Part shown: positions 1 through 64,000 of the stretch, one piece after another
Layout of the letters: each line of letters starts with the position of its first letter
How positions within the stretch are numbered: the stretch's first letter is position 1
Source of the DNA: Chthoniobacterales bacterium
GTDB taxonomy: Bacteria; Verrucomicrobiota; Verrucomicrobiia; Chthoniobacterales; UBA10450
Length of the DNA stretch: 64,000 bases
Direction of reading: 5' to 3'
Assembly: GCA_013821455.1 (NCBI GenBank)
Contig: JACDGS010000014.1
Coordinates: 1-64,000 of the forward strand
Translations under genes and position numbers: made by a program
The notes under the pieces: generated by a model
Database searches by the model: none
Seen by the model: the letters and a program-made list of their open reading frames with translations, nothing else
What the model was told of the DNA's origin: nothing

Positions 1-188
1 TTCACTGGCTCACTCCACAACTCGTTCTGCTTCGCATGGCGTCCCATCATGGGAACATGTGTCTACCAAATCCCATCATCCTTGGGTACTCCTATTTTTT
101 ACTGCCAGGATTTGGGCAACAGCCCGTCATGAGCTGACCCCACACCCTTGCAGTTTAGGGCAAGGAGTGCCCGACCGCGCCGCGCCGC

Positions 189-236
189 TTTATTCGTTAG
201 GCGAATTATTTCGGACGGTCGTTCCTAACGAGTAAA
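189..236. terminator. Inverted pair of the dispersed motif
   Basis: TTTATTCGTTAGG (189-201) pairs with CCTAACGAGTAAA (224-236), leaving a 22-nt loop and one G-T wobble. Both arms carry the dispersed motif in opposite orientation. In Neisseria and Haemophilus, inverted uptake-sequence pairs serve as terminators, so a terminator for an unseen upstream gene is plausible. There is no clear T-tract. The rest of positions 1-325 shows no supportable gene. Confidence 0.4.
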
Positions 237-325
237 GGGCGACCGATTCTCCCCATAGAACCAGCCACGAAAAATTCACAAAATGAATCTCGACAAGTTA
301 CGCGACGAGGTTCTCACTGGTTTAT

Positions 326-1573
326 ATGAAAAAGCGAATACTCGTTCAGGCAGGTGCACGAATCTTAGTCGCGGCGGTTTTCTCCGCCAGCGCGGCGCTC
401 GCTCAACCTGCGGACATGCCTCCTCTCCTTCTCGGCCAGGATGACGGTGCGGCGAACGCTCCCGACCTTATCTTTTCCAACCTCGAAACAACTCCCGGCG
501 AGCGTTTCAATAGCAATCAGTTTGCCGGATTTGCCGTTGCCGGAATTAGTGCGATCGGGGTCACCGAAAGTGGGGCCGCCATCCTCTTCGTTCCCAAGGC
601 TGACACGCGGGCCAAGGTCCTTTCAGCAGCGATCAGTTATCTTTCTGGGGCGAAGCTGGTGAATCTTGGTATTTATAGCAACAACGAGGTTACGGGGAGC
701 GTCGGGACGCTGCTGCCTGGAGGCCAGGGTAGTACGACAAAGATTCCCGATGCTGGAGAGTGTTGCCAGCTTGCGAAAGTCGTCCTTCCCGGTGAAGGCG
801 CGTTGTTAAACAAAGGAACGCTCTATTGGCTCGTTGCCACTGCGGATGACGTCAACGGTCCGGATTTTAGCGGCTCCTGGAGCCTCTCGAATCTCCCTAA
901 GTCTGCCAACTACAGCCCCAGCTTTTTATGGCAAACCTACCCGGGCCAATGGGCGGCGGCGCAGATCGCTGGAACCAATGTGCAGACTCAACATCTGGAG
1001 AAAGCCGGAAGACTTGGCGAAGCTTGGTCCTCCGCGGAAGCTCCCAATAACAAAGTAACGATCTTTGCCAATTTGGGTTCATCCTCCGTTGGCCGGTACG
1101 ACTTTCGCGGTGGCTTTCCGATCAAAGGCAAGAGTGCTAACCCGCCCGGGCCTGAGGAGTGGCAGGCACAGACGTTCACCGTCGCAGCGAACGCCCACGC
1201 GACCGTTTTGGCTGCGGCTATCGCCTATGTCTCAGGCACCAAAAAAATAAACTTGGGAATTTATAGCGACAGCGATGGAAACGTTGGGACGCCTCTGCCG
1301 GACGGCCAGGGAAGTGCAGTTGACATTCCAGCCTCTGGAATGTGCTGCGCGTTAACGGAGGTAAAGCTTCCCGGAAGCGGAGTCGCTCTAACCAAAGGAA
1401 CGCAATATTGGCTCGTGGCCAGCACGGATGGCGTAAATGCGCCGGATTTCAACGGTCTTTGGCACTCATCGCTCGCCGCCGTGAGCGCCTATGAACAGCC
1501 GGAAAACTTCATTAACTGGTCAAGCTTAGATGGTGATTGGTTAGGCGCACGAATCCAAGGCACAACTCCATAA
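326..1573 (+). CDS. Secreted protein with two internal repeats (choice-of-anchor-like)
   Basis: A 415-residue protein with a signal peptide at residues 1-26 (MKKR start, hydrophobic core, cleavage near ALA-QP). Two homologous blocks lie at about residues 95-185 and 293-382. Each contains the pattern A-I-x-Y-x-S-G, N-L-G-I-Y-S, a CC pair and an Y-W-L-V-A strand followed by N-x-P-D-F. The layout resembles extracellular beta-sandwich choice-of-anchor domains, but no catalytic residues are recognisable and I do not assign a function. The start follows a region without a clear ribosome binding site. The gene lies in a stretch lacking the dispersed 9-mer, as expected for accessory DNA. Confidence 0.75.
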   Translation: MKKRILVQAGARILVAAVFSASAALAQPADMPPLLLGQDDGAANAPDLIFSNLETTPGERFNSNQFAGFAVAGISAIGVTESGAAILFVPKADTRAKVLSAAISYLSGAKLVNLGIYSNNEVTGSVGTLLPGGQGSTTKIPDAGECCQLAKVVLPGEGALLNKGTLYWLVATADDVNGPDFSGSWSLSNLPKSANYSPSFLWQTYPGQWAAAQIAGTNVQTQHLEKAGRLGEAWSSAEAPNNKVTIFANLGSSSVGRYDFRGGFPIKGKSANPPGPEEWQAQTFTVAANAHATVLAAAIAYVSGTKKINLGIYSDSDGNVGTPLPDGQGSAVDIPASGMCCALTEVKLPGSGVALTKGTQYWLVASTDGVNAPDFNGLWHSSLAAVSAYEQPENFINWSSLDGDWLGARIQGTTP

Positions 1574-1620
1574 GAAAATTATGAAACTATTACTTCTCAA
1601 ATCTCGCAACGTGAGGGGAG

Positions 1621-1817
1621 ATAGGGGTCAGGAGAATATTCTTGCGCATCACTCGCGATTTGTCCGTCTGGAGACATTCAGGCGTAGCCATGTTCAACTC
1701 GGGCGCCACAAAGCTCAAACGAACACTCGTTTTGGTTCGCACTTCCTTCGCAATCCTTACCTTCCGCAAATCGCCCTTCTACCATGATCAGCGCAAGAAT
1801 ATTCTCCTGACCCCTAT
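1621..1817. mobile_element. MITE-like element with 27-bp perfect terminal inverted repeats
   Basis: Positions 1621-1647 (beginning ATAGGGGTCAGGAGAATATT) are the exact reverse complement of 1791-1817. The 197-bp unit has no convincing coding content. A related tract with ACCTGACCCCTTATTC lies at about 2074-2090. The rest of the 1574-2184 gap shows no gene. The element is too small to encode a transposase, so a non-autonomous element or the ends of a collapsed insertion sequence is likely. Confidence 0.6.
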
Positions 1818-2184
1818 TCCCTGCCCATTCGTCTGAGGCTTGCGCTCTCGGCCGGCCCAGTGGTAAAACCGCGGCGGGCGACGGCGGGCGAATGCATGGC
1901 TCGGCCGCGACCTTGGCGGCGCTCCGGCCGGTCGCGCGCCATAACTCCAGCGCCTCCTATTAATACTCTTCGGCGCAGCAAGCTCGATCCTTACGTTTGG
2001 ATAGCTGCGATTTCATGTGAGTTCCTCGGGTTTCGGCCCTAAGCCCACTGTCCGTCAAATCAGGGCAACCCCAACCTGACCCCTTATTCGTCCCCCCACG
2101 AAAAATGGTCTCTCCGATTGGTCAACGATGATGAGCTGTGGCACACCCGCTGGCGCGTGGATGACCGATTTATACTTAGAGTAA

Positions 2185-2751
2185 ATGAGTTCTTCTTCTG
2201 CGACGAAAAAGTGCCTTCCCAATGGGGCACCGGTGGTGATTTTGGGCGACCCTGATCCTCCTCCAGTCAACGATGGGACACCGCATCTTATCGGACAATC
2301 TTTTCAGGTGCTTGCTAGTTTTGGGAGTGGCGACAGCGGCGACTGCTCTAAATGTCAGATTCGGCAGTATGTCTTGGGATATAGAGCCTTGAAAGCGCCT
2401 GGCGGAGTATGGAAAATCCAAACGCCAGGACAGACCATATACCAAGGCGCGATGCTGAGCCGAACAGATTTCCATGAAGACGGAAACGGTTCAAGCGCAT
2501 ATGGTCACCGGGAATTTAACGGAGAGCCGGACTATTATTATACGGGTGATGTGAAAGATCGCGCCAACGGTTGTAGCTACCATTCTGAAGACAAACCCAC
2601 TATAAAAGTGCTGCCGGGCTACGATTACGATTTGAACCTAACATTCAAAATCGACATTGTGGATACGGATATCGGCGACGCGCAGGCTGTACAAACCTAC
2701 CAATTTAAAATCCAGCTTTGTAGCTCTCACCCATGCGCGGACGGATCATGA
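2185..2751 (+). CDS. Hypothetical cysteine-containing protein
   Basis: A 188-residue protein of unknown family. No signal peptide or membrane segment is visible. It is rich in Gly, Asp, Ser and Tyr, has several cysteines (near residue 10, a CSKC pair near 54-57, further ones in the C-terminal half) and reads as a soluble beta-rich protein. Its stop codon overlaps the start of the next gene in an ATGA arrangement at 2748-2751, so the two are probably translationally coupled and may act together. No homologue is recognised from sequence alone. Confidence 0.6.
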   Translation: MSSSSATKKCLPNGAPVVILGDPDPPPVNDGTPHLIGQSFQVLASFGSGDSGDCSKCQIRQYVLGYRALKAPGGVWKIQTPGQTIYQGAMLSRTDFHEDGNGSSAYGHREFNGEPDYYYTGDVKDRANGCSYHSEDKPTIKVLPGYDYDLNLTFKIDIVDTDIGDAQAVQTYQFKIQLCSSHPCADGS

Positions 2752-3182
2752 AACTGTTTGCATGGGCGGCTCTTACTCTGTGCACAATTCTTTCCTCAGA
2801 CGCGCAACCCACTGCTTCCCCAAAATTCCCTGTAATGAAATACGTGAGTGAAAATCGAGCAATACAAGACGGACTAACTCTTGCCGTCGCGTTGGTTCAA
2901 ACCGACGATCGTTGGACTGTTGTGGCGTCGGTCAGCGGGCCCGCTGATATGAAGCCAATCTTATACTCAGAGGCGAAGATGAAGGCTTTTGATCAAGTTG
3001 GGAAAGTTATTCCGACGACTCAAGAGGACCAGAACATGAAGGAATTTTGGGGAGGAGGTAACCAGACCGCTATGACCGTGAATGGTGATTACCTCCTCTT
3101 TTTCGCAAACGCGGAGCAGAAGCTCTCGCGGGTCGAGTTCACTCTTCGGGATAAGATGTACTCCTTCCCGATTCCTCACTAA
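2748..3182 (+). CDS. Small secreted hypothetical protein
   Basis: I chose the ATG at 2748, inside the ATGA overlap with the upstream stop, because it gives a clean signal peptide (MKLFAWAALTLCTILSS, cleavage near DAQ-P). The upstream in-frame ATG at 2733 would add five charged residues before it. The mature part, about 120 residues, alternates short strands and ends near a Y-S-F-P-I motif. No family is recognised. Coupling to the preceding gene suggests a two-protein unit of unknown function. Confidence 0.6.
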   Translation: MKLFAWAALTLCTILSSDAQPTASPKFPVMKYVSENRAIQDGLTLAVALVQTDDRWTVVASVSGPADMKPILYSEAKMKAFDQVGKVIPTTQEDQNMKEFWGGGNQTAMTVNGDYLLFFANAEQKLSRVEFTLRDKMYSFPIPH

Positions 3183-3220
3183 TTGCCGCTCCTCCTTCGT
3201 TGATTCGTTCGGGAGTGCTT

Positions 3221-5116
3221 ATGAAAAAGGGATGCGTCTTCATCCCGACTTTTCAGGATACGAGCCTTTTGGACGAGGCGTTCACTCGTTCCGGCGTATT
3301 TCCGGAAGACGTGGACGTGTTCGTCTTCGATGATAACTGGGAGAAGGCTGCATCCGACGAAGTCGCCGCTTTATGCGCTGCAAACTCATGGCATTATAGA
3401 CGATCTCACCGTGGACCCCACGGGACTTTCCGACAGAATGGAAGGTGTTTCACATCCTTCAATCAGTTCATTTGGGAAACTTTTATCAGCTTAGGTGAGT
3501 CGTTCGATTTTGTAGTCAAAGTTGAAACTGACACCCGCATATTCGATGCAACTTTCTTCTATGATTTCGCGGCCATTTTGGCAGACGGTCCAGCAATTGC
3601 GGGTACTCCTGAGTATCGGCCCTTGATCGAGGTCTTAACCTTCTGGAACCTCGCACGAAAAGCGGGACTATGTTTTAGCCTCTCGTCGTCCGTTACGCAT
3701 ATGCAGGGTGGGATCTATGGCTTAAGCTCGTCCGCGTGTAAAATGTTACGGGCGATGGGATTTCTAGGAGGAACCCACATAAATTTCCGTGACGACTGCT
3801 ACATCTCCTACTGTTGTCAGTTGCTGGGAGCGAAATTCATCCCGATGACTACAACGATGTCATGGGGAAAAGGTAAACGACCGGCGATTGAAACTATCCC
3901 CCCGCTCAAGGCTATTCACCCGCTCACCCCCGCAGAATTCCGATCGCACAATTTGGCTCGCGACGAAGCTGATCCGCAGTTAACGAAAAGCACACGCTCG
4001 GCGTTATATGAGACCAGTCAACAGATTCCAAAAATTGCCCATTTCGTTTGGCTTGGTGGCCCACTTCCGCGGCTGGCGGAGGAAAACATTGCCTCTTTCA
4101 GATTCCATCACCGGGATTGGGATGTGCGGGTCTGGCGGGCTCTCCCTGAGAACCTTCCAGCAGACTTACGGCGCGCCGTTTTAGATTCACCTTTGGTTGT
4201 CATGCGTTCTGATATTGTTCGCGTTTGGCTGATGTTCGAATACGGCGGAATATACCTAGATACTGATGTTTTCACGGTTCGGAGTATGGAAGATCTCCGT
4301 TCTTTCGAGAACTTCGTACCGTGGGAATTTAGCGGCAGGCTGAATAATGGGATTATTGGTGCTCGGGCGAAAAGTAAAACAATTGGGCGCCTAGTGGACG
4401 GAATTCGAGACCTCTATAGACAGGGTCGCCCTAGTTTCATTCTAGCCTATGGTCCCGATCTTTTTACTCAAGTTTTCTATGAGTATCGGGAACTAAACCC
4501 TTTGCCGGTGCATTACTTCAACCTATTTTTTGACGATCTTAGAGCTCACGTTTGGTATGATTGGACCACATCGGAAAGGCTGGCAGCTGTTCGTGCTGCG
4601 GCGCTGACAGTTCCGGATGGCGTAGGGCCATTCGCTGTGCACCTATGGGGCATCCCGTCGGAAGCCATGTCTTTCAATCTTCCTAGATCGAGCATTGCTC
4701 CTTCTTTCGAAACGGGTGATGCAATCTTAAAGTCGATCAATTGGGAAGAATCGCATGGGCTTATAGTGGGTGACCCAAGCGGTCGCCTTGCCTCCTATTT
4801 GTTCGGATTCCATCCACATCTCCGCCTAACGCTAGCACGCACTCTTGGGCAACAAAATGACGGCACCGATGTGACCGATTTCGCGGCGTCGCGCAGGAGG
4901 TGGACGAACTTAGAATCCCTGTCAGCGCTACCGCAAGGGTTGTTCGATTGGTTATGCTTTGGCTGGCCCTCGTCTGCCGAAATTGATTATCCGATTATGG
5001 AGAGAGCTCTAAAAGCGCTTAAGGCAGGTGGGGTTGCCTTTGTTCCAAAGGGTGAGGATTCGGCGCGCTATAAACTGATCGCGGAGTCAACTTCCCACAT
5101 TTTCCACGCCGCATGA
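3221..5116 (+). CDS. Two-domain glycosyltransferase (C-terminal GT32/OCH1-like)
   Basis: The ATG at 3221 follows GGGAG by five bases and is preferred over the TTG at 3200. Residues about 1-255 look like a separate GT-A-type domain: a beta strand ending in VFDDN and a K-V-E-T-D-T acidic motif in the position of a metal-binding DXD. Residues about 265-450 match DXD-containing sugar transferases of the Gly_transf_sug (GT32) type: I-P-K-I-A-H-F-V-W-L-G-G at the start, then the diagnostic E-Y-G-G-I-Y-L-D-T-D. The last about 180 residues are unassigned. The enzyme probably transfers two sugars during surface glycan synthesis. It stands alone, without polysaccharide genes beside it. Confidence 0.7.
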   Translation: MKKGCVFIPTFQDTSLLDEAFTRSGVFPEDVDVFVFDDNWEKAASDEVAALCAANSWHYRRSHRGPHGTFRQNGRCFTSFNQFIWETFISLGESFDFVVKVETDTRIFDATFFYDFAAILADGPAIAGTPEYRPLIEVLTFWNLARKAGLCFSLSSSVTHMQGGIYGLSSSACKMLRAMGFLGGTHINFRDDCYISYCCQLLGAKFIPMTTTMSWGKGKRPAIETIPPLKAIHPLTPAEFRSHNLARDEADPQLTKSTRSALYETSQQIPKIAHFVWLGGPLPRLAEENIASFRFHHRDWDVRVWRALPENLPADLRRAVLDSPLVVMRSDIVRVWLMFEYGGIYLDTDVFTVRSMEDLRSFENFVPWEFSGRLNNGIIGARAKSKTIGRLVDGIRDLYRQGRPSFILAYGPDLFTQVFYEYRELNPLPVHYFNLFFDDLRAHVWYDWTTSERLAAVRAAALTVPDGVGPFAVHLWGIPSEAMSFNLPRSSIAPSFETGDAILKSINWEESHGLIVGDPSGRLASYLFGFHPHLRLTLARTLGQQNDGTDVTDFAASRRRWTNLESLSALPQGLFDWLCFGWPSSAEIDYPIMERALKALKAGGVAFVPKGEDSARYKLIAESTSHIFHAA

Positions 5117-5143
5117 TCACAACTAGGAAAGACGCAGAAGAAG

Positions 5144-5164
5144 CTGACCTTCAAGGAAGGTCAG
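5144..5164. terminator. Hairpin after the glycosyltransferase
   Basis: A perfect 8-bp stem, CTGACCTT with AAGGTCAG, and a 5-nt loop lies 28 bases past the stop at 5116. There is no T-run, so this is a weak terminator candidate or a small palindromic repeat. Confidence 0.3.
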
Positions 5165-5425
5165 AATCGGGTCAGCTTTCGAATCTTGCAAAGTGATGAT
5201 GGGCCGCACACAATTTCGGCTTTATTTCAACCACGCCGCGCTCGACAACTCCGACGTCAGGCGGAGTTCCGGCGAGGCGACGACGAGCGGCTTGTCCACG
5301 TCGCCCCAATTGAGTCGCCCCAATTGATCGTGAGGAATACCAAGGGGGAAAGCTCGCGAATCTTGCAAGACTGTGTACACCTGCGGACGGCGATCCAGCG
5401 GTCATAGTGCGGTTAAAGTAGGAGT

Positions 5426-5764
5426 CGGGATAGCTTCGGGAATGGCAAATCGTAGAGGGAAGAGTAGGGTCGGTCTGTACGGATTGACATTTTTGCACTG
5501 GGCTGGCTAAACTGCGGGGAATTCCGGCCCCCTATTCTCCCTGCCCGTCGCCCACAGGGCGACGGCTACCGCTGTAGCCGCTTCGCAGGGCGAAGCGTTC
5601 GGGGTGGCACGTTCGGGCGCAACAAGGAGCCGTGTCGCCCACAGGGCGACGGCTACAGGGGGATGGGAATCGGCAATAGCGCTCAAGCCGCAGTGGATCG
5701 TGCAATGTCAGTAACCTCAGCCGCGGGACTTATTAGAGGCCGGGATAGCTTCGGGAATGGCAAA
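5426..5764. repeat. 24-bp direct repeat pair in a gene-free stretch
   Basis: The string CGGGATAGCTTCGGGAATGG plus CAAA occurs at 5426-5449 and 5741-5764. It lies within the roughly 1.08-kb gap 5117-6194. I see no convincing gene there: the open frames in the GC-rich part (5660-6190) have low-complexity, arginine-rich translations. Confidence 0.6.
5547..5656. repeat. GTCGCCCACAGGGCGACGGC-type palindromic repeat, two copies
   Basis: Two identical 23-bp copies (5547-5569 and 5634-5656) each contain GTCGCCCacaGGGCGAC, a 7-bp inverted repeat. Between them lies a related CTGTAGCCGCTTCGC unit in reverse. This is a REP-like cluster of intergenic palindromes. Confidence 0.7.
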
Positions 5765-6194
5765 CCGGCGGTCTCGGTTTGGCTTTCCCATCGCTTCGGG
5801 ATTGGCCGAGGGAATCCGGGCCGCTCTTGCTCAGGCTTCGGCACTGCCGAACCGATGCTGCTTTCGCATCCGGGAAGCTCCGGCAGCGCTGCCGGGACTT
5901 CGGCGGGGAGCGCGGATCGCTTCGATAATGTCAAATCGAACCTCCTGCGGCGTTGGGATAGCTATAGGAGCGGGCAAACGGCGTTGGTTCGCCGTTGCGC
6001 AAGCCACGGCCCCGCACCCCGCAAGCCGGTCGAGCGTATCCCACACCGGCCGCGAACGCGCCGGCCAACGTTTCGTTGCTATAAATCCCCGGAGGCGGCG
6101 CGCATCCTGCCTTTTAGCCAAATCGTTCCGTCCTTTCCCCGGGCGCGCTAGCTCGGGGCAGAGCGGCAGTTGTAGCAAAAACTTCTTTCTTATC

Positions 6195-6898
6195 ATGCCA
6201 AACAGCGATTCTCTTTCCGTCATTGCCCAGGGGCAACTTATTCAAACCGTCGATACCGGCCGGGCCGCCACGGACCGCTTCAAAATGCTCGCGGCCGATC
6301 GCACGCTTTTCGACAGCCGGCTGGCCGATCTCACGCAAAAGGATAACGACACTGCCCTGACCGAGAGCAACCGTGCCGGCGGCTCCGGCAAGGCGCGCGA
6401 TGCGCTCAATCAGCTCAACGTCCTCCTGCGCGACGGCTACAAAGGCATCGCCGGCATTCGCAGCTCGACCATCAGCGACGCGCAGCGGCTGGAAGTTTTT
6501 ACGGCCTACGGCTGGGCCAGTGGAAAATTGGGAGAGCTGGGCGACGCACGTGTTCTCGGTCTTGCGCGGCTGGCTTTATCGAGCGACCTGAATATCGAAA
6601 AACCGGAATGGGAATACGCCGCCGCGCTCAAAACGGAGATTGCGGCGCAACTGGCGATTTTCGATGCCAATGCGGACGACCGCACCGGCGGCGACCGGAT
6701 GGAAGCGACGAAGGCGCGCAATACCGCGCTCGATCTTTTCCTGACGATGCTCTCGCGCTGCCGGCATTTTCTTTGCTCGGCCTCGGACGACATCGACAAT
6801 CGCCGGAACTGCGCCGCAGCGGATTCAAGGTCCGCAAGGATCGGGCCGCGAAATCGGCCAAGACGCCCGCTCCGCCCGCGACTCCGCCCACGAAGTAG
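6195..6898 (+). pseudogene. Hypothetical protein, frameshifted near 6800
   Basis: From the ATG at 6195 an acidic helical protein (MPNSDSLSVIAQGQL...) runs about 200 residues. Near 6795-6805 the natural continuation (S-P-E-L-R-R-S-G-F-K-V-R-K-D, then an Ala/Lys/Pro-rich tail ending at the TAG 6896-6898) is found in another frame. One missing base would restore a roughly 235-residue protein. The unshifted frame instead continues into an arginine-rich tail to 7001, which is not protein-like. I do not recognise the family. It is either a real frameshift or an assembly error. Confidence 0.6.
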
Positions 6899-7002
6899 GC
6901 CGCGGAACTTTAGCCAAGTTGTCGCTCGAAAGGGCGTTCCGCTTAAACCCCCACTCGTGCGGGCGACGACGCGCTTCGAGAACTCGTTAGGCGGAATTTA
7001 AC

Positions 7003-7087
7003 GGACAGGATTTACAGGATTAAGTGGATTGGGGGGAAAAGGCCGGAGCGACCTCTCCTCCATCTCGTAAATCCTGTTAATCCTGTC
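7003..7087. terminator. Inverted repeat between convergent genes
   Basis: GACAGGATTTACAGGATTA (from 7003) and its near-reverse complement GTAAATCCTGTTAATCCTGTC (7067-7087) flank a GC-rich centre, with a T-run following at 7088. The unit lies between the convergent genes ending at 6898 and 7105. A bidirectional terminator or dispersed intergenic repeat is likely. Confidence 0.55.
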
Positions 7088-7104
7088 TATTTTTTTGTTC
7101 ACCC

Positions 7105-9054
7105 CTAACCGCTCCGCTCTTCCGCATCTTTCTGCAGCCATTCCCAGAGCGCTTCGAGATGCTGGGCCAGCTTCGCTTTTATCTCGCCCAGTTCGATGAC
7201 AGAAAAGCTCTTTCCCTCTCCCGGCCGGCGCTGGCCGAAAAGATAATACTTAATCTTCGGCTCCGTCCCAGAACCGCGCACCGCGATGCGGGTCTGATCC
7301 TCCAGTTCGAAGATGAGCATCTTCTCTTTTGGAATCTCATCGCCTTCGACATCGCGGATCGAGTCGGTCTCGAAATTTTTCACCGCGACGACTTTGGCCC
7401 CCAGCATCTCGTTAGGCGGATTTTGCACATACGTCGCGAGCAGCCGCTGGATCTTTGCCGCGCCTTCCGCGCCTTCGAAGGTCAGCGCGCCGTTGCGTTC
7501 CTGATAACAACCCACCTCCGCAAAAATCTCGTCGAGCAGACCGTCGATCGTTAGGCCGCGCGATTTTGCATAGGCGGCGACTTCGCAAAACATGACGGTG
7601 GCGCCGTTGGCATCCTTATCCCGCACGAAATCCGCACCGCTGTAGCCGTAGCTTTCTTCGCCGCCAAAAATGTAAAACGCGGAATGCGCGAGACGCAGCC
7701 GGCGCGTTTCCTCCTCCGACAAATCGCGATAATTCTGACCATCCGGCAGCGGGACCGCGCGCTCGTACTTCAAAAGTTTCGCGCCGATATATTTGAATCC
7801 AGTTAGCGTCTCGACCAGCCGCAAGCCAAACCTCGCCGCGATTGCTTTTTGCAGATCGGTCGTGACGAAGGTCTTGATGATGACACCGCGCTCGGCGTTT
7901 TCCTGGTTGAGCACGCCCTGATCGAAAAGCGTCTTCGCCCGGTAATAGGAAATGAGCCCGCCGATTTGGTTTCCGGTGAGCAACTTCATCTCACCGTCCG
8001 CGCTCCGCACCGCGACGCCCATCCGATCGCAATCCGGATCCGTCGCAATAACGAGGTCGGCTTTCACCTTCTCCGCCAGCGCGAGACCGAGCGTAAGCGC
8101 TTCGGCATTTTCCGGGTTAGGCGATTCCACTGTCGGGAAACGGCCGTCGAAATTGTCCTGTTCCTGCACCACATCGAATTTGAAACCAAGCCGTTGCAGA
8201 AGCGGTTTAATCAGGACCGCGCCGGTCCCGTGGATCGGAGTGAAAACGATCCGCAGATCGCTCTGCGCTTTCACCAGATCGCGATTGAGCACGAGCGTCT
8301 CCAACCGGGCGAGATAAGCCTCGTCCACTTCGCGATTCAGAGTGGTGACGCTTCCCCGGCGTTCGTTAGGCGCACTTACCTCGGGCGCATTGACTTTCGC
8401 GATGATCCCGCTGGCGTGGGGCTCGATCACCTGCGCGCCGTCGTCGAAGTAAACTTTGTAGCCGTTATCGTGTGCCGGATTGTGGCTTGCAGTGATGACG
8501 ACTCCGGCGTTCGCGCGTAACGAGCGCACGGCGAAAGACAGCTCCGGCGTCGAGCGCGGACCATCGAAGACAAACGCGTCGCAGCCGTTCTTCGTCGCGA
8601 CAGCAGCCGCGAGTTTCGTGAATTCGCGCGAGAAAAAACGCGGGTCGTGCGCAATGACGAGCTTCGGTTTGCCGGTTAATTTCTCGCGCGCAAACCAGTC
8701 GTGCAGATACTCAACCAACCCCCGAGTAGCGCGAGTAACACTGTCGTCATTCATCGCGTTTGAGCCGACGCAGGGAAATTGCGGCCGGCCGAGATCGTTA
8801 GGCGTGCCGCGTTCAGCTTTAGTCACAATTTTCCCAACCGTGCGGCCACGGATGCCACCGGTCCCAAAAGCCAGCGTCCGAAAAAACCGGTCGTTTAACT
8901 CGGCCCATTCGCCGGCTTGGATTAACTCGGAGACAGCTCGCGCGGCGATCGGCGAGCTGGCGGCGGCGAGATCGGCGCGAATATTCGCCGCGCTTGTTTC
9001 GAGTAATTTCCCCTCCGAGACGGCCTGATCGAGCGCTTCGTTGTTGTCCGGCAT
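7105..9054 (-). CDS. Phosphoglucomutase/phosphomannomutase family protein
   Basis: A 649-residue alpha-D-phosphohexomutase that interconverts hexose 1- and 6-phosphates in the cytoplasm. Four family signatures are visible in order: the phosphoserine loop V-I-T-A-S-H-N-P near residue 187, the metal-binding loop D-P-D-C-D-R near 340, the sugar-binding loop G-G-E-E-S-Y-G-Y near 465, and the phosphate-binding loop R-G-S-G-T-E-P-K near 600. Length and order fit the PgcA/PGM2-type subgroup rather than the short bacterial GlmM. Substrate (glucose, mannose or ribose phosphate) cannot be decided. The gene carries five exact copies of the dispersed 9-mer and one variant. Confidence 0.93.
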   Translation of the reverse strand: MPDNNEALDQAVSEGKLLETSAANIRADLAAASSPIAARAVSELIQAGEWAELNDRFFRTLAFGTGGIRGRTVGKIVTKAERGTPNDLGRPQFPCVGSNAMNDDSVTRATRGLVEYLHDWFAREKLTGKPKLVIAHDPRFFSREFTKLAAAVATKNGCDAFVFDGPRSTPELSFAVRSLRANAGVVITASHNPAHDNGYKVYFDDGAQVIEPHASGIIAKVNAPEVSAPNERRGSVTTLNREVDEAYLARLETLVLNRDLVKAQSDLRIVFTPIHGTGAVLIKPLLQRLGFKFDVVQEQDNFDGRFPTVESPNPENAEALTLGLALAEKVKADLVIATDPDCDRMGVAVRSADGEMKLLTGNQIGGLISYYRAKTLFDQGVLNQENAERGVIIKTFVTTDLQKAIAARFGLRLVETLTGFKYIGAKLLKYERAVPLPDGQNYRDLSEEETRRLRLAHSAFYIFGGEESYGYSGADFVRDKDANGATVMFCEVAAYAKSRGLTIDGLLDEIFAEVGCYQERNGALTFEGAEGAAKIQRLLATYVQNPPNEMLGAKVVAVKNFETDSIRDVEGDEIPKEKMLIFELEDQTRIAVRGSGTEPKIKYYLFGQRRPGEGKSFSVIELGEIKAKLAQHLEALWEWLQKDAEERSG

Positions 9055-9102
9055 CCCGCGACCTTTCGGGTGTCGGCGAGGCTTTGCAAGCGCTTGTCTT
9101 CG

Positions 9103-9513
9103 CTAAGGGCCGCGAGTGCGAACGACCGCCTTCATTGCGAAATTGCCGTCGCGATCAGTAATGTGGACGGTCGTGGCCCCGCCCGATCGTAACTGCAAGC
9201 GAACATTGGCGGGCGGACTGAAAAGCGGTTTCGCGACGAGAAGATGCCGGCCCGGTTTGAGATAGACAGTCATCACTTCCCCGACCGTGACGCGCGCGAT
9301 CTGATCGCCATCGAGAAAGAGATTGAGCCCGGAGCCGGCGACGCCGGGTTCGCGGACGATTGTCACAGGGCAAGTCCGTCGATGAGATGGCTTCAGGAGG
9401 TAGGACTCAAACCGGCGCGCTGCCGGGACCGAGGTCCGCGGCGGCGGTGTCGTTCGTGAGGTCGCGCAACCGGTGAGACAGAGGAGCGCCAGAGCTGGTA
9501 GATAGAGTTTCAC
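9103..9513 (-). CDS. Small lipoprotein
   Basis: A 136-residue protein starting at GTG (9513), directly after the stop of the upstream gene (TAA-GTG), so the two form an operon. A lipoprotein signal is clear: hydrophobic stretch then L-T-G-C, with the lipidated cysteine at residue 16. The mature part has a PEGA-like pattern (F-L-D-G-D-Q-I, then V-Y-L-K-P-G-R-H), suggesting a small beta domain at the envelope. Function unknown. Confidence 0.75.
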   Translation of the reverse strand: MKLYLPALALLCLTGCATSRTTPPPRTSVPAARRFESYLLKPSHRRTCPVTIVREPGVAGSGLNLFLDGDQIARVTVGEVMTVYLKPGRHLLVAKPLFSPPANVRLQLRSGGATTVHITDRDGNFAMKAVVRTRGP

Positions 9514-10113
9514 TTACGGGTTCCTTTCATATTTCCAATTACGACTCTTACCTTCTGCGAGCCATTCGATCGCGGTGGTAATGCGCTGGCGGCGAGTCTC
9601 CGCGCGCTTCGCCTCGGTCACCCATTCGATATAATCTCTGCGCTTGGTCGGGCTGAAATTGTCCATGGTTTTTTGCGCCTGGCAGCTCCCTTGGAGCGCG
9701 GCCTGGAAGTCGTCGGGCATCTCTAAAACCGCCCGCCGCTTCGTCCGGCGTGGAAGTTTGATTCCGGCCTCGTTCAGCTCCACCGCCTTTCGCACATAGC
9801 CGATCAGGATAGATTCGTTAGGCAAATCCGAGACCTTAGTTATCCGGCCGAAATGCCCCATCGCCTCCCTAACTCTATCCGTCTCCCCGAAAAGAAGCGC
9901 GTGCTTCCAAAATCCAAAAGCGCAATGCTCCTGGAAGGCCGCCATCCCGGCGATATTCCCCTTGTAAACAAAGTGAGGATGCCCCCACTTGATCGCCTCC
10001 TCCACCGTCGGGCAACCCGCATGGACCACCTTTCGCAAATGGCGCAGAATGGGCCGCGCGAAAGGTCTCGCCTGAGCGATATAGGCGTCGAAAGGTGGAG
10101 TTTTTCGAGACAT
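9514..10113 (-). CDS. YdeI/OmpD-associated family protein (DUF1801-like)
   Basis: A 199-residue cytoplasmic protein. The N-terminal part (residues about 10-100) matches the DUF1801/YdhG-like fold, with E-E-A-I-K-W-G-H-P and a central G-F-W-K stretch. The C-terminal part (about 125-195) has the M-P-D-D-F-x-A-A-L and W-V-T-E-A-K-R-x-E-T-R segments of the YdeI family. YdeI-type proteins have been linked to stress and peptide tolerance, but no reaction is known. The stop codon abuts the following lipoprotein gene. Confidence 0.85.
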   Translation of the reverse strand: MSRKTPPFDAYIAQARPFARPILRHLRKVVHAGCPTVEEAIKWGHPHFVYKGNIAGMAAFQEHCAFGFWKHALLFGETDRVREAMGHFGRITKVSDLPNESILIGYVRKAVELNEAGIKLPRRTKRRAVLEMPDDFQAALQGSCQAQKTMDNFSPTKRRDYIEWVTEAKRAETRRQRITTAIEWLAEGKSRNWKYERNP

Positions 10114-10243
10114 GACTGCTTCTCTCGTTAGGCTAAGCGAATCATCCAGAGCGAGGCAAGCAAAAGATCTTTAGCTACGGATGAAACACCGCCTTTCATC
10201 TGTGTTCAGCGTAGCTTCTTTCTCGCAAAGAATGATCATAGTA

Positions 10244-11467
10244 TCATTTACTCGTTAGGCGAAGAGTGAATCGATTATTCGGTGTCTCCCAAAGTCGAAA
10301 GCGTGTCAGCTGATGATCAAGCCGCCGATCGAACTTCGGCCAAAGGACGCGCACGATATTTTCCCCGGTCGAAGGCTGCGTGAGAAACTCTTCCGTCTCC
10401 AAATCGAGATGCCGATCCTGCCACGGCTGCAGCGCCTCGCCTACTCCTTCCTGAAACTGCCTGAAGTCATAAAGCGTCCCGCTGCGCTCGTCGTAGCGAC
10501 CCGTGATCGTAGCTTCCGTAAGATAGCGATGACCATGTCCTTTCGGGTTATTGCACTTGCCGTAAAGAGACGTGTTTTCTTCCACCGAGAGTTCTCCCGC
10601 ATGCAATCTATGCGCGGCGCAGAAAGATTCCCTCAGCCCCAAATAACGCTCACCGTTCGTCCAGTATTCCGCAAAAAAATCCTCCCGCTCGTGCAGGCGC
10701 ACGCGATCGAGAGGTAACTCTGCCGTGACACGTTCGTGAACGTATTGGGCCAGACTCTCAGTAGTCATCGGGCGATTCGTTAGGCCGCCAACTTCGCGGT
10801 TAAGATTCTTGTGATCGAGCTCGGCGCGCAAGGATGCGATGACTGCGGAAAGTTCGCGCTGCGGCACGAGCAGTTCCGCCGGCTGTGAATTAGCCCCGCG
10901 AAAAGTAAGTCGCGCGCGGTAATGATGGCCATGACCATGCGGTGAAGCGGCTATCCCAAAATGTTCTTTATTTTCCTGCGCACTAAGGTGTGGCGACATC
11001 GTCTGACGCGCCGCCGAAAACGCCAGCCAATGATTCCCTTCCACCATGCCACTCGCGTAATAGGTCGCGCTTCGTTCCGGCGTCTCCTGCAAATGGCAAG
11101 CCACTAACTCTGCCCCAAGATCGCCAAACCGGGAGGCCGTTTCGAGAAAGAGTGAGCGTGCCACATTCTCGGCGGTCGGAGGCTGCTCACGAAAAGCTGG
11201 GTGATCCTCGTTTAGAAACTTGTGGTCGAAATTTGCGAGTAAGACTTCGCCTGCGCGCCGTTTTATTTCACTAATGTTAACCAGCATTCCGTTCGCCGGA
11301 TCGACCGCGCCACTTAGGACGAAAAACGCCACGTAATTGCGTCCGGTCCCATAACGCGCACCGCTCTCGGCGCCGAAAACTGCGACATTCTCCTCGGCCG
11401 TCTTACCCGGCGAATAGAGACGCCGCGAGGCGGAAAATTCCAGACGTTTGCTGACAGTCAACAGCAT
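10244..11467 (-). CDS. Triple 6-pyruvoyltetrahydropterin-synthase-like fusion
   Basis: Three PTPS/QueD-like domains in tandem (about residues 1-135, 145-262, 275-407 from the ATG at 11467). Only domain 3 keeps the full active site: F-C-A-A-H (His286), K-C-N-N (Cys305) and G-H-G-H (His311, His313). Domain 2 keeps G-H-G-H but has Arg for the first zinc His and Ala for the Cys. Domain 1 has Glu at the Cys position and has lost all three His. The family converts dihydroneopterin triphosphate in biopterin, queuosine or folate synthesis. The gene follows folE by 13 bases, so it acts on the FolE product or a derivative. A longer frame to 11542 overlaps folE; I prefer 11467 because it begins exactly at the domain. 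Confidence 0.85.
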   Translation of the reverse strand: MLLTVSKRLEFSASRRLYSPGKTAEENVAVFGAESGARYGTGRNYVAFFVLSGAVDPANGMLVNISEIKRRAGEVLLANFDHKFLNEDHPAFREQPPTAENVARSLFLETASRFGDLGAELVACHLQETPERSATYYASGMVEGNHWLAFSAARQTMSPHLSAQENKEHFGIAASPHGHGHHYRARLTFRGANSQPAELLVPQRELSAVIASLRAELDHKNLNREVGGLTNRPMTTESLAQYVHERVTAELPLDRVRLHEREDFFAEYWTNGERYLGLRESFCAAHRLHAGELSVEENTSLYGKCNNPKGHGHRYLTEATITGRYDERSGTLYDFRQFQEGVGEALQPWQDRHLDLETEEFLTQPSTGENIVRVLWPKFDRRLDHQLTRFRLWETPNNRFTLRLTSK

Positions 11468-11480
11468 CTCGCGATAGCTA

Positions 11481-12101
11481 TTACTGGCGAAGAAGCGCGA
11501 GGAACTCACTTCGAGTCCGCGCGTCATCCTGAAAAACGCCACGCAGACAAGAGGTCTTCATGACCGAGTTTTGTTTCTGCACGCCGCGCATCATCATACA
11601 GAGGTGCTTTGCTTCGATGACTACAGCTACACCTGTAGGATGAAGCGCGCTCATCAGTGCCTCCGCCACCTGAGTGGTTAGTTGTTCCTGGATCTGCAAG
11701 CGCCGCGCAAAGAGATCGACGATGCGCGCGACCTTGGAGAGACCTATGACTTTCCCATCGGGGATATAAGCCACGTGCGCGCGCCCGATGAAGGGCAGCA
11801 AGTGATGCTCGCACATCGAATAAAGCTCGATGTCTTTCACCATCACAATCTCGCTTGCGTCGGAGTGGAAGATCGCGCCGTTAACTATTTCTTCGACTGA
11901 TTGCCGATAACCTTGAGTAAGAAACTCAAAGGAGCGTGCAGCGCGGCCCGGCGTCTTCACCAAACCTTCCCGTCCGCCATCTTCGCCAATGGCTTCGAGT
12001 AAGTCAGCGAAGACGCGCTCCATATGCTCAAGGCGATCGTCCTTAAGGCTGTCGGATTCTCTCGTTAGGCGTTCGGAAGTATTGGATTCGTTCTCGTGCA
12101 C
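11481..12101 (-). CDS. folE: GTP cyclohydrolase I
   Basis: A 206-residue homodecameric zinc enzyme converting GTP to 7,8-dihydroneopterin triphosphate, the first step of folate and pterin synthesis. Diagnostic segments: A-I-G-E-D near residue 37, [10 protein letters not shown] (zinc Cys and substrate-binding His), G-L-S-K-V-A-R, then the second zinc Cys in [11 protein letters not shown] start at 12101; an ATG at 12023 is possible, but it would cut the first helix. The following gene is a PTPS-like fusion 13 bases downstream, forming a two-gene pterin operon. Confidence 0.95.
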
Positions 12102-12185
12102 GGACGAATGTAGCGGAACGCTTGTGCGAGGACAAATTGAGTAAGTTAGTTACCCCTCGAGAGGATCGGTCCGCACAAAAGCAAC

Positions 12186-12352
12186 GTCATTCTGAGCGCA
12201 GCGCAGCGAAGTCGAAGCCGTAACGCAGTCCGCGGAGCGGGCGAGGCCGGGCTTTCAATCCCGTGGAGCTACCTAGAGCGTGAGAGTGAGAGCTTCAACG
12301 AAACACTGCGGGATCCCTCGACTCCGCTGCGCTGCGCTGCGCTCGGGATGAC
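12186..12352. repeat. GTCAT-CCGAGCG-type imperfect palindromic repeat
   Basis: The unit starts GTCATTCTGAGCG and ends GCTCGGGATGAC, forming long imperfect inverted arms with GTCGAGGGATCC-like internal segments. It shares its sequence with 13627-13740 and 24474-24592. It occupies most of the gap between folE and hmgA. Confidence 0.8.
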
Positions 12353-12388
12353 AGCTATTCGGGGCGAGGAGCTATTTGGAGCGCGCTG

Positions 12389-13576
12389 TTAATCCAGCCA
12401 ACTCAACGGATACTTATCGTCGTCGAGTTTCACTGCTTGTTCGGTTAACTCCAAGGTGTGCTGAGTATCGAACATAACCGCTAACTCTTCCGTGCGGAGC
12501 GCGTCCTTGCTCGCCATGATGGTGCCAGGGTGCGGCCCGTGCGGGATGCCGCGCGGATGCAACGTGATCGAGCCCGCTTCGATGCCGCGGCGCGAACCGA
12601 AGTTACCCCTGACATAGAAGAGAACTTCGTCGGCTTCAACGTTATCGTGCACCCAGGGAATCTTGACTGCTTCCGGATGAGTATCGAGCAGGCGCGGGGC
12701 AAAGGTGCAAACGACATAGCCTCGAATCTCAAAGGTCTGATGAATCGGCGGCGGTTGATGCACGGTGCCGGTGATTGGTTCGAAGTCGGACGCATTAAAG
12801 GTGAAGGGATAGACATAGCCATCCCAGCCCAGCACGTCGAAAGGATGATGCGCGTTAGTTACTTTCGTTAGGCGGGGGCCATCCTTGACCAAAATCTCGA
12901 CGTCTTCATCGCGATCGATAGTTATCAGCTCCGCAGGGCCGTGAAAGTCGCGCTCCGAGTAAGGTGAGCCCATGCGAATCTGGCCATCGCTGTTCATGTA
13001 GCGACGCGGGATACGCACCGGACCGGCGGATTCGAGGATTAGGTAGTCTTCCTCTGTTGGATCGTCGGGAACGAGCCGATAAGTAATACCTCGCGGGATG
13101 ACGATGTAGTCTTCCGCGCGATACGGCAGTTTGCCAAACATACTCTCCAGCACACCGCCGCCGTGGAAGACGAAGATGATCTCATCCGCGCCGCCGTTCT
13201 TGTAGTATTCGAATTGACCGAAGTTCTTTTCCGGTTTGCAGCGATAAGCGGTAATGTCCTGGTTGAAGAGCATCGGGATGCGGCCGGTATAAACATCGCC
13301 GCGGCGCGGTATCTCCGCGGTCTTGAAATGATGGTGCCGCAAGGGGCTTTCGGCGGCTTTCTTTAACTCTTCGCATTTGAGTAACTCAACGCTGCGCACG
13401 CGTGTGGGCGGGCGGATGTGATACATGATCGAGTAGGCTTCGTTGAAGCCTTCGGTAGTAATGACATGCTCGTAGGCGATGCCTTCGTTCTTATAACCGC
13501 CATCGGATGAACCGTTGCGGTGATACCAAATGTGATGCTTGCGGGGGATATGTCCGAGCTTCTGATATTGTGGCAT
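12389..13576 (-). CDS. hmgA: Homogentisate 1,2-dioxygenase
   Basis: A 395-residue non-heme iron enzyme that opens the ring of homogentisate to maleylacetoacetate in tyrosine and phenylalanine catabolism. The N-terminus (Y-Q-K-L-G-H-I-P-R-K-H-H), the cupin-like core and the C-terminal H-P-R-G-I-P-H-G-P-H-P-G iron-site region fit the short bacterial form. ATG start at 13576. It lies downstream of hpd on the same strand, separated by a palindromic repeat, so the two encode consecutive steps. The maleylacetoacetate isomerase and fumarylacetoacetase genes are not in the window. Confidence 0.93.
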   Translation of the reverse strand: MPQYQKLGHIPRKHHIWYHRNGSSDGGYKNEGIAYEHVITTEGFNEAYSIMYHIRPPTRVRSVELLKCEELKKAAESPLRHHHFKTAEIPRRGDVYTGRIPMLFNQDITAYRCKPEKNFGQFEYYKNGGADEIIFVFHGGGVLESMFGKLPYRAEDYIVIPRGITYRLVPDDPTEEDYLILESAGPVRIPRRYMNSDGQIRMGSPYSERDFHGPAELITIDRDEDVEILVKDGPRLTKVTNAHHPFDVLGWDGYVYPFTFNASDFEPITGTVHQPPPIHQTFEIRGYVVCTFAPRLLDTHPEAVKIPWVHDNVEADEVLFYVRGNFGSRRGIEAGSITLHPRGIPHGPHPGTIMASKDALRTEELAVMFDTQHTLELTEQAVKLDDDKYPLSWLD

Positions 13577-13626
13577 AATGAGTTATTCCAGGGCTGAGTT
13601 AGTTAGTAGTTATCACGCGCACGATT

Positions 13627-13740
13627 GTCATCCCGAGCGAAGTCGAGGGATCCCGTGGCACCTCCGGGAAGTTTCGTTCTCGCGCCGTTCGGTAACTCCA
13701 CGGGATTCCTCGACTGCGCTACGCTTCGCTCGGAATGACA
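13627..13740. repeat. GTCATCCCGAGCG palindromic repeat
   Basis: The left arm reads GTCATCCCGAGCGAAGTCGA from 13627 and the right arm ends with the complementary GCTTCGCTCGGAATGAC near 13740. It fills the hpd-hmgA spacer and could form a large hairpin in their shared transcript. Confidence 0.85.
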
Positions 13741-13804
13741 AAAGGATTGGGTCGGCTTGATTTCAAATGAGGGTCGTTTGGCCAGGTTAGAGGTAGTAGG
13801 GCTG

Positions 13805-14950
13805 CTAAAGATTTCCTCTCAGATCCTGCTCTCTTTCCAGCGCTTCAAAGAGCGCCTTGAAGTTCCCTTTGCCGAAACTCTTCGCGCCTTTCCTTTGAAT
13901 GATCTCAAAGAACAAGGTCGGACGATCTTCGATGGGTTTGGAAAAGATTTGCAGCAGGTAACCTTCCTCATCCTTATCGATGAGGATGCCTAACTCCTGC
14001 AGCGGTTCGAGATCTTCATCGATCTTCCCTACTCGATCGAGCACGGTCTCATAATAACTCGCCGGGATTTTTAGAAACTCGACGCCCCGACTTTGCAGAT
14101 CTCGCACGGTGGCGACAATGTCCTTGGTCGCAACAGCGCAATGCTGCACACCTTCGCCATCGTAAAAGTCGAGATACTCTTCCACTTGCGACTTCTTCTT
14201 CCCTTCCGCTGGCTCGTTGATGGGAAACTTAACGAAGCCATTGCCGTTACTCATCACCTTACTCATGAGCGCGGAATATTCGGTCGAGATATCCTTGTCG
14301 TCGAAGGTAAGGATGTTGCGGAACCCCATGACATCTTCGTAGAACTTGACCCAAGGGTTCATCTGGTTCCAACCGACGTTGCCGACGCAATGATCGACAT
14401 ATTGCAGTCCGGCGTCCGGCGGATTGTAAGTGCTCTCCCACTTACGAAACCCAGGCATGAAAACACCGTTGTACTTATCCCGCTCGATGAAGAGATGGAC
14501 GGTGTCTCCATAAGTGTGAATTCCACTCATGACCAACTCGCCATGGTCATCGGTCAGTGTCGTCGGCTCCATGAAACTCTTACCGCCGCGTTGGGTCGTT
14601 TCCTTCCAAGCCGAAGTAGCATCGTCGACTTTCAAAGCGATGAATTTCACGCCATCGCCATGCTTATAGATATGATCGGCAATCTCGTTCTTCGAACGCA
14701 ATGGTGTCGTCAGGACGAAGGTGAGCTTGTTTTGCCGGATAGCATAACTCACACGATCTTTCTGCCCCGTTTCCGGTCCGGCATAGGCAAGGCTTTGAAA
14801 GCCAAACGCCGTCTTATAAAAGTGCGCCGCTTGCTTGGCGTTACCGACATAGAACTCGACGTAATCAGTCCCTTGCAGCGGAAGAAAATCGGGTTCGGCC
14901 GACGATCCGCGATTGGCGGCTGCTTTAGGTGCTTCGATAGTTGTTTCCAT
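13805..14950 (-). CDS. hpd: 4-hydroxyphenylpyruvate dioxygenase
   Basis: A 381-residue Fe(II) enzyme of the vicinal-oxygen-chelate fold that converts 4-hydroxyphenylpyruvate to homogentisate. The iron triad is visible: His in Y-V-D-H-C-V-G-N, His in G-V-Q-H-C-A-V-A and Glu in L-F-F-E-I-I-Q-R-K-G. The C-terminal G-N-F-K-A-L-F-E-A-L-E helix that covers the active site is complete. ATG at 14950. With hmgA downstream it gives the two middle steps of tyrosine degradation. A near-copy of the dispersed motif (CGGTTAGGCGC) lies just upstream of the start. Confidence 0.95.
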   Translation of the reverse strand: METTIEAPKAAANRGSSAEPDFLPLQGTDYVEFYVGNAKQAAHFYKTAFGFQSLAYAGPETGQKDRVSYAIRQNKLTFVLTTPLRSKNEIADHIYKHGDGVKFIALKVDDATSAWKETTQRGGKSFMEPTTLTDDHGELVMSGIHTYGDTVHLFIERDKYNGVFMPGFRKWESTYNPPDAGLQYVDHCVGNVGWNQMNPWVKFYEDVMGFRNILTFDDKDISTEYSALMSKVMSNGNGFVKFPINEPAEGKKKSQVEEYLDFYDGEGVQHCAVATKDIVATVRDLQSRGVEFLKIPASYYETVLDRVGKIDEDLEPLQELGILIDKDEEGYLLQIFSKPIEDRPTLFFEIIQRKGAKSFGKGNFKALFEALEREQDLRGNL

Positions 14951-15064
14951 GGAATCTAGATCTTTCGGTTAGGCGCACGCATGGCAGCAGCCATGACTCG
15001 ACGCGACGCTCGAATATAAATCGTCGCGGCGCGCCCGCAAGGGCGGGCTCGGGAGGGGCGATCC

Positions 15065-17227
15065 TTAAAAGGCGAACCCAAAACTGAAATGAAACGCGCC
15101 GAAAGATTCATCCTTGCGCGGGCTCGGATTTACTCCGTAATCGAGCCGCACCGGACCAATCGGCAGGTTGTAGCGAAGACCGGCGCCGATCCCATAACGC
15201 AAATCGTTCAAGCCAGGCGAGCTGGCATTAGGCAATAAGTTGCCCGCATCGACAAAGACCGCACCTAACAACTCGCCGTAAATCGGAAACGTGTATTCCG
15301 CATTGAAAGTGGTGTAATACTCGCCGCCGATTGGATTGCCTTCGTTATCGTGGGGTCCGAGCTGGCGCTCGTCGAAACTGCGCACCGTCGTGCTGCCACC
15401 CGAGAAAAAACGTTCGTCGATCGGGATAGCGAGGGCCTCAGTTGTGCCCGAGGTATCAAGGGGCGCGACGATACCGGCGCGCGCGCCAAACGCGAGCAAG
15501 CTGCGTTCGATGAATTTTTGCAGCCCGGACTTTTGTAAGTCTTCGCCAGTGAGTTGCGGCTGCTCCGGCGCGAAAGAGTGATAGTAAGTCACCCGGCCCG
15601 TCGCCCGCAATAGGTCTATGTCACTTCCTATCTGCCTCGTCGCCAGATCGACGGTGTTATCAAAGACAAGCCCGCGCGGCGCGACCAGCGGGTTCTTGCG
15701 CAGGTCGAGCGTTTGGGTGAAACCGATCGAGCTGATGAAGTAACTCGTCCGCCCAAGTAGGGTAGGATCGATTGATGCGTCCGTGATGTCCACGTGCCGG
15801 CCGCTGAGAACGAGACCCGCCGAATAAGCGTTAGTTATCTGCCGGCTAACTGTAACTTGTCCCCCAAGTTCGAACTTCGAGTAGCCATCATAGTCAAAGC
15901 TGACGGCATAGAGCCGCGTCTTCAGCGCATAGACGGTATTAAAGAGGTAGGGGTCCTCGAAGGTTACTTCGCCTTTGTAACTCCGCTGGGTGTATTCGAC
16001 TGAGGTCGTGACCGGCCGCCCATAACCAAAGATATCCCGGTTCGTGAAGGAGGCCCCGAGGATGATTCCTTCATAAGAGCCATAGCCGATCGAGAGGCCC
16101 AACTCCTTCGGCTTCGCCTCTTCCAATTCGATGTTGAGATGGAGGAGATCTCCATCGACGGGCGTAGGATTAATCTTCAGGGTGTTGAACAACCCCGACC
16201 GCATCAACATGCGAAATCGTTTGTCCAAGACGTCGGGGCTATAAGGCTGGCCTTGTAAATCCCGGAAACGATTCGTGAGGTAGCTGGGTCTTAACTGGTG
16301 GGTCCCGCGCACGGTAACACCATCAAAGCGATAAACCGCTCCTGGCTCGACCACCACGCGCACGGGCACGCGGGCCTGCACGGCGAGTTGCGGCGCACCC
16401 ACGGCATCGACCTTTATCGCAAAGTAACCGCGAGTCTTATAATAGGATTGGAGACGCCGCGGAATATCAGCTAGCCGCGCTTCGGTGTACGGGAGCCGAA
16501 GTAAGTCGAGCATCTGCCCTCGGAGAGCTTCCGCGCCGTAGATCGTAGGACCAACGAATTGGATGTTCCCAAAGAAATACTTTTGCCCTTCATGAATGAC
16601 TATGTGCGCATCGACCAGGTCCGGCTGGACATAGGTGAAAGTAGGAGGGTCGATCTTGCACTCGATAAATCCTTCCGAGACATAGAAGCGCTGCACGAGA
16701 TCTGCGCCCTCAGAGACATCACCCGGCACAAACGGCAATTGCGCCGTTGCCTTCGAGTAGCGAGTCCGGGTCGGCCCGGCAGCATACTCGAAAAGCTTAT
16801 CCGTCGGGATCTGATTGTTACCGGCAAACTGAATTTTCCCCAGGTGAACCAAAGGCCCCTCCGCGATATCGAGTCGAAAAAGCGTCCCCGAGACCAGCGT
16901 GTAGCGAACGTTGACCTTCGCGTAACCATGCTTCTTATAGTACAGCTCGAGAAAGAAAGAAGCGTCGTCCGCGCGCGCGCTGGTCAGCCCGTATTGCTCA
17001 ATTGTCGTTAGTTGCTCTTTGAGCTGCGAGCGCAATTCCTTGTCGGGAAAAGCGGTGTTCCCGCGAATCTCCAGGTTAGCCTGCTGCGCGACTTTCTCCT
17101 CGACCTTCGCCGCGGTCTTTTTTTCCTTCTCCCTTTGCTCCTGCTCGGGAAGCTTGATCGCGTTCTGGGCCAGTAGTCCTATACTCGTTAGGCCGAGGAA
17201 AAGCGCGATGAGCGAGAATCTCTTCAT
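15065..17227 (-). CDS. Omp85/BamA-family outer membrane protein (TamA-like)
   Basis: 720 residues. A signal peptide (MKRFSLIALFLGLTSIGLLA) is followed by repeated POTRA-type units (residues about 45-400; patterns such as F-A-G-N-N-Q-I-P and V-T-V-R-G-T-H-Q-L) and a C-terminal 16-strand barrel ending F-H-F-S-F-G-F-A-F, the terminal-Phe barrel signal. The segment R-F-F-S-G-G-S-T-T-V-R-S-F is the conserved lid-loop motif of the family. It directly follows the TamB-like gene (TAA-ATG), so the pair probably forms a TamAB-like complex for outer membrane protein or phospholipid transport. BamA itself is an alternative, but the TamB neighbour favours TamA. Confidence 0.9.
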   Translation of the reverse strand: MKRFSLIALFLGLTSIGLLAQNAIKLPEQEQREKEKKTAAKVEEKVAQQANLEIRGNTAFPDKELRSQLKEQLTTIEQYGLTSARADDASFFLELYYKKHGYAKVNVRYTLVSGTLFRLDIAEGPLVHLGKIQFAGNNQIPTDKLFEYAAGPTRTRYSKATAQLPFVPGDVSEGADLVQRFYVSEGFIECKIDPPTFTYVQPDLVDAHIVIHEGQKYFFGNIQFVGPTIYGAEALRGQMLDLLRLPYTEARLADIPRRLQSYYKTRGYFAIKVDAVGAPQLAVQARVPVRVVVEPGAVYRFDGVTVRGTHQLRPSYLTNRFRDLQGQPYSPDVLDKRFRMLMRSGLFNTLKINPTPVDGDLLHLNIELEEAKPKELGLSIGYGSYEGIILGASFTNRDIFGYGRPVTTSVEYTQRSYKGEVTFEDPYLFNTVYALKTRLYAVSFDYDGYSKFELGGQVTVSRQITNAYSAGLVLSGRHVDITDASIDPTLLGRTSYFISSIGFTQTLDLRKNPLVAPRGLVFDNTVDLATRQIGSDIDLLRATGRVTYYHSFAPEQPQLTGEDLQKSGLQKFIERSLLAFGARAGIVAPLDTSGTTEALAIPIDERFFSGGSTTVRSFDERQLGPHDNEGNPIGGEYYTTFNAEYTFPIYGELLGAVFVDAGNLLPNASSPGLNDLRYGIGAGLRYNLPIGPVRLDYGVNPSPRKDESFGAFHFSFGFAF

Positions 17228-20200
17228 TTAGCGAAAGCGAATGAGATACTTCACCTGCCCGCGAAAGCCCCCGGCCACACCCAAGTCTCCGACCAGGACG
17301 ACACGATCGGTGACCTTATATTTCGCGGTCGCCGTCTGCTCGCCCGTGCGTGGATCGGCGCCGTTAAATTCCACACTCAGCCGGTTAAAGAGCGAGTCAG
17401 TCTTAGGCTCCTCGCCGCCGCCTTTCTTGAAGACCTTTCGGTATAACTCTTTGCCCAGAAGAAGAATCGCGCGCGTCGCCAGGACATTGCCGCCGCCCGT
17501 CAGCTCTTCGCGCGTCGTGCCGGTCGCAAGCAGCGAAATGATTTCTTCCTGCGGCAGAGGAGGCTCGCTGCTGAAAACTGCCTGAGGCGCGTTCGCCGTC
17601 CCGTAGATGTAAACATGGATGGTGTAATCGCGGATAAGCGATTCACCTCGGAGCTCGATCTTCGGGTTCAGCGGATCGTCCGGGTCGAAGTAAAGGAACC
17701 CTAAACGAATCGTTAAGGTGCTGAAGGGTAACGTCGCTTCGAAGCTCTCCAATCTGACCTGGCCTTGTAACTGTGGATGCAATCCGGTGCCCGCGAGTTT
17801 CATGTCGATGATCGCACTCCCAGTCGCGAGATTCCCGCGAATCAAGAATGGATCTTTGCTCTTGATCGCGATGTCGAACTTCCAGTCGCGCAACGGTGGA
17901 TCTGGAAAAGACAAACCCGGCGCGGACGAAGGCGGCTCAGGCAGAGGTGCGGGCCGGCCCGGCAGGCCGATCGGGATGATGTCGATGTTCTTGAGGAAAC
18001 GGCTATTTGTCGTTAGGACCTCGCCGCTGACCGAAGCGCTTTGCAGTGGTCCCACGACCTTGATGTCGGCATCGACCCGCGCGGTCAGGTCGTCATTCCG
18101 CGCGACGAGCACGCTCTTCGCATTCAAGCGCAGATCGAAATTGGGCTCGGTTAATTTCGGAAGTGAGATGCGACCGGAAAGCGTGAAAGGTCCGCCCGCC
18201 AGATCGCCGGCGAAACGATCGAAGTTAAGGACGTTGTCGCGAAAATTAAGGAGCGCTTTGAAGTTCGTTAGGGCAGGAAGCGTCGCGTTCTCAAAACGCG
18301 CCACGTTGATGTTCATATCGGCCGTGCCGCTGAGCGCCGGCTTGGCCACCGTCCCGCCGACATTCACATCAAGGGCAACCGAGCCGTCGAGTTGGCGCAG
18401 TGCAGGCACAAATTCGCGCACGAAATTGATCGAGCTGCGCGGCATCTGCACTTTCGCCTGCACCGGCGTTTGATCGTCGATTTTCTTCTGCGCGATCAAC
18501 TGCGAAAGGTTCAGCGGAACGTGCCCCGCGATTAGGATCGGCTGGACTTTGGCCTGCTGAATTTTGCCGTCGATCTTGAGATCGTTGTTCTGCAAACGCA
18601 GGCCGATGGTGACGCTCGCCGGCTCGAGCTGTTTTGCCGCGTCCGCTCTGAGACTCTGCAATTGCAGATCGAGTGCCGCCTGGATTTGATCGAGCGGGCC
18701 TTGCGCGTCGAGCTTCACGCTGAGTTGCCCGGAGACCGGTGGTTTCGCACCGAAGTCCGTAAAGAGTTTGGCCAAGTCGAGATTTTCCGACTGAAAACTG
18801 ATCGTCACCTTTCCGTTAGGCGGAAAAATTTTCCTGTCGGTGCCGAGATTGCTCCAGACGAATGGGAGTGATGCGTACCCCTTGGCGTATTTCGCTGTGC
18901 CCTGATCGATCTGGATGTTGCTCACCTCCAGGTTGGAGCCTTTGGCTTGCAGGCTCGATTGCAGACTGACTTTGTCGCTCGCCACAAAAACGATCGGCAC
19001 ATCGAGCTGTTGCGGTGTGTAGTGCGCTTCGACTTTCGCCTGCAGATTTTTCATCTCGGCAAAGCGCCCGCGTTCGAGATTGAGCTTAAGGTCGCCGTTG
19101 TTCTTGAAGGTCGCCGCCTCGCCCTGTCCCTGCCAGTTCACGACTAACGAACCGGCGAGAGGCGTCGGTTTCTCCGCCGCCGCAAGCAGCGGCGCGAAGG
19201 CCGAAAGATCAGCCAGGTTCGCCGCTATGGCGCCCGTGTAGGGGAAAGGCTTTTGGAGTTTCACCGTCCCGTTAGCCCTGACGTAATCCTGCTCGTTGAG
19301 CGTTGCGGTGAGGTCGTTCAGATAGACCGTGTTGCCCGCGATCGCGGTCTGCAGGCTCAGTTGCCTAACGAGAAGCTTTTGCGCGGCGATCTGTTGTCCG
19401 GTGAGATCGATCTGTCCACTCGCCACGCCGCCGCGAACATGCACACTGCCGTCGGCTTGCAGCTCGCCGCTGACTTTATTCGCAGCATCGCTCTGCCAGT
19501 AATCGCTCAACTGCGGCGCGCGCAGACTGAACTGGACGTCGGCCGGCTGCTTCATCGCGTCATCGTTAGGCGCGGGCAGCGTGTAGGTCCCGTGCACCAG
19601 CAGGACGTTGTTGTTGCGGGTAATCGTAACGGGATTGAGCGCAACATTCGCGCCGTCGCTTTTCACTTCCGCGGCCACCTGATCGATCACGAAATCGCCG
19701 TAACGCACCTCGTCTAATTGTGCGTGCACGGTCGAGGTCAGCCCTTGATCGAATGGCGCTGCTTCCTTCCCGTTGTCGTTAGGCGGCGGCATTTTCTTCG
19801 TGGCCGAAATGGTCGCAGTTAACTGCTTCACCGTCGCTTGGTCGAAGCCGATCAAGTCCCCTTTTGCGTTCAGCTTGAGGCGGATGATTCCGTTGCCGGT
19901 TTTGAGATTTCCATTCGCCTGCAACGCGCCTGTCGCCGGCGGCGCGAGAAAGCCGGTAAGCTGTTTCAAATCCGGTGCGTCGATCGCAACTTGGAAATCT
20001 CCCGGCGTCCGCCCAAAGCCTTCAACTGTTTTCGGCAGATCGATCGCGCCGTTTAAAGTCACGTGATTCGTCCCTGCGTCGATCCGCGCCTGCTTGAGCG
20101 TCGCGCGACCGTTCGCGGCCACGGCGTCGAGTTTTATGTCGTCGAGCGCGAACCCTCCCTGACGCACATTATCGATGTTGGCGTTGATCGTGCCGTCCCA

Positions 20201-21151
20201 GCTCGAAGGCTCCGCAAGCGATCCGCGCAGATCGATATCCGCGTTCCGGACCGCGCCGGAAAATTCTCCCGGCGAGATGCCGAGAAGCTGCCCGAGTTTG
20301 CCTAACGAAATGTCTTTTGCGTGCAGGTTCGTTCTTGTTTCGTAAGACGAGCCGTTGGCGGAGAGATCGATTCGGCTCGCCACCTCTCCACCGCCCAATG
20401 TGCCTTGCACCTGCAACGCGACTTTCCCCTGCGCGATCTGCGACGCGTCCACGTTGACCGTTTGTAATTTGTTTTCGGGGTCGAGGAGCAGGTTGTGGAG
20501 GTAAAGGTTCTTGTTCGCGTAGGTCGTGCTCGCGGTGATGTCGCTCCAGGTGTTGACGCCCGGAATTTGCAGCCGGTCGATTTTCAGTTCGCCCTCGTGG
20601 TCCGGGTAAAGACCGATGTTGAAATTCTTCACCACGGTGTCGTTAGGCGATCCTTTGATCGTTAGGCTGACATTGTTCACCACCAGCCGCTCCGGAAAAA
20701 ACGTCGGCAGACTTACCTTCTCGTTAGGCTTGGGCGGAGGAGTCGGCGTGGGAATGGGCGCCTTCGAGGGATCCAGAACCGCCGTGACGTTTTGCACTTC
20801 GACGTTTTTCAGAAAACCCGACATCCCGTGAAAAGCGAGTGCTGGCAGGCTGTATTCGGCGTGAATGCGATCGGCGTTGAGCGACTGGACCGCGGAAGGT
20901 CCGGTCGCCGTCGCGTGCACATTGCGCAAAGTGATTCCGCCGAGCACGCCCCCTTCGACGCGAAAATCCAGCTTCAGGTTTCGCCCCGCCGCGACCTTGA
21001 CCGCAACGGAGTGCACGACCGCACGCAGGATCGGTCCGTGCAAAAGGGCCAGGAGCAGAAAAACGACGGCAAGCCCAAGGAGGGTCGAGCGAATCCATTT
21101 TCTGCCACGGCGCGGCTTGGCGTTCGCTTCGGGGTCGGGCACGAGTGGCAT
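17228..21151 (-). CDS. TamB-like translocation/assembly protein (DUF490/AsmA-like)
   Basis: 1307 residues. One N-terminal membrane anchor (about residues 20-45) and then a very long periplasmic beta-rich body of AsmA/TamB type. The C-terminal DUF490 domain is clear: R-L-G-F-L-Y-F-D-P-D-D-P, I-Y-G-T-A-N-A-P and E-E-I-I-S-L-L-A-T-G. Such proteins form a hydrophobic groove between the membranes for lipid or OMP transfer. A proline-rich segment lies near residue 130. The coding frame tolerates nine or more copies of the dispersed 9-mer, read mainly as P-N-D/E and L-T. The stop abuts the TamA-like start. Confidence 0.9.
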   Translation of the reverse strand: MPLVPDPEANAKPRRGRKWIRSTLLGLAVVFLLLALLHGPILRAVVHSVAVKVAAGRNLKLDFRVEGGVLGGITLRNVHATATGPSAVQSLNADRIHAEYSLPALAFHGMSGFLKNVEVQNVTAVLDPSKAPIPTPTPPPKPNEKVSLPTFFPERLVVNNVSLTIKGSPNDTVVKNFNIGLYPDHEGELKIDRLQIPGVNTWSDITASTTYANKNLYLHNLLLDPENKLQTVNVDASQIAQGKVALQVQGTLGGGEVASRIDLSANGSSYETRTNLHAKDISLGKLGQLLGISPGEFSGAVRNADIDLRGSLAEPSSWDGTINANIDNVRQGGFALDDIKLDAVAANGRATLKQARIDAGTNHVTLNGAIDLPKTVEGFGRTPGDFQVAIDAPDLKQLTGFLAPPATGALQANGNLKTGNGIIRLKLNAKGDLIGFDQATVKQLTATISATKKMPPPNDNGKEAAPFDQGLTSTVHAQLDEVRYGDFVIDQVAAEVKSDGANVALNPVTITRNNNVLLVHGTYTLPAPNDDAMKQPADVQFSLRAPQLSDYWQSDAANKVSGELQADGSVHVRGGVASGQIDLTGQQIAAQKLLVRQLSLQTAIAGNTVYLNDLTATLNEQDYVRANGTVKLQKPFPYTGAIAANLADLSAFAPLLAAAEKPTPLAGSLVVNWQGQGEAATFKNNGDLKLNLERGRFAEMKNLQAKVEAHYTPQQLDVPIVFVASDKVSLQSSLQAKGSNLEVSNIQIDQGTAKYAKGYASLPFVWSNLGTDRKIFPPNGKVTISFQSENLDLAKLFTDFGAKPPVSGQLSVKLDAQGPLDQIQAALDLQLQSLRADAAKQLEPASVTIGLRLQNNDLKIDGKIQQAKVQPILIAGHVPLNLSQLIAQKKIDDQTPVQAKVQMPRSSINFVREFVPALRQLDGSVALDVNVGGTVAKPALSGTADMNINVARFENATLPALTNFKALLNFRDNVLNFDRFAGDLAGGPFTLSGRISLPKLTEPNFDLRLNAKSVLVARNDDLTARVDADIKVVGPLQSASVSGEVLTTNSRFLKNIDIIPIGLPGRPAPLPEPPSSAPGLSFPDPPLRDWKFDIAIKSKDPFLIRGNLATGSAIIDMKLAGTGLHPQLQGQVRLESFEATLPFSTLTIRLGFLYFDPDDPLNPKIELRGESLIRDYTIHVYIYGTANAPQAVFSSEPPLPQEEIISLLATGTTREELTGGGNVLATRAILLLGKELYRKVFKKGGGEEPKTDSLFNRLSVEFNGADPRTGEQTATAKYKVTDRVVLVGDLGVAGGFRGQVKYLIRFR

Positions 21152-21241
21152 ATTCTAAGAGCGAAGCATGAAATCTCAACGGTACAGATGCGGGTTTCGC
21201 TCCGCTAGACGAACTCGACGCGCCGTCTAATTTGCCTCGCT

Positions 21242-21898
21242 TTGACGCCGGAAAAATTCTTCGATTACCTGGAAGGAAAACTGCCGCCGCAGGAGCGGGA
21301 AAATCTCGAGCGTGCGCTCATCGCCGACCCCGAATTGCAGCAGCAATTCTCCACCGCGCGCCAGGTGCATCGCGGGCTGCAACGCGACGAACACCAATCT
21401 TCCGCGACCACCCGCGCCGGTAATCGCGGGCGGCAGGTAGCAGCCGCCTTTGCCGTGCTCGTCGCGCTAAATGTCGCGATCGGCTTGATCTATATTTTCC
21501 ACCTGAAGAAGCCGAATGAGCAGGTGCAAAAAGCGCGCGAAGAAGCGCTCCGTCATCAACTGCAAAGCTCGGTCGAAAAATCAGCCGCGGCGGCTTTTCC
21601 AGCGCCGATAATTGGCATAGAGCAAATCGCCCTGTCAGCGCCGAAGGAGAGACAGGAGAGCATCGCGAAGACAATTATTGACGCCGCGAACAAAGCCGGC
21701 GGCTCGGGCACGAAAGGCTTGCCTAACGACAAGGGTTTCAGCGTGCTCGTGATCGTGCCGGCCTCCGCCGAAGCGGCTTTCCGGCAAACGCTGGCCACGC
21801 TCGGCGGACCATCCCCCGCCCCGGCCAGCGCGAGTTCCGCTTCGTCGCCTAACGAGCCGGTCCGTTTGGAAATCTTGCTCTCCGCGCCCGCGCCGTGA
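21242..21898 (+). CDS. Anti-sigma-factor-like membrane protein
   Basis: A 218-residue protein starting at TTG (21242); no ATG fits. Residues 1-45 (F-F-D-Y-L-E-G-K-L, then D-P-E-L-Q-Q-Q-F) resemble the helical cytoplasmic domain of anti-sigma factors but lack the zinc-binding H-x3-C-x2-C. One membrane helix lies at about 66-88, followed by a periplasmic part. No sigma factor is adjacent, so the partner is unknown. The stop overlaps the next start in GTGA. Confidence 0.55.
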   Translation: MTPEKFFDYLEGKLPPQERENLERALIADPELQQQFSTARQVHRGLQRDEHQSSATTRAGNRGRQVAAAFAVLVALNVAIGLIYIFHLKKPNEQVQKAREEALRHQLQSSVEKSAAAAFPAPIIGIEQIALSAPKERQESIAKTIIDAANKAGGSGTKGLPNDKGFSVLVIVPASAEAAFRQTLATLGGPSPAPASASSASSPNEPVRLEILLSAPAP

Positions 21899-22542
21899 TC
21901 GCGGTCACTTTCGCGCTGCCTAACGAGAGTCGCGATTTCGTCCGGTTACTCGCGCGCGGGAACCACGAGGTCGTCATTCTCCACACCGGCGTTGGCCAGA
22001 AAATCACCCGCGAACGGATCGAGCCGTTTCTCGCGCAGCATCGGGTCGATTCTCTCATCAGCAGCGGCTTCGCCGGCGGGACCGCGCCATTGTTAGGCGT
22101 GGGAGATTTACTTCTCGCAGAAAATTTTTCGGATCCCGTTATGCTCGAGAACGCGCGCGAATTGCTCATCGCTCACGTGGGCAAACTGGCGACCGCGGAG
22201 AGCGTGATCGAAACCGAAGAGGCGCGCGACAAGTTCGCGAGCGAACAGGGCGCACTGGCTGTCGATATGGAAACCGCCGTGATCGCGCAGGCCTGCGCGG
22301 CGCGGAAATTGCCCATGCTTTCGTTGCGCGTGATCAGCGACACGGCCGCCGCGCCTTTCCCAGCGCCGGCCTCCGTGCTCTTCAGTCTCGCGCGGCAAAA
22401 AACAGAGCCGCTCGCCCTCGCGAAGCATCTCGCGCGGCATCCGAGCGCCGTCGTTAGGCTGAGCCGTTTCGCGCGTCAGATCTCCAGCGCCCGCAACAGC
22501 CTAACGAACGCCCTCACCGTCCTCGTGCGCGAGCTGCGGTAG
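21895..22542 (+). CDS. Nucleoside phosphorylase / MTA-SAH nucleosidase-like protein
   Basis: A 215-residue PNP_UDP_1-fold protein starting at GTG inside the GTGA overlap with the upstream gene. Visible features: H-T-G-V-G near residue 30, S-S-G-F-A-G-G near 58 (the family S-x-G-x-A-G), V-D-M-E-T-A near 123 (ribose-binding Met-Glu) and R-V-I-S-D-T-A near 142 (catalytic Asp). It cleaves an N-glycosidic bond of a nucleoside or a related compound; hopanoid-type phosphorylases share this size. The substrate cannot be read. Confidence 0.8.
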   Translation: MIAVTFALPNESRDFVRLLARGNHEVVILHTGVGQKITRERIEPFLAQHRVDSLISSGFAGGTAPLLGVGDLLLAENFSDPVMLENARELLIAHVGKLATAESVIETEEARDKFASEQGALAVDMETAVIAQACAARKLPMLSLRVISDTAAAPFPAPASVLFSLARQKTEPLALAKHLARHPSAVVRLSRFARQISSARNSLTNALTVLVRELR

Positions 22543-22559
22543 GAAGTCAGTCTCTTCCG

Positions 22560-23459
22560 CTACGCCGCCGGTTCCACATGCACGAGCACATCGGCGATGC
22601 GCGCGTCCGTCCGCCGGATCGCATCCTTCACCGCGTGCGCGATGGTATGCCCGTCGCGTACCGAAATCGTCTCCTTCACCCCCACGTGGAGATCGACGTA
22701 AAACGACAGCCCCATCTTGCGCACCAGGCATTTCTCGACATTCAAAACGCCCGGCACATTCGCCGCCGCCGCACAAACTCTCTCGACAATTTTTCCGCGC
22801 GGCGCCGTATCCATGATCTCCTGCAGCGACGGCTTAAGCAGGCGATAGCCGTTCGCGCCGATGAGCGCGCAGGCGAAAAGCGCCGCCCAGGCATCCGCGC
22901 TCTGCCACGCCGGTCCCCCGATGAGGGCGATGGAAATGCCGATAAAAGCCGCGATCGAAGTCAGCGCGTCGGTGCGATGATGCCACGCATCCGTTTGCAC
23001 CGCGGTGCTCTCGATATTCCGTCCAAAACGGATCACCGCGCGATAGAGCAGCTCTTTCACCACGACCACGGCGACCAGCACAATCAGCGTGAAAGACTTC
23101 GGGCTATGATGTGGCTGGAAAATTTCGTACGCGCTCCGCCCCGCGAGCCCCAAGGCGGCCGCGAGCACGCCTAACGACACCACAATGGCCGCGACCGGCT
23201 CGGCTTTGCCGTGACCGTAGGGATGTGTTTCGTCCGGCGGACGCGCGGCCAATTTTAGCCCACCCCAAATGATGGCCGAGCCCGCGATGTCGAGACCGGA
23301 TTCAATTCCATCGGCGATGAGCACGTAGGAATTGCCGAGCAAACCGGCGGCGATTTTCGCGCTCGCGAGGATGAAATTCACCACCATGCCGACGAGCGCG
23401 AGACGCGCGCCGGAGCGGAGATTGCCGGCGGGAGTGTTCGCGGTAGGATGCGAGGCCAT
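22560..23459 (-). CDS. Cation diffusion facilitator family transporter
   Basis: About 299 residues from the ATG at 23459 (a longer frame to 23501 would overlap the divergent neighbour). Six membrane helices occupy residues about 15-205. The metal sites show as A-D-G-I-E-S-G-L-D in helix 2, the H-P-Y-G-H-G-K loop and H-H-R-T-D-A-L-T-S in helix 5. A cytoplasmic ferredoxin-like dimerisation domain ends the protein (Y-V-D-L-H-V-G-V, D-V-L-V-H-V-E-P). It exports Zn, Fe, Mn or Co by proton antiport; the metal is undetermined. Its start is only three bases from the divergent reductase start, so each promoter must lie in the other gene. Confidence 0.92.
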   Translation of the reverse strand: MASHPTANTPAGNLRSGARLALVGMVVNFILASAKIAAGLLGNSYVLIADGIESGLDIAGSAIIWGGLKLAARPPDETHPYGHGKAEPVAAIVVSLGVLAAALGLAGRSAYEIFQPHHSPKSFTLIVLVAVVVVKELLYRAVIRFGRNIESTAVQTDAWHHRTDALTSIAAFIGISIALIGGPAWQSADAWAALFACALIGANGYRLLKPSLQEIMDTAPRGKIVERVCAAAANVPGVLNVEKCLVRKMGLSFYVDLHVGVKETISVRDGHTIAHAVKDAIRRTDARIADVLVHVEPAA

Positions 23460-23462
23460 CGG

Positions 23463-24455
23463 ATGAGCCGCAGTATTAAAGCCATAGTTTATCGGGCGCA
23501 CGGAAAACCGGCGGAGGTTTTGCGCCTGGAAGAGCAGGAGCTGCCGTCGTTAGGCGAGAATGAGGCACTCGTTAGGCTGCGTGCCGCGCCGATCAACCCG
23601 GCCGACCTGAACGCGATCGAAGGCAAATATCCGGTGCGGCCGACACTGCCGGCGACGCCGGGATTCGAAGGCGCGGGCGTGGTCGAAGAAGTTGGTCCCG
23701 CGGTTCGAAATTTGAAGGCCGGCACGCAGGTGATTTTGCCGCACGACCTCGGGACGTGGCGCGAAGCCGCCGTCGTCGCGGCGGACAAGCTCGTGGCCGT
23801 GCCTAACGACATCGCGCCGGAACAGGCCGCGATGTTGAAGATCAATCCCACGACCGCGTGGCGCATGCTGCACGACTTCGTTAGGCTGAAACCGGGCGAC
23901 TGGGTTATCCAGAACGCGGCCAATTCCGCGGCCGGCCGGGCCGTCATCCAGATCGCGCGTGAGTTGGGTTATCGGACGGTGAATGTCGTTAGACGAAAGG
24001 AGCTCGTCGAAGAACTGCGCGTGGCAGGCGGCGACGTCGTCCTGCTCGACGATGACGAACTGCGCGACGCGGTCGCCGCCGCTACTGAACGTGCGCCGAT
24101 CCGGCTCGCCTTGAACGCCGTCGGTGGAGAGAGCGCGCTGCGCCTCGCTAAAATCGTCGCACCCGAAGCGACCATCGTCACCTATGGCGCGATGAGCTTG
24201 AAGCCCCTAACGATACCTAACGGATTGCTTATCTTCAAAAACCTTCGCTTCACCGGCTTCTGGGTGAACAAATGGTATGAGCAGACCGCAACCGCTGAGC
24301 GCGACGAAACTTTCGCGCGTCTCTTCGACCTCGCGCAGCGCGGCCTTCTCCAGACGAAAATCGAGCGCAGCTATTCGTTAGGCGAATTTCCCGAAGCAAC
24401 CGCCCGCGCCGCGGAAGGAAAACGCGACGGTAAAGTTCTTTTCCGCGGCGCTTAA
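23463..24455 (+). CDS. MDR-family enoyl reductase (MECR/ETR-like)
   Basis: About 330 residues from the ATG at 23463. It is a zinc-independent medium-chain reductase resembling mitochondrial trans-2-enoyl-CoA/ACP reductase: N-P-A-D-L-N-A-I-E-G-K-Y, P-G-F-E-G-A-G-V-V, W-V-I-Q-N-A-A-N-S-A-A-G-R in the NADPH fold, and K-N-L-R-F-T-G-F-W-V near the C-terminus. The expected reaction is NADPH-dependent reduction of a 2-enoyl thioester in fatty acid synthesis. Five exact copies of the dispersed 9-mer lie in the frame. Confidence 0.87.
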   Translation: MSRSIKAIVYRAHGKPAEVLRLEEQELPSLGENEALVRLRAAPINPADLNAIEGKYPVRPTLPATPGFEGAGVVEEVGPAVRNLKAGTQVILPHDLGTWREAAVVAADKLVAVPNDIAPEQAAMLKINPTTAWRMLHDFVRLKPGDWVIQNAANSAAGRAVIQIARELGYRTVNVVRRKELVEELRVAGGDVVLLDDDELRDAVAAATERAPIRLALNAVGGESALRLAKIVAPEATIVTYGAMSLKPLTIPNGLLIFKNLRFTGFWVNKWYEQTATAERDETFARLFDLAQRGLLQTKIERSYSLGEFPEATARAAEGKRDGKVLFRGA

Positions 24456-24473
24456 GAAGAGCGACGAAGTTCT

Positions 24474-24592
24474 GTCATCCCGAGCGGAGCCGCAGGCGAA
24501 GTCGAGGGATCCCGATGAGTTTCTGGAAAGCGGCGCTTCAGGGAAATTCCACGGGATCCCTCGACTTCGCCTACGGCTCCGCTCGGGAAGAC
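24474..24592. repeat. GTCATCCCGAGCG palindromic repeat, third copy
   Basis: It starts GTCATCCCGAGCGGAGCCGC and ends with the complementary GGCTCCGCTCGGGA near 24592, with GTCGAGGGATCCC and GGGATCCCTCGAC inside. Same family as 12186-12352 and 13627-13740. Confidence 0.85.
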
Positions 24593-24723
24593 GGGCTTAC
24601 TTTTGCCTCCTCCCAGAAATCATTCAGCGTGAATTGCGTCCGCTCGTGTTGGCACCGCTGTGCGAAGCCTGGGACACGCACTCGACGATTTGCCGAAGGC
24701 TCGCGCGCAAGCTTCTTTGCCTG

Positions 24724-25518
24724 ATGAAATTTCGCGCGCTTACACTTTCGCTTCTTCTGGCATCGTTAGGCACATCCGTCTCGCAGGCGCAGGATTGGGC
24801 GCGGAAAGAGCTGAATAAATCGCCGCGCCATCACGAATGGGTCGATCTCAAACACGATGGCCGGACGGTGAAAGCCTTCATCGCCTTCCCCGAAGTGAAA
24901 GGAAAAGCGCCGGCCGTGCTCATCATCCACGAGATTTTTGGCCTAACGGATTGGGCGAAAAATCTCGCCGATGAAATAGCCGCCGCCGGCTATATCGCGA
25001 TCGCGCCCGATCTCCTGACTGAGCCCGGGAAAGACACCCAGAGTTATCCCGATCAGGAGGCGGCGATCAAAGCGGTCTCGGCTTTGCAGGCCGCGCGCGT
25101 TTTTCCCGATCTCGATGCTGCGGCCGATTACGTGACGAAATTGCCGGCGTGCGACGGGACGGTTTCGGTCACCGGTTTTTGCTGGGGCGGCGGCTGGTCT
25201 TTCGGTTATGCCAATCATAATCCGAAGTTGAAAGCGGCGTTTGTTTTCTACGGAACCGGTCCCGCAGAGAAAGGCGAGGCGGAGAACATCAAGTGCCCGC
25301 TTTACGGCTTCTACGGCGAGGAGGACGCGCGCATCGGCGCGACCATTCCCGCGACGACGGAAGTCATGAAGTCGTTAGGCAAAACCTACGAGCCGGTGAC
25401 TTACGCCGGCGCGGGTCACGGTTTCATGCGCGCGGGCGAAGCGCCCGACGCCAAACCGGCCAATCGCAAAGCGCGCGACGATGCGTGGGCACGTTGGAAG
25501 TTGCTCCTGAAAAAATAG
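24724..25518 (+). CDS. Secreted dienelactone hydrolase family protein
   Basis: The ATG at 24724 gives a signal peptide (MKFRALTLSLLLASLG, cleavage after SQA). The alpha/beta-hydrolase core follows: H-E-I-F-G-L oxyanion-side loop, the nucleophile elbow G-F-C-W-G-G with Cys in place of Ser as in true dienelactone hydrolases, an Asp in G-E-E-D-A-R, and the His in A-G-H-G-F. About 264 residues in all. The export signal means it acts in the periplasm or outside; its substrate is unknown. Confidence 0.87.
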   Translation: MKFRALTLSLLLASLGTSVSQAQDWARKELNKSPRHHEWVDLKHDGRTVKAFIAFPEVKGKAPAVLIIHEIFGLTDWAKNLADEIAAAGYIAIAPDLLTEPGKDTQSYPDQEAAIKAVSALQAARVFPDLDAAADYVTKLPACDGTVSVTGFCWGGGWSFGYANHNPKLKAAFVFYGTGPAEKGEAENIKCPLYGFYGEEDARIGATIPATTEVMKSLGKTYEPVTYAGAGHGFMRAGEAPDAKPANRKARDDAWARWKLLLKK

Positions 25519-25523
25519 CGTCG

Positions 25524-25727
25524 TTAGGCGCGCCCGCGCCAAAGCGCGGCGTCCACGATCGACCAGAGATGGACCAGCCAGCCGAGCAGGAAAATCCATA
25601 ACACACCGGCGAGACAAAACTGAATAATCGCCATGAAGAGTCGCCCTTGCAGCAACTGCCCGAGCCCGGGAATGAAGAAACTGCAAAGCGCTGCGACGAC
25701 GTTGCCGGTCGAACCTTGTCCTGCCAT
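25524..25727 (-). CDS. Small TM2-like membrane protein
   Basis: 67 residues from the ATG at 25727. It has two hydrophobic helices around the P-G-L-G-Q-L-L-Q-G-R turn that marks TM2-type proteins, and ends in W-S-I-V-D-A-A. The convergent hydrolase ends five bases away and a copy of the dispersed 9-mer overlaps the 3' end. Function unknown. Confidence 0.7.
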   Translation of the reverse strand: MAGQGSTGNVVAALCSFFIPGLGQLLQGRLFMAIIQFCLAGVLWIFLLGWLVHLWSIVDAALWRGRA

Positions 25728-25780
25728 GAGAGAAATTCCGCCAGTCCGCGCGAAGCGCAAATCCGCGGCCTAACGAGAAG

Positions 25781-25854
25781 CGCGCCCGTGAGGATTCGAA
25801 CCTCAAACCTTCTGATCCGTAGTCAGATGCTCTATCCAGTTGAGCTACGGGCGC
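25781..25854 (-). tRNA. tRNA-Arg (anticodon ACG)
   Basis: A complete cloverleaf on the minus strand: acceptor GCGCCCG (25854-25848) paired with CGGGCGC, D arm AGCTCAACTGGATAGAGC, anticodon loop CTACGGA with anticodon ACG, T arm GGTTCGAATCC, discriminator G at 25781. CCA is not encoded. The dispersed motif lies just downstream at 25768-25776. Confidence 0.95.
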
Positions 25855-26021
25855 TCGATTTGTGAGGCGCTACCAGAACATCTGATTCTTTGTCGTGCAA
25901 CCCTGCGCGGATGCCGGGAGAAAGTTGAGACTTGCCGCTTGCCACTGGAGAATCCGAGGCGCCCGCGTATTCTCCTGCGCCACGAAATGACTTCCATTCG
26001 CCTAACGACTTTTCGCTTTTT

Positions 26022-29000
26022 ATGGGCCTGAGCAAAAAAGAGAAACTGCAGCTCCTCACCATTTTGCTGGAGAGCCGGCATGGCGATCTGCGCGAGCAAA
26101 ATCTCAATCGTCAGGGCAAGGGCCACTTTCACGTTTCGGGCATGGGCCACGAAGCGCTCGCTGCGATTTCGTTCGCGACCGAGCCTGACGATTACATCTG
26201 CGGCTACTACCGCGATCGCGCGCTCGTCCTCGGCCGGGGTGTTACCTCGGCCGAGCTGGCGCTCGATTATTTCGCGAAGCGCAAAGGCCAAAGCCATGGC
26301 CGGCAAATGCCGTCGCATTACAGCTACGCGGCGCGCAACGTTTGGAGCGTGCCGACGCCGACCGGCGCGCAGCTTCTTCCGGCCTGCGGCATCGCGTGGG
26401 GACTGAAACTGGATGGCAAACCGAATTTCGTCATTGCCACGATCGGAGACGCGGCGACGCGGCAGGGCGATTTTTTCGAGGCGGTTTGTTTCGCGAAAGA
26501 ACGGAAGCTGCCGGTCCTTTTCGTCGTCGAGGACAACGCCTACGGGATCAGCAGCCCGACGCGGGAGATCAATCCTCTTGCCCTCGACGTCCTCCAGCCT
26601 AACGACTGGCAAATTCTCGACGGCAGCGATGTCGGCGCGGTTTATGACGCCGGCCAGAAAGCCATCGCTCATCTGCGCGGGGGCAAAGGTCCGGTTTTTT
26701 TCTGGGTAGAAATGGAGCGGCTCTCCAGCCACACCAGCTCCGACGACCACAAACTTTATCGCAGCGCGGAAGAGATTGAGAACCTGGCGAAAGCCGATCC
26801 CCTAACGAAGTGGCGCGACGGTCTCATCGCGGAAGGCGCTCTCACCCAGGCCGAGTTCGAAAAGCTCGACCAGGAAATCAAAGAGCGCATCCGGCAGGAA
26901 TTCATCGCCGCGGAGCGCGACGAGGACCCTTTGCCTAGCGAACTCGATCTGCAAGTAACCGGCGCGCTCCCGGAACTCGACGAGGAAGTCCTCCCCGCCG
27001 GCAAGTATCGCATCGGCGATGTGGTCAATCAGACCCTGCGCGCTGGCCTAACGAAAAGCCCCGGGCGAATTATCTTTGGCGAAGACATCGAAGATCCCAA
27101 GGGCGGCGTCTTCCGTCTCACCCAAAAACTTTCGACGGAATTTCCCGCGCAGGTTTTCAACTCGCCCCTCGCGGAGTCCACCATTCTCGGCGTCGCCTGC
27201 GGTCTCGCCTCCTACGGCAAACGCCCGGTCTTCGAGTTGCAGTTCGTCGACTTCATCGGGCCGGCGTGGAACCAGGTCGTGACCAATCTTTGCAATTTGC
27301 GCTGGCGTTCGTTCGGGACGTGGACTTGCCCGCTCGTTATCTACGCGCCCTACGGCGCCTACCTCCCGGGCGGTAGCCTGTGGCACAGTCAGGCGAACGA
27401 AGCTCCCCTCGCCCATTATCCCGGGATCAACATTGCGATCCCGAGCAACCCGGAAGACGCCGCCGGTCTGCTCTGGACCGCGATGCATTGCGAGGATCCG
27501 ACCTTCATCCTCATCCCGAAACATCTGCTCTGGGCCGAACACGAATCGGAGAAACCCATTCGCGCAGTGTCGTTAGGCAAAGCGCGCGTCGCGCGCGCAG
27601 GGTCCGATGTCACTGTCGTGGCCTGGGGCAACACGATGGAGAAGTCGCTCGAGGCACTCGTTAGGCTGGATGGAAACACCAGCGTGGAGTTGATCGATCT
27701 CCGCTCGATCGCTCCCTGGGATCGCGCGACGATTGAAGACTCCGTGCGGAAGACCGGCCGTCTCATTGTTGTGCAAGAGGACACGGAAAATTGCAGCGTT
27801 GGCCAGATGATCATCTCCCACATCGCGGGACAATCGGAGATCTGGGACGTGATGGTGAGTCCGCCGATCCTCGTCAGTAAAGGCAACGTCATGATCGGCT
27901 ACAACCCGATCTACGAATATGCGGCGCTGCCCGATGTCGAGCGCATCGTTAGGGCGATCGAACGCTCGGTCTCCACGCGGAGCGAGCGCGTTGTAGCCGG
28001 GGGCGCTGACCCCGGCCGCGCCAAGCCCAGCCAGGCGATAGACCAGCCGGCGTCACCGCCGCCGGCTACAGCACGCGGTCAGAAAATTACGGTGCCGATC
28101 ATGGGTGAAGGCATTCGCTCGGCCAAAGTCGTGGCGCTTTTGAAGAAGCCGGGTGACTCGATAGCGCTGGACGATGCCCTTTGTGAAGTCGAGACCGACA
28201 AAGCCGTTTACCCGATCGAATCCTCTTTCGCCGGAACGATGGGCGAATGGAAAATTGCCGTCGATGACACGGTCGAGATTGGCCAGGAACTTGGTTCCAT
28301 TTTCGCTGAAGGCGACGACCTCGCCGAACAGATCGCCGAAACAGCCGAGGTGTCGCCGCGGGTTCAACCGGCTGGAACGGCAAAGACGGAAAGAAAAATT
28401 ACCGCAAGAGAACCGGCGCTTTCCGCCACGATCACGCGCAAGCTCGGCCGCGTGGTTCCGGCAAATTTGCAGATCGACGCGCGCTGGCAGGCCGTGCGGG
28501 ACACGCGGGAAGCCGCGAAGAAAAGCGGCGAGAAAGATGCGCCGTCACCGTCCGTCATGGTCGCCTGGGCGGTGGTGCGCGCGATGGAAAATCACGCCGC
28601 CTTCCGCAGCCTCATGCAGGACGACGACCGCATCGTCGAGCAGGATGAATTTGATTTGGGCGTGGCTGTTTCGCTGCCGGACGATTGCCTGGCCACCGCC
28701 GTCGTTAGGCGTGCGAATACGCTCAATTGGCCAGAGTTCGTTAGGCAGTATCGCGACGCGGTCGGCGCGACTCGCGATGGCCGTGTGGACGCGATGAATG
28801 CGCCGCTGGTTATCAGCAGCTTGGGGGCATTTGGCGTGCGCGCGGCCGCGCCCATCGTCGTCCCGCCTTCGGTCGGCACGCTCTTCGTCGGTTCCGCACA
28901 TCACGAGCTCTTGCCTAACGGAAAGCAACCGCGGAGCGAAGAGGTGATCACGCTTTCGCTGACTTTCGACCATCGCGTAGTGAACGGCGCCGGCGCGGCC

Positions 29001-29102
29001 AACTTCGTGCACGAGATCAAGGAACTGATCGAGGTCTTCACTATTCCAGGAAGTCAGGCTTCCAGCCTGACTCGGCGGACGGGCTTCCAGCCTGCCCAGT
29101 AA
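26022..29102 (+). CDS. Fused 2-oxoacid dehydrogenase E1alpha-E1beta-E2
   Basis: 1026 residues from the ATG at 26022 (a TTG start at 25932 would add 30 unlikely residues). Domains: E1 alpha (about 1-320; thiamine-diphosphate motif G-D-A-A-T near 142 to N-A-Y-G-I near 172), E1 beta (about 325-650), lipoyl domain (about 685-760; E-T-D-K-A with lipoyl-Lys727) and E2 catalytic domain (about 810-1010). The E2 motif reads D-H-R-V-V-N-G, with Asn988 where Asp is usual. No peripheral-subunit-binding domain for E3 is visible. The enzyme should oxidatively decarboxylate a 2-oxoacid (pyruvate or branched chain) to acyl-CoA. No E3 gene is adjacent. Confidence 0.9.
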   Translation: MGLSKKEKLQLLTILLESRHGDLREQNLNRQGKGHFHVSGMGHEALAAISFATEPDDYICGYYRDRALVLGRGVTSAELALDYFAKRKGQSHGRQMPSHYSYAARNVWSVPTPTGAQLLPACGIAWGLKLDGKPNFVIATIGDAATRQGDFFEAVCFAKERKLPVLFVVEDNAYGISSPTREINPLALDVLQPNDWQILDGSDVGAVYDAGQKAIAHLRGGKGPVFFWVEMERLSSHTSSDDHKLYRSAEEIENLAKADPLTKWRDGLIAEGALTQAEFEKLDQEIKERIRQEFIAAERDEDPLPSELDLQVTGALPELDEEVLPAGKYRIGDVVNQTLRAGLTKSPGRIIFGEDIEDPKGGVFRLTQKLSTEFPAQVFNSPLAESTILGVACGLASYGKRPVFELQFVDFIGPAWNQVVTNLCNLRWRSFGTWTCPLVIYAPYGAYLPGGSLWHSQANEAPLAHYPGINIAIPSNPEDAAGLLWTAMHCEDPTFILIPKHLLWAEHESEKPIRAVSLGKARVARAGSDVTVVAWGNTMEKSLEALVRLDGNTSVELIDLRSIAPWDRATIEDSVRKTGRLIVVQEDTENCSVGQMIISHIAGQSEIWDVMVSPPILVSKGNVMIGYNPIYEYAALPDVERIVRAIERSVSTRSERVVAGGADPGRAKPSQAIDQPASPPPATARGQKITVPIMGEGIRSAKVVALLKKPGDSIALDDALCEVETDKAVYPIESSFAGTMGEWKIAVDDTVEIGQELGSIFAEGDDLAEQIAETAEVSPRVQPAGTAKTERKITAREPALSATITRKLGRVVPANLQIDARWQAVRDTREAAKKSGEKDAPSPSVMVAWAVVRAMENHAAFRSLMQDDDRIVEQDEFDLGVAVSLPDDCLATAVVRRANTLNWPEFVRQYRDAVGATRDGRVDAMNAPLVISSLGAFGVRAAAPIVVPPSVGTLFVGSAHHELLPNGKQPRSEEVITLSLTFDHRVVNGAGAANFVHEIKELIEVFTIPGSQASSLTRRTGFQPAQ
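27992..28070. repeat. TGTAGCCGG inverted repeat inside the fused dehydrogenase
   Basis: The 79-bp segment begins TGTAGCCGGGGGC and ends GCCGCCGGCTACA, with complementary ends and an internal GGCGCTGACCCCGG palindrome, typical of an intergenic REP-like element. Here it is in frame and encodes the Ala/Pro/Gly-rich linker between E1beta and the lipoyl domain (about residues 657-683). Confidence 0.65.
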
Positions 29103-29156
29103 CAGCCGACAAGCTAGAAGCTCGTCGGCCGAGTCAGGCTGGAAGCCCGACTTCCG
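29050..29156. repeat. GGAAGTCAGGC inverted repeat between convergent genes
   Basis: The 28-bp arms (29050-29077 and 29129-29156) are inverted with a single mismatch. The unit supplies the last about 17 codons of the dehydrogenase (ending at 29102) and the last codons of the convergent SGNH hydrolase (stop at 29134). Related copies lie at 45201-45315, 51809-51858 and 54045-54094. Confidence 0.85.
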
Positions 29157-29769
29157 AGCAATGCTGCCGCCACCGGGAAATCAGCGCTTCCCACTCCGCA
29201 TACGCTTTCGCCGAAGGGTGCAGCCCGTCCGCTGCGACTAACGAACTATCCGCGCCCATCTTTTTGCTAGGCGAAAAAATATCGACGAGCGGCAAGCCGC
29301 GTTTCGCCGCTTCCTCCGCAATCACGCAGTTGAATTCTCCAAGCCCCGCGCTGATGTCGCGTCCGCGCGCATAAGTCGGCCCGTCGGGCGTCACAGAAAA
29401 ATCCGGAATGTTGATCACAAACAAACGCTTCTCGTTAGGCAAGATCACGAGCATCTCGTCCATGATCTGCCCCAGGCGTGTGCGAAAGGCCGTCTCTTCC
29501 ACTCCTTGCACCCAATCGTTCACTCCAAGCATGAGCGAGCCGAAGTCCGGTTTGGCCATGCGGAACTGCGGCAGCTCGCGCTCGATCGCATCTTGCGTCG
29601 TCCAGCCGGTGCGCGACGGATTCGAAACCAGAGAAACCAGGAACCCACTTCTCGTTAGGCGTTGCGCGAGCAGCGCTGGCCAGGACTCTTCTTCGGTCGC
29701 GCCTTCGCCGATCGAATACGAGTCACCGATCACGGCATAACGAATTTTAGTCGGCGCGGAGAGTTTCAC
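29134..29769 (-). CDS. SGNH/GDSL-type esterase
   Basis: Block I is A-V-I-G-D-S-Y-S-I-G-E-G (nucleophile Ser), the Asn block is L-G-V-N-D-W, and block V is D-G-L-H-P-S (catalytic Asp and His). I prefer the GTG at 29769, giving 211 residues beginning just before block I; the ATG at 29844 would overlap the upstream gene by about 100 bases. No signal peptide is seen, so a cytoplasmic esterase or lipase is likely. The C-terminal S-E-V-G-L-P-A comes from the palindromic repeat. Confidence 0.82.
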   Translation of the reverse strand: MKLSAPTKIRYAVIGDSYSIGEGATEEESWPALLAQRLTRSGFLVSLVSNPSRTGWTTQDAIERELPQFRMAKPDFGSLMLGVNDWVQGVEETAFRTRLGQIMDEMLVILPNEKRLFVINIPDFSVTPDGPTYARGRDISAGLGEFNCVIAEEAAKRGLPLVDIFSPSKKMGADSSLVAADGLHPSAKAYAEWEALISRWRQHCSEVGLPA

Positions 29770-30244
29770 GGGCCGAATCCAAGCGTTTGCTTTCCACTTT
29801 TTCAGCCTGCTCGAGGGCTCGTCTTTCGAGTCGGTCGAAGTCAATTTGTTCGAGAATGGGCGAAGTTGTTTTCACCGCCGCGAGAGCGCGCCATAACAGG
29901 CGTTTCCCGGTTATGCCGGCGTAGAGGACTTCGAGCGATTGCAGCAACCCCAGATCCGCGTCGTCACCCGTCGAAAAACCGAGTTTGGCGCGACCGAATT
30001 TCTCTGCCACCCATGCTCCTGCGTTGCGCACGCTCCCCACTTCGCCACCGAGCGCAGTCATCAAATCGTGCAGCGTTTCGTGATCGGATTTTACTTCGCC
30101 TGCCAGCTCCCGGAAAAACGGCCCAAGCGAATCTTCGGCGTGCATGGCGGCGAGGTGCTCAATCAACTCGACGGCACCGACGCCGCCGGCGTAGTGATCT
30201 CTGAGATAAATTTCGAGATCGGTGCTGATCTTTTTCTCGGACAT
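29747..30244 (-). CDS. Hypothetical helical protein, ferritin-like
   Basis: About 165 residues from the ATG at 30244 (MSEKKISTDLEIYLRDHYAG). The protein is almost entirely helical with regularly spaced Glu and His (H-L-A-A-M-H-A-E-D; K-S-D-H-E-T-L-H), which suggests a four-helix ferritin/hemerythrin-like bundle, but the metal ligands are not certain. It overlaps the SGNH esterase downstream and is divergent from dinB. Function not assigned. Confidence 0.65.
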   Translation of the reverse strand: MSEKKISTDLEIYLRDHYAGGVGAVELIEHLAAMHAEDSLGPFFRELAGEVKSDHETLHDLMTALGGEVGSVRNAGAWVAEKFGRAKLGFSTGDDADLGLLQSLEVLYAGITGKRLLWRALAAVKTTSPILEQIDFDRLERRALEQAEKVESKRLDSARETLRAD

Positions 30245-30307
30245 GGCCTCTTCCTTGTTAATCGCAGCGCCAGCCTTTTCAAGACGCGATCGACCCCGCT
30301 TGCTTGC

Positions 30308-31399
30308 GTGAACGGTCATCTGCGATTGCCTTGTTGCGTGCACGCCCCGCCGAAACCGCGCGCCATTATCCATCTCGACATGGATTGCTTTTACGCGGCG
30401 ATTGAGGTGCGCGACCGGCCGGAGCTACGGGGCAAACCGGTCGGCGTCGGCGGCGCGCGCGATCGCCGGGGCGTGCTGACGACCTGCAATTACGAAGCGC
30501 GTAAATTCGGTGTGCATTCCGCGATGCCGACTTTCATGGCGCTGCAGCGCTGCCCGAAATTGATCGTGCTGCCGACGCGCTTCGATGTTTATCGGCGCGA
30601 GTCGGCGGTGATCCGAGCGATCCTGCATCGCTTCACGCCGCTGGTCGAGCCGCTCTCGCTCGATGAGGCTTACCTCGATGTGAGCGCGCATCCCGGCGCG
30701 CCCGGCGCGCTGGCCGAAGTCATTCGGAAATTGATTTTTCAAAAGACGAAACTGACCGCGTCCGCGGGGATCGCGCCTAACAAACTCGTGGCCAAGATCG
30801 CCAGCGACCGGAATAAGCCTAACGGGCAATGCGAAGTTTTGCCTAACGAAGTCGGCGAGTTCATGGCGGCGCTGCCCGTGCGCAAAATCTGGGGCATCGG
30901 CGCGGTCACGGAGCAAAAGCTGCGGCAGCGCGGAATCGAGACCTGCGGCGATCTCCAACGCTTTTCGCGCCTGCAACTCTTGGAGATTTTCGGAAAATTT
31001 GGCGGCGAACTCTACGATCTCGCGCGCGGGATTGACGAGCGCGAGGTCGAACCGCACCGCGAAAGAAAATCGCTCAGCAACGAAGAGACCTTCTCCTCCA
31101 ATCTGGAAACGCTCGAAGCCTGCGCGGAGCGCCTGGAGGAGCTGTTCGCCGAGCTGATGGCGGAACTCGCCCAGAAGGAAAACGCGCGCACAGTCACGAA
31201 AATTTTCGTGAAGCTCAAGTTCGCCGATTTCACCCGTACGACGGTGGAACGTGCCGGCCGCGCGCCGTCGTTAGGCGAATACGGCGTGTTGCTCGCCGAG
31301 GCGTTCGCACGCACGGGGAAGAGCGTGCGGCTGATGGGTGTGGGCGTACGTTTCGCGTCAGCCGATTTGCCGGAGGCGGCGCAGTTACCTTTGCTCTGA
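30308..31399 (+). CDS. dinB: DNA polymerase IV (Y-family)
   Basis: About 363 residues. Catalytic acids are visible in L-D-M-D-C-F-Y-A-A-I-E and S-L-D-E-A-Y-L-D-V; A-G-I-A-P-N-K-L-V-A-K-I-A-S is the conserved palm segment, and the helix-hairpin-helix I-W-G-I-G lies near residue 195. It is a lesion-bypass polymerase of the cytoplasm. No ATG lies upstream of the first motif in frame; GTG at 30308 or 30338 are the candidates. No beta-clamp-binding tail is obvious beyond Q-L-P-L-L at the C-terminus, which itself fits a clamp motif. Confidence 0.93.
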   Translation: MNGHLRLPCCVHAPPKPRAIIHLDMDCFYAAIEVRDRPELRGKPVGVGGARDRRGVLTTCNYEARKFGVHSAMPTFMALQRCPKLIVLPTRFDVYRRESAVIRAILHRFTPLVEPLSLDEAYLDVSAHPGAPGALAEVIRKLIFQKTKLTASAGIAPNKLVAKIASDRNKPNGQCEVLPNEVGEFMAALPVRKIWGIGAVTEQKLRQRGIETCGDLQRFSRLQLLEIFGKFGGELYDLARGIDEREVEPHRERKSLSNEETFSSNLETLEACAERLEELFAELMAELAQKENARTVTKIFVKLKFADFTRTTVERAGRAPSLGEYGVLLAEAFARTGKSVRLMGVGVRFASADLPEAAQLPLL

Positions 31400-31832
31400 A
31401 CTTCGGCGCAAGATCTCTGATAGCGCAGACATCGGGTGTGCCGGCGACGGCGTCCCCTGTTCGCGAACTTTCTTTTCGCGTGTCCAATTCCCGGGAGTCA
31501 GCACGGAAAAAAAGTTCGTCGCGCAGGAGTATCGCGACCAGCACGCGACACGTGCCTTGCCCGCTCAGAGGCAGACCGAATACCACCTTGTCCTCAGACT
31601 TGGAAGAGGCGGGTCTGTAAGACCGCTTGCCAACAAGAAGGCTTTTCTATTTCTTCGCCAGATATGGCTAGACAATTCAAACCTGTTCGTTTCTTCGCTA
31701 TGATGCGACGCGCGATGTCGATAAAATAACTAGTCCTATACTCGTTAGGCGGCCTGCGGAAACGTGCTTGTAAGCGCCAGGCCTTCGCGCGAGAAGTGGC
31801 TCATGATCGCTCTGGTAAGGATGCACGGCCCC
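31400..31832. other. Gene-free stretch between dinB and the acetyltransferase
   Basis: 433 bases with no supportable gene; the translations lack family features. It holds one exact copy of the dispersed motif at 31742, preceded by TATAC as in the copy at 17185. A short GGCGGGTCTGTAAGACCGC palindrome lies near 31608-31626. Confidence 0.5.
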
Positions 31833-32324
31833 ATGAAGACCAATCAATCCAACCCACCTGCGGATGAAATCTCGATTAAGATGGATAATTTGCGCGGGCC
31901 GGAAATTGCCGCCCTGCTCGAGGAGCATCTTGAAGATATGATCGCGGCCTCGCCTCCGGAAAGCCGGCATGTCCTCGACTTGGAAGGTCTGCGCCGACCC
32001 GATATCTCTTTCTGGTGCGCGTGGCAGGGACCGACTCTTCTCGGGTGCGGGGCCTTAAAGGAGTTGGATGCGAGGCATGCGGAGATAAAGTCGATGCGAA
32101 CGGCTCGCAATCAGCGCGGCAAAGGAGTGGGGACGCGCATTCTGGAGCGTCTCATCGCGGAAGCGCGGCGGCGCGACTACCGCCGGCTAAGTCTCGAGAC
32201 GGGATCAATGGAGTTTTTCGCGCCGGCGCGCCGGCTCTACGGGAAGTTTGGCTTCGCGCTTTGTGCGCCTTTCGCCAGTTATAAGAACGATCCGAACAGT
32301 GTCTTTATGACGATGGAACTCTAA
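31833..32324 (+). CDS. GNAT family N-acetyltransferase
   Basis: About 163 residues from the ATG at 31833, which has AAGGA 11 bases upstream. The acetyl-CoA loop reads R-N-Q-R-G-K-G-V-G-T-R near residue 90, flanked by the expected beta-4 (A-E-I-K-S-M-R) and by L-S-L-E-T-G and L-Y-G-K-F-G-F further on. The size and the C-terminal F-M-T-M-E-L fit the PaiA/YsnE-like group. Substrate unknown. Confidence 0.87.
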   Translation: MKTNQSNPPADEISIKMDNLRGPEIAALLEEHLEDMIAASPPESRHVLDLEGLRRPDISFWCAWQGPTLLGCGALKELDARHAEIKSMRTARNQRGKGVGTRILERLIAEARRRDYRRLSLETGSMEFFAPARRLYGKFGFALCAPFASYKNDPNSVFMTMEL

Positions 32325-32513
32325 AGCGTTAGCGTGGCTGAACGATGCGCTCGCATGCTACAGAGCGTAGAGTATGGCGAAGCCGAAGAAGAACTCGCAA
32401 TCCTTTACTCGTTAGGGGAAGAGGGGCCGACCTCGCGCGAGCAGCCGCCGTTCTCTCATTCCCCGGACGCCGGCTCAGCAGCAGATTTAGCCTGACCTCA
32501 ACTTCCTGCAGGA

Positions 32514-33605
32514 CTACGGGTGCAGGAGTGTTACATCAATGTCGCTGAGCTTCGCGCAGCCGCAAAGTAGCATGGCCTCGTCTAACTCTCGCCGGAGGAT
32601 CTCAAGAACTCGCAGGGCCCCTTTTTCCCCCGCGACACATAACCCCCAAAGAATGGGCCGGCCCACCAGGACGGCCCGAGCCCCGAGCGCGATAGCCTTA
32701 AGCACGTCGCTTCCACGCCGAATCCCACTATCTACGTAAACCTCACAAAGGTCGCCCGCGGCCGCGACCACATGGGGCAACACTTCGCAGGTAGCGGGCG
32801 CTGTATCGAGCTGACGTCCGCCGTGGTTAGACACCACCACCGCCTTAGCTCCGTGTTCCGCGGCCCGGCGCGCGTCCTCGCCGCGACATACTCCTTTCAC
32901 TACCACCGGCAAATGGGTTGAGTGGCATAACCAATCCAAATCCGCAAACCCGAGGTCCTGCTTAAAGTTTGTCCGCACATAGACGGCGAGGCCTGAGCCT
33001 TGCACTTCCGGCAAGCCTCCTTTGCCTAACGAGCAAAGGTTTGCCACGACGAGTCCTTCCGGCAATTGGAAATTGTTTCGGACATCACGCTCTCGTGTGC
33101 CTAACCCCGGGGCATCGACCGTCAGGACGATCGCCTCGGCCCCGGCTGCCTCAGCCCGTTGCAACAACGCGCGGGTGACTTCGCGATCCTTATAGATATA
33201 AAGTTGAAACCAGCGCGGACTCCCCGCCTGAGCGAAGACCGGCTCCATCGCAGTATTCGAGAGAGAACTAAGGATGAATCCAGTGCGAGCGGCCCTGGCA
33301 GCTCGCGCGGTAGCTATCTCTCCTTCTTCGCAAGCGAGCTTATGGAAAGCGGTAGGCGCGACCAGGATCGGCAGCGACACCGGTTGGCCAAGCACGGTCG
33401 TGCTCAAGTCGCGAGCGGCGACTCCGGCCAGGACACGATAGTAGAGTTTCAATCGCGTCCACCCGTCGGTATTCTCACGTAGGGTTAGCTCGTCCAGTGC
33501 GCCGCCTTCATAGTAATCGAAGGCCTCCTTTGGTATACGCGCGGCGGCGGCCAGGGCATAATCAGCGACATTCAGGAGCGGCCCGGAAGGTTCGAGAGTC
33601 GCCAT
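32514..33605 (-). CDS. FMN-dependent alpha-hydroxyacid oxidase
   Basis: 363 residues of the lactate/glycolate oxidase type, a TIM barrel with FMN. Visible: Y-Y-E-G-G-A near residue 30, P-I-L-V-A-P-T-A-F-H, V-V-V-K-G-V, the catalytic S-N-H-G-G-R-Q-L-D, and D-S-G-I-R-R-G near residue 290 for the FMN phosphate. It oxidises an L-2-hydroxyacid to a 2-oxoacid, with oxygen or a quinone as acceptor. ATG at 33605. Extended copies of the dispersed motif lie on both sides (32401 and 33763), in the same orientation. Confidence 0.92.
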   Translation of the reverse strand: MATLEPSGPLLNVADYALAAAARIPKEAFDYYEGGALDELTLRENTDGWTRLKLYYRVLAGVAARDLSTTVLGQPVSLPILVAPTAFHKLACEEGEIATARAARAARTGFILSSLSNTAMEPVFAQAGSPRWFQLYIYKDREVTRALLQRAEAAGAEAIVLTVDAPGLGTRERDVRNNFQLPEGLVVANLCSLGKGGLPEVQGSGLAVYVRTNFKQDLGFADLDWLCHSTHLPVVVKGVCRGEDARRAAEHGAKAVVVSNHGGRQLDTAPATCEVLPHVVAAAGDLCEVYVDSGIRRGSDVLKAIALGARAVLVGRPILWGLCVAGEKGALRVLEILRRELDEAMLLCGCAKLSDIDVTLLHP

Positions 33606-33814
33606 GCCTGGAAACTGCCAGAATCAGTTCCTCACAGTCAAACAGATTGCGACTCTAACGGGTGCGAGAACAAACCGACGGACCTGTGAGGGGGCAAGAG
33701 CAGGGCACAGTTGAGGCGAGCTGTGCGTCATTGCCTTTTGGCAAAAGAACCCACCGGGCCTGCCCTTTACTCGTTAGGCGAGTTGCGGCCTACGATCCCG
33801 ATGGAAGCGCGTTG

Positions 33815-34153
33815 CTACAGGGCCGCCACGAGGAGCAATGGCACAATCTTCGTCGCGGCGAGTTCCGCTGCTTTTATGGTCAGCCTCTCGGCACGCTCTT
33901 GCGCGGCAACCGACTGACTGGCGACGAAGTTTTTCGCTACGATTGTCTGCGCACTAACGAGTTCATCGAACTCATCCTGATTCATGTCCCTATTACTGAC
34001 GTCAATCGTCCATTGCTCGAGTTGTTCGGCGCTGGACTTAATGAAGGCTTCGGAAGCGGCCTTGCCATCGTTAATCAATTGTTCGAACTGCGCCTTGGCG
34101 TCGGCTACGGTCGGATCTTTGATTTGGTTTAGGGCATCTTGAAGGTTCGACAT
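33815..34153 (-). CDS. Small hypothetical helical protein
   Basis: 112 residues, helical and Ala/Glu/Gln-rich, with no signal peptide. The C-terminal K-I-V-P-L-L-L-V-A-A-L is weakly hydrophobic. It starts eight bases after the lipoprotein stop, so they share an operon. An open frame on the opposite strand (33662-34132) is longer but less protein-like. No family is recognised. Confidence 0.55.
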   Translation of the reverse strand: MSNLQDALNQIKDPTVADAKAQFEQLINDGKAASEAFIKSSAEQLEQWTIDVSNRDMNQDEFDELVSAQTIVAKNFVASQSVAAQERAERLTIKAAELAATKIVPLLLVAAL

Positions 34154-34161
34154 AGATAAAC

Positions 34162-34590
34162 TCAGTTTGATGTTTGCTGAAGGAAAAGGTCGTAGTTTTG
34201 CTGGAGCTGTTTCTTCTTATTGGCAGCGAAGCTTGGACTGAGCGAGTGCTGTTTCCGGACGAGGGCCGCATCACGCTGGAAGAGTCCGGCTGAATTCTTG
34301 ATAAATACCTTGCGTGCGGGCACTGCCTTCGGCACGGCAGCTTCCGCATCTGTGAATTGCTGGGTCACCTTCGCTACTTCGCTCTCGAAACTTGCCTGAT
34401 CCCACGGCGCGGGCGTGGCGGAGGCGGAACGCGTGTGATTGTCGATGAAGGCCAAATGAGCGCCCTTTAGCTGCTGGATGCTGACCCGGCTGGAGGACTC
34501 TGTCACCGTGGCGCAGGCGCCGAGGGAAAACGCGATGGCACACATCATGATACCGCGCGCCGCGATTGAAGGAGAGAGGTGTTTAAACAT
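34162..34590 (-). CDS. Lipoprotein, hypothetical
   Basis: 142 residues from the ATG at 34590. A lipobox L-G-A-C at residues 23-26 follows a hydrophobic stretch; a start at the Met-Met near residue 15 would also work. The mature protein is helical (Q-Q-L-K-G-A-H-L, then K-K-K-Q-L-Q-Q-N-Y-D-L-F at the end). It probably sits in the outer or inner membrane. Function unknown. Confidence 0.65.
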   Translation of the reverse strand: MFKHLSPSIAARGIMMCAIAFSLGACATVTESSSRVSIQQLKGAHLAFIDNHTRSASATPAPWDQASFESEVAKVTQQFTDAEAAVPKAVPARKVFIKNSAGLFQRDAALVRKQHSLSPSFAANKKKQLQQNYDLFLQQTSN

Positions 34591-34676
34591 AGCGAAGATG
34601 GAGATTTGCCGATTTATATTGGATCGGGAGATGGCCGGTAAAGAGAAATCTCAGATTATTTTTTTCGCTTAGAAGC

Positions 34677-35006
34677 TCAATAGAATCGGTCGCAAAATTG
34701 TTGGTCCGGAGTCATCGCCGCAATGAAATGCAACGAACCGCTAATAAATAGCAATCTACCGCAAGCGGACCGTGCAGGTGCTGGGTTGCGATCGAACGCT
34801 TCCTCGATCCGGCCATATCTCGCCCCGGCGAAATAATCCACCAGCGGCCGGCGACAGAACGAGCAAGATTTCGCCGAAATTAGAAGACTAACAACATTAC
34901 GACTAAAGGAATACGAACGGGTAAAGTGACCAAGCGGGCGCGCGCGTACGCCACGGCCCTTAGATACTAACGCGATCCTTTCTTGTAGGTCAGGTTTTGG
35001 CTGCAT
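34677..35006 (-). pseudogene. Possible folC 3' remnant
   Basis: The last about 45 codons of this minus-strand frame (R-Y-G-R-I-E-E-A-F-D-R-N-P, then R-L-L-F-I-S-G-S-L-H-F-I-A) resemble the C-terminal G-S-L-x-x-V/I strand of folylpolyglutamate synthase. The upstream part does not, and the region 34591-35115 holds no other supportable gene. I treat this as a weak decay remnant. Confidence 0.25.
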
Positions 35007-35115
35007 CCAAGGCTAACTCTCAAACGATCTTTGGAGAATCCCTCTGCATCCAGGAACTTGTTCGCTATATTATCGGGAAAATTTATTTTAGCAGAAATCC
35101 GCCCTCAAAAGAACT

Positions 35116-35295
35116 GTGACCGCGCCCGACAACGAAGAGACTTTTTGGGCCACCGCCGCTGATTTCGACGAAGACGGAGCCCTGACGCGCGAGTTTCTTT
35201 TGCGCCGCGGCTCCTGCTGTGAGAATGGCTGCCGTAACTGTCCCTATGGATTCGTTTCGCCTAACGAGTCTAGGAGAGGCGACCCGCCGGCATGA
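35116..35295 (+). CDS. DUF5522-like small cysteine protein
   Basis: 59 residues from a GTG at 35116. The hallmark is F-L-L-R-R-G-S-C-C-E-N-G-C-R-N-C-P-Y-G-F, a compact four-cysteine cluster as in DUF5522 proteins, likely to bind zinc or iron-sulfur. The tail reads S-P-N-E-S-R-R and is encoded by an exact copy of the dispersed motif (35259-35267). The stop overlaps the next start (ATGA at 35292-35295), so it is coupled to the BtuF-like gene. Function unknown. Confidence 0.75.
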   Translation: MTAPDNEETFWATAADFDEDGALTREFLLRRGSCCENGCRNCPYGFVSPNESRRGDPPA

Positions 35296-36224
35296 TGAAG
35301 CGGATTGTGAGTCTGCTGCCCGCGGGGACGGAGATTGCCGCCGCCCTCGGGCTTATGGAAGAGGTCGTTGGTGTTTCGCACGAATGCGATTTCCCACCCG
35401 CGGCCAATGAGCGGCCACGCGTTACGCATTGCCCGTTCCATCGGGCTGGCCTAACGAGCAAAGAAGTCGATTATTGGGTCCGCACAACTTTGCAGGAGCG
35501 TGGCACGCTTTACACCATCGACGAACCGCTTCTGCGCCGCTTACAACCTGATATCATACTGACCCAACAACTCTGCGATGTTTGTGCCGTCGGCTACGGC
35601 ACGGTGGCGCGCCTCGCCGCCACCCTGCCCGTTCCGCCACGCCTGGTGAATCTCGAACCTTCCAGTCTGGCCGACATCTTCAACGACATCCGCCGCGTGG
35701 CAGAAGCCTGCGCTGTTCCGGAACGCGGAAGTGAAGTCGTTAGGCGACTAACCGCTCGTGTTGAGTCAGTCCGCCGGCGAGCAGCAGTCGCGAACCGGCA
35801 GCGGAAATGTTTTCTCATGGAATGGGTGCAGCCGCCTTTCTCGTCCGGGCATTGGGGTCCGGAGCTGATCGAGCTCGCCGGTGCTTACGACTCGTTAGGG
35901 CGAAAGTGGCAGCCATCTGTCGGCCTCGCCTGGGAGCAGATCGTGGAAGCGCAACCGGAGGTCATCATTCTCGCGCTCTGCGGCTACGACATCGAGCGCG
36001 CGGAAAAGGACTATGAAGTTCTACGCGCTTTCCCGGACTTTGCCGACCTGCCCGCGGCCCGTGACAACGAAATCTACCTGACCGATGCCAGCTCTTACTT
36101 CGCCCGACCCGGTCCACGGATCGTCGATAGTCTGGAAATCGTCGCGGGCATTTTGCATCCCGATTTGTTTCCAGAGTTTGCACCTACAGCGACCACCAGT
36201 CACAAGGTCAGACGCGCGAACTGA
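35292..36224 (+). CDS. BtuF-like cobalamin-binding protein
   Basis: 310 residues of the periplasmic-binding-protein fold class that binds cobalamin or siderophores: I-V-S-L-L-P-A-G-T-E-I at the N-terminus, G-V-S-H-E-C-D-F-P, P-D-I-I-L-T-Q-Q-L-C-D-V-C-A-V and R-P-G-P-R-I-V-D-S-L near the C-terminus. There is no signal peptide, unlike transport BtuF, so a cytoplasmic role is likely. No ABC permease is nearby. ATG start in the ATGA overlap. Confidence 0.85.
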   Translation: MMKRIVSLLPAGTEIAAALGLMEEVVGVSHECDFPPAANERPRVTHCPFHRAGLTSKEVDYWVRTTLQERGTLYTIDEPLLRRLQPDIILTQQLCDVCAVGYGTVARLAATLPVPPRLVNLEPSSLADIFNDIRRVAEACAVPERGSEVVRRLTARVESVRRRAAVANRQRKCFLMEWVQPPFSSGHWGPELIELAGAYDSLGRKWQPSVGLAWEQIVEAQPEVIILALCGYDIERAEKDYEVLRAFPDFADLPAARDNEIYLTDASSYFARPGPRIVDSLEIVAGILHPDLFPEFAPTATTSHKVRRAN

Positions 36225-36335
36225 TCCGAGGATTCTCTTTTTTCCGCCTAACGAACATAACTCCCCGAGTCGGTCGGTCCGTTTCCGAGTCGTGAGTCGT
36301 GACCTCGCCCGTCCGGGCCCGATAGGATTTGGGCC

Positions 36336-36587
36336 GTGAAGATCAACCTTGCCGATTCTCTTAGGAACTACCTCGACGACCAGATAGCCAATGGGCCGCT
36401 ACAAGAGTGCGAACGAAGCCTCGCTGCAGGGATGCAACTCCTCCAGCAAAAGGAACAACTGATTGCGCCCCTCGTTCGCGAGCCTTTCCGACACGGCTCG
36501 CAGAAGATCTCCGACACCGAGAGCACGATTATCGGCAATTTAAAATCGTATCCGACCAGTCAAGCCAGGCTAGCTAACGACTCTTAG
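36336..36587 (+). pseudogene. ParD-like antitoxin relic with compensating frameshifts
   Basis: GTG start. The N-terminal N-L-A-D-S-L-R-N-Y-L-D-D-Q-I-A-N-G and the later L-A-A-G-M-Q-L-L-Q-Q-K-E match the CC2985/ParD antitoxin pattern, but the middle (G-P-L-Q-E-C-E-R-S) is foreign. In the +1 frame the same bases read G-R-Y-K-S-A-N-E-A-S, exactly the expected ParD segment. So one indel was followed by a compensating one about 30 bases later. No intact ParE toxin follows. Confidence 0.6.
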
Positions 36588-36687
36588 ATCGCGCTCGCGT
36601 CCCGCTCGATGTTCCCTCTCGCGCGTTCCGTGTTCAGACTAAAGATTACCGCTTTCATTACGCCGCGATTCACCTAAAAGTTGGCGC

Positions 36688-38022
36688 GTGTCCAAGGTCA
36701 CGAACGTTCTTGGCAAGGGATCGCGGCGAAAGCTGCGGATGTTGCCTTTACTGGCGGCGACTTACTTCATGGTCTCCGGCGGTCCTTACGGTTTGGAGGA
36801 GATCATCGGCGACACCGGCTATGGCTGGGCACTCATCATCCTCTTTGCGCTCCCTTTTTTCTGGAGTCTGCCAACGGCACTCATGATCGGCGAACTGGCG
36901 GCGGCAGTGCCGGAGGAAGGGGGCTTCTACGCATGGGTGCGACGCGCGCTGGGACCTTTCTGGGGTTTCCAAGAGGCATGGCTTTCGCTCGCGGCTTCTA
37001 TCTTCGATATGGCTATCTATCCAACGTTGTTCGTGACTTATCTCGAACACTTTCAAGGCTGGGGTCCGGTCCTTACAACAGGACATCGGGAGCTATGGAT
37101 AGAGTTAGCGGTGGTAATCATCGCTACCTTATGGAATCTGCGCGGAGCGGTCGCGGTCGGCGAGGGTTCGGTCGTGATGTGGTTTGTCGGGCTTGCACCC
37201 TTCGTAGTGTTACTCGGGGCAGCGTTCTGGCGCGGTCTGCACAATGCGTCCGCGACGCTGGCGCCGCCGCATGGGCACGCCGATTTGGCCGCCGGCATGT
37301 TGGTGGCACTCTGGAATTACATGGGCTGGGATAATGCTTCGACCATCGCCGGCGAGGTCGAAGAACCGCAACGCACTTATCCCAGGGTAATGGTGACTGC
37401 GGCGCTGATCACGATGGCGACTTATCTCTTGCCTGTCACCGCGGTTTGGTTTGCGGGCATTGCGCCCGATCAATTCTCGACCGGCGCCTGGGTAGACGCA
37501 GCGCAGAATCTCGTGGGCTATCCGCTGGCACTGGCACTTACTCTGGTCGCATCGCTGGATAGTCTGGGTAACTTCAACTCACTTACACTTAGTTACACAC
37601 GGTTGCCTTATGCGATGGCGTGTGACGGCCTTCTGCCAAAGGTGCTCACGCGCAAACTCCCGAATGGTGTGCCATGGGTTTCGCTTTTACTTTGTGCGTT
37701 TGGTTGGTCGCTTGCGCTCGGGCTCAAGTTCGATCGGCTAATTACAGTGGATATCTCACTCTGGGGTCTAAGTGTGGTGCTGGAGTTTGTCGCACTGGTG
37801 ACGCTGCGGGTGACAGAACCGGCCCTGCCTCGGCCATTCCGTGTGCCGGGACAGACGTGGGTTGCGGTCGTGCTGGGAGTTGGGCCAGCGGCGCTGGTTG
37901 TCCTTGCGCTCTGGGTGGCGCGCGCGGAACGCGTGGGACCGATCCCGGCCGCCCTATTCTCGTTAGGGATCGCGGCCTGCGGCTGGCCGCTGTATGCCCT
38001 CGCTAGGATTCCGAAACGCTGA
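36688..38022 (+). CDS. APC-family amino acid permease
   Basis: 444 residues, about 12 membrane helices, GTG start at 36688. The first helix contains V-S-G-G-P-Y-G-L-E-E, the unwound substrate-binding motif of amino acid-polyamine-organocation transporters (G-[SG]-G); W-N-Y-M-G-W-D-N-A-S lies in helix 6. It imports an amino acid or polyamine across the inner membrane; the substrate cannot be read. It stands alone, followed by an extended but truncated copy of the dispersed motif at 38039. Confidence 0.9.
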   Translation: MSKVTNVLGKGSRRKLRMLPLLAATYFMVSGGPYGLEEIIGDTGYGWALIILFALPFFWSLPTALMIGELAAAVPEEGGFYAWVRRALGPFWGFQEAWLSLAASIFDMAIYPTLFVTYLEHFQGWGPVLTTGHRELWIELAVVIIATLWNLRGAVAVGEGSVVMWFVGLAPFVVLLGAAFWRGLHNASATLAPPHGHADLAAGMLVALWNYMGWDNASTIAGEVEEPQRTYPRVMVTAALITMATYLLPVTAVWFAGIAPDQFSTGAWVDAAQNLVGYPLALALTLVASLDSLGNFNSLTLSYTRLPYAMACDGLLPKVLTRKLPNGVPWVSLLLCAFGWSLALGLKFDRLITVDISLWGLSVVLEFVALVTLRVTEPALPRPFRVPGQTWVAVVLGVGPAALVVLALWVARAERVGPIPAALFSLGIAACGWPLYALARIPKR

Positions 38023-38280
38023 AAGTTCCTCCAACAGATCCTTTACTCGTTAGCTATCGGGACTTACCGCAGTGAAACTAAACTAGGCCGGGTCTTAGTT
38101 TTGAACGTCCTGCACCGTAGGCTGGAAGGTAAGTAACAAGTCCTTCGCCACCGACGGATGCCGATGATGGGACGACGCGACAAACCGTTCCGGTCAAGCT
38201 CGTCGTCGCGGAATCCTGCGGCGGCTATTGATTAGTGCGCCAGCTAACCCGGCCGCGAGCGATAGGGGAGAGTTATCGCG

Positions 38281-38628
38281 CTAAACCTTGACGAACCATT
38301 CCGGTTTAAGATGGGCGAGAGGCTTGCGCAGCTTGTCGAGTTCCGCAGCTGGACCATGCACTTCCAATCGAGTCAGCTGCGCAATCTTGAATGCTTCGGT
38401 CAAAAGCGCATCGACATTCCCGAGGTGAGCTAGCAACCCTTCGGCTCCCGCGTAACCTTCGCGGCAAAATACAGAGTCTCCATTGGCGGTAAAGTCATAG
38501 AAGAGATTGCGCTCTTCGGTCGCCGTCTTTTCGGAGAACTCATCCAGCCCGGCCTTGAACTCCTCTAACTTACCGGGATGAACTTTGAAGTAAGGATGCA
38601 GGCTAACGAAATTCGCCGGTAAGCTCAT
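38281..38628 (-). CDS. ABM-domain protein (antibiotic biosynthesis monooxygenase-like)
   Basis: 115 residues of the dimeric alpha/beta-barrel type: H-P-Y-F-K-V-H-P-G-K-L-E-E-F, T-E-E-R-N-L-F-Y-D-F and C-R-E-G-Y-A match the quinol-monooxygenase-like pattern. No clear catalytic residue is known for this subgroup. Single gene downstream of the pilin operon, on the same strand. Confidence 0.75.
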   Translation of the reverse strand: MSLPANFVSLHPYFKVHPGKLEEFKAGLDEFSEKTATEERNLFYDFTANGDSVFCREGYAGAEGLLAHLGNVDALLTEAFKIAQLTRLEVHGPAAELDKLRKPLAHLKPEWFVKV

Positions 38629-38696
38629 GGGCCGACCATAGGGCTACTCCGTTCTCGCGTCGAGCGGTAACTCGCCCTACCCCTTATTTCGCTTTC

Positions 38697-39299
38697 CTAG
38701 CTTGGGCCGGTCTCGTGAGTTAGCGGCAACTCAAAGATCGAATTTAGAATCCTATAACTCCGAGCGTAAACCCTTTCGTAATTCTCCGTGCGCGAATTAA
38801 CATCCCAGACGAATTGCTCGGTCGCATTGAAATTCAGGAAGGTAACCGTTCGCGTGTAGGAATAACCCACCCATTCGTAAGTGAAGACAAACTGCAGACT
38901 CGTCCAGCCATTGATCGTGATTGCATCCGGCTTGCTTTCAATCAACTGCACCTTACTGACACCACTGAGCAGAAGCGTTCGCGCCAGCGCTTCGTAAGTC
39001 TTCGGGCCGTCCCCAGTGAATGGGACATTGGGCGGCGCCGGCGATTTTAATAAACGCGCGCTTGCCGGCTCGGAATCGGTGAAGCGAAAAGTGGCGGCAT
39101 CGGCCGAACCGTTAACGGTAGTCTTAGGGTCGATCCGAAAGCCGAGCCTCTTATCCGCATCCTGGAAATAATAGCGATGCTGCGGCGGGCCTTCTACAGT
39201 TGTGACTACTTCGAGCGGAGTAAGGTTAAGGGCGCGCGCTTGCCCTGCGAGCGACGCGAGGCATAAGAAAATGGTTGCTGACTGTTTTATCCTGCTCAT
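38697..39299 (-). CDS. Secreted protein at the end of the pilin operon
   Basis: 200 residues with a signal peptide (cleavage near A-R-A-L). The body is beta-rich (Y-E-W-V-G-Y-S-Y-T-R-T-V-T-F-L-N-F). It starts three bases after the PilX-like stop (TAG-GCT-ATG), so it belongs to the same transcript. A periplasmic accessory factor for the pilin-like proteins is possible. No family is recognised. Confidence 0.65.
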   Translation of the reverse strand: MSRIKQSATIFLCLASLAGQARALNLTPLEVVTTVEGPPQHRYYFQDADKRLGFRIDPKTTVNGSADAATFRFTDSEPASARLLKSPAPPNVPFTGDGPKTYEALARTLLLSGVSKVQLIESKPDAITINGWTSLQFVFTYEWVGYSYTRTVTFLNFNATEQFVWDVNSRTENYERVYARSYRILNSIFELPLTHETGPS

Positions 39300-39302
39300 A
39301 GC

Positions 39303-41126
39303 CTAATACCTGACCAAAGGACCACGCGCGAGAGTGACGGCATCGAGACTTCCCGGCGGCGGGTTACCTACGAAGTTGGAATCGAAATTCCAATTTCGGG
39401 TGGGCGGAATGTAGATATTGCCCGTATCCCATTCCCCCGTCGCAATCTGACTGGTGAAAAGTTCAATCATCGAACCGGTGTAAGTGAAAGTGTTACCAGA
39501 CCAGTCCTCCAGGAAGCGCGGGAAGTTATTCAGGCCACCGGAATAACCATATTGCGTGCCCGTCTTTGGGTCGACAAAGCCGGAAGGAATAAAGCCGGCG
39601 ACGATAGCTGTATTTACCGTCGTGTTCGAGGCATTGCGGGAAGAAAGACTGGCGGCCGAGTTACTATCATCCCAGGCATTAGAAAGGATGGTGACCGAAT
39701 CGGCGAAGACAGCGGCGGCGCCGCGGGTGATGGCGCTTCCCGTATTATAGTCACCCTGGATGTAAATGGGGTTTTGGCTGGCAACGGTAAGACCACCTGT
39801 CGGCAGGACGCTCCCATTCTTAAGTCGTATTCCTTGTGGATCTGCGTAGCCGGTGGAGTCGAGATCGTCAATGTAGAGAATATTATTAAAGGTCGCGTCC
39901 GTAAGAGCGCTTGGGGCGACGCCGTTGACCATAGCCTGTGAGATATCGAGTGTTGTGAGGTCGACGTATTTCCCTTCACGTTTATCGTAGATGGTTTGTT
40001 GGGAGAGTGCTGCTTTTAAGTCGGTGATTTGGGGAGCGTTGAGAGAGGTTCCATTGGCTGTGGTAACCGTATAAGTCGAACCACTCGCCCGTATTCGAAT
40101 TCCCGCTTTATTGTAAAGCCGTCGATCCGCAATGGTCTGCGGATCGGTAGCAGGAGCGGCGGTAGTTATCTTTTGCGTCTGCGGGTCCACATAGGTATCC
40201 GGCGGTTCAATCAGTTCGCGCATGCTGTCGTCGTTCGGATTGGTATCTCCAGTCGAGACGCCCTGAGGGTTGACCGGCGGATGGAGAAGCGTGGCGGAAT
40301 CACTCCCTAGAGGCTCGATCCGGTTGACCTGGTCAACCTGCTGGGCCTGGCCACCTCCGGAATAAGTCGGAGGTATCTCGCTATTCGGCTGCCAACCGCT
40401 CCAGGTGTTTGACTGGGGTGGGTCGGTCGTATCCAGATAGCCATTCGTGGCGGAATAAGATAGATGTCCGGTAAAGGTTAACACCCCTGCGTTGGACGAG
40501 CTGACGTAGGCGTTGCTATTCGTATGCACGAGGCCGCCGATCGTCATCGTGGCTGGGCGAAACAGCTCAAGGTCGTCTTCAAAAAATGCCGTAGCCTGGA
40601 AGAGCGGCACGACGGTGTAGTTAATGGAGCGCTTGACCCCATAGCTGATAGGACGACCCCCATTGGATGTGCCAGACATCCGCACATTCGCGACATAACT
40701 GGAGTTAGTGCCTACCCATCCCGGATAGTTATCGAGATTAATGCTGACCGGCGGCGGCGTGGAGGCCGCCGTAGCGCTAGCGGTGGGACGACCATATTGA
40801 TCTGTTCCTATGACCTGCAATGTGGTTGCGTAGCTGAAGCCGCTGAAAGCTGGTGGTGTTCCTAGCGCAGTCGTCAACACGGAATTCGCAACCGGTTTGT
40901 AAACGCCATTTATCTCCTTCGTCCAGATTCCGTAGCCATATTCCAGCGCGCCTTCCGCGGAGTCGCGCAAAGCAGTCAGGTCACGGCTGCCGCCGGTTTG
41001 GCGAAATGTCGTAGTCGTTAGGTTCATCGCAATGCCGACGGAGACAGCGATGAGGAAGATCACAAACATGGTGACGATAAGAGCCGAGGCCTGCTCTGCG
41101 CGGGTTATTCCTGGGCGGTTCATCAT
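39303..41126 (-). CDS. PilX-like type IV pilus-associated protein
   Basis: 607 residues. The N-terminus has the PilX_N pattern: A-S-A-L-I-V-T-M-F-V-I-F-L-I-A-V-S-V, one hydrophobic helix with no Glu5. The remaining part is a large Gly/Thr/Ser-rich extracytoplasmic domain, much longer than PilX of Proteobacteria but common for Verrucomicrobia. The start overlaps the PilW-like stop (ATGATGA). It is probably a minor component of a pilus or type II secretion-like system. Confidence 0.75.
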   Translation of the reverse strand: MMNRPGITRAEQASALIVTMFVIFLIAVSVGIAMNLTTTTFRQTGGSRDLTALRDSAEGALEYGYGIWTKEINGVYKPVANSVLTTALGTPPAFSGFSYATTLQVIGTDQYGRPTASATAASTPPPVSINLDNYPGWVGTNSSYVANVRMSGTSNGGRPISYGVKRSINYTVVPLFQATAFFEDDLELFRPATMTIGGLVHTNSNAYVSSSNAGVLTFTGHLSYSATNGYLDTTDPPQSNTWSGWQPNSEIPPTYSGGGQAQQVDQVNRIEPLGSDSATLLHPPVNPQGVSTGDTNPNDDSMRELIEPPDTYVDPQTQKITTAAPATDPQTIADRRLYNKAGIRIRASGSTYTVTTANGTSLNAPQITDLKAALSQQTIYDKREGKYVDLTTLDISQAMVNGVAPSALTDATFNNILYIDDLDSTGYADPQGIRLKNGSVLPTGGLTVASQNPIYIQGDYNTGSAITRGAAAVFADSVTILSNAWDDSNSAASLSSRNASNTTVNTAIVAGFIPSGFVDPKTGTQYGYSGGLNNFPRFLEDWSGNTFTYTGSMIELFTSQIATGEWDTGNIYIPPTRNWNFDSNFVGNPPPGSLDAVTLARGPLVRY

Positions 41127-42133
41127 GGGTTAATCCTGGGACGCAGCATGGTATCCACGCGCAGGAAGGTGTTGAACTCATTCGCCTGCTGGTTCGCCAG
41201 GCGTTTGTTATACTGATGATCTTCCACCCGCAGGGCGATGTTCAGAAAGGTGATTCCGTTTTGCACGACATAGGAAAACGGCAGTTGCTCAGGCACGCCG
41301 GAAATTGTTTTTGTTCCGATATCGCCCGTCAGGACGACATACTTGGTCGAATCACTGATGATGCTGCTAAGATTCTCCGCGTCGGGATACATGCGCAGTT
41401 CTGCCTGAGGTGATATCCCGTTGACTGTGATAACACTTGCTGGCGGCACGACGACAAAGGCTTCACGATGTAGCAGGTAGGCTGTCTCCTGAGTGCTATT
41501 AGCCCATGGGATCGCGGACCCGAAGGAAACAGGTGGCTGCGTGTAACTGCCCAGCGTACTCTGGAGCGTGACAGTTACCATCATTCCCGGAGTAGGAACC
41601 GGTGTAGGAGTAGGGGCCGAAAGCGCCGACGAAGGGGTGCTGGAAGAGCTGACTAACGCGCGCGTAGCGCCATCCATGATCACGACGTCGTTCCTTACCG
41701 GCGCGGGCGGGTTAGCCAACGGATCAGTGGAGTAGAACAGCTTAAAGGTGGTCGCGGTCGCGGATAGTCCACCGCCCGGATTTCCGACAATGTAAGGTCC
41801 GCCGATATAGCGATCGAGGACAATGCCCGCGGCCGGCCCGGGAGAAGTGGCGACGGTGCCATCGGCCTTGACCAGGATACACGGCGGCTTGGGATAAAGC
41901 GTATCAGTCGTGACCAGAGCATTCCCCTGCGTGACTTCGTTATAGACTCGATCTAATGCGCTACGCGCAGTCGTATTCGAAGAGTTAAGGGAAATGTCCT
42001 TGGCCAGGAGTGAAGCCGAGCTAATCATGAGTGAGTAAGCGATCGCGCCTACGATAACCAGGACTGTGACGCCGATGAGCATTTCCACCAGGGTGTGAGC
42101 GTCCACTCCGCGCGCAGAGGACGAGCGCTTCAT
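41123..42133 (-). CDS. PilW-like prepilin
   Basis: 336 residues from the ATG at 42133, which overlaps the end of the preceding gene (ATGA). The prepilin signal is short and positive (MKRSSSARGVDA), followed by H-T-L-V-E-M-L-I-G-V-T-V-L, with Glu at position +5 after the presumed A/H cleavage site. Ala at -1 instead of Gly is less common but accepted. Large C-terminal domain with a Pro/Thr-rich stretch near residue 170. Minor pilin or pseudopilin. Confidence 0.8.
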   Translation of the reverse strand: MKRSSSARGVDAHTLVEMLIGVTVLVIVGAIAYSLMISSASLLAKDISLNSSNTTARSALDRVYNEVTQGNALVTTDTLYPKPPCILVKADGTVATSPGPAAGIVLDRYIGGPYIVGNPGGGLSATATTFKLFYSTDPLANPPAPVRNDVVIMDGATRALVSSSSTPSSALSAPTPTPVPTPGMMVTVTLQSTLGSYTQPPVSFGSAIPWANSTQETAYLLHREAFVVVPPASVITVNGISPQAELRMYPDAENLSSIISDSTKYVVLTGDIGTKTISGVPEQLPFSYVVQNGITFLNIALRVEDHQYNKRLANQQANEFNTFLRVDTMLRPRINP

Positions 42134-42695
42134 TTGTCGACCGCCCGTAAGGTTGTCATTTCGTAACTCAGCGCGCGTTTGAAGACCGTATTGGGCTGGG
42201 TAGGACATCGCCGTAGTCGAGGTGAAAGGTGACCCGCCTAATGTCGGCGGAGATCGGGTTGGATTCCGCGATGACTGAGCGAATAAGTGTGCCGGTAAGT
42301 GTCTGAGTCCCATCGCGACTCTTATAGATGACAACATCATTCGTCCCACCGTTCTCATCCCAATGCGGAAAGGGAGAAGCCGAGACCGTAAGGTCGAGAA
42401 TATGATTAGGTGGCGGACTAGCCGTCGTGAAAGGCGCACCGATAGCCGCTTCGATGTTGCGTTGCACCACCTCCTTCGCGCTCGTCATGACGCGGTTATT
42501 GGCGGCGTTTTTGCTTAAGGTCATCAGGGACGCGATCCCCGCCGTCGCGACCAGGCCGAGGATGCCGACCGAGATGGCGATTTCCACAAAGGTGAAACCA
42601 CCTGCGGGCGGGATAACGCGGAGAGAACTTGGGCGACAATTCGCCAAGTCTCGGCCGAGTTTCAAATCCCCTTCTCTGCTCTGGTTTCCGCCCAT
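42130..42695 (-). pseudogene. PilV-like prepilin with one-base frameshift
   Basis: The frame from 42695 carries a canonical prepilin site, A-G-G then F-T-F-V-E-I-A-I-S-V-G-I-L. As sequenced it stops at 42168 with a tail I-R-S-S-N-A-R. In another frame the same bases encode P-T-Q-P-N-T-V-F-K-R-A-L-S-Y-E-M-T-T-L and end in a TGA (42130-42132) that overlaps the PilW-like ATG, the tight coupling seen in the rest of the operon. A lost G in the run at 42203-42204 explains it. Real mutation, phase variation or assembly error are all possible. Confidence 0.75.
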
Positions 42696-42873
42696 TCCGC
42701 AACGCACTACGTTTACTGAGCAGGATTTAGGCCTGACTCTGTCGCTACAGGAATCGTGGCGCGTTTCCGCTCCCTCAGAAGGCACAACTAGCGCCGCCAG
42801 TTTTGCTAGCTCGGATCGACTCGCCCGGTTGGGCCGAGTTTGCCAACGCTAGGGCTCGCGTGCCCGCGCCCGG

Positions 42874-43215
42874 TCACTTGAAGTAAGGCGTCGTGAGAAC
42901 GGCGACATACGCGATCATCCCGTCGTGAATGTTACACCCAAGAGTAACAAATCCTTCCTGATCGAAGATAATCGGAGCGGCTCGCATTCCGACGTAGAGT
43001 GGCAGCTCGAAATCGTTTCGCGGGCGAAAGAGAATAAACATGATGACGGATATTATCCTCGTTAGGGAACAGTATGGGAATACCTGTCTGCACTGCCGTA
43101 ACGGAGGGAACGAATTGCTTGTCCCGCTGATCGATGACGGCCTGCTTCCCGGCATGAGGCGAAGTCGAGCTGGACTTCGCATAGACGACGGCATCGTAGG
43201 ACGCCGCTATGTTTA
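42874..43215 (-). pseudogene. Methylamine-utilisation-type cupredoxin, decayed
   Basis: Frame-corrected translation gives D-A-V-V-Y-A-K, V-I-D-Q-R-D-K-Q-F-V-P, F-P-N-E-D-N-I-R-H-H-V-Y-S and, after an extra T near 43011, F-E-L-P-L-Y-V-G, then L-G-C-N-I-H-D-G-M and T-P-Y-F. These are the hallmark segments of periplasmic MauL-like cupredoxins (copper ligands His, Cys, His, Met). The N-terminus and signal peptide are missing and the C-terminal domain after T-P-Y-F is degenerate. A relic. Confidence 0.7.
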
Positions 43216-43718
43216 TTCAGGTTCCAGAAATCGTCCTTCGCAGAAAAGTCGTCAAAGGTATAACTCGCCTCGACTGCAAGCCATTGATTACCCGCCATCC
43301 CTCCGCACGCGCAATTTGTTGTCGCGCCCGCTCCGTTCGTCTTCCTTCCGGAAGGCGTCGGAAAGGCTATCTTCGATTAACACCCACGGCGCTTGTCGTC
43401 CTAAGCCGAAGCGATAACGCAACGCAATATTGCCGCCCGGGGCGACGCTATCGAAGCCCTCGAAGCGACTCCACTGTTGTGCGCGTAAGTCGCCCGCGAG
43501 ATTCAAGCGCAGATCGCGTGAGAGCTGGAAAGTCTCTGCCGCGCGGACGCTACTTTGCCACGCCAAGTCGTCCTTTACGTCAGCGTTGCGATCTGAGTTA
43601 GAAAAGTTGCTATCATAGATAGCTCCCCAGTCTCGGCGTCGAGCTGCAACTCACCATGCGCCGAACATTGCGCGCTCATTATTAGCAGCAGCGAACTGAT
43701 GAGGCGCACGGCTCTCAC
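43216..43718 (-). pseudogene. Outer-membrane beta-barrel-like protein, frameshifted
   Basis: From the GTG at 43718 a signal peptide (V-R-L-I-S-S-L-L-L-I-M-S-A) leads into E-L-Q-L-D-A-E-T-G-E-L-S. A missing base near 43618 shifts to Y-D-S-N-F-S-N-S-D-R-N, which continues through alternating-strand barrel sequence (L-R-L-N-L-A-G-D-L, I-A-L-R-Y-R-F-G-L-G) to about 43300; another shift gives W-L-A-V-E-A-S-Y-T-F-D-D-F. It lies just upstream of the cupredoxin relic and was probably its operon partner. Confidence 0.55.
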
Positions 43719-43730
43719 GGCTCGAGAAAC

Positions 43731-44072
43731 CTACGCTCTTTGTCGATTGACTTCGTCGATCGCGAGATACTCGTCACGCGGCGGGCTAAAGGTATCCAGG
43801 ACGCGCGTCTCCTCGACTGTCTCGACGCCGTGCGCCACGCCGCTCGCGAGATAGAACGAATCCCCGGCGGCGAGCTCGTGCGGAATCCCTTCGACAATGA
43901 GCCTCATGCGTCCCTCCAAGACGTGAACGATCTGTTCCTGCGGGTGCCGATGCTCGGGCATTTTACTCCCCGCCGCGAGTCGCACCTGCATCTGATACAT
44001 TGTTTTCCCGCTCGCCACCGTTTGACGTTGAATACCGGGGCAGATTTCGATCCAGGGATTCTCGTTTCGCAT
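43731..44072 (-). CDS. Cupin-domain protein
   Basis: About 113 residues from the ATG at 44072, which has a strong AAGGAG five bases upstream. Cupin motif 1 is M-P-E-H-R-H-P-Q-E-Q-I-V-H-V-L-E-G and motif 2 is G-D-S-F-Y-L-A-S-G-V-A-H-G-V, so metal ligands His, His, Glu and His are present. A small single-domain cupin with unknown substrate, often a regulator or isomerase. Confidence 0.88.
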   Translation of the reverse strand: MRNENPWIEICPGIQRQTVASGKTMYQMQVRLAAGSKMPEHRHPQEQIVHVLEGRMRLIVEGIPHELAAGDSFYLASGVAHGVETVEETRVLDTFSPPRDEYLAIDEVNRQRA

Positions 44073-44191
44073 AGACACTCCTTTGGTTTTAGCTGCTATT
44101 AGTCGATAAACGAGATCACGAGAGGGAGCAAATCATGAGTTCCTGAAGGGGCGGAGCGCGGAAGGGCCAGGTTTGCCCGGTGAACTCCTAA

Positions 44192-44440
44192 CGACTAATC
44201 GGCTGGCCTGATAGCCCATTCCAATCTGAAGTCGGTTTTGCCAGTCTCGGCTTTGGCGTCGTCGGGCTGCTCGCTTTCCGGAAGGATTTCGGACTTAGGC
44301 TGGCCGCGGTCCTCGGGCCCTGTTTTTGTGCAGGCGGTCATATCTATCAAATGATCGCGCACCACAACTCCTCTCCTGGCAATGCTGGCAGCGTGCTTTG
44401 GACAGATTTGCTCCTCCCCATCGCCGGGCTTGCGATGCGA
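44192..44440 (+). pseudogene. DUF6790-like membrane protein, 5' truncated
   Basis: An open frame without a start begins after a TAA at 44189. It reads V-G-F-A-S-L-G-F-G-V-V-G-L-L, then G-G-H-I-Y-Q-M-I-A-H-H-N and P-G-N-A-G-S-V-L-W-T-D-L-L-L-P-I, matching the second half of small four-helix DUF6790 proteins. The frame then runs into an extended copy of the dispersed motif at 44455 and on toward the next gene. The first half is gone. Confidence 0.55.
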
Positions 44441-44605
44441 GTGTCGGCGCGTTATCCTTTACTCGTTAGGCTAGCCGCAGGCGCTTCGTTTCTACGAAAC
44501 CCATCTCCCTTTCGCCAGGCATTCTACGCTTTCGACCAAAGTAACGAACCTGCTACGAAGTTTCCGCTTTCCCTTGGCGACGGAAGCAACCAGAATGCAG
44601 CACCT

Positions 44606-45199
44606 ATGAAACTAAAAACCATCCTAGTCGTCTGCTGCGTCGCCTTTATTTCCCTGCTCAGCTCGAGGGCTGCTACCGTCCAGGTGCAAGTCGGGGCAGG
44701 CGGTTTAAAATTCACCCCGCAGAACGTCACCATTCACGTGGGCGATACTGTGCAATGGACTTGGGCGGGGAGCGATCATAGCACCACCTCGGGCACGCCC
44801 GGGAATCCGGATGGCATGTGGGATTCGGGGGTGCAGAACAGCGGCTTTGTTTTCAATCAGACCTTTACCGGCGCCGGGACCTTTGCTTACTACTGCTCGC
44901 CTCACGGCTCTTGCTGCGGCATGATCGGCTCGGTCATGGTTACTGCGGCGACGGATACGGTGCAGATTACGCGCGCGCAATATACGAGCACGCGCAGCCA
45001 ACTCACAGTGCAGGCGACCGATAGCGATAGCAGCGCGCTGCTTACTGTTTCCGTTACCAGCACCGGCACAATCCTGGGGCCGATGCGCGGCAACGGTGGG
45101 ACTTATAGCGCGAAATTCAATGGCATCAGCAACCCGGTAAACATCACCGTCACGAGCAACCTCGGCGGGAGCGCCTCTGCGCCGGTCAGAGGAAGGTAG
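44606..45199 (+). CDS. Plastocyanin-like copper protein
   Basis: 197 residues from the ATG at 44606 (the longer open frame is the upstream relic). Signal peptide MKLKTILVVCCVAFISLL, cleavage near S-S-R-A-A. The cupredoxin core shows F-T-P-Q-N-V-T-I-H-V-G-D-T-V-Q-W-T-W, a His in S-D-H-S-T-T, and Y-Y-C-S-P-H-G-S-C-C-G-M with Cys, His and Met ligands of a type 1 copper site. A second beta domain follows (about 120-197). Periplasmic electron carrier or copper binder. Confidence 0.85.
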   Translation: MKLKTILVVCCVAFISLLSSRAATVQVQVGAGGLKFTPQNVTIHVGDTVQWTWAGSDHSTTSGTPGNPDGMWDSGVQNSGFVFNQTFTGAGTFAYYCSPHGSCCGMIGSVMVTAATDTVQITRAQYTSTRSQLTVQATDSDSSALLTVSVTSTGTILGPMRGNGGTYSAKFNGISNPVNITVTSNLGGSASAPVRGR

Positions 45200-45200
45200 C

Positions 45201-45315
45201 GGAAGTCAGGTTTCCGGCCCGACTCGGCCGACAGGCATCCTGCCTGTCGGCACCTGGGTAGAGAAGCAGCAGGCTAGAAGCCCGCTGGCCGAGACAGGCT
45301 GGAAGCCTGTCTTCC
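45201..45315. repeat. GGAAGTCAGG inverted repeat
   Basis: The unit starts two bases after the plastocyanin-like stop. Arms GGAAGTCAGGTTTCCGGCCC and the near-reverse complement ending GGAAGCCTGTCTTCC flank the internal GACAGGCATCCTGCCTGTC palindrome. Same family as 29050-29156. An extended copy of the dispersed motif follows at 45328. Confidence 0.85.
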
Positions 45316-45447
45316 CCGCGCGGCAAATCCTTTACTCGTTAGGCGATCGTTGGCGTCGCAGATGGCCGTAGCTCCACGGTGAGATTGATAACTCTAACGC
45401 CGAAAGCTCAGCCGTATTCTGCTTCCGCCTTTCTAGGTTCCCCTTCC

Positions 45448-45945
45448 CTACTTCGTCTTCGCCATTTCCTTTTGGAATTCCTCCGTCATGGCCTGCACCT
45501 TTTGCGTCATCGGGCCCATGCGCGCCTGCATGAGAGAGCTGGCCTTTTGCATCGCCAGCGGGACTTTCTCCACCATCGCCTTGCCCGCGGGCGAGCTGTA
45601 GAAGGCAATGATGCTGTTAATCTCATCCTGCGTAAAAGTCTCGCGATAGACCTGCACATAAATGTCCTTCGTCTTTGCGAGCGAGAGTTCGTCTTTGATC
45701 GTGCCGGAGAGCTTGCTTTGGAAATCAGTTAGCTTCGCTTTCTGCGCCGGTGTTAACGTCTGACCCTGCAAACCCTGGGGCAAACCGGCCTGCATCGCGC
45801 TGTCCATTTGCGTGATGATCTGGTCCAACATCTTTTGCACCTGCATGACTTGGAGCATCTTTTCGATCGATTGATCGGAAGGCGGCGCGGCCTGCGCGAC
45901 CAGCAGACTGCAGAGAAGGGCGAAACCAGCGATGTAATTCTTCAT
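45448..45945 (-). CDS. DUF2059-domain secreted protein
   Basis: 165 residues. Signal peptide M-K-N-Y-I-A-G-F-A-L-L-C-S-L-L-V-A-Q-A. The body is helical, with the DUF2059 pattern Y-R-E-T-F-T-Q-D-E-I-N-S-I-I-A-F-Y-S-S-P-A-G-K-A-M near residue 105. Periplasmic protein of unknown function. ATG at 45945. Confidence 0.88.
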   Translation of the reverse strand: MKNYIAGFALLCSLLVAQAAPPSDQSIEKMLQVMQVQKMLDQIITQMDSAMQAGLPQGLQGQTLTPAQKAKLTDFQSKLSGTIKDELSLAKTKDIYVQVYRETFTQDEINSIIAFYSSPAGKAMVEKVPLAMQKASSLMQARMGPMTQKVQAMTEEFQKEMAKTK

Positions 45946-46130
45946 CGCGAAGGATTAGCAGAAGGCGTCGAAATGTCCTAACAAAAAATCGACGATAAAA
46001 CCTGGGCCCGCAAAGGGAAAAACCGCGGCGAAGATCGCTCTCCGCCGCGGCTCGTTAGTTACTTTCCGCTCACGGAAGACGCAGGCAACAATAGAGCCCC
46101 CGGCTAGCCTGGCGCTAGTGAACGCAGCCC

Positions 46131-46757
46131 TTAGTGGATGAAGTTCGCCCACGGCCGGGTGATGACGAAATTCGCCCCCGGCGATTCCACATTGGCGTTG
46201 GTATTACCCGAGACGATAAAGGAAAGCATCGGCCCAAACTCACCGCCGACCGGCTTGATCCGGCCCACGATACTCTTGGCCGTGCGATCCACTTTCACCC
46301 GTGGCTTCAGCTCGCCCCCTGACCGTGGTTCACGTCGAGGATGTACGGCGGGTTCGGCTGCACCTGCGCGCGATTGGTGCTGACGGCTTGGAAGCCGGAG
46401 AGCAGGGGCGTCGCGGATCCTGGCCGCACGTGATGTCGACGTAGCTGGCGTCTTTATTGAGCCTCGATGAGCGCGATGCCGGCCATTTCTTGGGCGCGGT
46501 GGCAAGCGAGCCCCCTCCTTAGTCGTGATCACGGCTTGGTCGAAGGCCATCTTCAGCAGAGTGAGGGCGGCGGTATCTTCCGCCGGGTCGTCGTAAAAAG
46601 TGCTAGCGGTGATTCCTTTGATCACATTGCCCGTGGTGATGCTGAGATTACCCTCTGTCTGACGGTAAACTCCCGACAGGTTCTGATTTTCATAAGTTAT
46701 TACTGATATATAGTTGTTTATTGACTGCTTCTTTTTGCCTTGCCGAGTCATCATCAA
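46131..46757 (-). pseudogene. Secreted/hypothetical protein with several frameshifts
   Basis: Both ends are protein-like in one frame (D-P-A-E-D-T-A-A-L-T-L-L-K-M-A-F; K-V-D-R-T-A-K-S-I-V-G-R-I), but the middle is arginine-rich nonsense. In other frames the middle reads N-K-D-A-S-Y-V-D-I-T-C-G and P-L-L-S-G-F-Q-A-V-S-T-N-R-A-Q-V-Q-P-N-P-P, with at least two indels, one in the G run at 46315-46320. The pattern recalls verrucomicrobial fibronectin-like hypothetical proteins. Broken gene. Confidence 0.6.
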
Positions 46758-46879
46758 CCGGGAGAAACGACGACTCGCCGTCGTTTCCGGGCCATTTTAG
46801 CATTGTAACTGCCATACCTTAGTTATTTCAATAATAGGATAACTTTCCCCGGAGGCGATCCCTCCTCGGGCGAATGTTG

Positions 46880-47116
46880 TTAACCGCGACCGCGAGATGA
46901 AAGGTCGGCGGCCTTGTGGTCGTAGGCTATCAAGTCACCGGGCTGACAGCCTAGGGCCGCGCATAGTTTCGCTAGAGTAACAAACCGGACGCCGCGGACT
47001 TTGCCCGTGCGAAAGAGCGAGAGGTGCGTTTCCGTTACGCCGATGACCGCTGCGACCTGCTTCGCGGTCATCGCCTTCGCCGCCAAGGCTTCGTCCAGGG
47101 TGATTCGGATTGGCAT
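46880..47116 (-). CDS. YozG-like helix-turn-helix regulator
   Basis: 78 residues, XRE-type HTH: M-T-A-K-Q-V-A-A-V-I-G-V-T-E-T-H-L-S-L, then V-R-F-V-T-L-A-K-L-C-A-A-L-G-C-Q-P-G-D-L. The ATG overlaps the DUF2975 stop (TAATG). Such small regulators pair with DUF2975 membrane proteins. It probably represses the divergent ABC exporter and its own operon through the palindromes at 47634-47682. Confidence 0.9.
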   Translation of the reverse strand: MPIRITLDEALAAKAMTAKQVAAVIGVTETHLSLFRTGKVRGVRFVTLAKLCAALGCQPGDLIAYDHKAADLSSRGRG

Positions 47117-47619
47117 TAGAAAATCTCGTCGAGCTCCGCTTGCGCGGCAGCCGCTGAGCGCAAGACACGCGCGATAATCGTGAGGGACAACCCGAGGGCG
47201 CCTAAGACCAGGTTAGAAACGTCGTAGGCGATAACGTAGCCAGGCGCAAAGCCGAGCCATCGTGCGATGCTCGGCAATATAAATACGGTCAGGAAAGCGG
47301 CTGAGGCCAGGGTAAGACCCAGTCGCTCGAGCATCCGACAGATAGCAGGAGAGTAGAGTTCTCCCAAGGCAAACGCCGCCAGGGTCTGTCGCACCCACCA
47401 GAGCGCGAGCAGGTAGAGCACCTCGGGGAATGCCACCGCGCATTCCAAAGCTAACCGGCGTGGCCCGTCACCCGAAAAGCCGCGGCGAGCGAGTTGCAGA
47501 CCAATCGCACCGAACCGCTCAAGGACGAGTAACACGGCCAACGCTACGAGAAGGCAGGTAACGAGCCGGCATAATTTGGCGCTGCGTTGGCGGATGGAGG
47601 CGGCAGAAGGCTTTGTCAC
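47116..47619 (-). CDS. DUF2975 membrane protein
   Basis: 167 residues, four membrane helices, GTG start. Residues about 88-110 (A-F-A-L-G-E-L-Y-S-P-A-I-C-R-M-L) carry the conserved DUF2975 segment. The stop overlaps the HTH gene start. In this gene pair the membrane protein may sense a membrane condition and control the small HTH protein; this is inference. Confidence 0.85.
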   Translation of the reverse strand: MTKPSAASIRQRSAKLCRLVTCLLVALAVLLVLERFGAIGLQLARRGFSGDGPRRLALECAVAFPEVLYLLALWWVRQTLAAFALGELYSPAICRMLERLGLTLASAAFLTVFILPSIARWLGFAPGYVIAYDVSNLVLGALGLSLTIIARVLRSAAAAQAELDEIF

Positions 47620-47633
47620 ATGAACAGGTGAGT

Positions 47634-47682
47634 TTTAACTAAGAGTTAAATAATTTCTTGACTAGTTTAACTAATAGTTAAA
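47634..47682. promoter_or_regulatory. Twin palindromic operators between DUF2975/HTH and ABC genes
   Basis: TTTAACTaagAGTTAAA (47634-47650) and TTTAACTAaTAGTTAAA (47666-47682), 32 bp centre to centre (three helical turns). A TTGACT -35 element (47658-47663) and a TAAATA -10-like element (47680-47685) overlap the second site on the plus strand. AT-rich island in a GC-rich region. Likely binding sites of the divergent HTH protein. Confidence 0.75.
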
Positions 47683-47698
47683 TATCTTCAAGTCTTAA

Positions 47699-48631
47699 AT
47701 GTTTCCAATGCAATCAAATTATTGCCTTGAGACAACCGATGTTTGCTATCAATACGCGAGTGGCGACGTGGTTTTACGGAGGGTCAACCTCCGGGTGCCA
47801 CAGGGCAGTATCTATGCATTTCTCGGGCCGAACGGCGCCGGCAAAACCACTACTCTAAGACTTATCCTCGGGCTCTTGAAAGTTCAGCAGGGACAGATCA
47901 CAATTTTTGGAAAGTCCCTGGTAAAAGATCGGATCGAGATTCTCCGCAGGATTGGCTCGCTCATCGAAAGTCCTTCCCTCTACGATCACTTAACGGCCAG
48001 CGAGAACCTTGCGGTCTGGCAGAAGATCTATCGGTGTTCCGAAAGTAGGATCAGGGAAGTCTTAGAGCTGGTGGGTCTGCCCAACACTGGTGGGAAACGG
48101 GCCGGCCGATTTTCTCTCGGGATGAAGCAGCGCCTGAGCATCGCGGTGGCTCTCCTTCATAGTCCATCGCTCTTAATTCTGGATGAGCCGACTAACGGCC
48201 TCGATCCTCATGGCATGATCGAGATTCGTGAGTTACTCGCGACGCTAAATCGCGAAAGAGGAGTTACGATTGTGGTGTCGAGTCACTTACTGGCAGAGAT
48301 CGAAAAGCTGGCGACTCATCTCGGAATTATCCATCGGGGAGAAGTGGTGTTTCAAGGGACTATGGATGACCTGCGGGAGCAGCGACAACAAGTGGCCGCG
48401 GTTTGCTTTAGCACGATCAACGACGAAAAGGCGCTGGGGATCATTTCCAGACATATCCCCGGAGCAAGGAGAGAGAATGGTAAGATCGTCGTGCCGCCAA
48501 TCTCCGACGAGCAAATTGCGCGAGTCAACCAGGCGTTGGTGGAAGGCCGGGTGGATGTTCATCAAATCGCCGTCCGCAGGAACGACTTAGAAACGGTCTT
48601 CATGAACCTGGTCGCGGAGGGGTCGAGATGA
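47699..48631 (+). CDS. ABC transporter ATP-binding protein
   Basis: 310 residues. Walker A G-P-N-G-A-G-K-T-T near residue 45, signature F-S-L-G-M-K-Q-R-L, Walker B L-L-I-L-D-E-P-T-N-G-L-D-P, H-loop S-S-H. The about 80-residue C-terminal extension fits the exporter subgroup of bacitracin/lantibiotic self-protection type. The ATG lies only about 8 bases past a possible transcription start, with no ribosome binding site, so a leaderless mRNA is plausible. The next gene, a permease, overlaps it by ATGA. Confidence 0.93.
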   Translation: MFPMQSNYCLETTDVCYQYASGDVVLRRVNLRVPQGSIYAFLGPNGAGKTTTLRLILGLLKVQQGQITIFGKSLVKDRIEILRRIGSLIESPSLYDHLTASENLAVWQKIYRCSESRIREVLELVGLPNTGGKRAGRFSLGMKQRLSIAVALLHSPSLLILDEPTNGLDPHGMIEIRELLATLNRERGVTIVVSSHLLAEIEKLATHLGIIHRGEVVFQGTMDDLREQRQQVAAVCFSTINDEKALGIISRHIPGARRENGKIVVPPISDEQIARVNQALVEGRVDVHQIAVRRNDLETVFMNLVAEGSR

Positions 48632-49413
48632 CAGCCACTTTCTGGGATGCCTGCGAAAGCGAGTGGCTCAAGAGGAAGCGTAGCCTGGCGTCATGCCTCG
48701 TCGTGGCAGGCGGCTTCTTTACGCCGACGATTGTGCTCGTCGCGCGCCTCGTCTATCCCGGCAAGCTGCCGAAGATCTATTCCGCCGCCGGCTTCTGGAA
48801 TGACCTTTGGACAAGCTCATGGGAATCCATGGCGATCTTCTTTCTTCCCATGGGCGCAATTCTCGCCGCCAGCCTCATGGCTCAGATAGAATTCAAGAAC
48901 AACGCCTGGAAGCAGGTGCACGCGTCGCCGCTAAGTCTTAGCACTATCTTTTTCTCCAAGCTTGCCGTCGTCCTGGTGATGATGGGGCAATTTTTCGCTT
49001 TGTTTAATGTCGCGATCTATCTCTCCGCCGTCCTACCCGCCTTGCTCCTTCGGAAAGTACCGTATCCGTCCGCGCCGATTCCGTGGGCGCGCTTTCTGAA
49101 GGACGACGCGCTCTTTTTCATCGATTGTCTGCCGATCGTGGCCGCGCAGTATCTCATCAGCCTTCGCTATCGGAATTTCCTTGTGCCGATCGGCGCTGGC
49201 TTTTTGATCTGGGTCGGCGCTCTCGGATCCCTCTCGTGGAAGTTCGGCTACGTTGTTCCCTACATCTATCCCATGCTGAACTATCTCAAGAACGCCGGGA
49301 CCGGAAAAGCGGCCATCCCTTTGGTCAACATCCACCTTTGGTCGTTAGGCTACTTTTTCTTCTTTACGTTCCTCGGCCTCGGACTCTTCGTCACGAGAAG
49401 GGAGAAGGGATAG
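48628..49413 (+). CDS. ABC-2 type permease
   Basis: 261 residues, about six membrane helices. N-terminal E-S-E-W-L-K-R-K-R-S is typical of ABC-2 permeases that pair with an ATPase encoded just upstream. The start overlaps the ATPase stop in ATGA. Together they probably export a peptide or antibiotic under the control of the divergent HTH/DUF2975 pair. The C-terminal Trp-Ser-Leu-Gly-Tyr is encoded by an exact copy of the dispersed motif. Confidence 0.85.
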   Translation: MTATFWDACESEWLKRKRSLASCLVVAGGFFTPTIVLVARLVYPGKLPKIYSAAGFWNDLWTSSWESMAIFFLPMGAILAASLMAQIEFKNNAWKQVHASPLSLSTIFFSKLAVVLVMMGQFFALFNVAIYLSAVLPALLLRKVPYPSAPIPWARFLKDDALFFIDCLPIVAAQYLISLRYRNFLVPIGAGFLIWVGALGSLSWKFGYVVPYIYPMLNYLKNAGTGKAAIPLVNIHLWSLGYFFFFTFLGLGLFVTRREKG

Positions 49414-49698
49414 CTGTGGGCATAGCCAGAGACTGATAAAAACCTTTCCAAACGCGTTACCCAAGCTTGGCCAATATCCGAAGGGCGAGCCGACCCCAGA
49501 GCTGTAAAATTCCTTTGCTCGTTAGGTTCTGCCGTCCCGCAGCAAAGTTTCACCTTCCTCCGGTGTTCTAATTCTATATCGTGCTTCCTAGTTCTCGTTA
49601 GATCGCGGCGCGCCTGCCTTCGTCGCGTGCGACGTCATAAGCTTCATGATAAAGAGCTGAGACACGGTTATAATCGACCTGCGGCGAGTAGTTGCGTC

Positions 49699-50058
49699 TC
49701 AAGCGCTACTTGCACTGCGCTCTGACTCCGATTTTGCCGTGCGATGGCGAGAGAGGAAGCCTGGACGAGCTGCATGAAACAGCGACGTCTCAAGACGGCG
49801 AAGGTATTCGCGCCCAGCGAAAGTGATAGCGATGCCACCAAAGACTTCGGGACTGCCTTGCTGGTCAGGAACGAAGCCGCCTTCCATCAGACCGGCGTCC
49901 AAAAGCTCTTTATAAGTGCGGAGATCGTCTTTAGGGGTGTCACGGGTGGTAAAAGCGGGCTGTGTGAGGACGGACATTTCCTTCAGAAGGCGATAGTGCT
50001 GTAATTCGACAGACTCTCCCGGGAGTGGCATAGGCCTAACGAGAACAAGATCAGCCAC
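49699..50058 (-). CDS. Hypothetical protein, DUF2513/YjcQ-like
   Basis: 119 residues, GTG start at 50058 or ATG at 50031. The segment L-K-E-M, D-D-L-R-T-Y-K-E-L-L-D-A-G-L-M-E-G-G, then G-G-I-A-I-T-F-A-G-R-E-Y-L-R-R-L resembles winged-helix DUF2513/YjcQ proteins, often phage-borne. The first residues are encoded by a 45-bp repeat containing the dispersed motif, which is found again at 51749. Confidence 0.45.
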   Translation of the reverse strand: MADLVLVRPMPLPGESVELQHYRLLKEMSVLTQPAFTTRDTPKDDLRTYKELLDAGLMEGGFVPDQQGSPEVFGGIAITFAGREYLRRLETSLFHAARPGFLSRHRTAKSESERSASSA

Positions 50059-50079
50059 CGCTGGCGAGGGCGCGCGTGG
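50035..50079. repeat. 45-bp direct repeat, left copy, containing the dispersed motif
   Basis: CCTAACGAGAACAAGATCAG and 25 further bases match 51749-51793 at 41 of 45 positions in the same orientation. The pair brackets a segment of about 1.7 kb holding the HAF-repeat gene. 50080-50570 has no confident gene: a minus-strand frame ending G-W-P-A-P-K-T and one shifted frame are possible relics. Confidence 0.75.
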
Positions 50080-50570
50080 CGGCGGGTGAAAGTGGGGAAG
50101 GGATGGAAAGCAAGGTCGTACGCCGGCTCGCGGTCACCTCCATCGATTGGTTAGGTCTTTGGTGCTGGCCAACCATCAATCGATTCGGGTAGTGGAAGCT
50201 TGCCACTCTCTTCAGCCATGGCATGAACCTTAAGTCTTGTCATCGCATCGTCTCGGGCCCAGGCGATGACACCAACCCATGCCTCTCGCAACCGCAACCA
50301 CACTGTTCGATGACGCGAAGAGATCGTCCGCAATCGGGCGGAACGGATCGTGTGGGGCAAAATCTTCCTCATTCGCTCGCGTAGCTAGCGGCGACATGGG
50401 AGGTGGACCGCCGCAGTAGCGGAGCGTTTCCAGGGCAGCGCGAGTCACTGCTGCCTCTGCAGGGCTGTGAGGAACTGCGTGCCATAGGAAAGTCGCTAGG
50501 ACGCGCGTGGAGATGGCACTGCAGCAACCATCACAGTCAAAATCTTAGGAGCAAGAATCCAGTGATAGCA

Positions 50571-51512
50571 CTATTGCTGCCGGCTCAGCAGAAAACCATG
50601 ACCGTTGCCCCTACTGTCAGTAAAATCCCCTACGAGATCGCCAGACGAATCGATCCCATTCACCTCTGTCCCAGTGGCTACGGGGACATCGATCGTAGTG
50701 AAGTTACCCTTGCGCAGGAGAAATCCATGAAGGTTGCCGCTGCTATCAAACGAGCTCCCGACGATAGCGCCGCCCGAGTTGATATTAAGGGCAAGCGTCT
50801 GCGAAGCTCCCGAGACATCGATCGTGGTATAGCTACCATTGCTAAGTAGAAAACCATAGGCCTTGCCGCTGCCGTCAATATAGTAACCCACGATTTCGCC
50901 GGCCCCGTTGATCCCACGCGCCACCGTGCGAGTGGATCCCGGCACGTGAAGGGTTGTAAATGCGCCGTCGCGCCGCAGAAAACCATGTTCGTTGCCGCTC
51001 CTATCAAAATAGGCCCCGACAATGTCGTCGCGCGAATTGAGCCCGAAGGCTAATGTGTCCATGGCTCCCGGGACATCGATTAGAGTAAAAGCACCATTTG
51101 TCAGCAGATAACCGTGATAACTCCCGCTACTGTCAATATAGTAGCCGGCGATCTCGTCTTGCCGGTTGATCGAGAGCGCGTTCGTGAAGGTGGCTCCTTG
51201 GACATCGATGGCCCTAAATGCCCCATTGTGCAGCAGAAAACCATGACCCTTGCCGCTGCGGTCAACATCGAGACCCACGATCTTGCCTCGTCGGTTGATT
51301 CCCTCCACAGCCGTAAAAGAAGCTCCCGGGGCATCGATTTGGGTGAACTTCCTCGGAGGCGGCGAGTCGCCGGCTGACTGCTGCGCGGCCAAGGCAACCG
51401 ATGTTGGTAACGCAGCCAAGACGGTTAGTGCTGTGAGTAACATCAGCGTGTTGCATTTCGTGCGGTTCGCGCCCCACGGATTAGTCGTTCGAATTACGCG
51501 AAATAATTGCAT
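50571..51512 (-). CDS. HAF-repeat extracellular protein
   Basis: About 313 residues from the ATG at 51512, chosen because AAAGGA lies six bases upstream. Signal peptide near residues 10-40 (L-T-A-L-T-V-L-A-A-L-P-T-S-V-A-L-A). Then six or so units of about 40 residues with the pattern I-D-V-P-G-A, A-x-x-I-N-x-x-G-x-I-V-G-x-Y and H-G-F-L-L, the HAF family of extracellular repeats. It probably forms a beta propeller. Function unknown. Confidence 0.85.
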   Translation of the reverse strand: MQLFRVIRTTNPWGANRTKCNTLMLLTALTVLAALPTSVALAAQQSAGDSPPPRKFTQIDAPGASFTAVEGINRRGKIVGLDVDRSGKGHGFLLHNGAFRAIDVQGATFTNALSINRQDEIAGYYIDSSGSYHGYLLTNGAFTLIDVPGAMDTLAFGLNSRDDIVGAYFDRSGNEHGFLRRDGAFTTLHVPGSTRTVARGINGAGEIVGYYIDGSGKAYGFLLSNGSYTTIDVSGASQTLALNINSGGAIVGSSFDSSGNLHGFLLRKGNFTTIDVPVATGTEVNGIDSSGDLVGDFTDSRGNGHGFLLSRQQ

Positions 51513-51748
51513 GTTCATCCTTTCGGAAACCGAAGAGGGAAGCCACTGCAACGGCTGCACCATACAGCCGGGAAGAGCTGGCCTGGTCGGATTGGCGCGA
51601 TGTTGCGGTCGCGGCCCGGCGAATAGCAAGCACAAATTACTTGCTGCATAAATGTAATATCCTACCTGCCAGACAGGCACGGCTTCCACAAAATACAGAT
51701 GCGACGACTTGCAATGCGACATCATAATCAGATCGCGCCCTCATGAGA

Positions 51749-51793
51749 CCTAACGAGAACACGATCAGCCAGCACTGGCGAGGGCGCGCATGG
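51749..51793. repeat. 45-bp direct repeat, right copy
   Basis: Matches 50035-50079 with four mismatches. It sits upstream of the HAF gene. The gap 51513-52013 otherwise holds a palindromic repeat (51809-51858) and one exact dispersed motif (51911), no gene. Confidence 0.75.
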
Positions 51794-51808
51794 GCGCTCG
51801 GTATATTT

Positions 51809-51858
51809 GCAGCAGGCTGGAAGCCCGCTGGCCGAGTCAGGCAGGATGCCTGACTTCC
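51809..51858. repeat. GCAGCAGGCTGGAAGCCCGC half-element
   Basis: 50 bp, identical but for one base to 54045-54094 and similar to the right half of 45201-45315. Contains AGTCAGGCAGGATGCCTGACT, a 10-bp palindrome. Confidence 0.85.
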
Positions 51859-52013
51859 AGCCGACGGAGGTCCTTTAGAAAGTCCGGCCTCGGCTGCGCC
51901 TGTCTACGACTCGTTAGGCATGGCCGGCAGTCGGGAAACCTCCGGTCATCTTCGTGCCCTCGGAACCCGTAGGCCGAATTTTGTTCCGTTATCTGCGCGC
52001 TGGCGCTAATAGG

Positions 52014-53740
52014 TTAAGGGACGACCGTAAGGGTCAGGTCGTTGCCGTCGCCGCCTTCGTAGTTTGCCTGAAAAGTGTTGCTGCCTACGATGATGATTGC
52101 CCCATCCGGAAGGTTTGTGAAGGCTCCGGCAATAGGAGCGAGAGAGATATTATTTATCACTGTCAGGACGGTCCCGGTGGTGATTGCACCCGCCCTCACT
52201 TCCGACGGAGAAAAGAAAGCAGATTGAATCGTAACGCCGGCGGCAGACACCTGTGCACCCTTCGCCGTTGCACTATCGATTTTCCAGAGATAGGTCGCAT
52301 CGCCTGCCAAACTTAGTGATCCACCGATGGTCAGGACTCCGGGCGTGATTTTATTTTTGCCAGGCGCTAGAGATGCGCCGCTACCAGCGCCGGTGCCAAT
52401 GCTCACCGACTCGGCAATCAGCCCCGCCCCGCCAAGGCTGCCGCTGACGACGCTGACCGATCCTGACCCCGTCCCGGAACTCGTTTTGCTGTTGACGAAA
52501 AGTGCGCCCGCGCCTGAAACAACGGTGCCTCCCGTGTACTTGTTTGGATTACTAAGAATGAGCGTCCCGCGACCGATCTTAGATAGTGATCCGCCGGAGT
52601 AACCCGCACCATCCTGGATCCCGCCGGAGAACGAAGTGCTGAGGTCGTTGGCACCCACGGTGAGATTATTCGCCCCGAGCAAAACCGAGCCATCGCCGGC
52701 CAGTGAACCGACGCTCAAGCCCGGGGCATTTTGAAGCCTTAGGTCTAGCCTGGCATTGGCCAAAATTGTTAGCCGCACTTTTCCCCCGACCGAATCGCCC
52801 ACGAAAGAGATGAGACCGCCCATGCCGCCATTGGTCCCACCGTTCGCCGTGACGGTGGCGTTAGACGCGGTCGCTCTGCTAAGGAAATAGACTCCCCCGC
52901 CGTGCGCACCCTGGCCGGTGCCGCCATTAGCCGTGATGTTTGCGTTCGCCGCGGTCGTCCCGGCGTCGAAGTTAGCGACCCCAAAACTGAGCCCGATCGA
53001 AGAGGCGCCGTTCACGGTCACGGTGGCATCAGCCGCACTCGAATGACCCCCAAAATACATGAAGCCTTGGACGGAGGCGCTGGGGGATCCGCCATCACAT
53101 ATAAACGTGCCGCTGCCCGCATTAGAGGAATCGAAGAAGTCGGTCGCTCCTCCATACTTGCGTGGGCGTGATTGAAAAACGTCCCATTGCCCGCAGTCGA
53201 GGAATCAAAGAAAAGCTCCCCGGACCCGTTGTCGCCGCCCAAGTTGTCAAAGGTCGCGTTCGCAGCAGTGGCAGTGTCGAAGAATTGCGCGATACCGCCA
53301 CTCCCCCCGCTCGTAAGAGTGTAAGTGGCGTCGCCCGCGGCGGCGCTGTTGGTAAAATTAAAAGACTCCGGTCCCTGGGCGGACGTGAAGTTTTGGGCCA
53401 CGCCGGAATTGTTTACGGCACCCTCTCCGCTCAGCGTGAGCGCAAATCCGTCCGTGCTGATGGTAAAGGCGCTGGCGCCGGGAGAGAAGACAATGCTTTT
53501 CACCTCCGTGGCCTGTGAAATCGAAAGGCCGGTGATGCTGGATTGCGCACAAGACGCGACGTCGTTAGGTCCATTGGGGATCGTCGCTGGATTCCAATTA
53601 CTGGATCGATTCCAAGTGTTAGTGCTGGGAGTAGCGCTCCAGGTGGCACTGCCCGACCAGGCGCGGGGGCAAAGGAGGAAAGCGCAGAGTTGAAGGGAAA
53701 GGACTGCGCGGGTACAAGTTGGGAAAAGAAGGCGTTTCAC
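52014..53740 (-). pseudogene. Beta-strand-repeat (autotransporter-like) secreted protein, frameshifted
   Basis: The GTG at 53740 opens a signal peptide (L-S-L-Q-L-C-A-F-L-L-C). Repeats with A-A-N-A-T-F-D and S-T-A-G-N-G-T-F follow. After F-F-N-H-A-H-A-S near 53157 the frame turns to M-E-E-R-P, while another frame continues G-G-A-T-D-F-F-D-S-S-N-A-G-S-G-T-F and runs on to the typical T-L-I-L-S-N-P-N-K-Y-T-G-G-T and the C-terminal G-G-D-G-N-D-L-T-L-T-V. One missing base joins them into about 575 residues. The C-terminus carries no visible anchor. Confidence 0.8.
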
Positions 53741-54044
53741 ACGCTGGTTTTACTTGTTCGATAAACTACAAGTCAAGCTTGGAAGCAGTTATTCATCCTT
53801 TGTTATCTGGTAATGGCTCTAGGCCGGTTAAAAGTCGTCGTCGCAGCGCTCGAGCTAGCGTCGAGGCGAGTTAAGACCGGCCAGGCAACGCAGGAGAAAT
53901 ATTGCTAGCGTCGGCGGAGTCCTTTATTCGTTAGGCCAGAAAAAGCTGAAAGACTGAAACGCTGAAACAACGGTATCCTTGAAGGTAACGGTCTCGTTTC
54001 AGCTGTTCCGGCTCGTTAGGCTAGGCGCACTTGCCGAGAAAGGT

Positions 54045-54094
54045 GCAGCAGGCTGGAAGCCCGCTGGCCGAGTCAGGCAGGATGCCTCACTTCC
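54045..54094. repeat. GCAGCAGGCTGGAAGCCCGC half-element, second copy
   Basis: One mismatch to 51809-51858. It lies in the 53741-54173 gap together with exact dispersed motifs at 53928 and 54013. No gene is seen there. Confidence 0.85.
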
Positions 54095-54173
54095 GGAGAG
54101 TCGGTGGAAGTCTTTTTTGAAAGAATTGTCAGGAAGCATTCAACCAGACTCCGCCCGCTAACTGCCTGCGCCT

Positions 54174-54803
54174 TTAGTTCCCGGGGCGTTCATCGCCCCG
54201 TTGGAGCCGGTCGAGTTTCTCTTCTGCCCGGGCCACGTCGGACTTATGCGCGCTCCCGAGCGCAAGCAGTTGCCGTTGCCGGCTAAGATTGCGCGCCGCG
54301 GTCTCGAGTTGCGCCTGGTGGTAGTTTTCCTCGGCGGTCTGCGCAGCGGCGCTGGCACGGGCCAGTATCTCCAACGCCGCGTCCACATCCGCTTTGCTCG
54401 CTTGCCCCGCTGCGTTGCGCGTTTGCTGCAAGCTGACCTGCGTTTGCGCCGCGATCCATTGTGCATTCGCCAATTCTGATTCCAGCCGGACGGCGCGTAA
54501 CGTTTCCTGCTCCGCCTCGACTTTCGCCAGGACACCCATCTTCACCAGCCGTTCCGACGACGCGGCGTTTTTCTTCGCTCGCGCCAACCGCTGTTCGAGC
54601 GTCGCTACGTCTGGCTGCGCTTGTGATCCTCCTTTGCGCGATTCATCGGCCCCTCCCAGCTCGCTCAGTGGGACAAGCAATGGTGGCTCGACTTCAAAGG
54701 AGTCATCCGACTTCGGTAATTCTTGAGCGAGCAAGGAACTAAGCGGCAGGGCGACGACAGTCGTAAGTGTCACTAGCCATTGCGTGAGGATGCGACGGGG
54801 CAT
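54174..54803 (-). CDS. Periplasmic coiled-coil protein
   Basis: 209 residues. Signal peptide (L-V-T-L-T-T-V-V-A-L-P-L-S-S-L-L-A). Residues about 65-205 form a long heptad-rich coiled coil with two antiparallel-like halves (L-E-Q-R-L-A-R-A-K, E-K-L-D-R-L-Q at the end), resembling the helical hairpin of TolC or membrane-fusion proteins without their barrels. Function unknown. The following 484 bases (54804-55287) show no supportable gene. Confidence 0.7.
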   Translation of the reverse strand: MPRRILTQWLVTLTTVVALPLSSLLAQELPKSDDSFEVEPPLLVPLSELGGADESRKGGSQAQPDVATLEQRLARAKKNAASSERLVKMGVLAKVEAEQETLRAVRLESELANAQWIAAQTQVSLQQTRNAAGQASKADVDAALEILARASAAAQTAEENYHQAQLETAARNLSRQRQLLALGSAHKSDVARAEEKLDRLQRGDERPGN

Positions 54804-55287
54804 CTTGCGAACCTTGGAGACCGATCGTTTATCTTAGCTCCTAACCTCCGTCCGGTCACTCACTGTGCATTCCTCGTTTGTGCGAGGTCTCACGAAAATC
54901 TCGGCATCGGACGCCAGATCTCGGTAGATCGTACGGTATCTTCTGACGAGAAGGCGCGCCGCAGGTCGCGGATTCAGTCAGGCCGCCGCGCCCGTTTTCT
55001 CGTCAATGAGCCGCGATAACTGGTGGCAAAATGCGCAGATCGACCTCCGCCTCCCCTATCCCACCGCTTCCCGTTCCTCGTGACCTCTGGCAGGAACGAA
55101 GGCGATCGCGTCGAGGTCATCAATCGGGATCGGCGCCACCTCCACGCCCAGCCAGTGGTGAGACTTAAAGGAGAATTCAATTACGCAGCCTTTTGACAGT
55201 TCGATCGTTAGCTTGGAAACCGAAGCCAAACTAGCCTCCAGGCTTAATACCTTGACTTATAGAGAACTCCCCGCAGTCTCATCTCTT

Positions 55288-55965
55288 ATGCGCACTTCCT
55301 TTGTTGCTCTCGCAGGTTTACTCGCCTTCACCGTCGCTCCGTTGGCCTTGGCACAATCACCGACGCCGGCCGAAACCCCGGCGGCTTCGCCGGCAAAGCA
55401 CCGTTCTCACAAGGAGAAAGGTGCCACCGCGGCCGCCGAATCGCCCGCGGTCACCCCCGGCTCGGCCACAGAAGCCACCGCTTCCCCGGCGAAACATCGT
55501 GCGCGCAAGAAAACCGACGTGTCTGGCAGCTCGCCCGAGGCACCGTCGCCTTCGAGCAACGCGCCGTCACCAGCCGCCTCCGTTTCCCCAACGACGCACT
55601 CCCACAGGAAGCCGGCGGCGGTGAAAACAGCCGCGAGCGCAACGCCTGCGGCTACCGTCGCGCCGGCCCCTGCGGCTAATGCAACGCCCAAGCCAAACAT
55701 TCTGGGCCGCATCTTCAACCGACCTTCGGCTACTCCCGCGCCAGCAGCCGCGAGCAGCTCGCTGCCGGCGAAAAACGCGAAAGAAGAACTCGCCAGAGCG
55801 ACACCGATGCCGGGAGGCGGACATGGCATGGTGTGGGTGAACACCGATTCCCACGTCTTTCACCGGGAAGGCTCGCGTTACTACGGCAAGACCAAGCAGG
55901 GCAAGTATCTCAGTGAAGAGGAAGCGGTCAAAGAAGGCGACCGTGCCGCCGCGCATGAGAAGTAG
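55288..55965 (+). CDS. Secreted Ala/Pro/Ser-rich protein with a conserved C-terminal motif
   Basis: About 225 residues from the ATG at 55288, whose signal peptide ends near P-L-A-L-A-Q. The middle 110 residues are low complexity with three repeats of S-P-A-K-H-R-x-x-K. The end (about 168-225) is a compact motif: G-M-V-W-V-N-T-D-S-H-V-F-H-R-E-G-S-R-Y-Y, then G-K-T-K-Q-G-K-Y-L-S-E-E-E-A, a small conserved domain found at the end of other secreted proteins. Probably a cell-surface or periplasmic protein. Confidence 0.7.
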   Translation: MRTSFVALAGLLAFTVAPLALAQSPTPAETPAASPAKHRSHKEKGATAAAESPAVTPGSATEATASPAKHRARKKTDVSGSSPEAPSPSSNAPSPAASVSPTTHSHRKPAAVKTAASATPAATVAPAPAANATPKPNILGRIFNRPSATPAPAAASSSLPAKNAKEELARATPMPGGGHGMVWVNTDSHVFHREGSRYYGKTKQGKYLSEEEAVKEGDRAAAHEK

Positions 55966-55995
55966 CCCGTAAGGCGGCGCGCGAGGTGCGAATCC

Positions 55996-56090
55996 CCTAA
56001 CGAGTAAAGGACTCAGGCGGTTTCAGTGTTTCGGAGTTTCAGCTTCTTGGAAGATGTTTCAATAGTAAGCTCTGACCGTTATTTTCCAAG
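55996..56090. repeat. Direct repeat flanking the PEP-CTERM gene, left copy
   Basis: It begins with the extended dispersed motif (CCTAACGAGTAAAGGACTCA), then GGTTTCAGT and later TAAGCTCTGACC. The right copy is at 57299-57380 in the same orientation. The element continues into the 3' end region of the PEP-CTERM gene. Confidence 0.65.
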
Positions 56091-56141
56091 CTCTCGCTAT
56101 CAACTGCCGAGGCGCACCTTCCCGGTCCCACTTGCTTCTGA

Positions 56142-56966
56142 CTATCGGACTTCTACTTTAGCTCGGCGGCGACGGAGGCAGATCAACCCTCCCAAAAACC
56201 CTGACCCAGCGAATAAGGTCAAGGGAGATGGTTCCGGGATGATTTGGAGGTTGTTGAAAAACAAGTTGTCTTCTGGTGCGCCGTTGTCAGTCGTTTGCAC
56301 ATTGTAGAGGTCGATTGACGCGGGCACTCCCTGGTAGGGAAATATCCCTGATGAAGCGGTGCCACTCATCCCACCACTGCGGATGATAGTCCATGTGCCT
56401 GCCGTCGCGTCCGTCTGCGTGAGCTGGACGGTAAAGACCGTATTTGGATCGTAGGCATTATTGAAGAGGTTGGTCGTGACTCCAGGGGGCGTATTGTTTA
56501 CGGAGTAAATGTCGCCGCCGATGTTGAGATCGAAGACGATGTTTCCGCTCGCATCTCTCAGGTCGATGCCTTTGTTCCCATTCCGAAAGTTAACCGCCAG
56601 TTGAATGCTAAAGGTCTGGCCAAGGGAAAGGGGCGCGTCGAACGAGCGCGTCGCATTAACATAGGCGTCGCCGTAGCCGAAAAGTCCGAAGGAAACGCCG
56701 GAGGTGTTGATATTGCCGCCACCGTTGCCCGGTGCAAGGGTCGTCGAATCTCCGATGAAACTTCCCGCCGAGGTGGTGCCAGCTGGATTCGCGGTCACCG
56801 TCCATGGTCCGAAGGTTGCGGGGGTTCCACCATCTTTGCCGTTGAAAGATCCGGTGCCGCTGCCGCCGTAAACCGGATCGCTCGCATCGTCGAGTCCAGG
56901 CGTAGCGGCGTGGAGGGCAGATGCAGCAATGGAAACGACAGCAGCCAGGGCGATTCTTTTGATCAT
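56142..56966 (-). CDS. PEP-CTERM sorting-domain protein
   Basis: 274 residues. Signal peptide M-I-K-R-I-A-L-A-A-V-V-S-I-A-A-S-A. Beta-rich body (laminin-like or concanavalin-like sandwich). The C-terminal sorting signal is complete: I-P-E-P-S-P-L, hydrophobic L-T-L-F-A-G-S-G-F-L-G-G-L-I-C and R-R-R-R. The protein should be processed by an exosortase; that gene is not in the window. It is bracketed by two direct repeats. Confidence 0.9.
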   Translation of the reverse strand: MIKRIALAAVVSIAASALHAATPGLDDASDPVYGGSGTGSFNGKDGGTPATFGPWTVTANPAGTTSAGSFIGDSTTLAPGNGGGNINTSGVSFGLFGYGDAYVNATRSFDAPLSLGQTFSIQLAVNFRNGNKGIDLRDASGNIVFDLNIGGDIYSVNNTPPGVTTNLFNNAYDPNTVFTVQLTQTDATAGTWTIIRSGGMSGTASSGIFPYQGVPASIDLYNVQTTDNGAPEDNLFFNNLQIIPEPSPLTLFAGSGFLGGLICLRRRRAKVEVR

Positions 56967-57298
56967 GTTCTATCCTTATCCACAAATTTTCTGGGCGCGA
57001 GGTTCTCAAGTTTCCGCGGGAACGTCAATGGGAATGGATAAGGTTAGATAGCGATCTCGGCGTTGCTCGTTACTCTATGTGTTCCGAAGTTGATAAATAG
57101 CCGCCTCAAAAACCCTTAGGTGGCATTGGGCTGACACGTATTTACGAGTGGCCGCAAGCGCAGTGCCATTGCAGCATGAAACGCTACTATTCGCCACAAC
57201 TCGATCGTGGCCTTGTCTCGGCTCTTGATCACGAAGCGTCGCATGCCAATGACCAGGCTCGCTGACGGGGACAGGCATGCGGGGTAAGTCGGAGGTAA

Positions 57299-57380
57299 CC
57301 TAACGAGTAAAGGACTCAATTGGTTTCAGTATTTCAGATTTTTGAAGAGTGTCGATAATAAGCTCTGACCCTTTTCCCCT
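57299..57380. repeat. Direct repeat flanking the PEP-CTERM gene, right copy
   Basis: CCTAACGAGTAAAGGACTCA, GGTTTCAGT, and AATAAGCTCTGACC match 55996-56090. The rest of the 56967-57391 gap has no gene. Confidence 0.65.
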
Positions 57381-57391
57381 TCTCGAATTCA

Positions 57392-59023
57392 TCATCGGCA
57401 CCTCTCGGCAGAAATCGCTAAGCCGTCTGGCATGAGACAACTGGCTAGGTTCCCATTTACAAACTGCTTTGGGCCGAGCGAGCGCATTCGATAGACTGCG
57501 CCCTCCTTTGTCTGTGCAACCTGTTCGTATTGTTCCGCGAGCAAGTTCGCCAAAATGGGGAAGTCACGCACCGGGTAGCGCGCGCTGCTTCCGGTCTGAA
57601 GAGCGAGAATGTAAGCGGGCGGGTGCTTCGCGAAATCTTGTTGCAGGGTGCTCCACGCTCCGGGCAGGATCCACTTCCGCGTATCAACCCCGGGAAGCGG
57701 TCCGCCGAAGACGTAGCCTGTGAGCGGGAAGGTTAGGATATAGCGGCAGGCAGGGCGTCTCCGGGCTTCGAGGTAGATCGATGAGTCCTGGCCCCAGACG
57801 AAAATCCTATCCTTAGGCGAGGAATGTTCCCGAAGGTATCGTCCCGACTGGGAGGGCTGCTTTTGTGGCACCAAGCCTATGAGGTGCGCGACGGCGAAGG
57901 CCATAACGGTGAGCGCAAGCCATGCTTGTGTAATCCGCGGTCGCAGGAGCCAGTGCTGCGGCGCCATTTTTCCCGACCAAAGCCTGGCAAAATATGGTGC
58001 GGCGAGGAGAGCGAGTGGCGGAAGCAACTGGATATAATAATGGGGGTAGAAACGCGCGCCGGCCGTCGCACCAATCGCCGAGACGACACACAATCCAGTG
58101 AGCGCTGTCCGCTCAGCGGACCTTTCTGCCCAGATGCCTCGCCGGTTTCGCCATGACACCACCGCAGCGATGAGCAGAGGCATGCATTCCCCGAAGAAGA
58201 TCAGGGTGGAGCGGATTCCTCGATCCCAGAAAAAATGAGCGATCGAGTGGTTGGTCACCGACCAGTAAAACGCGTCGCCTAAGATGCTCTGCTTCCAAAG
58301 CACGAGCGCAACCACACTCAGCGCTCCAAAAAAGCCGAGTGTTAGGGAGCCGGCGTGAATAAGCGATGCCGTCCAGGTCAACCCACGGCTGGCCCGGTAG
58401 TTCGGGAGAAGCAGATAAAATCCGAGTGGCACTGCGGCGATGGCTGCCGGCTGTTTGAGCAAGAATGCTGCGCAGAGGAGCACTCCCGCTGCAAAGAGTT
58501 CTGGTCGCCAGGGCCGCGAGGTGCGTCGAAATGCGATAGCCCAAGCCCAAACGATGGGCAGATTCATCAGCATTTCGCCGTTGAACGCCAAATTCTTCCA
58601 TGTCCCCCACGCTTGAAAGAGGCTGTAGAGCAAGGCGGCGACCAAACCCGTCGCGCGATCGAACAGCCCTCTACCGATGGCATAGAGGCCAGCCATGGTG
58701 CCCAAAGTCCATAAAAGGGCAACGGCATGGAGCGCTCGCCAGTTGAACTTGCCTGCGACCTCGAAAACCGACGCATACGTCCAGAAGAGCAGCGGAGGCT
58801 TTCGCTCTACGGCGTCCACATACGGTCTTCCGCCGTCCACGACCTCGTTCGCGACCACGGAGTAGACGGCCTCGTCATCGATCGGTGCCGGATGCAGCAA
58901 CGAGGGCAGGCGTATCGCGATCGTGAGCAGGACGATCGCCAACAGCGCGCATCTAAATTGCCCCCAACTATGGACGAGTCTGTTCAGCCGGTGGTCATGT
59001 GTTTGGATGCGAGCCCGGTTCAT
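57392..59023 (-). CDS. GT39-family (ArnT/PMT-like) glycosyltransferase
   Basis: About 543 residues from the ATG at 59023, with about 11-12 membrane helices. Catalytic loop 1 shows H-P-A-P-I-D-D-E-A-V-Y-S (the D-D/E metal-site pair) and R-K-P-P-L-L-F-W-T-Y. It transfers a sugar from a polyprenyl-phosphate donor to a lipid or protein at the outer face of the inner membrane. A second, different GT39 gene starts at 62777, and a GT2 donor-making enzyme lies between them. Confidence 0.87.
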   Translation of the reverse strand: MNRARIQTHDHRLNRLVHSWGQFRCALLAIVLLTIAIRLPSLLHPAPIDDEAVYSVVANEVVDGGRPYVDAVERKPPLLFWTYASVFEVAGKFNWRALHAVALLWTLGTMAGLYAIGRGLFDRATGLVAALLYSLFQAWGTWKNLAFNGEMLMNLPIVWAWAIAFRRTSRPWRPELFAAGVLLCAAFLLKQPAAIAAVPLGFYLLLPNYRASRGLTWTASLIHAGSLTLGFFGALSVVALVLWKQSILGDAFYWSVTNHSIAHFFWDRGIRSTLIFFGECMPLLIAAVVSWRNRRGIWAERSAERTALTGLCVVSAIGATAGARFYPHYYIQLLPPLALLAAPYFARLWSGKMAPQHWLLRPRITQAWLALTVMAFAVAHLIGLVPQKQPSQSGRYLREHSSPKDRIFVWGQDSSIYLEARRRPACRYILTFPLTGYVFGGPLPGVDTRKWILPGAWSTLQQDFAKHPPAYILALQTGSSARYPVRDFPILANLLAEQYEQVAQTKEGAVYRMRSLGPKQFVNGNLASCLMPDGLAISAERCR

Positions 59024-59123
59024 CCCTCCGACCTTCATCGCGTTGATATGTGTAAGGCCGAACACGGGTGTGGCCCGCGACGTGGGGTGTCAAAGCCCGG
59101 CGGCCGCAAGGCCCGACGCGCAA

Positions 59124-59483
59124 TTATTTTTGGCCGGCGGCTTTGTCCGCGGCCTGTTCTTTTGCCTGGTCGTGGGCGGTCTCTGTACTTACTTCGACGA
59201 TCTTGCCGGTCTTGGCGTTGACTAGCACCTCGGTGATGTTCCTGGTGCCGGGGGTGACGATGTCGAAGGACCAGACGAGGGCGTGATGTTCGTTCTCGAT
59301 TTCTCCGCTGCGGATCTTTCCGTTAGGCACTTTCTCCAAGGCTATGTGCTCTGCGTGGCTTCTGGTGATCTTCGCTTGCTTCAACAACTGCGCCTCCGTT
59401 TCGCCGGCGGCGAAGAGGATCGAAGGAGCGAGTCCGAAAAGGGTGACGCCAAAGAGAAGGGATCGGGAGTAATTAATCTTCAT
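59124..59483 (-). CDS. Secreted PepSY-domain protein
   Basis: 119 residues from the ATG at 59483. Signal peptide M-K-I-N-Y-S-R-S-L-L-F-G-V-T-L-F-G-L. The PepSY domain (about 30-100) shows A-E-H-I-A-L-E-K-V-P-N-G-K-I and V-N-A-K-T-G-K-I-V-E-V. Lys/Ala/Glu-rich tail. Divergent from the response regulator with a 112-bp shared promoter region. PepSY proteins often modulate adjacent sensor kinases or proteases. Confidence 0.88.
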   Translation of the reverse strand: MKINYSRSLLFGVTLFGLAPSILFAAGETEAQLLKQAKITRSHAEHIALEKVPNGKIRSGEIENEHHALVWSFDIVTPGTRNITEVLVNAKTGKIVEVSTETAHDQAKEQAADKAAGQK

Positions 59484-59595
59484 GGCCAGAGCCTCGCGCG
59501 GGGGACCTTTCGAGCGAGATGTCGGCTGGCTGACAAAATTGTTATCTGCGTTTCTGGCTCGCATGCCCGGTCACTTGTCGCTACGATTCTACAGG

Positions 59596-60270
59596 ATGCG
59601 GGTGCTGGTAGTGGAAGATGAAAAGAAGCTCGGGAGTTTCCTGCGGAAGGGTCTGACGCAGGAGAATCTGGTCGTGGATCTGGTCCATGCGGGTGATATC
59701 GCGCTGGAGCGGTTGCTCACTCATTCCTACGACGCGGTGGTGCTCGATATCATGCTCCCGGGCCGCGATGGGCTCAGTGTGTTAAGGGAAATGCGGCGGC
59801 AGTATCTAAACACGCCGGTGCTCCTGCTCTCGGCGCGTGGGAATGTGAACGAGCGGGTGGAAGGCTTGAATTTGGGGGCCGACGATTATTTGTCGAAGCC
59901 GTGTTCGATCACCGAGGTGGTGGCGCGGGTGCGCGCGCTCCTGCGCCGGGCGGCCGGGGAACACGCCACGGTGATGCAGGTGGCTGATTTATCTTTGAAT
60001 GTTGTGGCGCGGGCGGCAACGCGCGGGGGACGGAAGGTGGAGCTGACTAATCGGGAGTTTGCCTTGCTGGAATACCTGATGGCGCACGCGGGCCGGGTGA
60101 TCACGAAGACGTCGCTCTGCGAGCATGTGTGGGAGCATCATTTCGATACCGGCACGAACGTAGTGGAGGTGTGCATGCAGCGGCTGCGGCGCAAGATCGA
60201 CGACGGCTATGCAAAGAAGTTACTTCACACCGTGCGCGGCACCGGCTATGCGCTGCGGGGAGACGAATGA
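59596..60270 (+). CDS. OmpR-family response regulator
   Basis: 224 residues from the ATG at 59596. Receiver: V-V-E-D-E near residue 7, phospho-acceptor Asp51 in V-V-L-D-I-M-L-P-G, K in L-S-K-P near 103. Winged-helix DNA-binding domain: L-T-N-R-E-F-A-L-L-E-Y-L, N-V-V-E-V-C-M-Q-R-L-R-R-K-I, V-R-G-T-G-Y-A-L. The stop overlaps the kinase start (ATGA). Confidence 0.95.
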   Translation: MRVLVVEDEKKLGSFLRKGLTQENLVVDLVHAGDIALERLLTHSYDAVVLDIMLPGRDGLSVLREMRRQYLNTPVLLLSARGNVNERVEGLNLGADDYLSKPCSITEVVARVRALLRRAAGEHATVMQVADLSLNVVARAATRGGRKVELTNREFALLEYLMAHAGRVITKTSLCEHVWEHHFDTGTNVVEVCMQRLRRKIDDGYAKKLLHTVRGTGYALRGDE

Positions 60271-61637
60271 GGTTCTTAACTTTCCGGGCTCGCGTCGCCC
60301 TCTGGAGTGTGGCGGTGGTGACGCTGGCGCTCACTCTTTTCGCAGTCGGTGCAGCCTGGAACCTGCGGCGGGAGCTGGTGGATAATGTGGACCAGGAAAT
60401 CCAGGACACAGCGGCCGCTTTCGCTGAGGAGTTGGATGAGCAACAGGCGGCGGGGGGCCAGTGGACGCAGGGGTTCGCGGAGGAGGACCTGCCGCGCTTT
60501 CCGTATGTGGAGGTGCGGAACGCGACGCGCCTTCTTTATCGCTCGCCGGCCCTCGGCACCGAGGATGCGTTCCCGCGCGAGCCCGGCGAACAACCGAACG
60601 AGATCACGCTGCTTGGACAGACGGTAAGGTTTCGCGTTTTCAAACGGGGCGGCATCACTTTCGCGCTTGGTCAGGATTTGCACTCGGTCGATGAAGCGCT
60701 CTCGGGGCTGCTCCATTCCTATCTCATCATCCTCCCGATGGTCGCCCTCGCGGTGGGGGCAGGTGGCTGGCTAGTCGCTCGTCGCGCGGTGGCGCCGATT
60801 CAGGCGATCACGGAGCAAGCCCAAACCATTTCCGCTTTCGGCCTGGGCCAGCGGATACCGGTGATGCCGACGCAGGACGAGATCGGTCATCTCACGCGAG
60901 TGCTCAACGATATGTTCGACCGGCTCCAGCAGAGCTTTGAGCAGGTGACTCGTTTCACTTCCGATGCTTCCCATGAATTAAAGACGCCGCTGGCGCTGAT
61001 GCAGGCGGAAATAGAGAACGCGCTTCAATCCATCCCGGATGCCGCTGCGCCGCGCGAGCTGCTCTCGAGCGTGAGCGAGCAATGCACACGGCTCTCGCAA
61101 ATCGTGGACGGGCTCCTGCTTCTATCGCGGGCCGATGACCGCCACCTCGCACTAGACCATGCACCAGTGGACCTCGTTCGTCTGGTCAATGAGCTGATGG
61201 AAGATGCAGAGATTCTCGCGGAGCCCGCCGCGCTCACTTTGGAAACTCGACTGGACCTGGACTTGCTGGTCGCAGGCGATGGCCGCCTCCTGGCCCGCGG
61301 AGTGATGAACCTCATCGATAACGCGATTAAATATAACATTCCCGGCGGCCAGATCCTCATCAGCCTAACGGCGCAGGCTGATTCTGCGGTCCTGCATATC
61401 GGCAACAGCGGCCCCGGCATTTTGGGGAGCGCCGAGAAAAAGATCTTCGATCGCTTTTATCGGGGCGATCTCTCGCACAGCGACGCGACTCCCGGTCACG
61501 GGCTGGGTCTGAGCATCGCGCGGGAAATCGCTCGAGCCCACGGGGGCGACGTCTCTCTCCTCCAGACCAACTCGCAATGGACTGAGTTCAGCTTCGTCCT
61601 GCCGCTGAGGCGCCCGCTCTCTTTACATGAATCCTGA
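60267..61637 (+). CDS. HAMP-containing sensor histidine kinase
   Basis: 456 residues from the ATG at 60267. Membrane helices at about 8-32 and 150-172 bracket a periplasmic sensor domain; HAMP follows (V-A-P-I-Q-A-I-T). Phospho-acceptor His236 in D-A-S-H-E-L-K-T-P-L, N-box N-L-I-D-N-A-I-K-Y-N, G-boxes H-G-L-G-L-S-I-A. It phosphorylates the coupled regulator. The stop overlaps the GT2 gene start by 11 bases. Confidence 0.94.
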   Translation: MRFLTFRARVALWSVAVVTLALTLFAVGAAWNLRRELVDNVDQEIQDTAAAFAEELDEQQAAGGQWTQGFAEEDLPRFPYVEVRNATRLLYRSPALGTEDAFPREPGEQPNEITLLGQTVRFRVFKRGGITFALGQDLHSVDEALSGLLHSYLIILPMVALAVGAGGWLVARRAVAPIQAITEQAQTISAFGLGQRIPVMPTQDEIGHLTRVLNDMFDRLQQSFEQVTRFTSDASHELKTPLALMQAEIENALQSIPDAAAPRELLSSVSEQCTRLSQIVDGLLLLSRADDRHLALDHAPVDLVRLVNELMEDAEILAEPAALTLETRLDLDLLVAGDGRLLARGVMNLIDNAIKYNIPGGQILISLTAQADSAVLHIGNSGPGILGSAEKKIFDRFYRGDLSHSDATPGHGLGLSIAREIARAHGGDVSLLQTNSQWTEFSFVLPLRRPLSLHES

Positions 61638-62751
61638 CGCGCTCATCTCGATCGTTGTTCCTTTTTTCAACGAAAGGGAGAACGTCGCCTTGGTCGGCAT
61701 GGAATTGAAACAGGTGCTGGAGGCGAATCTCACGAGCACCGAGGTGATTTTGATCGACGACGGGAGTGATGACGGGACGGCGCAGGCTCTGGACCAACTT
61801 GCGTCCGATTGGCCGCAATGTCAGGTGCATCACTTTCGGCAGAATCGCGGGCAATCCGCCGCGCTCCTTTACGGGTTTAGCAAGACGACTGGTTCGATCA
61901 TCGTGACGATGGATGGCGATGGCCAGAACGATCCTCACGACATCCCGAAATTACTCGACCGCTTGAGCGAAGCCGACATGGTGGTCGGGACTCGCCTCGG
62001 ACGGCAGGACTCCTGGGCGCGTCGGACTATCTCCGGGGTGGCGAATCTCGTTCGGGCCCAAGTGCTGGGAGACGGAATGTCGGATGCGGGCTGCGCCCTC
62101 AAGGTGTTCCGGCGCGAGGTCACTAGTGCGTTTATTCCGCTACAAACACTATATTCCTTCATGCCTGCGCTGGCGGTCGCTGCCGGTTTTCGGGTAACGG
62201 AAGAGCCGGTCCAGCACCGGCCCAGACGCTACGAGACATCGAAGTATTCGGTGCGCAGCTTTCTCATCTACCCGATAATCGATCTCATCGGCCTTCGTTG
62301 GTTCCGGGCCCGCCGCTGCCGGAATCAGCCAAGCCAGCAGGAACGGTGGGTGGCACCGCACTTGTTAGGTGTGGACTTGTATGGCCGATCGGTTCGCCGG
62401 GGAAAGCGCCGCTTCGTTCTCGTCGCGACACTCGCGGTGGTCGCCGGCGTGGTCGTCTTCGCGCGAGGCTGTGCTGCTAGCCCGCAAATCAGCTTTGGCG
62501 CCGCGCGGCAGATTGCGTTGCGGCGGTTCCCACAGGCCATCTTGACAGGTGAAGAACTGCGGATCGCAAACGGGGAGACGACCTGGATAATCGACCTACG
62601 ACCACAAGGTTCGAGAGACTTATACGAGTTAGGCATTGCTGGGAAAGATAGCCGCGTGATCGCGGAGCGGCCCGAGTCAGGACGAAGCCTTGGGAAAAGC
62701 CATGCAACCTTCCATCCAGCCCACGACGAGCCCGCCGCCCTGGCGGCCTAA
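61627..62751 (+). CDS. Glycosyltransferase family 2 fused to a PepSY-like domain
   Basis: 374 residues. Residues 1-230 are a GT2 (DPM1/ArnC-like) domain: V-V-P-F-F-N-E-R-E-N, D-D-G-S-D-D-G-T, D-G-D-G-Q-N-D-P, D-A-G-C-A-L-K-V-F. This enzyme group loads a sugar onto polyprenyl phosphate. Instead of the usual C-terminal helices there is one membrane helix (about 262-282) and then a PepSY-like unit (about 288-345: F-G-A-A-R-Q-I-A-L-R-R-F-P-Q-A-I, W-I-I-D-L). The GT2 domain would face the cytoplasm and PepSY the periplasm. Encoded in one operon with the RR and HK. Confidence 0.85.
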   Translation: MNPDALISIVVPFFNERENVALVGMELKQVLEANLTSTEVILIDDGSDDGTAQALDQLASDWPQCQVHHFRQNRGQSAALLYGFSKTTGSIIVTMDGDGQNDPHDIPKLLDRLSEADMVVGTRLGRQDSWARRTISGVANLVRAQVLGDGMSDAGCALKVFRREVTSAFIPLQTLYSFMPALAVAAGFRVTEEPVQHRPRRYETSKYSVRSFLIYPIIDLIGLRWFRARRCRNQPSQQERWVAPHLLGVDLYGRSVRRGKRRFVLVATLAVVAGVVVFARGCAASPQISFGAARQIALRRFPQAILTGEELRIANGETTWIIDLRPQGSRDLYELGIAGKDSRVIAERPESGRSLGKSHATFHPAHDEPAALAA

Positions 62752-62776
62752 CGAGTATAAGACCGAGCCCGTCCAG

Positions 62777-64000
62777 ATGAGGGAAATGCCTAACGAATCG
62801 CTTAACGCAGGCAGCGCACAGAAGGCTGACCACTTCCATCGCCGTGCGGCCTTCGCTCTCATTATCATCGGGACGCTTTTGCACCTGGCATATAGCACGC
62901 ATCTCGAACTAGTCGGCGACGAAGCCTATTACTGGCTCTGGTCGCGCCATCCTGATATCTCTTATCTGGATAAGGGACCCATGGTCGCGTGGTTCATCAG
63001 CGCGGGGACCGCTTTCTTCGGCCAGACCGTCTTCGGCGTGCGCTTTTTCGCTGTCCTGCTCGCAGGGGGCACCGGCGTGGGCCTTTACTCGTTAGGCGCA
63101 GCGCTCTTCTCCGCGCGGGCGGGGTTTTGGGCGGTGCTGATGGCGAGTGTCATCCCGCTCTTCGCGGTCGGCGCTTCCCTCATGACTATCGATACTGTCT
63201 ATGTCTTCTTCTGGACCTGGGCGGCGTGGGCTTTTTGGAAGGCGAATCATGAGCCGGGCCTGAGATGGTGGCTCCTGACCGGTTGTCTGGTCGGCCTCGG
63301 GATTTTATCGAAGTACACCGCGGCCATGGAGCTTGTCTCGTTTGCTCTCTTTTGCTGCTGGCATCGCCCCGCTCGCGTCCACTTCCGGCGACCTGATTTC
63401 TGGGCGATGATCGGTGTGGCACTGCTCTTCCTACTCCCGGCGGCTATCTGGAATATCCGCCATGGTTGGCCGACGAGTCACTGGCTTGTGACGCGCGGGG
63501 GCCTGGAGCATCGGTTTACTTTGCATCCGTTGTCCGTGGTTGAGTTTTTCGGCTCCCAAGCTGGAGTCGTCTCACCCCTGCTCTTCGTCGGCTTACTCTT
63601 TCTTCTCAGCCGCCGGAGCCTCCTCCAAACCGATCGGCCCGCAACGCGTTATACTCTGACTCTTTTCCTGCCGCTGTTCTCTTTCTACTTCGTTCTCAGC
63701 GCCAATTACCACGAGCCACCGAACTGGACTGCGGCCGCCTACATTGGAGGACTCATTCTTCTCGCCGCGAAGTGGCCGCTCCTGATGGCTACTAGTCGGA
63801 AGGCGCGCTGGCTGGCGGCGGTGGCGGTGGTGCTGGCAATGCTGGAAACGGGTTTGCTGCTCGGGGGCCATTGGCTGCACCTCCCGGCCAGGTTGGATCC
63901 CCTCAATCGAGCGCGAGGGTCGCAGGCTCTGGCGCAAGCTCTGGCGAAGGTCCAACAAAAAACGGGGGCGTCCTTTATCATCGCCGAGGATTATATGACC
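62777..64000 (+). CDS. ArnT-like GT39 glycosyltransferase, cut by the window end
   Basis: Open from the ATG at 62777 (an in-frame ATG at 62702 would overlap the GT2 gene) to the window end without a stop; at least 408 residues. The catalytic loop reads L-E-L-V-G-D-E-A-Y-Y-W-L-W, then D-I-S-Y-L-D-K-G-P-M-V-A-W-F, the hallmark of lipid A aminoarabinose/PMT-like enzymes. Several membrane helices follow. It would use the polyprenyl-linked sugar made by the preceding GT2. Two exact dispersed motifs flank its start and a third lies at 63089. Confidence 0.87.
   Translation, partial: MREMPNESLNAGSAQKADHFHRRAAFALIIIGTLLHLAYSTHLELVGDEAYYWLWSRHPDISYLDKGPMVAWFISAGTAFFGQTVFGVRFFAVLLAGGTGVGLYSLGAALFSARAGFWAVLMASVIPLFAVGASLMTIDTVYVFFWTWAAWAFWKANHEPGLRWWLLTGCLVGLGILSKYTAAMELVSFALFCCWHRPARVHFRRPDFWAMIGVALLFLLPAAIWNIRHGWPTSHWLVTRGGLEHRFTLHPLSVVEFFGSQAGVVSPLLFVGLLFLLSRRSLLQTDRPATRYTLTLFLPLFSFYFVLSANYHEPPNWTAAAYIGGLILLAAKWPLLMATSRKARWLAAVAVVLAMLETGLLLGGHWLHLPARLDPLNRARGSQALAQALAKVQQKTGASFIIAEDYMT

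Follow-up and report, generated by a model that had tools for sequence, protein, structure and literature searches.

The window analysed here, a 64,000-nucleotide stretch from a Chthoniobacterales bacterium, carries on its minus strand a gene in which three domains of the 6-pyruvoyl-tetrahydropterin synthase (PTPS) family are joined in one open reading frame. This frame, whose place next to folE the earlier sequence-only reading had noticed, starts 13 bases downstream of the folE stop codon, and genes for a homogentisate 1,2-dioxygenase-like protein and for 4-hydroxyphenylpyruvate dioxygenase (HPPD) lie on the far side of folE (Table 1).

Table 1. Features of the triple PTPS locus, with positions counted from the first letter of the window and residues numbered along the triple protein.
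Feature	Positions	Strand	Remarks
Triple PTPS gene, 407 aa	10244..11467	minus	ATG at 11467, stop 10244-10246; homologues exist
Domain 1 (D1), aa 1-138, A-type	11054..11467	minus	Asp-His dyad kept; zinc ligands and Cys all lost
Domain 2 (D2), aa 139-271, A-type	10655..11053	minus	Retains dyad and HGH; lacks first His and Cys
Domain 3 (D3), aa 272-407, B-type	10247..10654	minus	Retains Cys and all three zinc His; lacks dyad
D81-H82, D1 dyad	11222..11227	minus	Invariant in 33 homologues
D218-H219, D2 dyad	10811..10816	minus	H219 invariant, D218 in 32 of 33
H286, D3, His23 equivalent	10610-10612	minus	Invariant
C305, D3, catalytic Cys42 equivalent	10553..10555	minus	Invariant
H311-G-H313, D3, zinc His48/His50 equivalents	10529..10537	minus	Both His invariant
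Q350-D351, D3, aligned with the Asp88-His89 dyad	10415..10420	minus	Placed by alignments to 1b66 and 2g64
folE, GTP cyclohydrolase I	11481..12101	minus	7.3e-76 to TIGR00063; syntenic in relatives
Homogentisate 1,2-dioxygenase-like protein (HgmA)	12389..13576	minus	Syntenic
4-Hydroxyphenylpyruvate dioxygenase (HPPD)	13805..14950	minus	TIGR01263, 451.9 bits, cut-off 277; syntenic

The triple frame is a genuine gene. In a Pfam search the whole protein matches PF01242 (PTPS) at 7.2e-63 in three separate stretches; in the genome profile search, where the cut-off is 22.4 bits, these score singly 81.5, 70.6 and 66.0 bits. A profile built from single-domain PTPS only returns 86 bits for D3, 75 for D1 and 73 for D2, the best of 999 shuffled sequences reaching 4.7 bits, and pairwise identity among the three domains is 22-29%. 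These three matches above the cut-off, together with a match to the PTPS fold, place the protein in the PTPS superfamily (PF01242 / COG0720). D1 and D2, which might have proved unrelated to that fold, are clearly PTPS by Pfam, AlphaFold2 and structure matches.

The active site of rat PTPS consists of the zinc ligands His23, His48 and His50, the base Cys42, the dyad Asp88-His89 and the pterin anchor Glu133. With this register carried over to the triple protein through alignments to 1b66 and 2g64, and with conservation scored over 33 aligned homologues, the parts of the site turn out to be distributed unequally among the domains. In D1 the zinc positions are occupied by R15, T41 and R43, of which the two arginines are invariant and position 41 is Thr, Ser or Ala, while the column of the catalytic Cys holds Glu34 in 32 of the 33 homologues; judging from the residues themselves, the R15-E34-R43 charge cluster may stand in for zinc. 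D2 retains an invariant HGH (H179 and H181), has an invariant R154 where the first His belongs and a small residue in place of Cys. At the dyad place of D3, position 350 is Gln, Arg or Glu and position 351 Asp or Asn, with His there in none of the homologues. The family-wide patterns are R-x-[TSA]-R plus Asp-His in D1, R-small-H-H plus Asp-His in D2, and HCHH without the dyad His in D3, whereas the Glu133 equivalent is kept in all three (E128, E260 and E394), and H353 and W349 of D3 are invariant.

The sequence-only reading was right, throughout the 33 homologues, that D1 and D2 are degenerate, that D1 has Glu in the Cys column and no zinc ligands, and that D3 alone has all zinc histidines and the Cys, but it went too far in calling D3 a complete active site. 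The three zinc histidines and the Cys characteristic of PTPS-II stand together in D3; the dyad that should accompany them is found only when the chain is taken as a whole. Since it is absent from D3 and present in D1 and D2, the chain would work like a PTPS-II, though not like a canonical one. The recurrence of the same residue pattern in 33 homologues argues that the degeneracy of D1 and D2 is neither sequencing error nor decay. Pseudogene decay is likewise rejected by the count of invariant positions over 29 homologues, 44 in D1 and 29 in D2, and D1, with as many as D3 (42), is not decaying. As dS is saturated among the homologues, dN/dS ratios were left out of this argument.

That the protein is instead a QueD of the preQ0 branch or a folate PTPS-III is highly improbable. 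The whole chain does pass the QueD model TIGR03367 (104.2 against 89.25 bits), and Glu occupies the Cys column of D1; however, single domains reach 36.5-38.7 bits each against the same cut-off, so that NCBIfam would call the chain QueD by summing three weak domain scores, and a separate single-domain QueD above the cut-off is encoded elsewhere in the window's genome. QueD was discarded on these grounds. Tandem domains that add up past a whole-protein equivalog cut-off, as they do at positions 10247-11467, are a general trap. PTPS-III was discarded as well: the Glu lies in a domain that has no zinc ligands, not in a zinc site, the neighbourhood is one of tetrahydrobiopterin and phenylalanine catabolism, and FolB, which a PTPS-III would replace, is present in the window's genome (G000:C47) and in 66 of 81 sampled genomes of the family. 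The earlier hint of a folate-type enzyme, and with it the suggestion that folB might be missing, thus falls away.

In relatives, which where named are Chthoniobacterales/Spartobacteria MAGs, the gene order is HPPD, HgmA-like, FolE, the triple PTPS (PTPS3), SDR, a PAS protein and, on the other strand, a phenylalanine hydroxylase (PAH) of ~600 aa. The SDR matches sepiapterin reductase 2bd0 (3.9e-25), among many SDRs, and its role as a sepiapterin reductase is a guess from gene context; the PAH matches 7vgm (3.2e-158). The context expected of a PTPS-II, namely FolE, sepiapterin reductase and an aromatic hydroxylase, is found in most genera, and supply of tetrahydrobiopterin for phenylalanine catabolism is probably the best functional reading of this cluster. 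PTPS3 and PAH tend to occur together (45 genomes with both, 7 and 6 with one, 9 with neither, p=0.0007), an association confounded by incomplete genomes and by linkage. In the window's own genus FolE alone is adjacent, no SDR was found close to the triple gene, and the PAH is elsewhere in the genome.

Three observations concern the neighbours themselves. With only 62 bits, the HgmA-like protein (12389-13576) stays below the equivalog cut-off of 511, although its place next to HPPD is conserved; it may be a divergent homogentisate dioxygenase subtype. Two PAH-like genes occur in the window's genome (G000:C6:2459-3262 and G000:C102:1005-1811), on contigs other than that of the triple gene, whereas most of the family has one adjacent PAH. 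Between the SDR and PAH genes of many relatives lies a gene for a 282-aa protein (L037:4016-4861 and nine other loci) that has a hydrophobic stretch at its N-terminus and a PAS domain resembling that of YheO (PF08348, 8.6e-17), and which could sense pterin or redox state; no such gene was found near the triple gene in the window.

Within the Chthoniobacterales, of which 197 genomes were sampled, the triple form is confined to one family, that of the window, where 52 of 67 genomes have it; matches in the other families are to single-domain PTPS only, and a phylum-wide sample gave the same distribution. Phyla beyond Verrucomicrobiota, Chloroflexota and Calditrichota were covered by a single peptide-pattern scan. 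We found no description of tandem, fused or heteromeric PTPS in the open-licence papers searched, a scope outside which most subscription journals fall, so that absence is unproven.

Single-domain architecture, which the sequence-only reading had taken as the rule for PTPS enzymes, is not general. Chloroflexota commonly encode A-B fusions of two domains, 23 of 40 Calditrichota genomes carry an A and a B PTPS gene side by side, and these forms likewise adjoin FolE and SDR. Two Chloroflexota genomes (G677 and G955) encode a colinear triple PTPS, 34% identical to the window protein over its full length, in which D1 has the dyad only, D2 is complete and D3 has the zinc/Cys set only. In two Chloroflexota genomes (L149:3626-5083 and L150:3423-5000), the two PTPS domains in one open frame are separated by a long low-complexity linker and could make one chain or two. 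When 47 A/B pairs of relatives were tabulated, every A proved to have an intact dyad and every B an intact zinc/Cys set, while dyad changes (to Tyr, Phe, Leu and others) occur in 28 B and Cys changes in 9 A; the single-domain PTPS examined, QueD excluded, all have a complete site.

A domain tree built without the six motif columns separates A, D1 and D2 from B, D3 and single-domain PTPS in one split with support of 99/93. Because D1 and D2 group with A and D3 with B, the triple protein is A-A'-B. Mapped on this tree, five changes in the zinc/Cys state and five in the dyad state fall one-sidedly, zinc/Cys losses on the A side only and dyad losses on the B side only. By chance this would be expected at about 2 x (1/2)^10 = 0.002, assuming equal odds per side and with the caveat that the changes are perhaps not fully independent. 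What emerges looks like a series from paired genes through A-B fusion and two-site triple to one-site triple, although the order of duplication is unsure in detail, some joins lying on long branches.

Each active site of PTPS lies between three monomers (PMC7546909), and the catalytic triad is intersubunit, as a 1995 paper by Burgisser, which both PMC2229834 and PMC7546909 cite, describes it in its title. Since the site is shared among monomers, a domain that has zinc ligands and Cys can do without a dyad of its own, provided that a different domain supplies one, and since the dyad comes from another subunit, complementary losses imply a composite active site. Work by Nar from 1994 reportedly assigned Cys42 and Glu133 to the monomer that holds the zinc, and His89 to one in the opposite trimer. 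We therefore favour, with a probability of roughly two in three, the reading that the triple protein is a 6-pyruvoyl-tetrahydropterin synthase of PTPS-II type, a fused pseudo-trimer with one composite site per chain that serves the tetrahydrobiopterin branch. Counting against it, both D1 and D2 keep the dyad though one site needs only one donor, which is unexplained; the absence of an SR-like SDR beside the gene in the window's genus and the location of this genome's PAH genes on other contigs also weigh against it.

D3 might, alternatively, use the invariant H353 in place of the dyad. In such an account, which we consider unlikely, D3 would work without a donor, another residue such as H353 or D351 shuttling protons, and D1 and D2 would be what remains of a structural ring. 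The invariance of H353 and W349 speaks for it, as does the His that many dyad-less B domains still have at the H353 position, but many complete A domains have a His there too, and the Chloroflexota triples lack it in D3, where the sequence is AFKRL. The almost unbroken retention of Asp-His in D1 and D2 speaks against the account as well, and it does not explain why the loss pattern is lopsided over three phyla.

The sequence-only reading had considered regulation by the degenerate domains. More improbable still is a form of this in which D3 is the enzyme while D1 and D2 bind pterins for regulation, sensing tetrahydrobiopterin for example. The pterin-anchoring Glu found in all three domains is compatible with such a role, which could indeed hold alongside a composite site; taken by itself, however, it leaves unexplained the loss of the dyad from D3 with its retention in D1 and D2, and the equal split in separate A and B proteins.

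The predicted structure agrees with a pseudo-trimer. AlphaFold2 modelled the window protein from 29 homologues with a mean pLDDT of 93.8 and a pTM of 0.91, and the Chloroflexota triple with 91.2 and 0.89. Neighbouring subunits of the PTPS trimer meet where the last strand of one lies against the first strand of the other; in the model, the D1/D2 junction (strands 132-137 and 141-154) and the D2/D3 junction (264-269 and 274-286) are hairpins, which sit where PTPS subunits meet, so that fusion would close native contacts with tight hairpins. The model matches human and rat PTPS structures (D1 with Z 14.4 and an rmsd of 1.7 Å over 136 residues), and its adjacent domain pairs match tandem T-fold uricases (Z ~11, 4.4 Å over 225 residues). 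The prediction supports one chain as a pseudo-trimer that would form a closed 12-strand barrel, half of a PTPS hexamer, ring closure being an extrapolation from the model. The earlier idea of a symmetric assembly within one chain is upheld by the full-chain prediction it had called for, but not as a pseudo-hexamer, which is rejected because three domains would make one barrel.

The composite-site reading would then run as follows. The three T-fold subunits of a PTPS trimer, fused head to tail, would form one 12-strand barrel, and two chains would probably stack like the two trimers of ordinary PTPS. D3 would give the base C305 and the zinc site (H286/H311/H313), and the Asp-His dyad would come from one of the two A-type domains, most likely D1 of the partner chain. 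D1, with no zinc site, and D2, without one His and the Cys, would serve as dyad donor and scaffold. The product would enter tetrahydrobiopterin synthesis, shared by FolE, the triple PTPS and the sepiapterin-reductase-like SDR, for phenylalanine hydroxylase.

In a hexamer of D3 symmetry (the symmetry label, not the domain), subunit pairs from opposite trimers share one two-fold axis, so donation across trimers is reciprocal, and a dimer of rings would adopt one of three pairings: D1-D1'/D2-D3', D2-D2'/D1-D3' or D3-D3'/D1-D2'. The last would leave D3 without a dyad. The Chloroflexota triples fit D1-D3'/D2-D2' exactly, the kept parts being all used and the lost parts all unused, and in Chthoniobacterales the zinc/Cys site of D2 would later have disappeared, so that each chain is left with one site. 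Donation inside one ring, with D2 lending its dyad to the D3 of its own chain, would fit as well. Evenly balanced, in our judgement, is the wider proposal of a heteromeric PTPS branch in at least three phyla, in which the A-type ends as dyad donor only and the B-type as zinc/Cys only, with a Verrucomicrobiota end point in a single-chain barrel whose composite site is completed by D1 of a second chain (D1-D3', D2-D2'), two sites being left of six.

What the family has is a conserved PTPS variant, predicted to be a pseudo-trimer in one chain, whose domains are reciprocally degenerate and probably share one composite site. The sequences firmly establish the fusion, the reciprocal losses with their conservation, the A/B ancestry and the gene cluster; the fold, the chemistry (zinc binding, activity, product) and the geometry (stacking, choice of dyad donor) are predicted. 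The apparent series shows a symmetric enzyme turned asymmetric, with one active site split between paralogous domains. It also makes the intersubunit triad of PTPS directly testable, because dyad and zinc parts lie in different domains and can be altered singly, which a homohexamer does not permit. In addition, a likely misannotation, QueD by summed score, is corrected, and a family of soil Verrucomicrobiota is linked to tetrahydrobiopterin-dependent phenylalanine catabolism.

Animal and bacterial PTPS-II (rat 1gtq/1b66, human 3i2b) have the fold in common with the triple protein, D3 being the best sequence match (1.6e-22) with an identical zinc and Cys motif, and the linkage to FolE and SDR is common to both. 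Known PTPS, however, assemble six copies of a single-domain chain into a homohexamer whose six sites are all alike, while the triple form joins three unlike domains and splits the parts of the site among them. Plasmodium PTPS has Glu at the Cys position, as does D1 only of the triple protein, but retains the zinc histidines (PMC2229834, PMC7546909), of which D1 has none. The Chloroflexota A-B fusions and the Calditrichota A and B genes show the same division of labour beside FolE and SDR, with two domains instead of three, zinc ligands intact in A and often both domains complete. Uricase and GTP cyclohydrolase IB also carry several T-folds per chain, namely two, in barrels of other sizes, and composite sites between T-folds are known; the model's adjacent domain pairs can be aligned to these enzymes, which are without a zinc/dyad split of the triple-PTPS kind. 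The Chloroflexota triples have the same colinear chain, with D1 dyad only and D3 zinc/Cys only, but D2 is still complete in them, so that two sites per chain are possible there.
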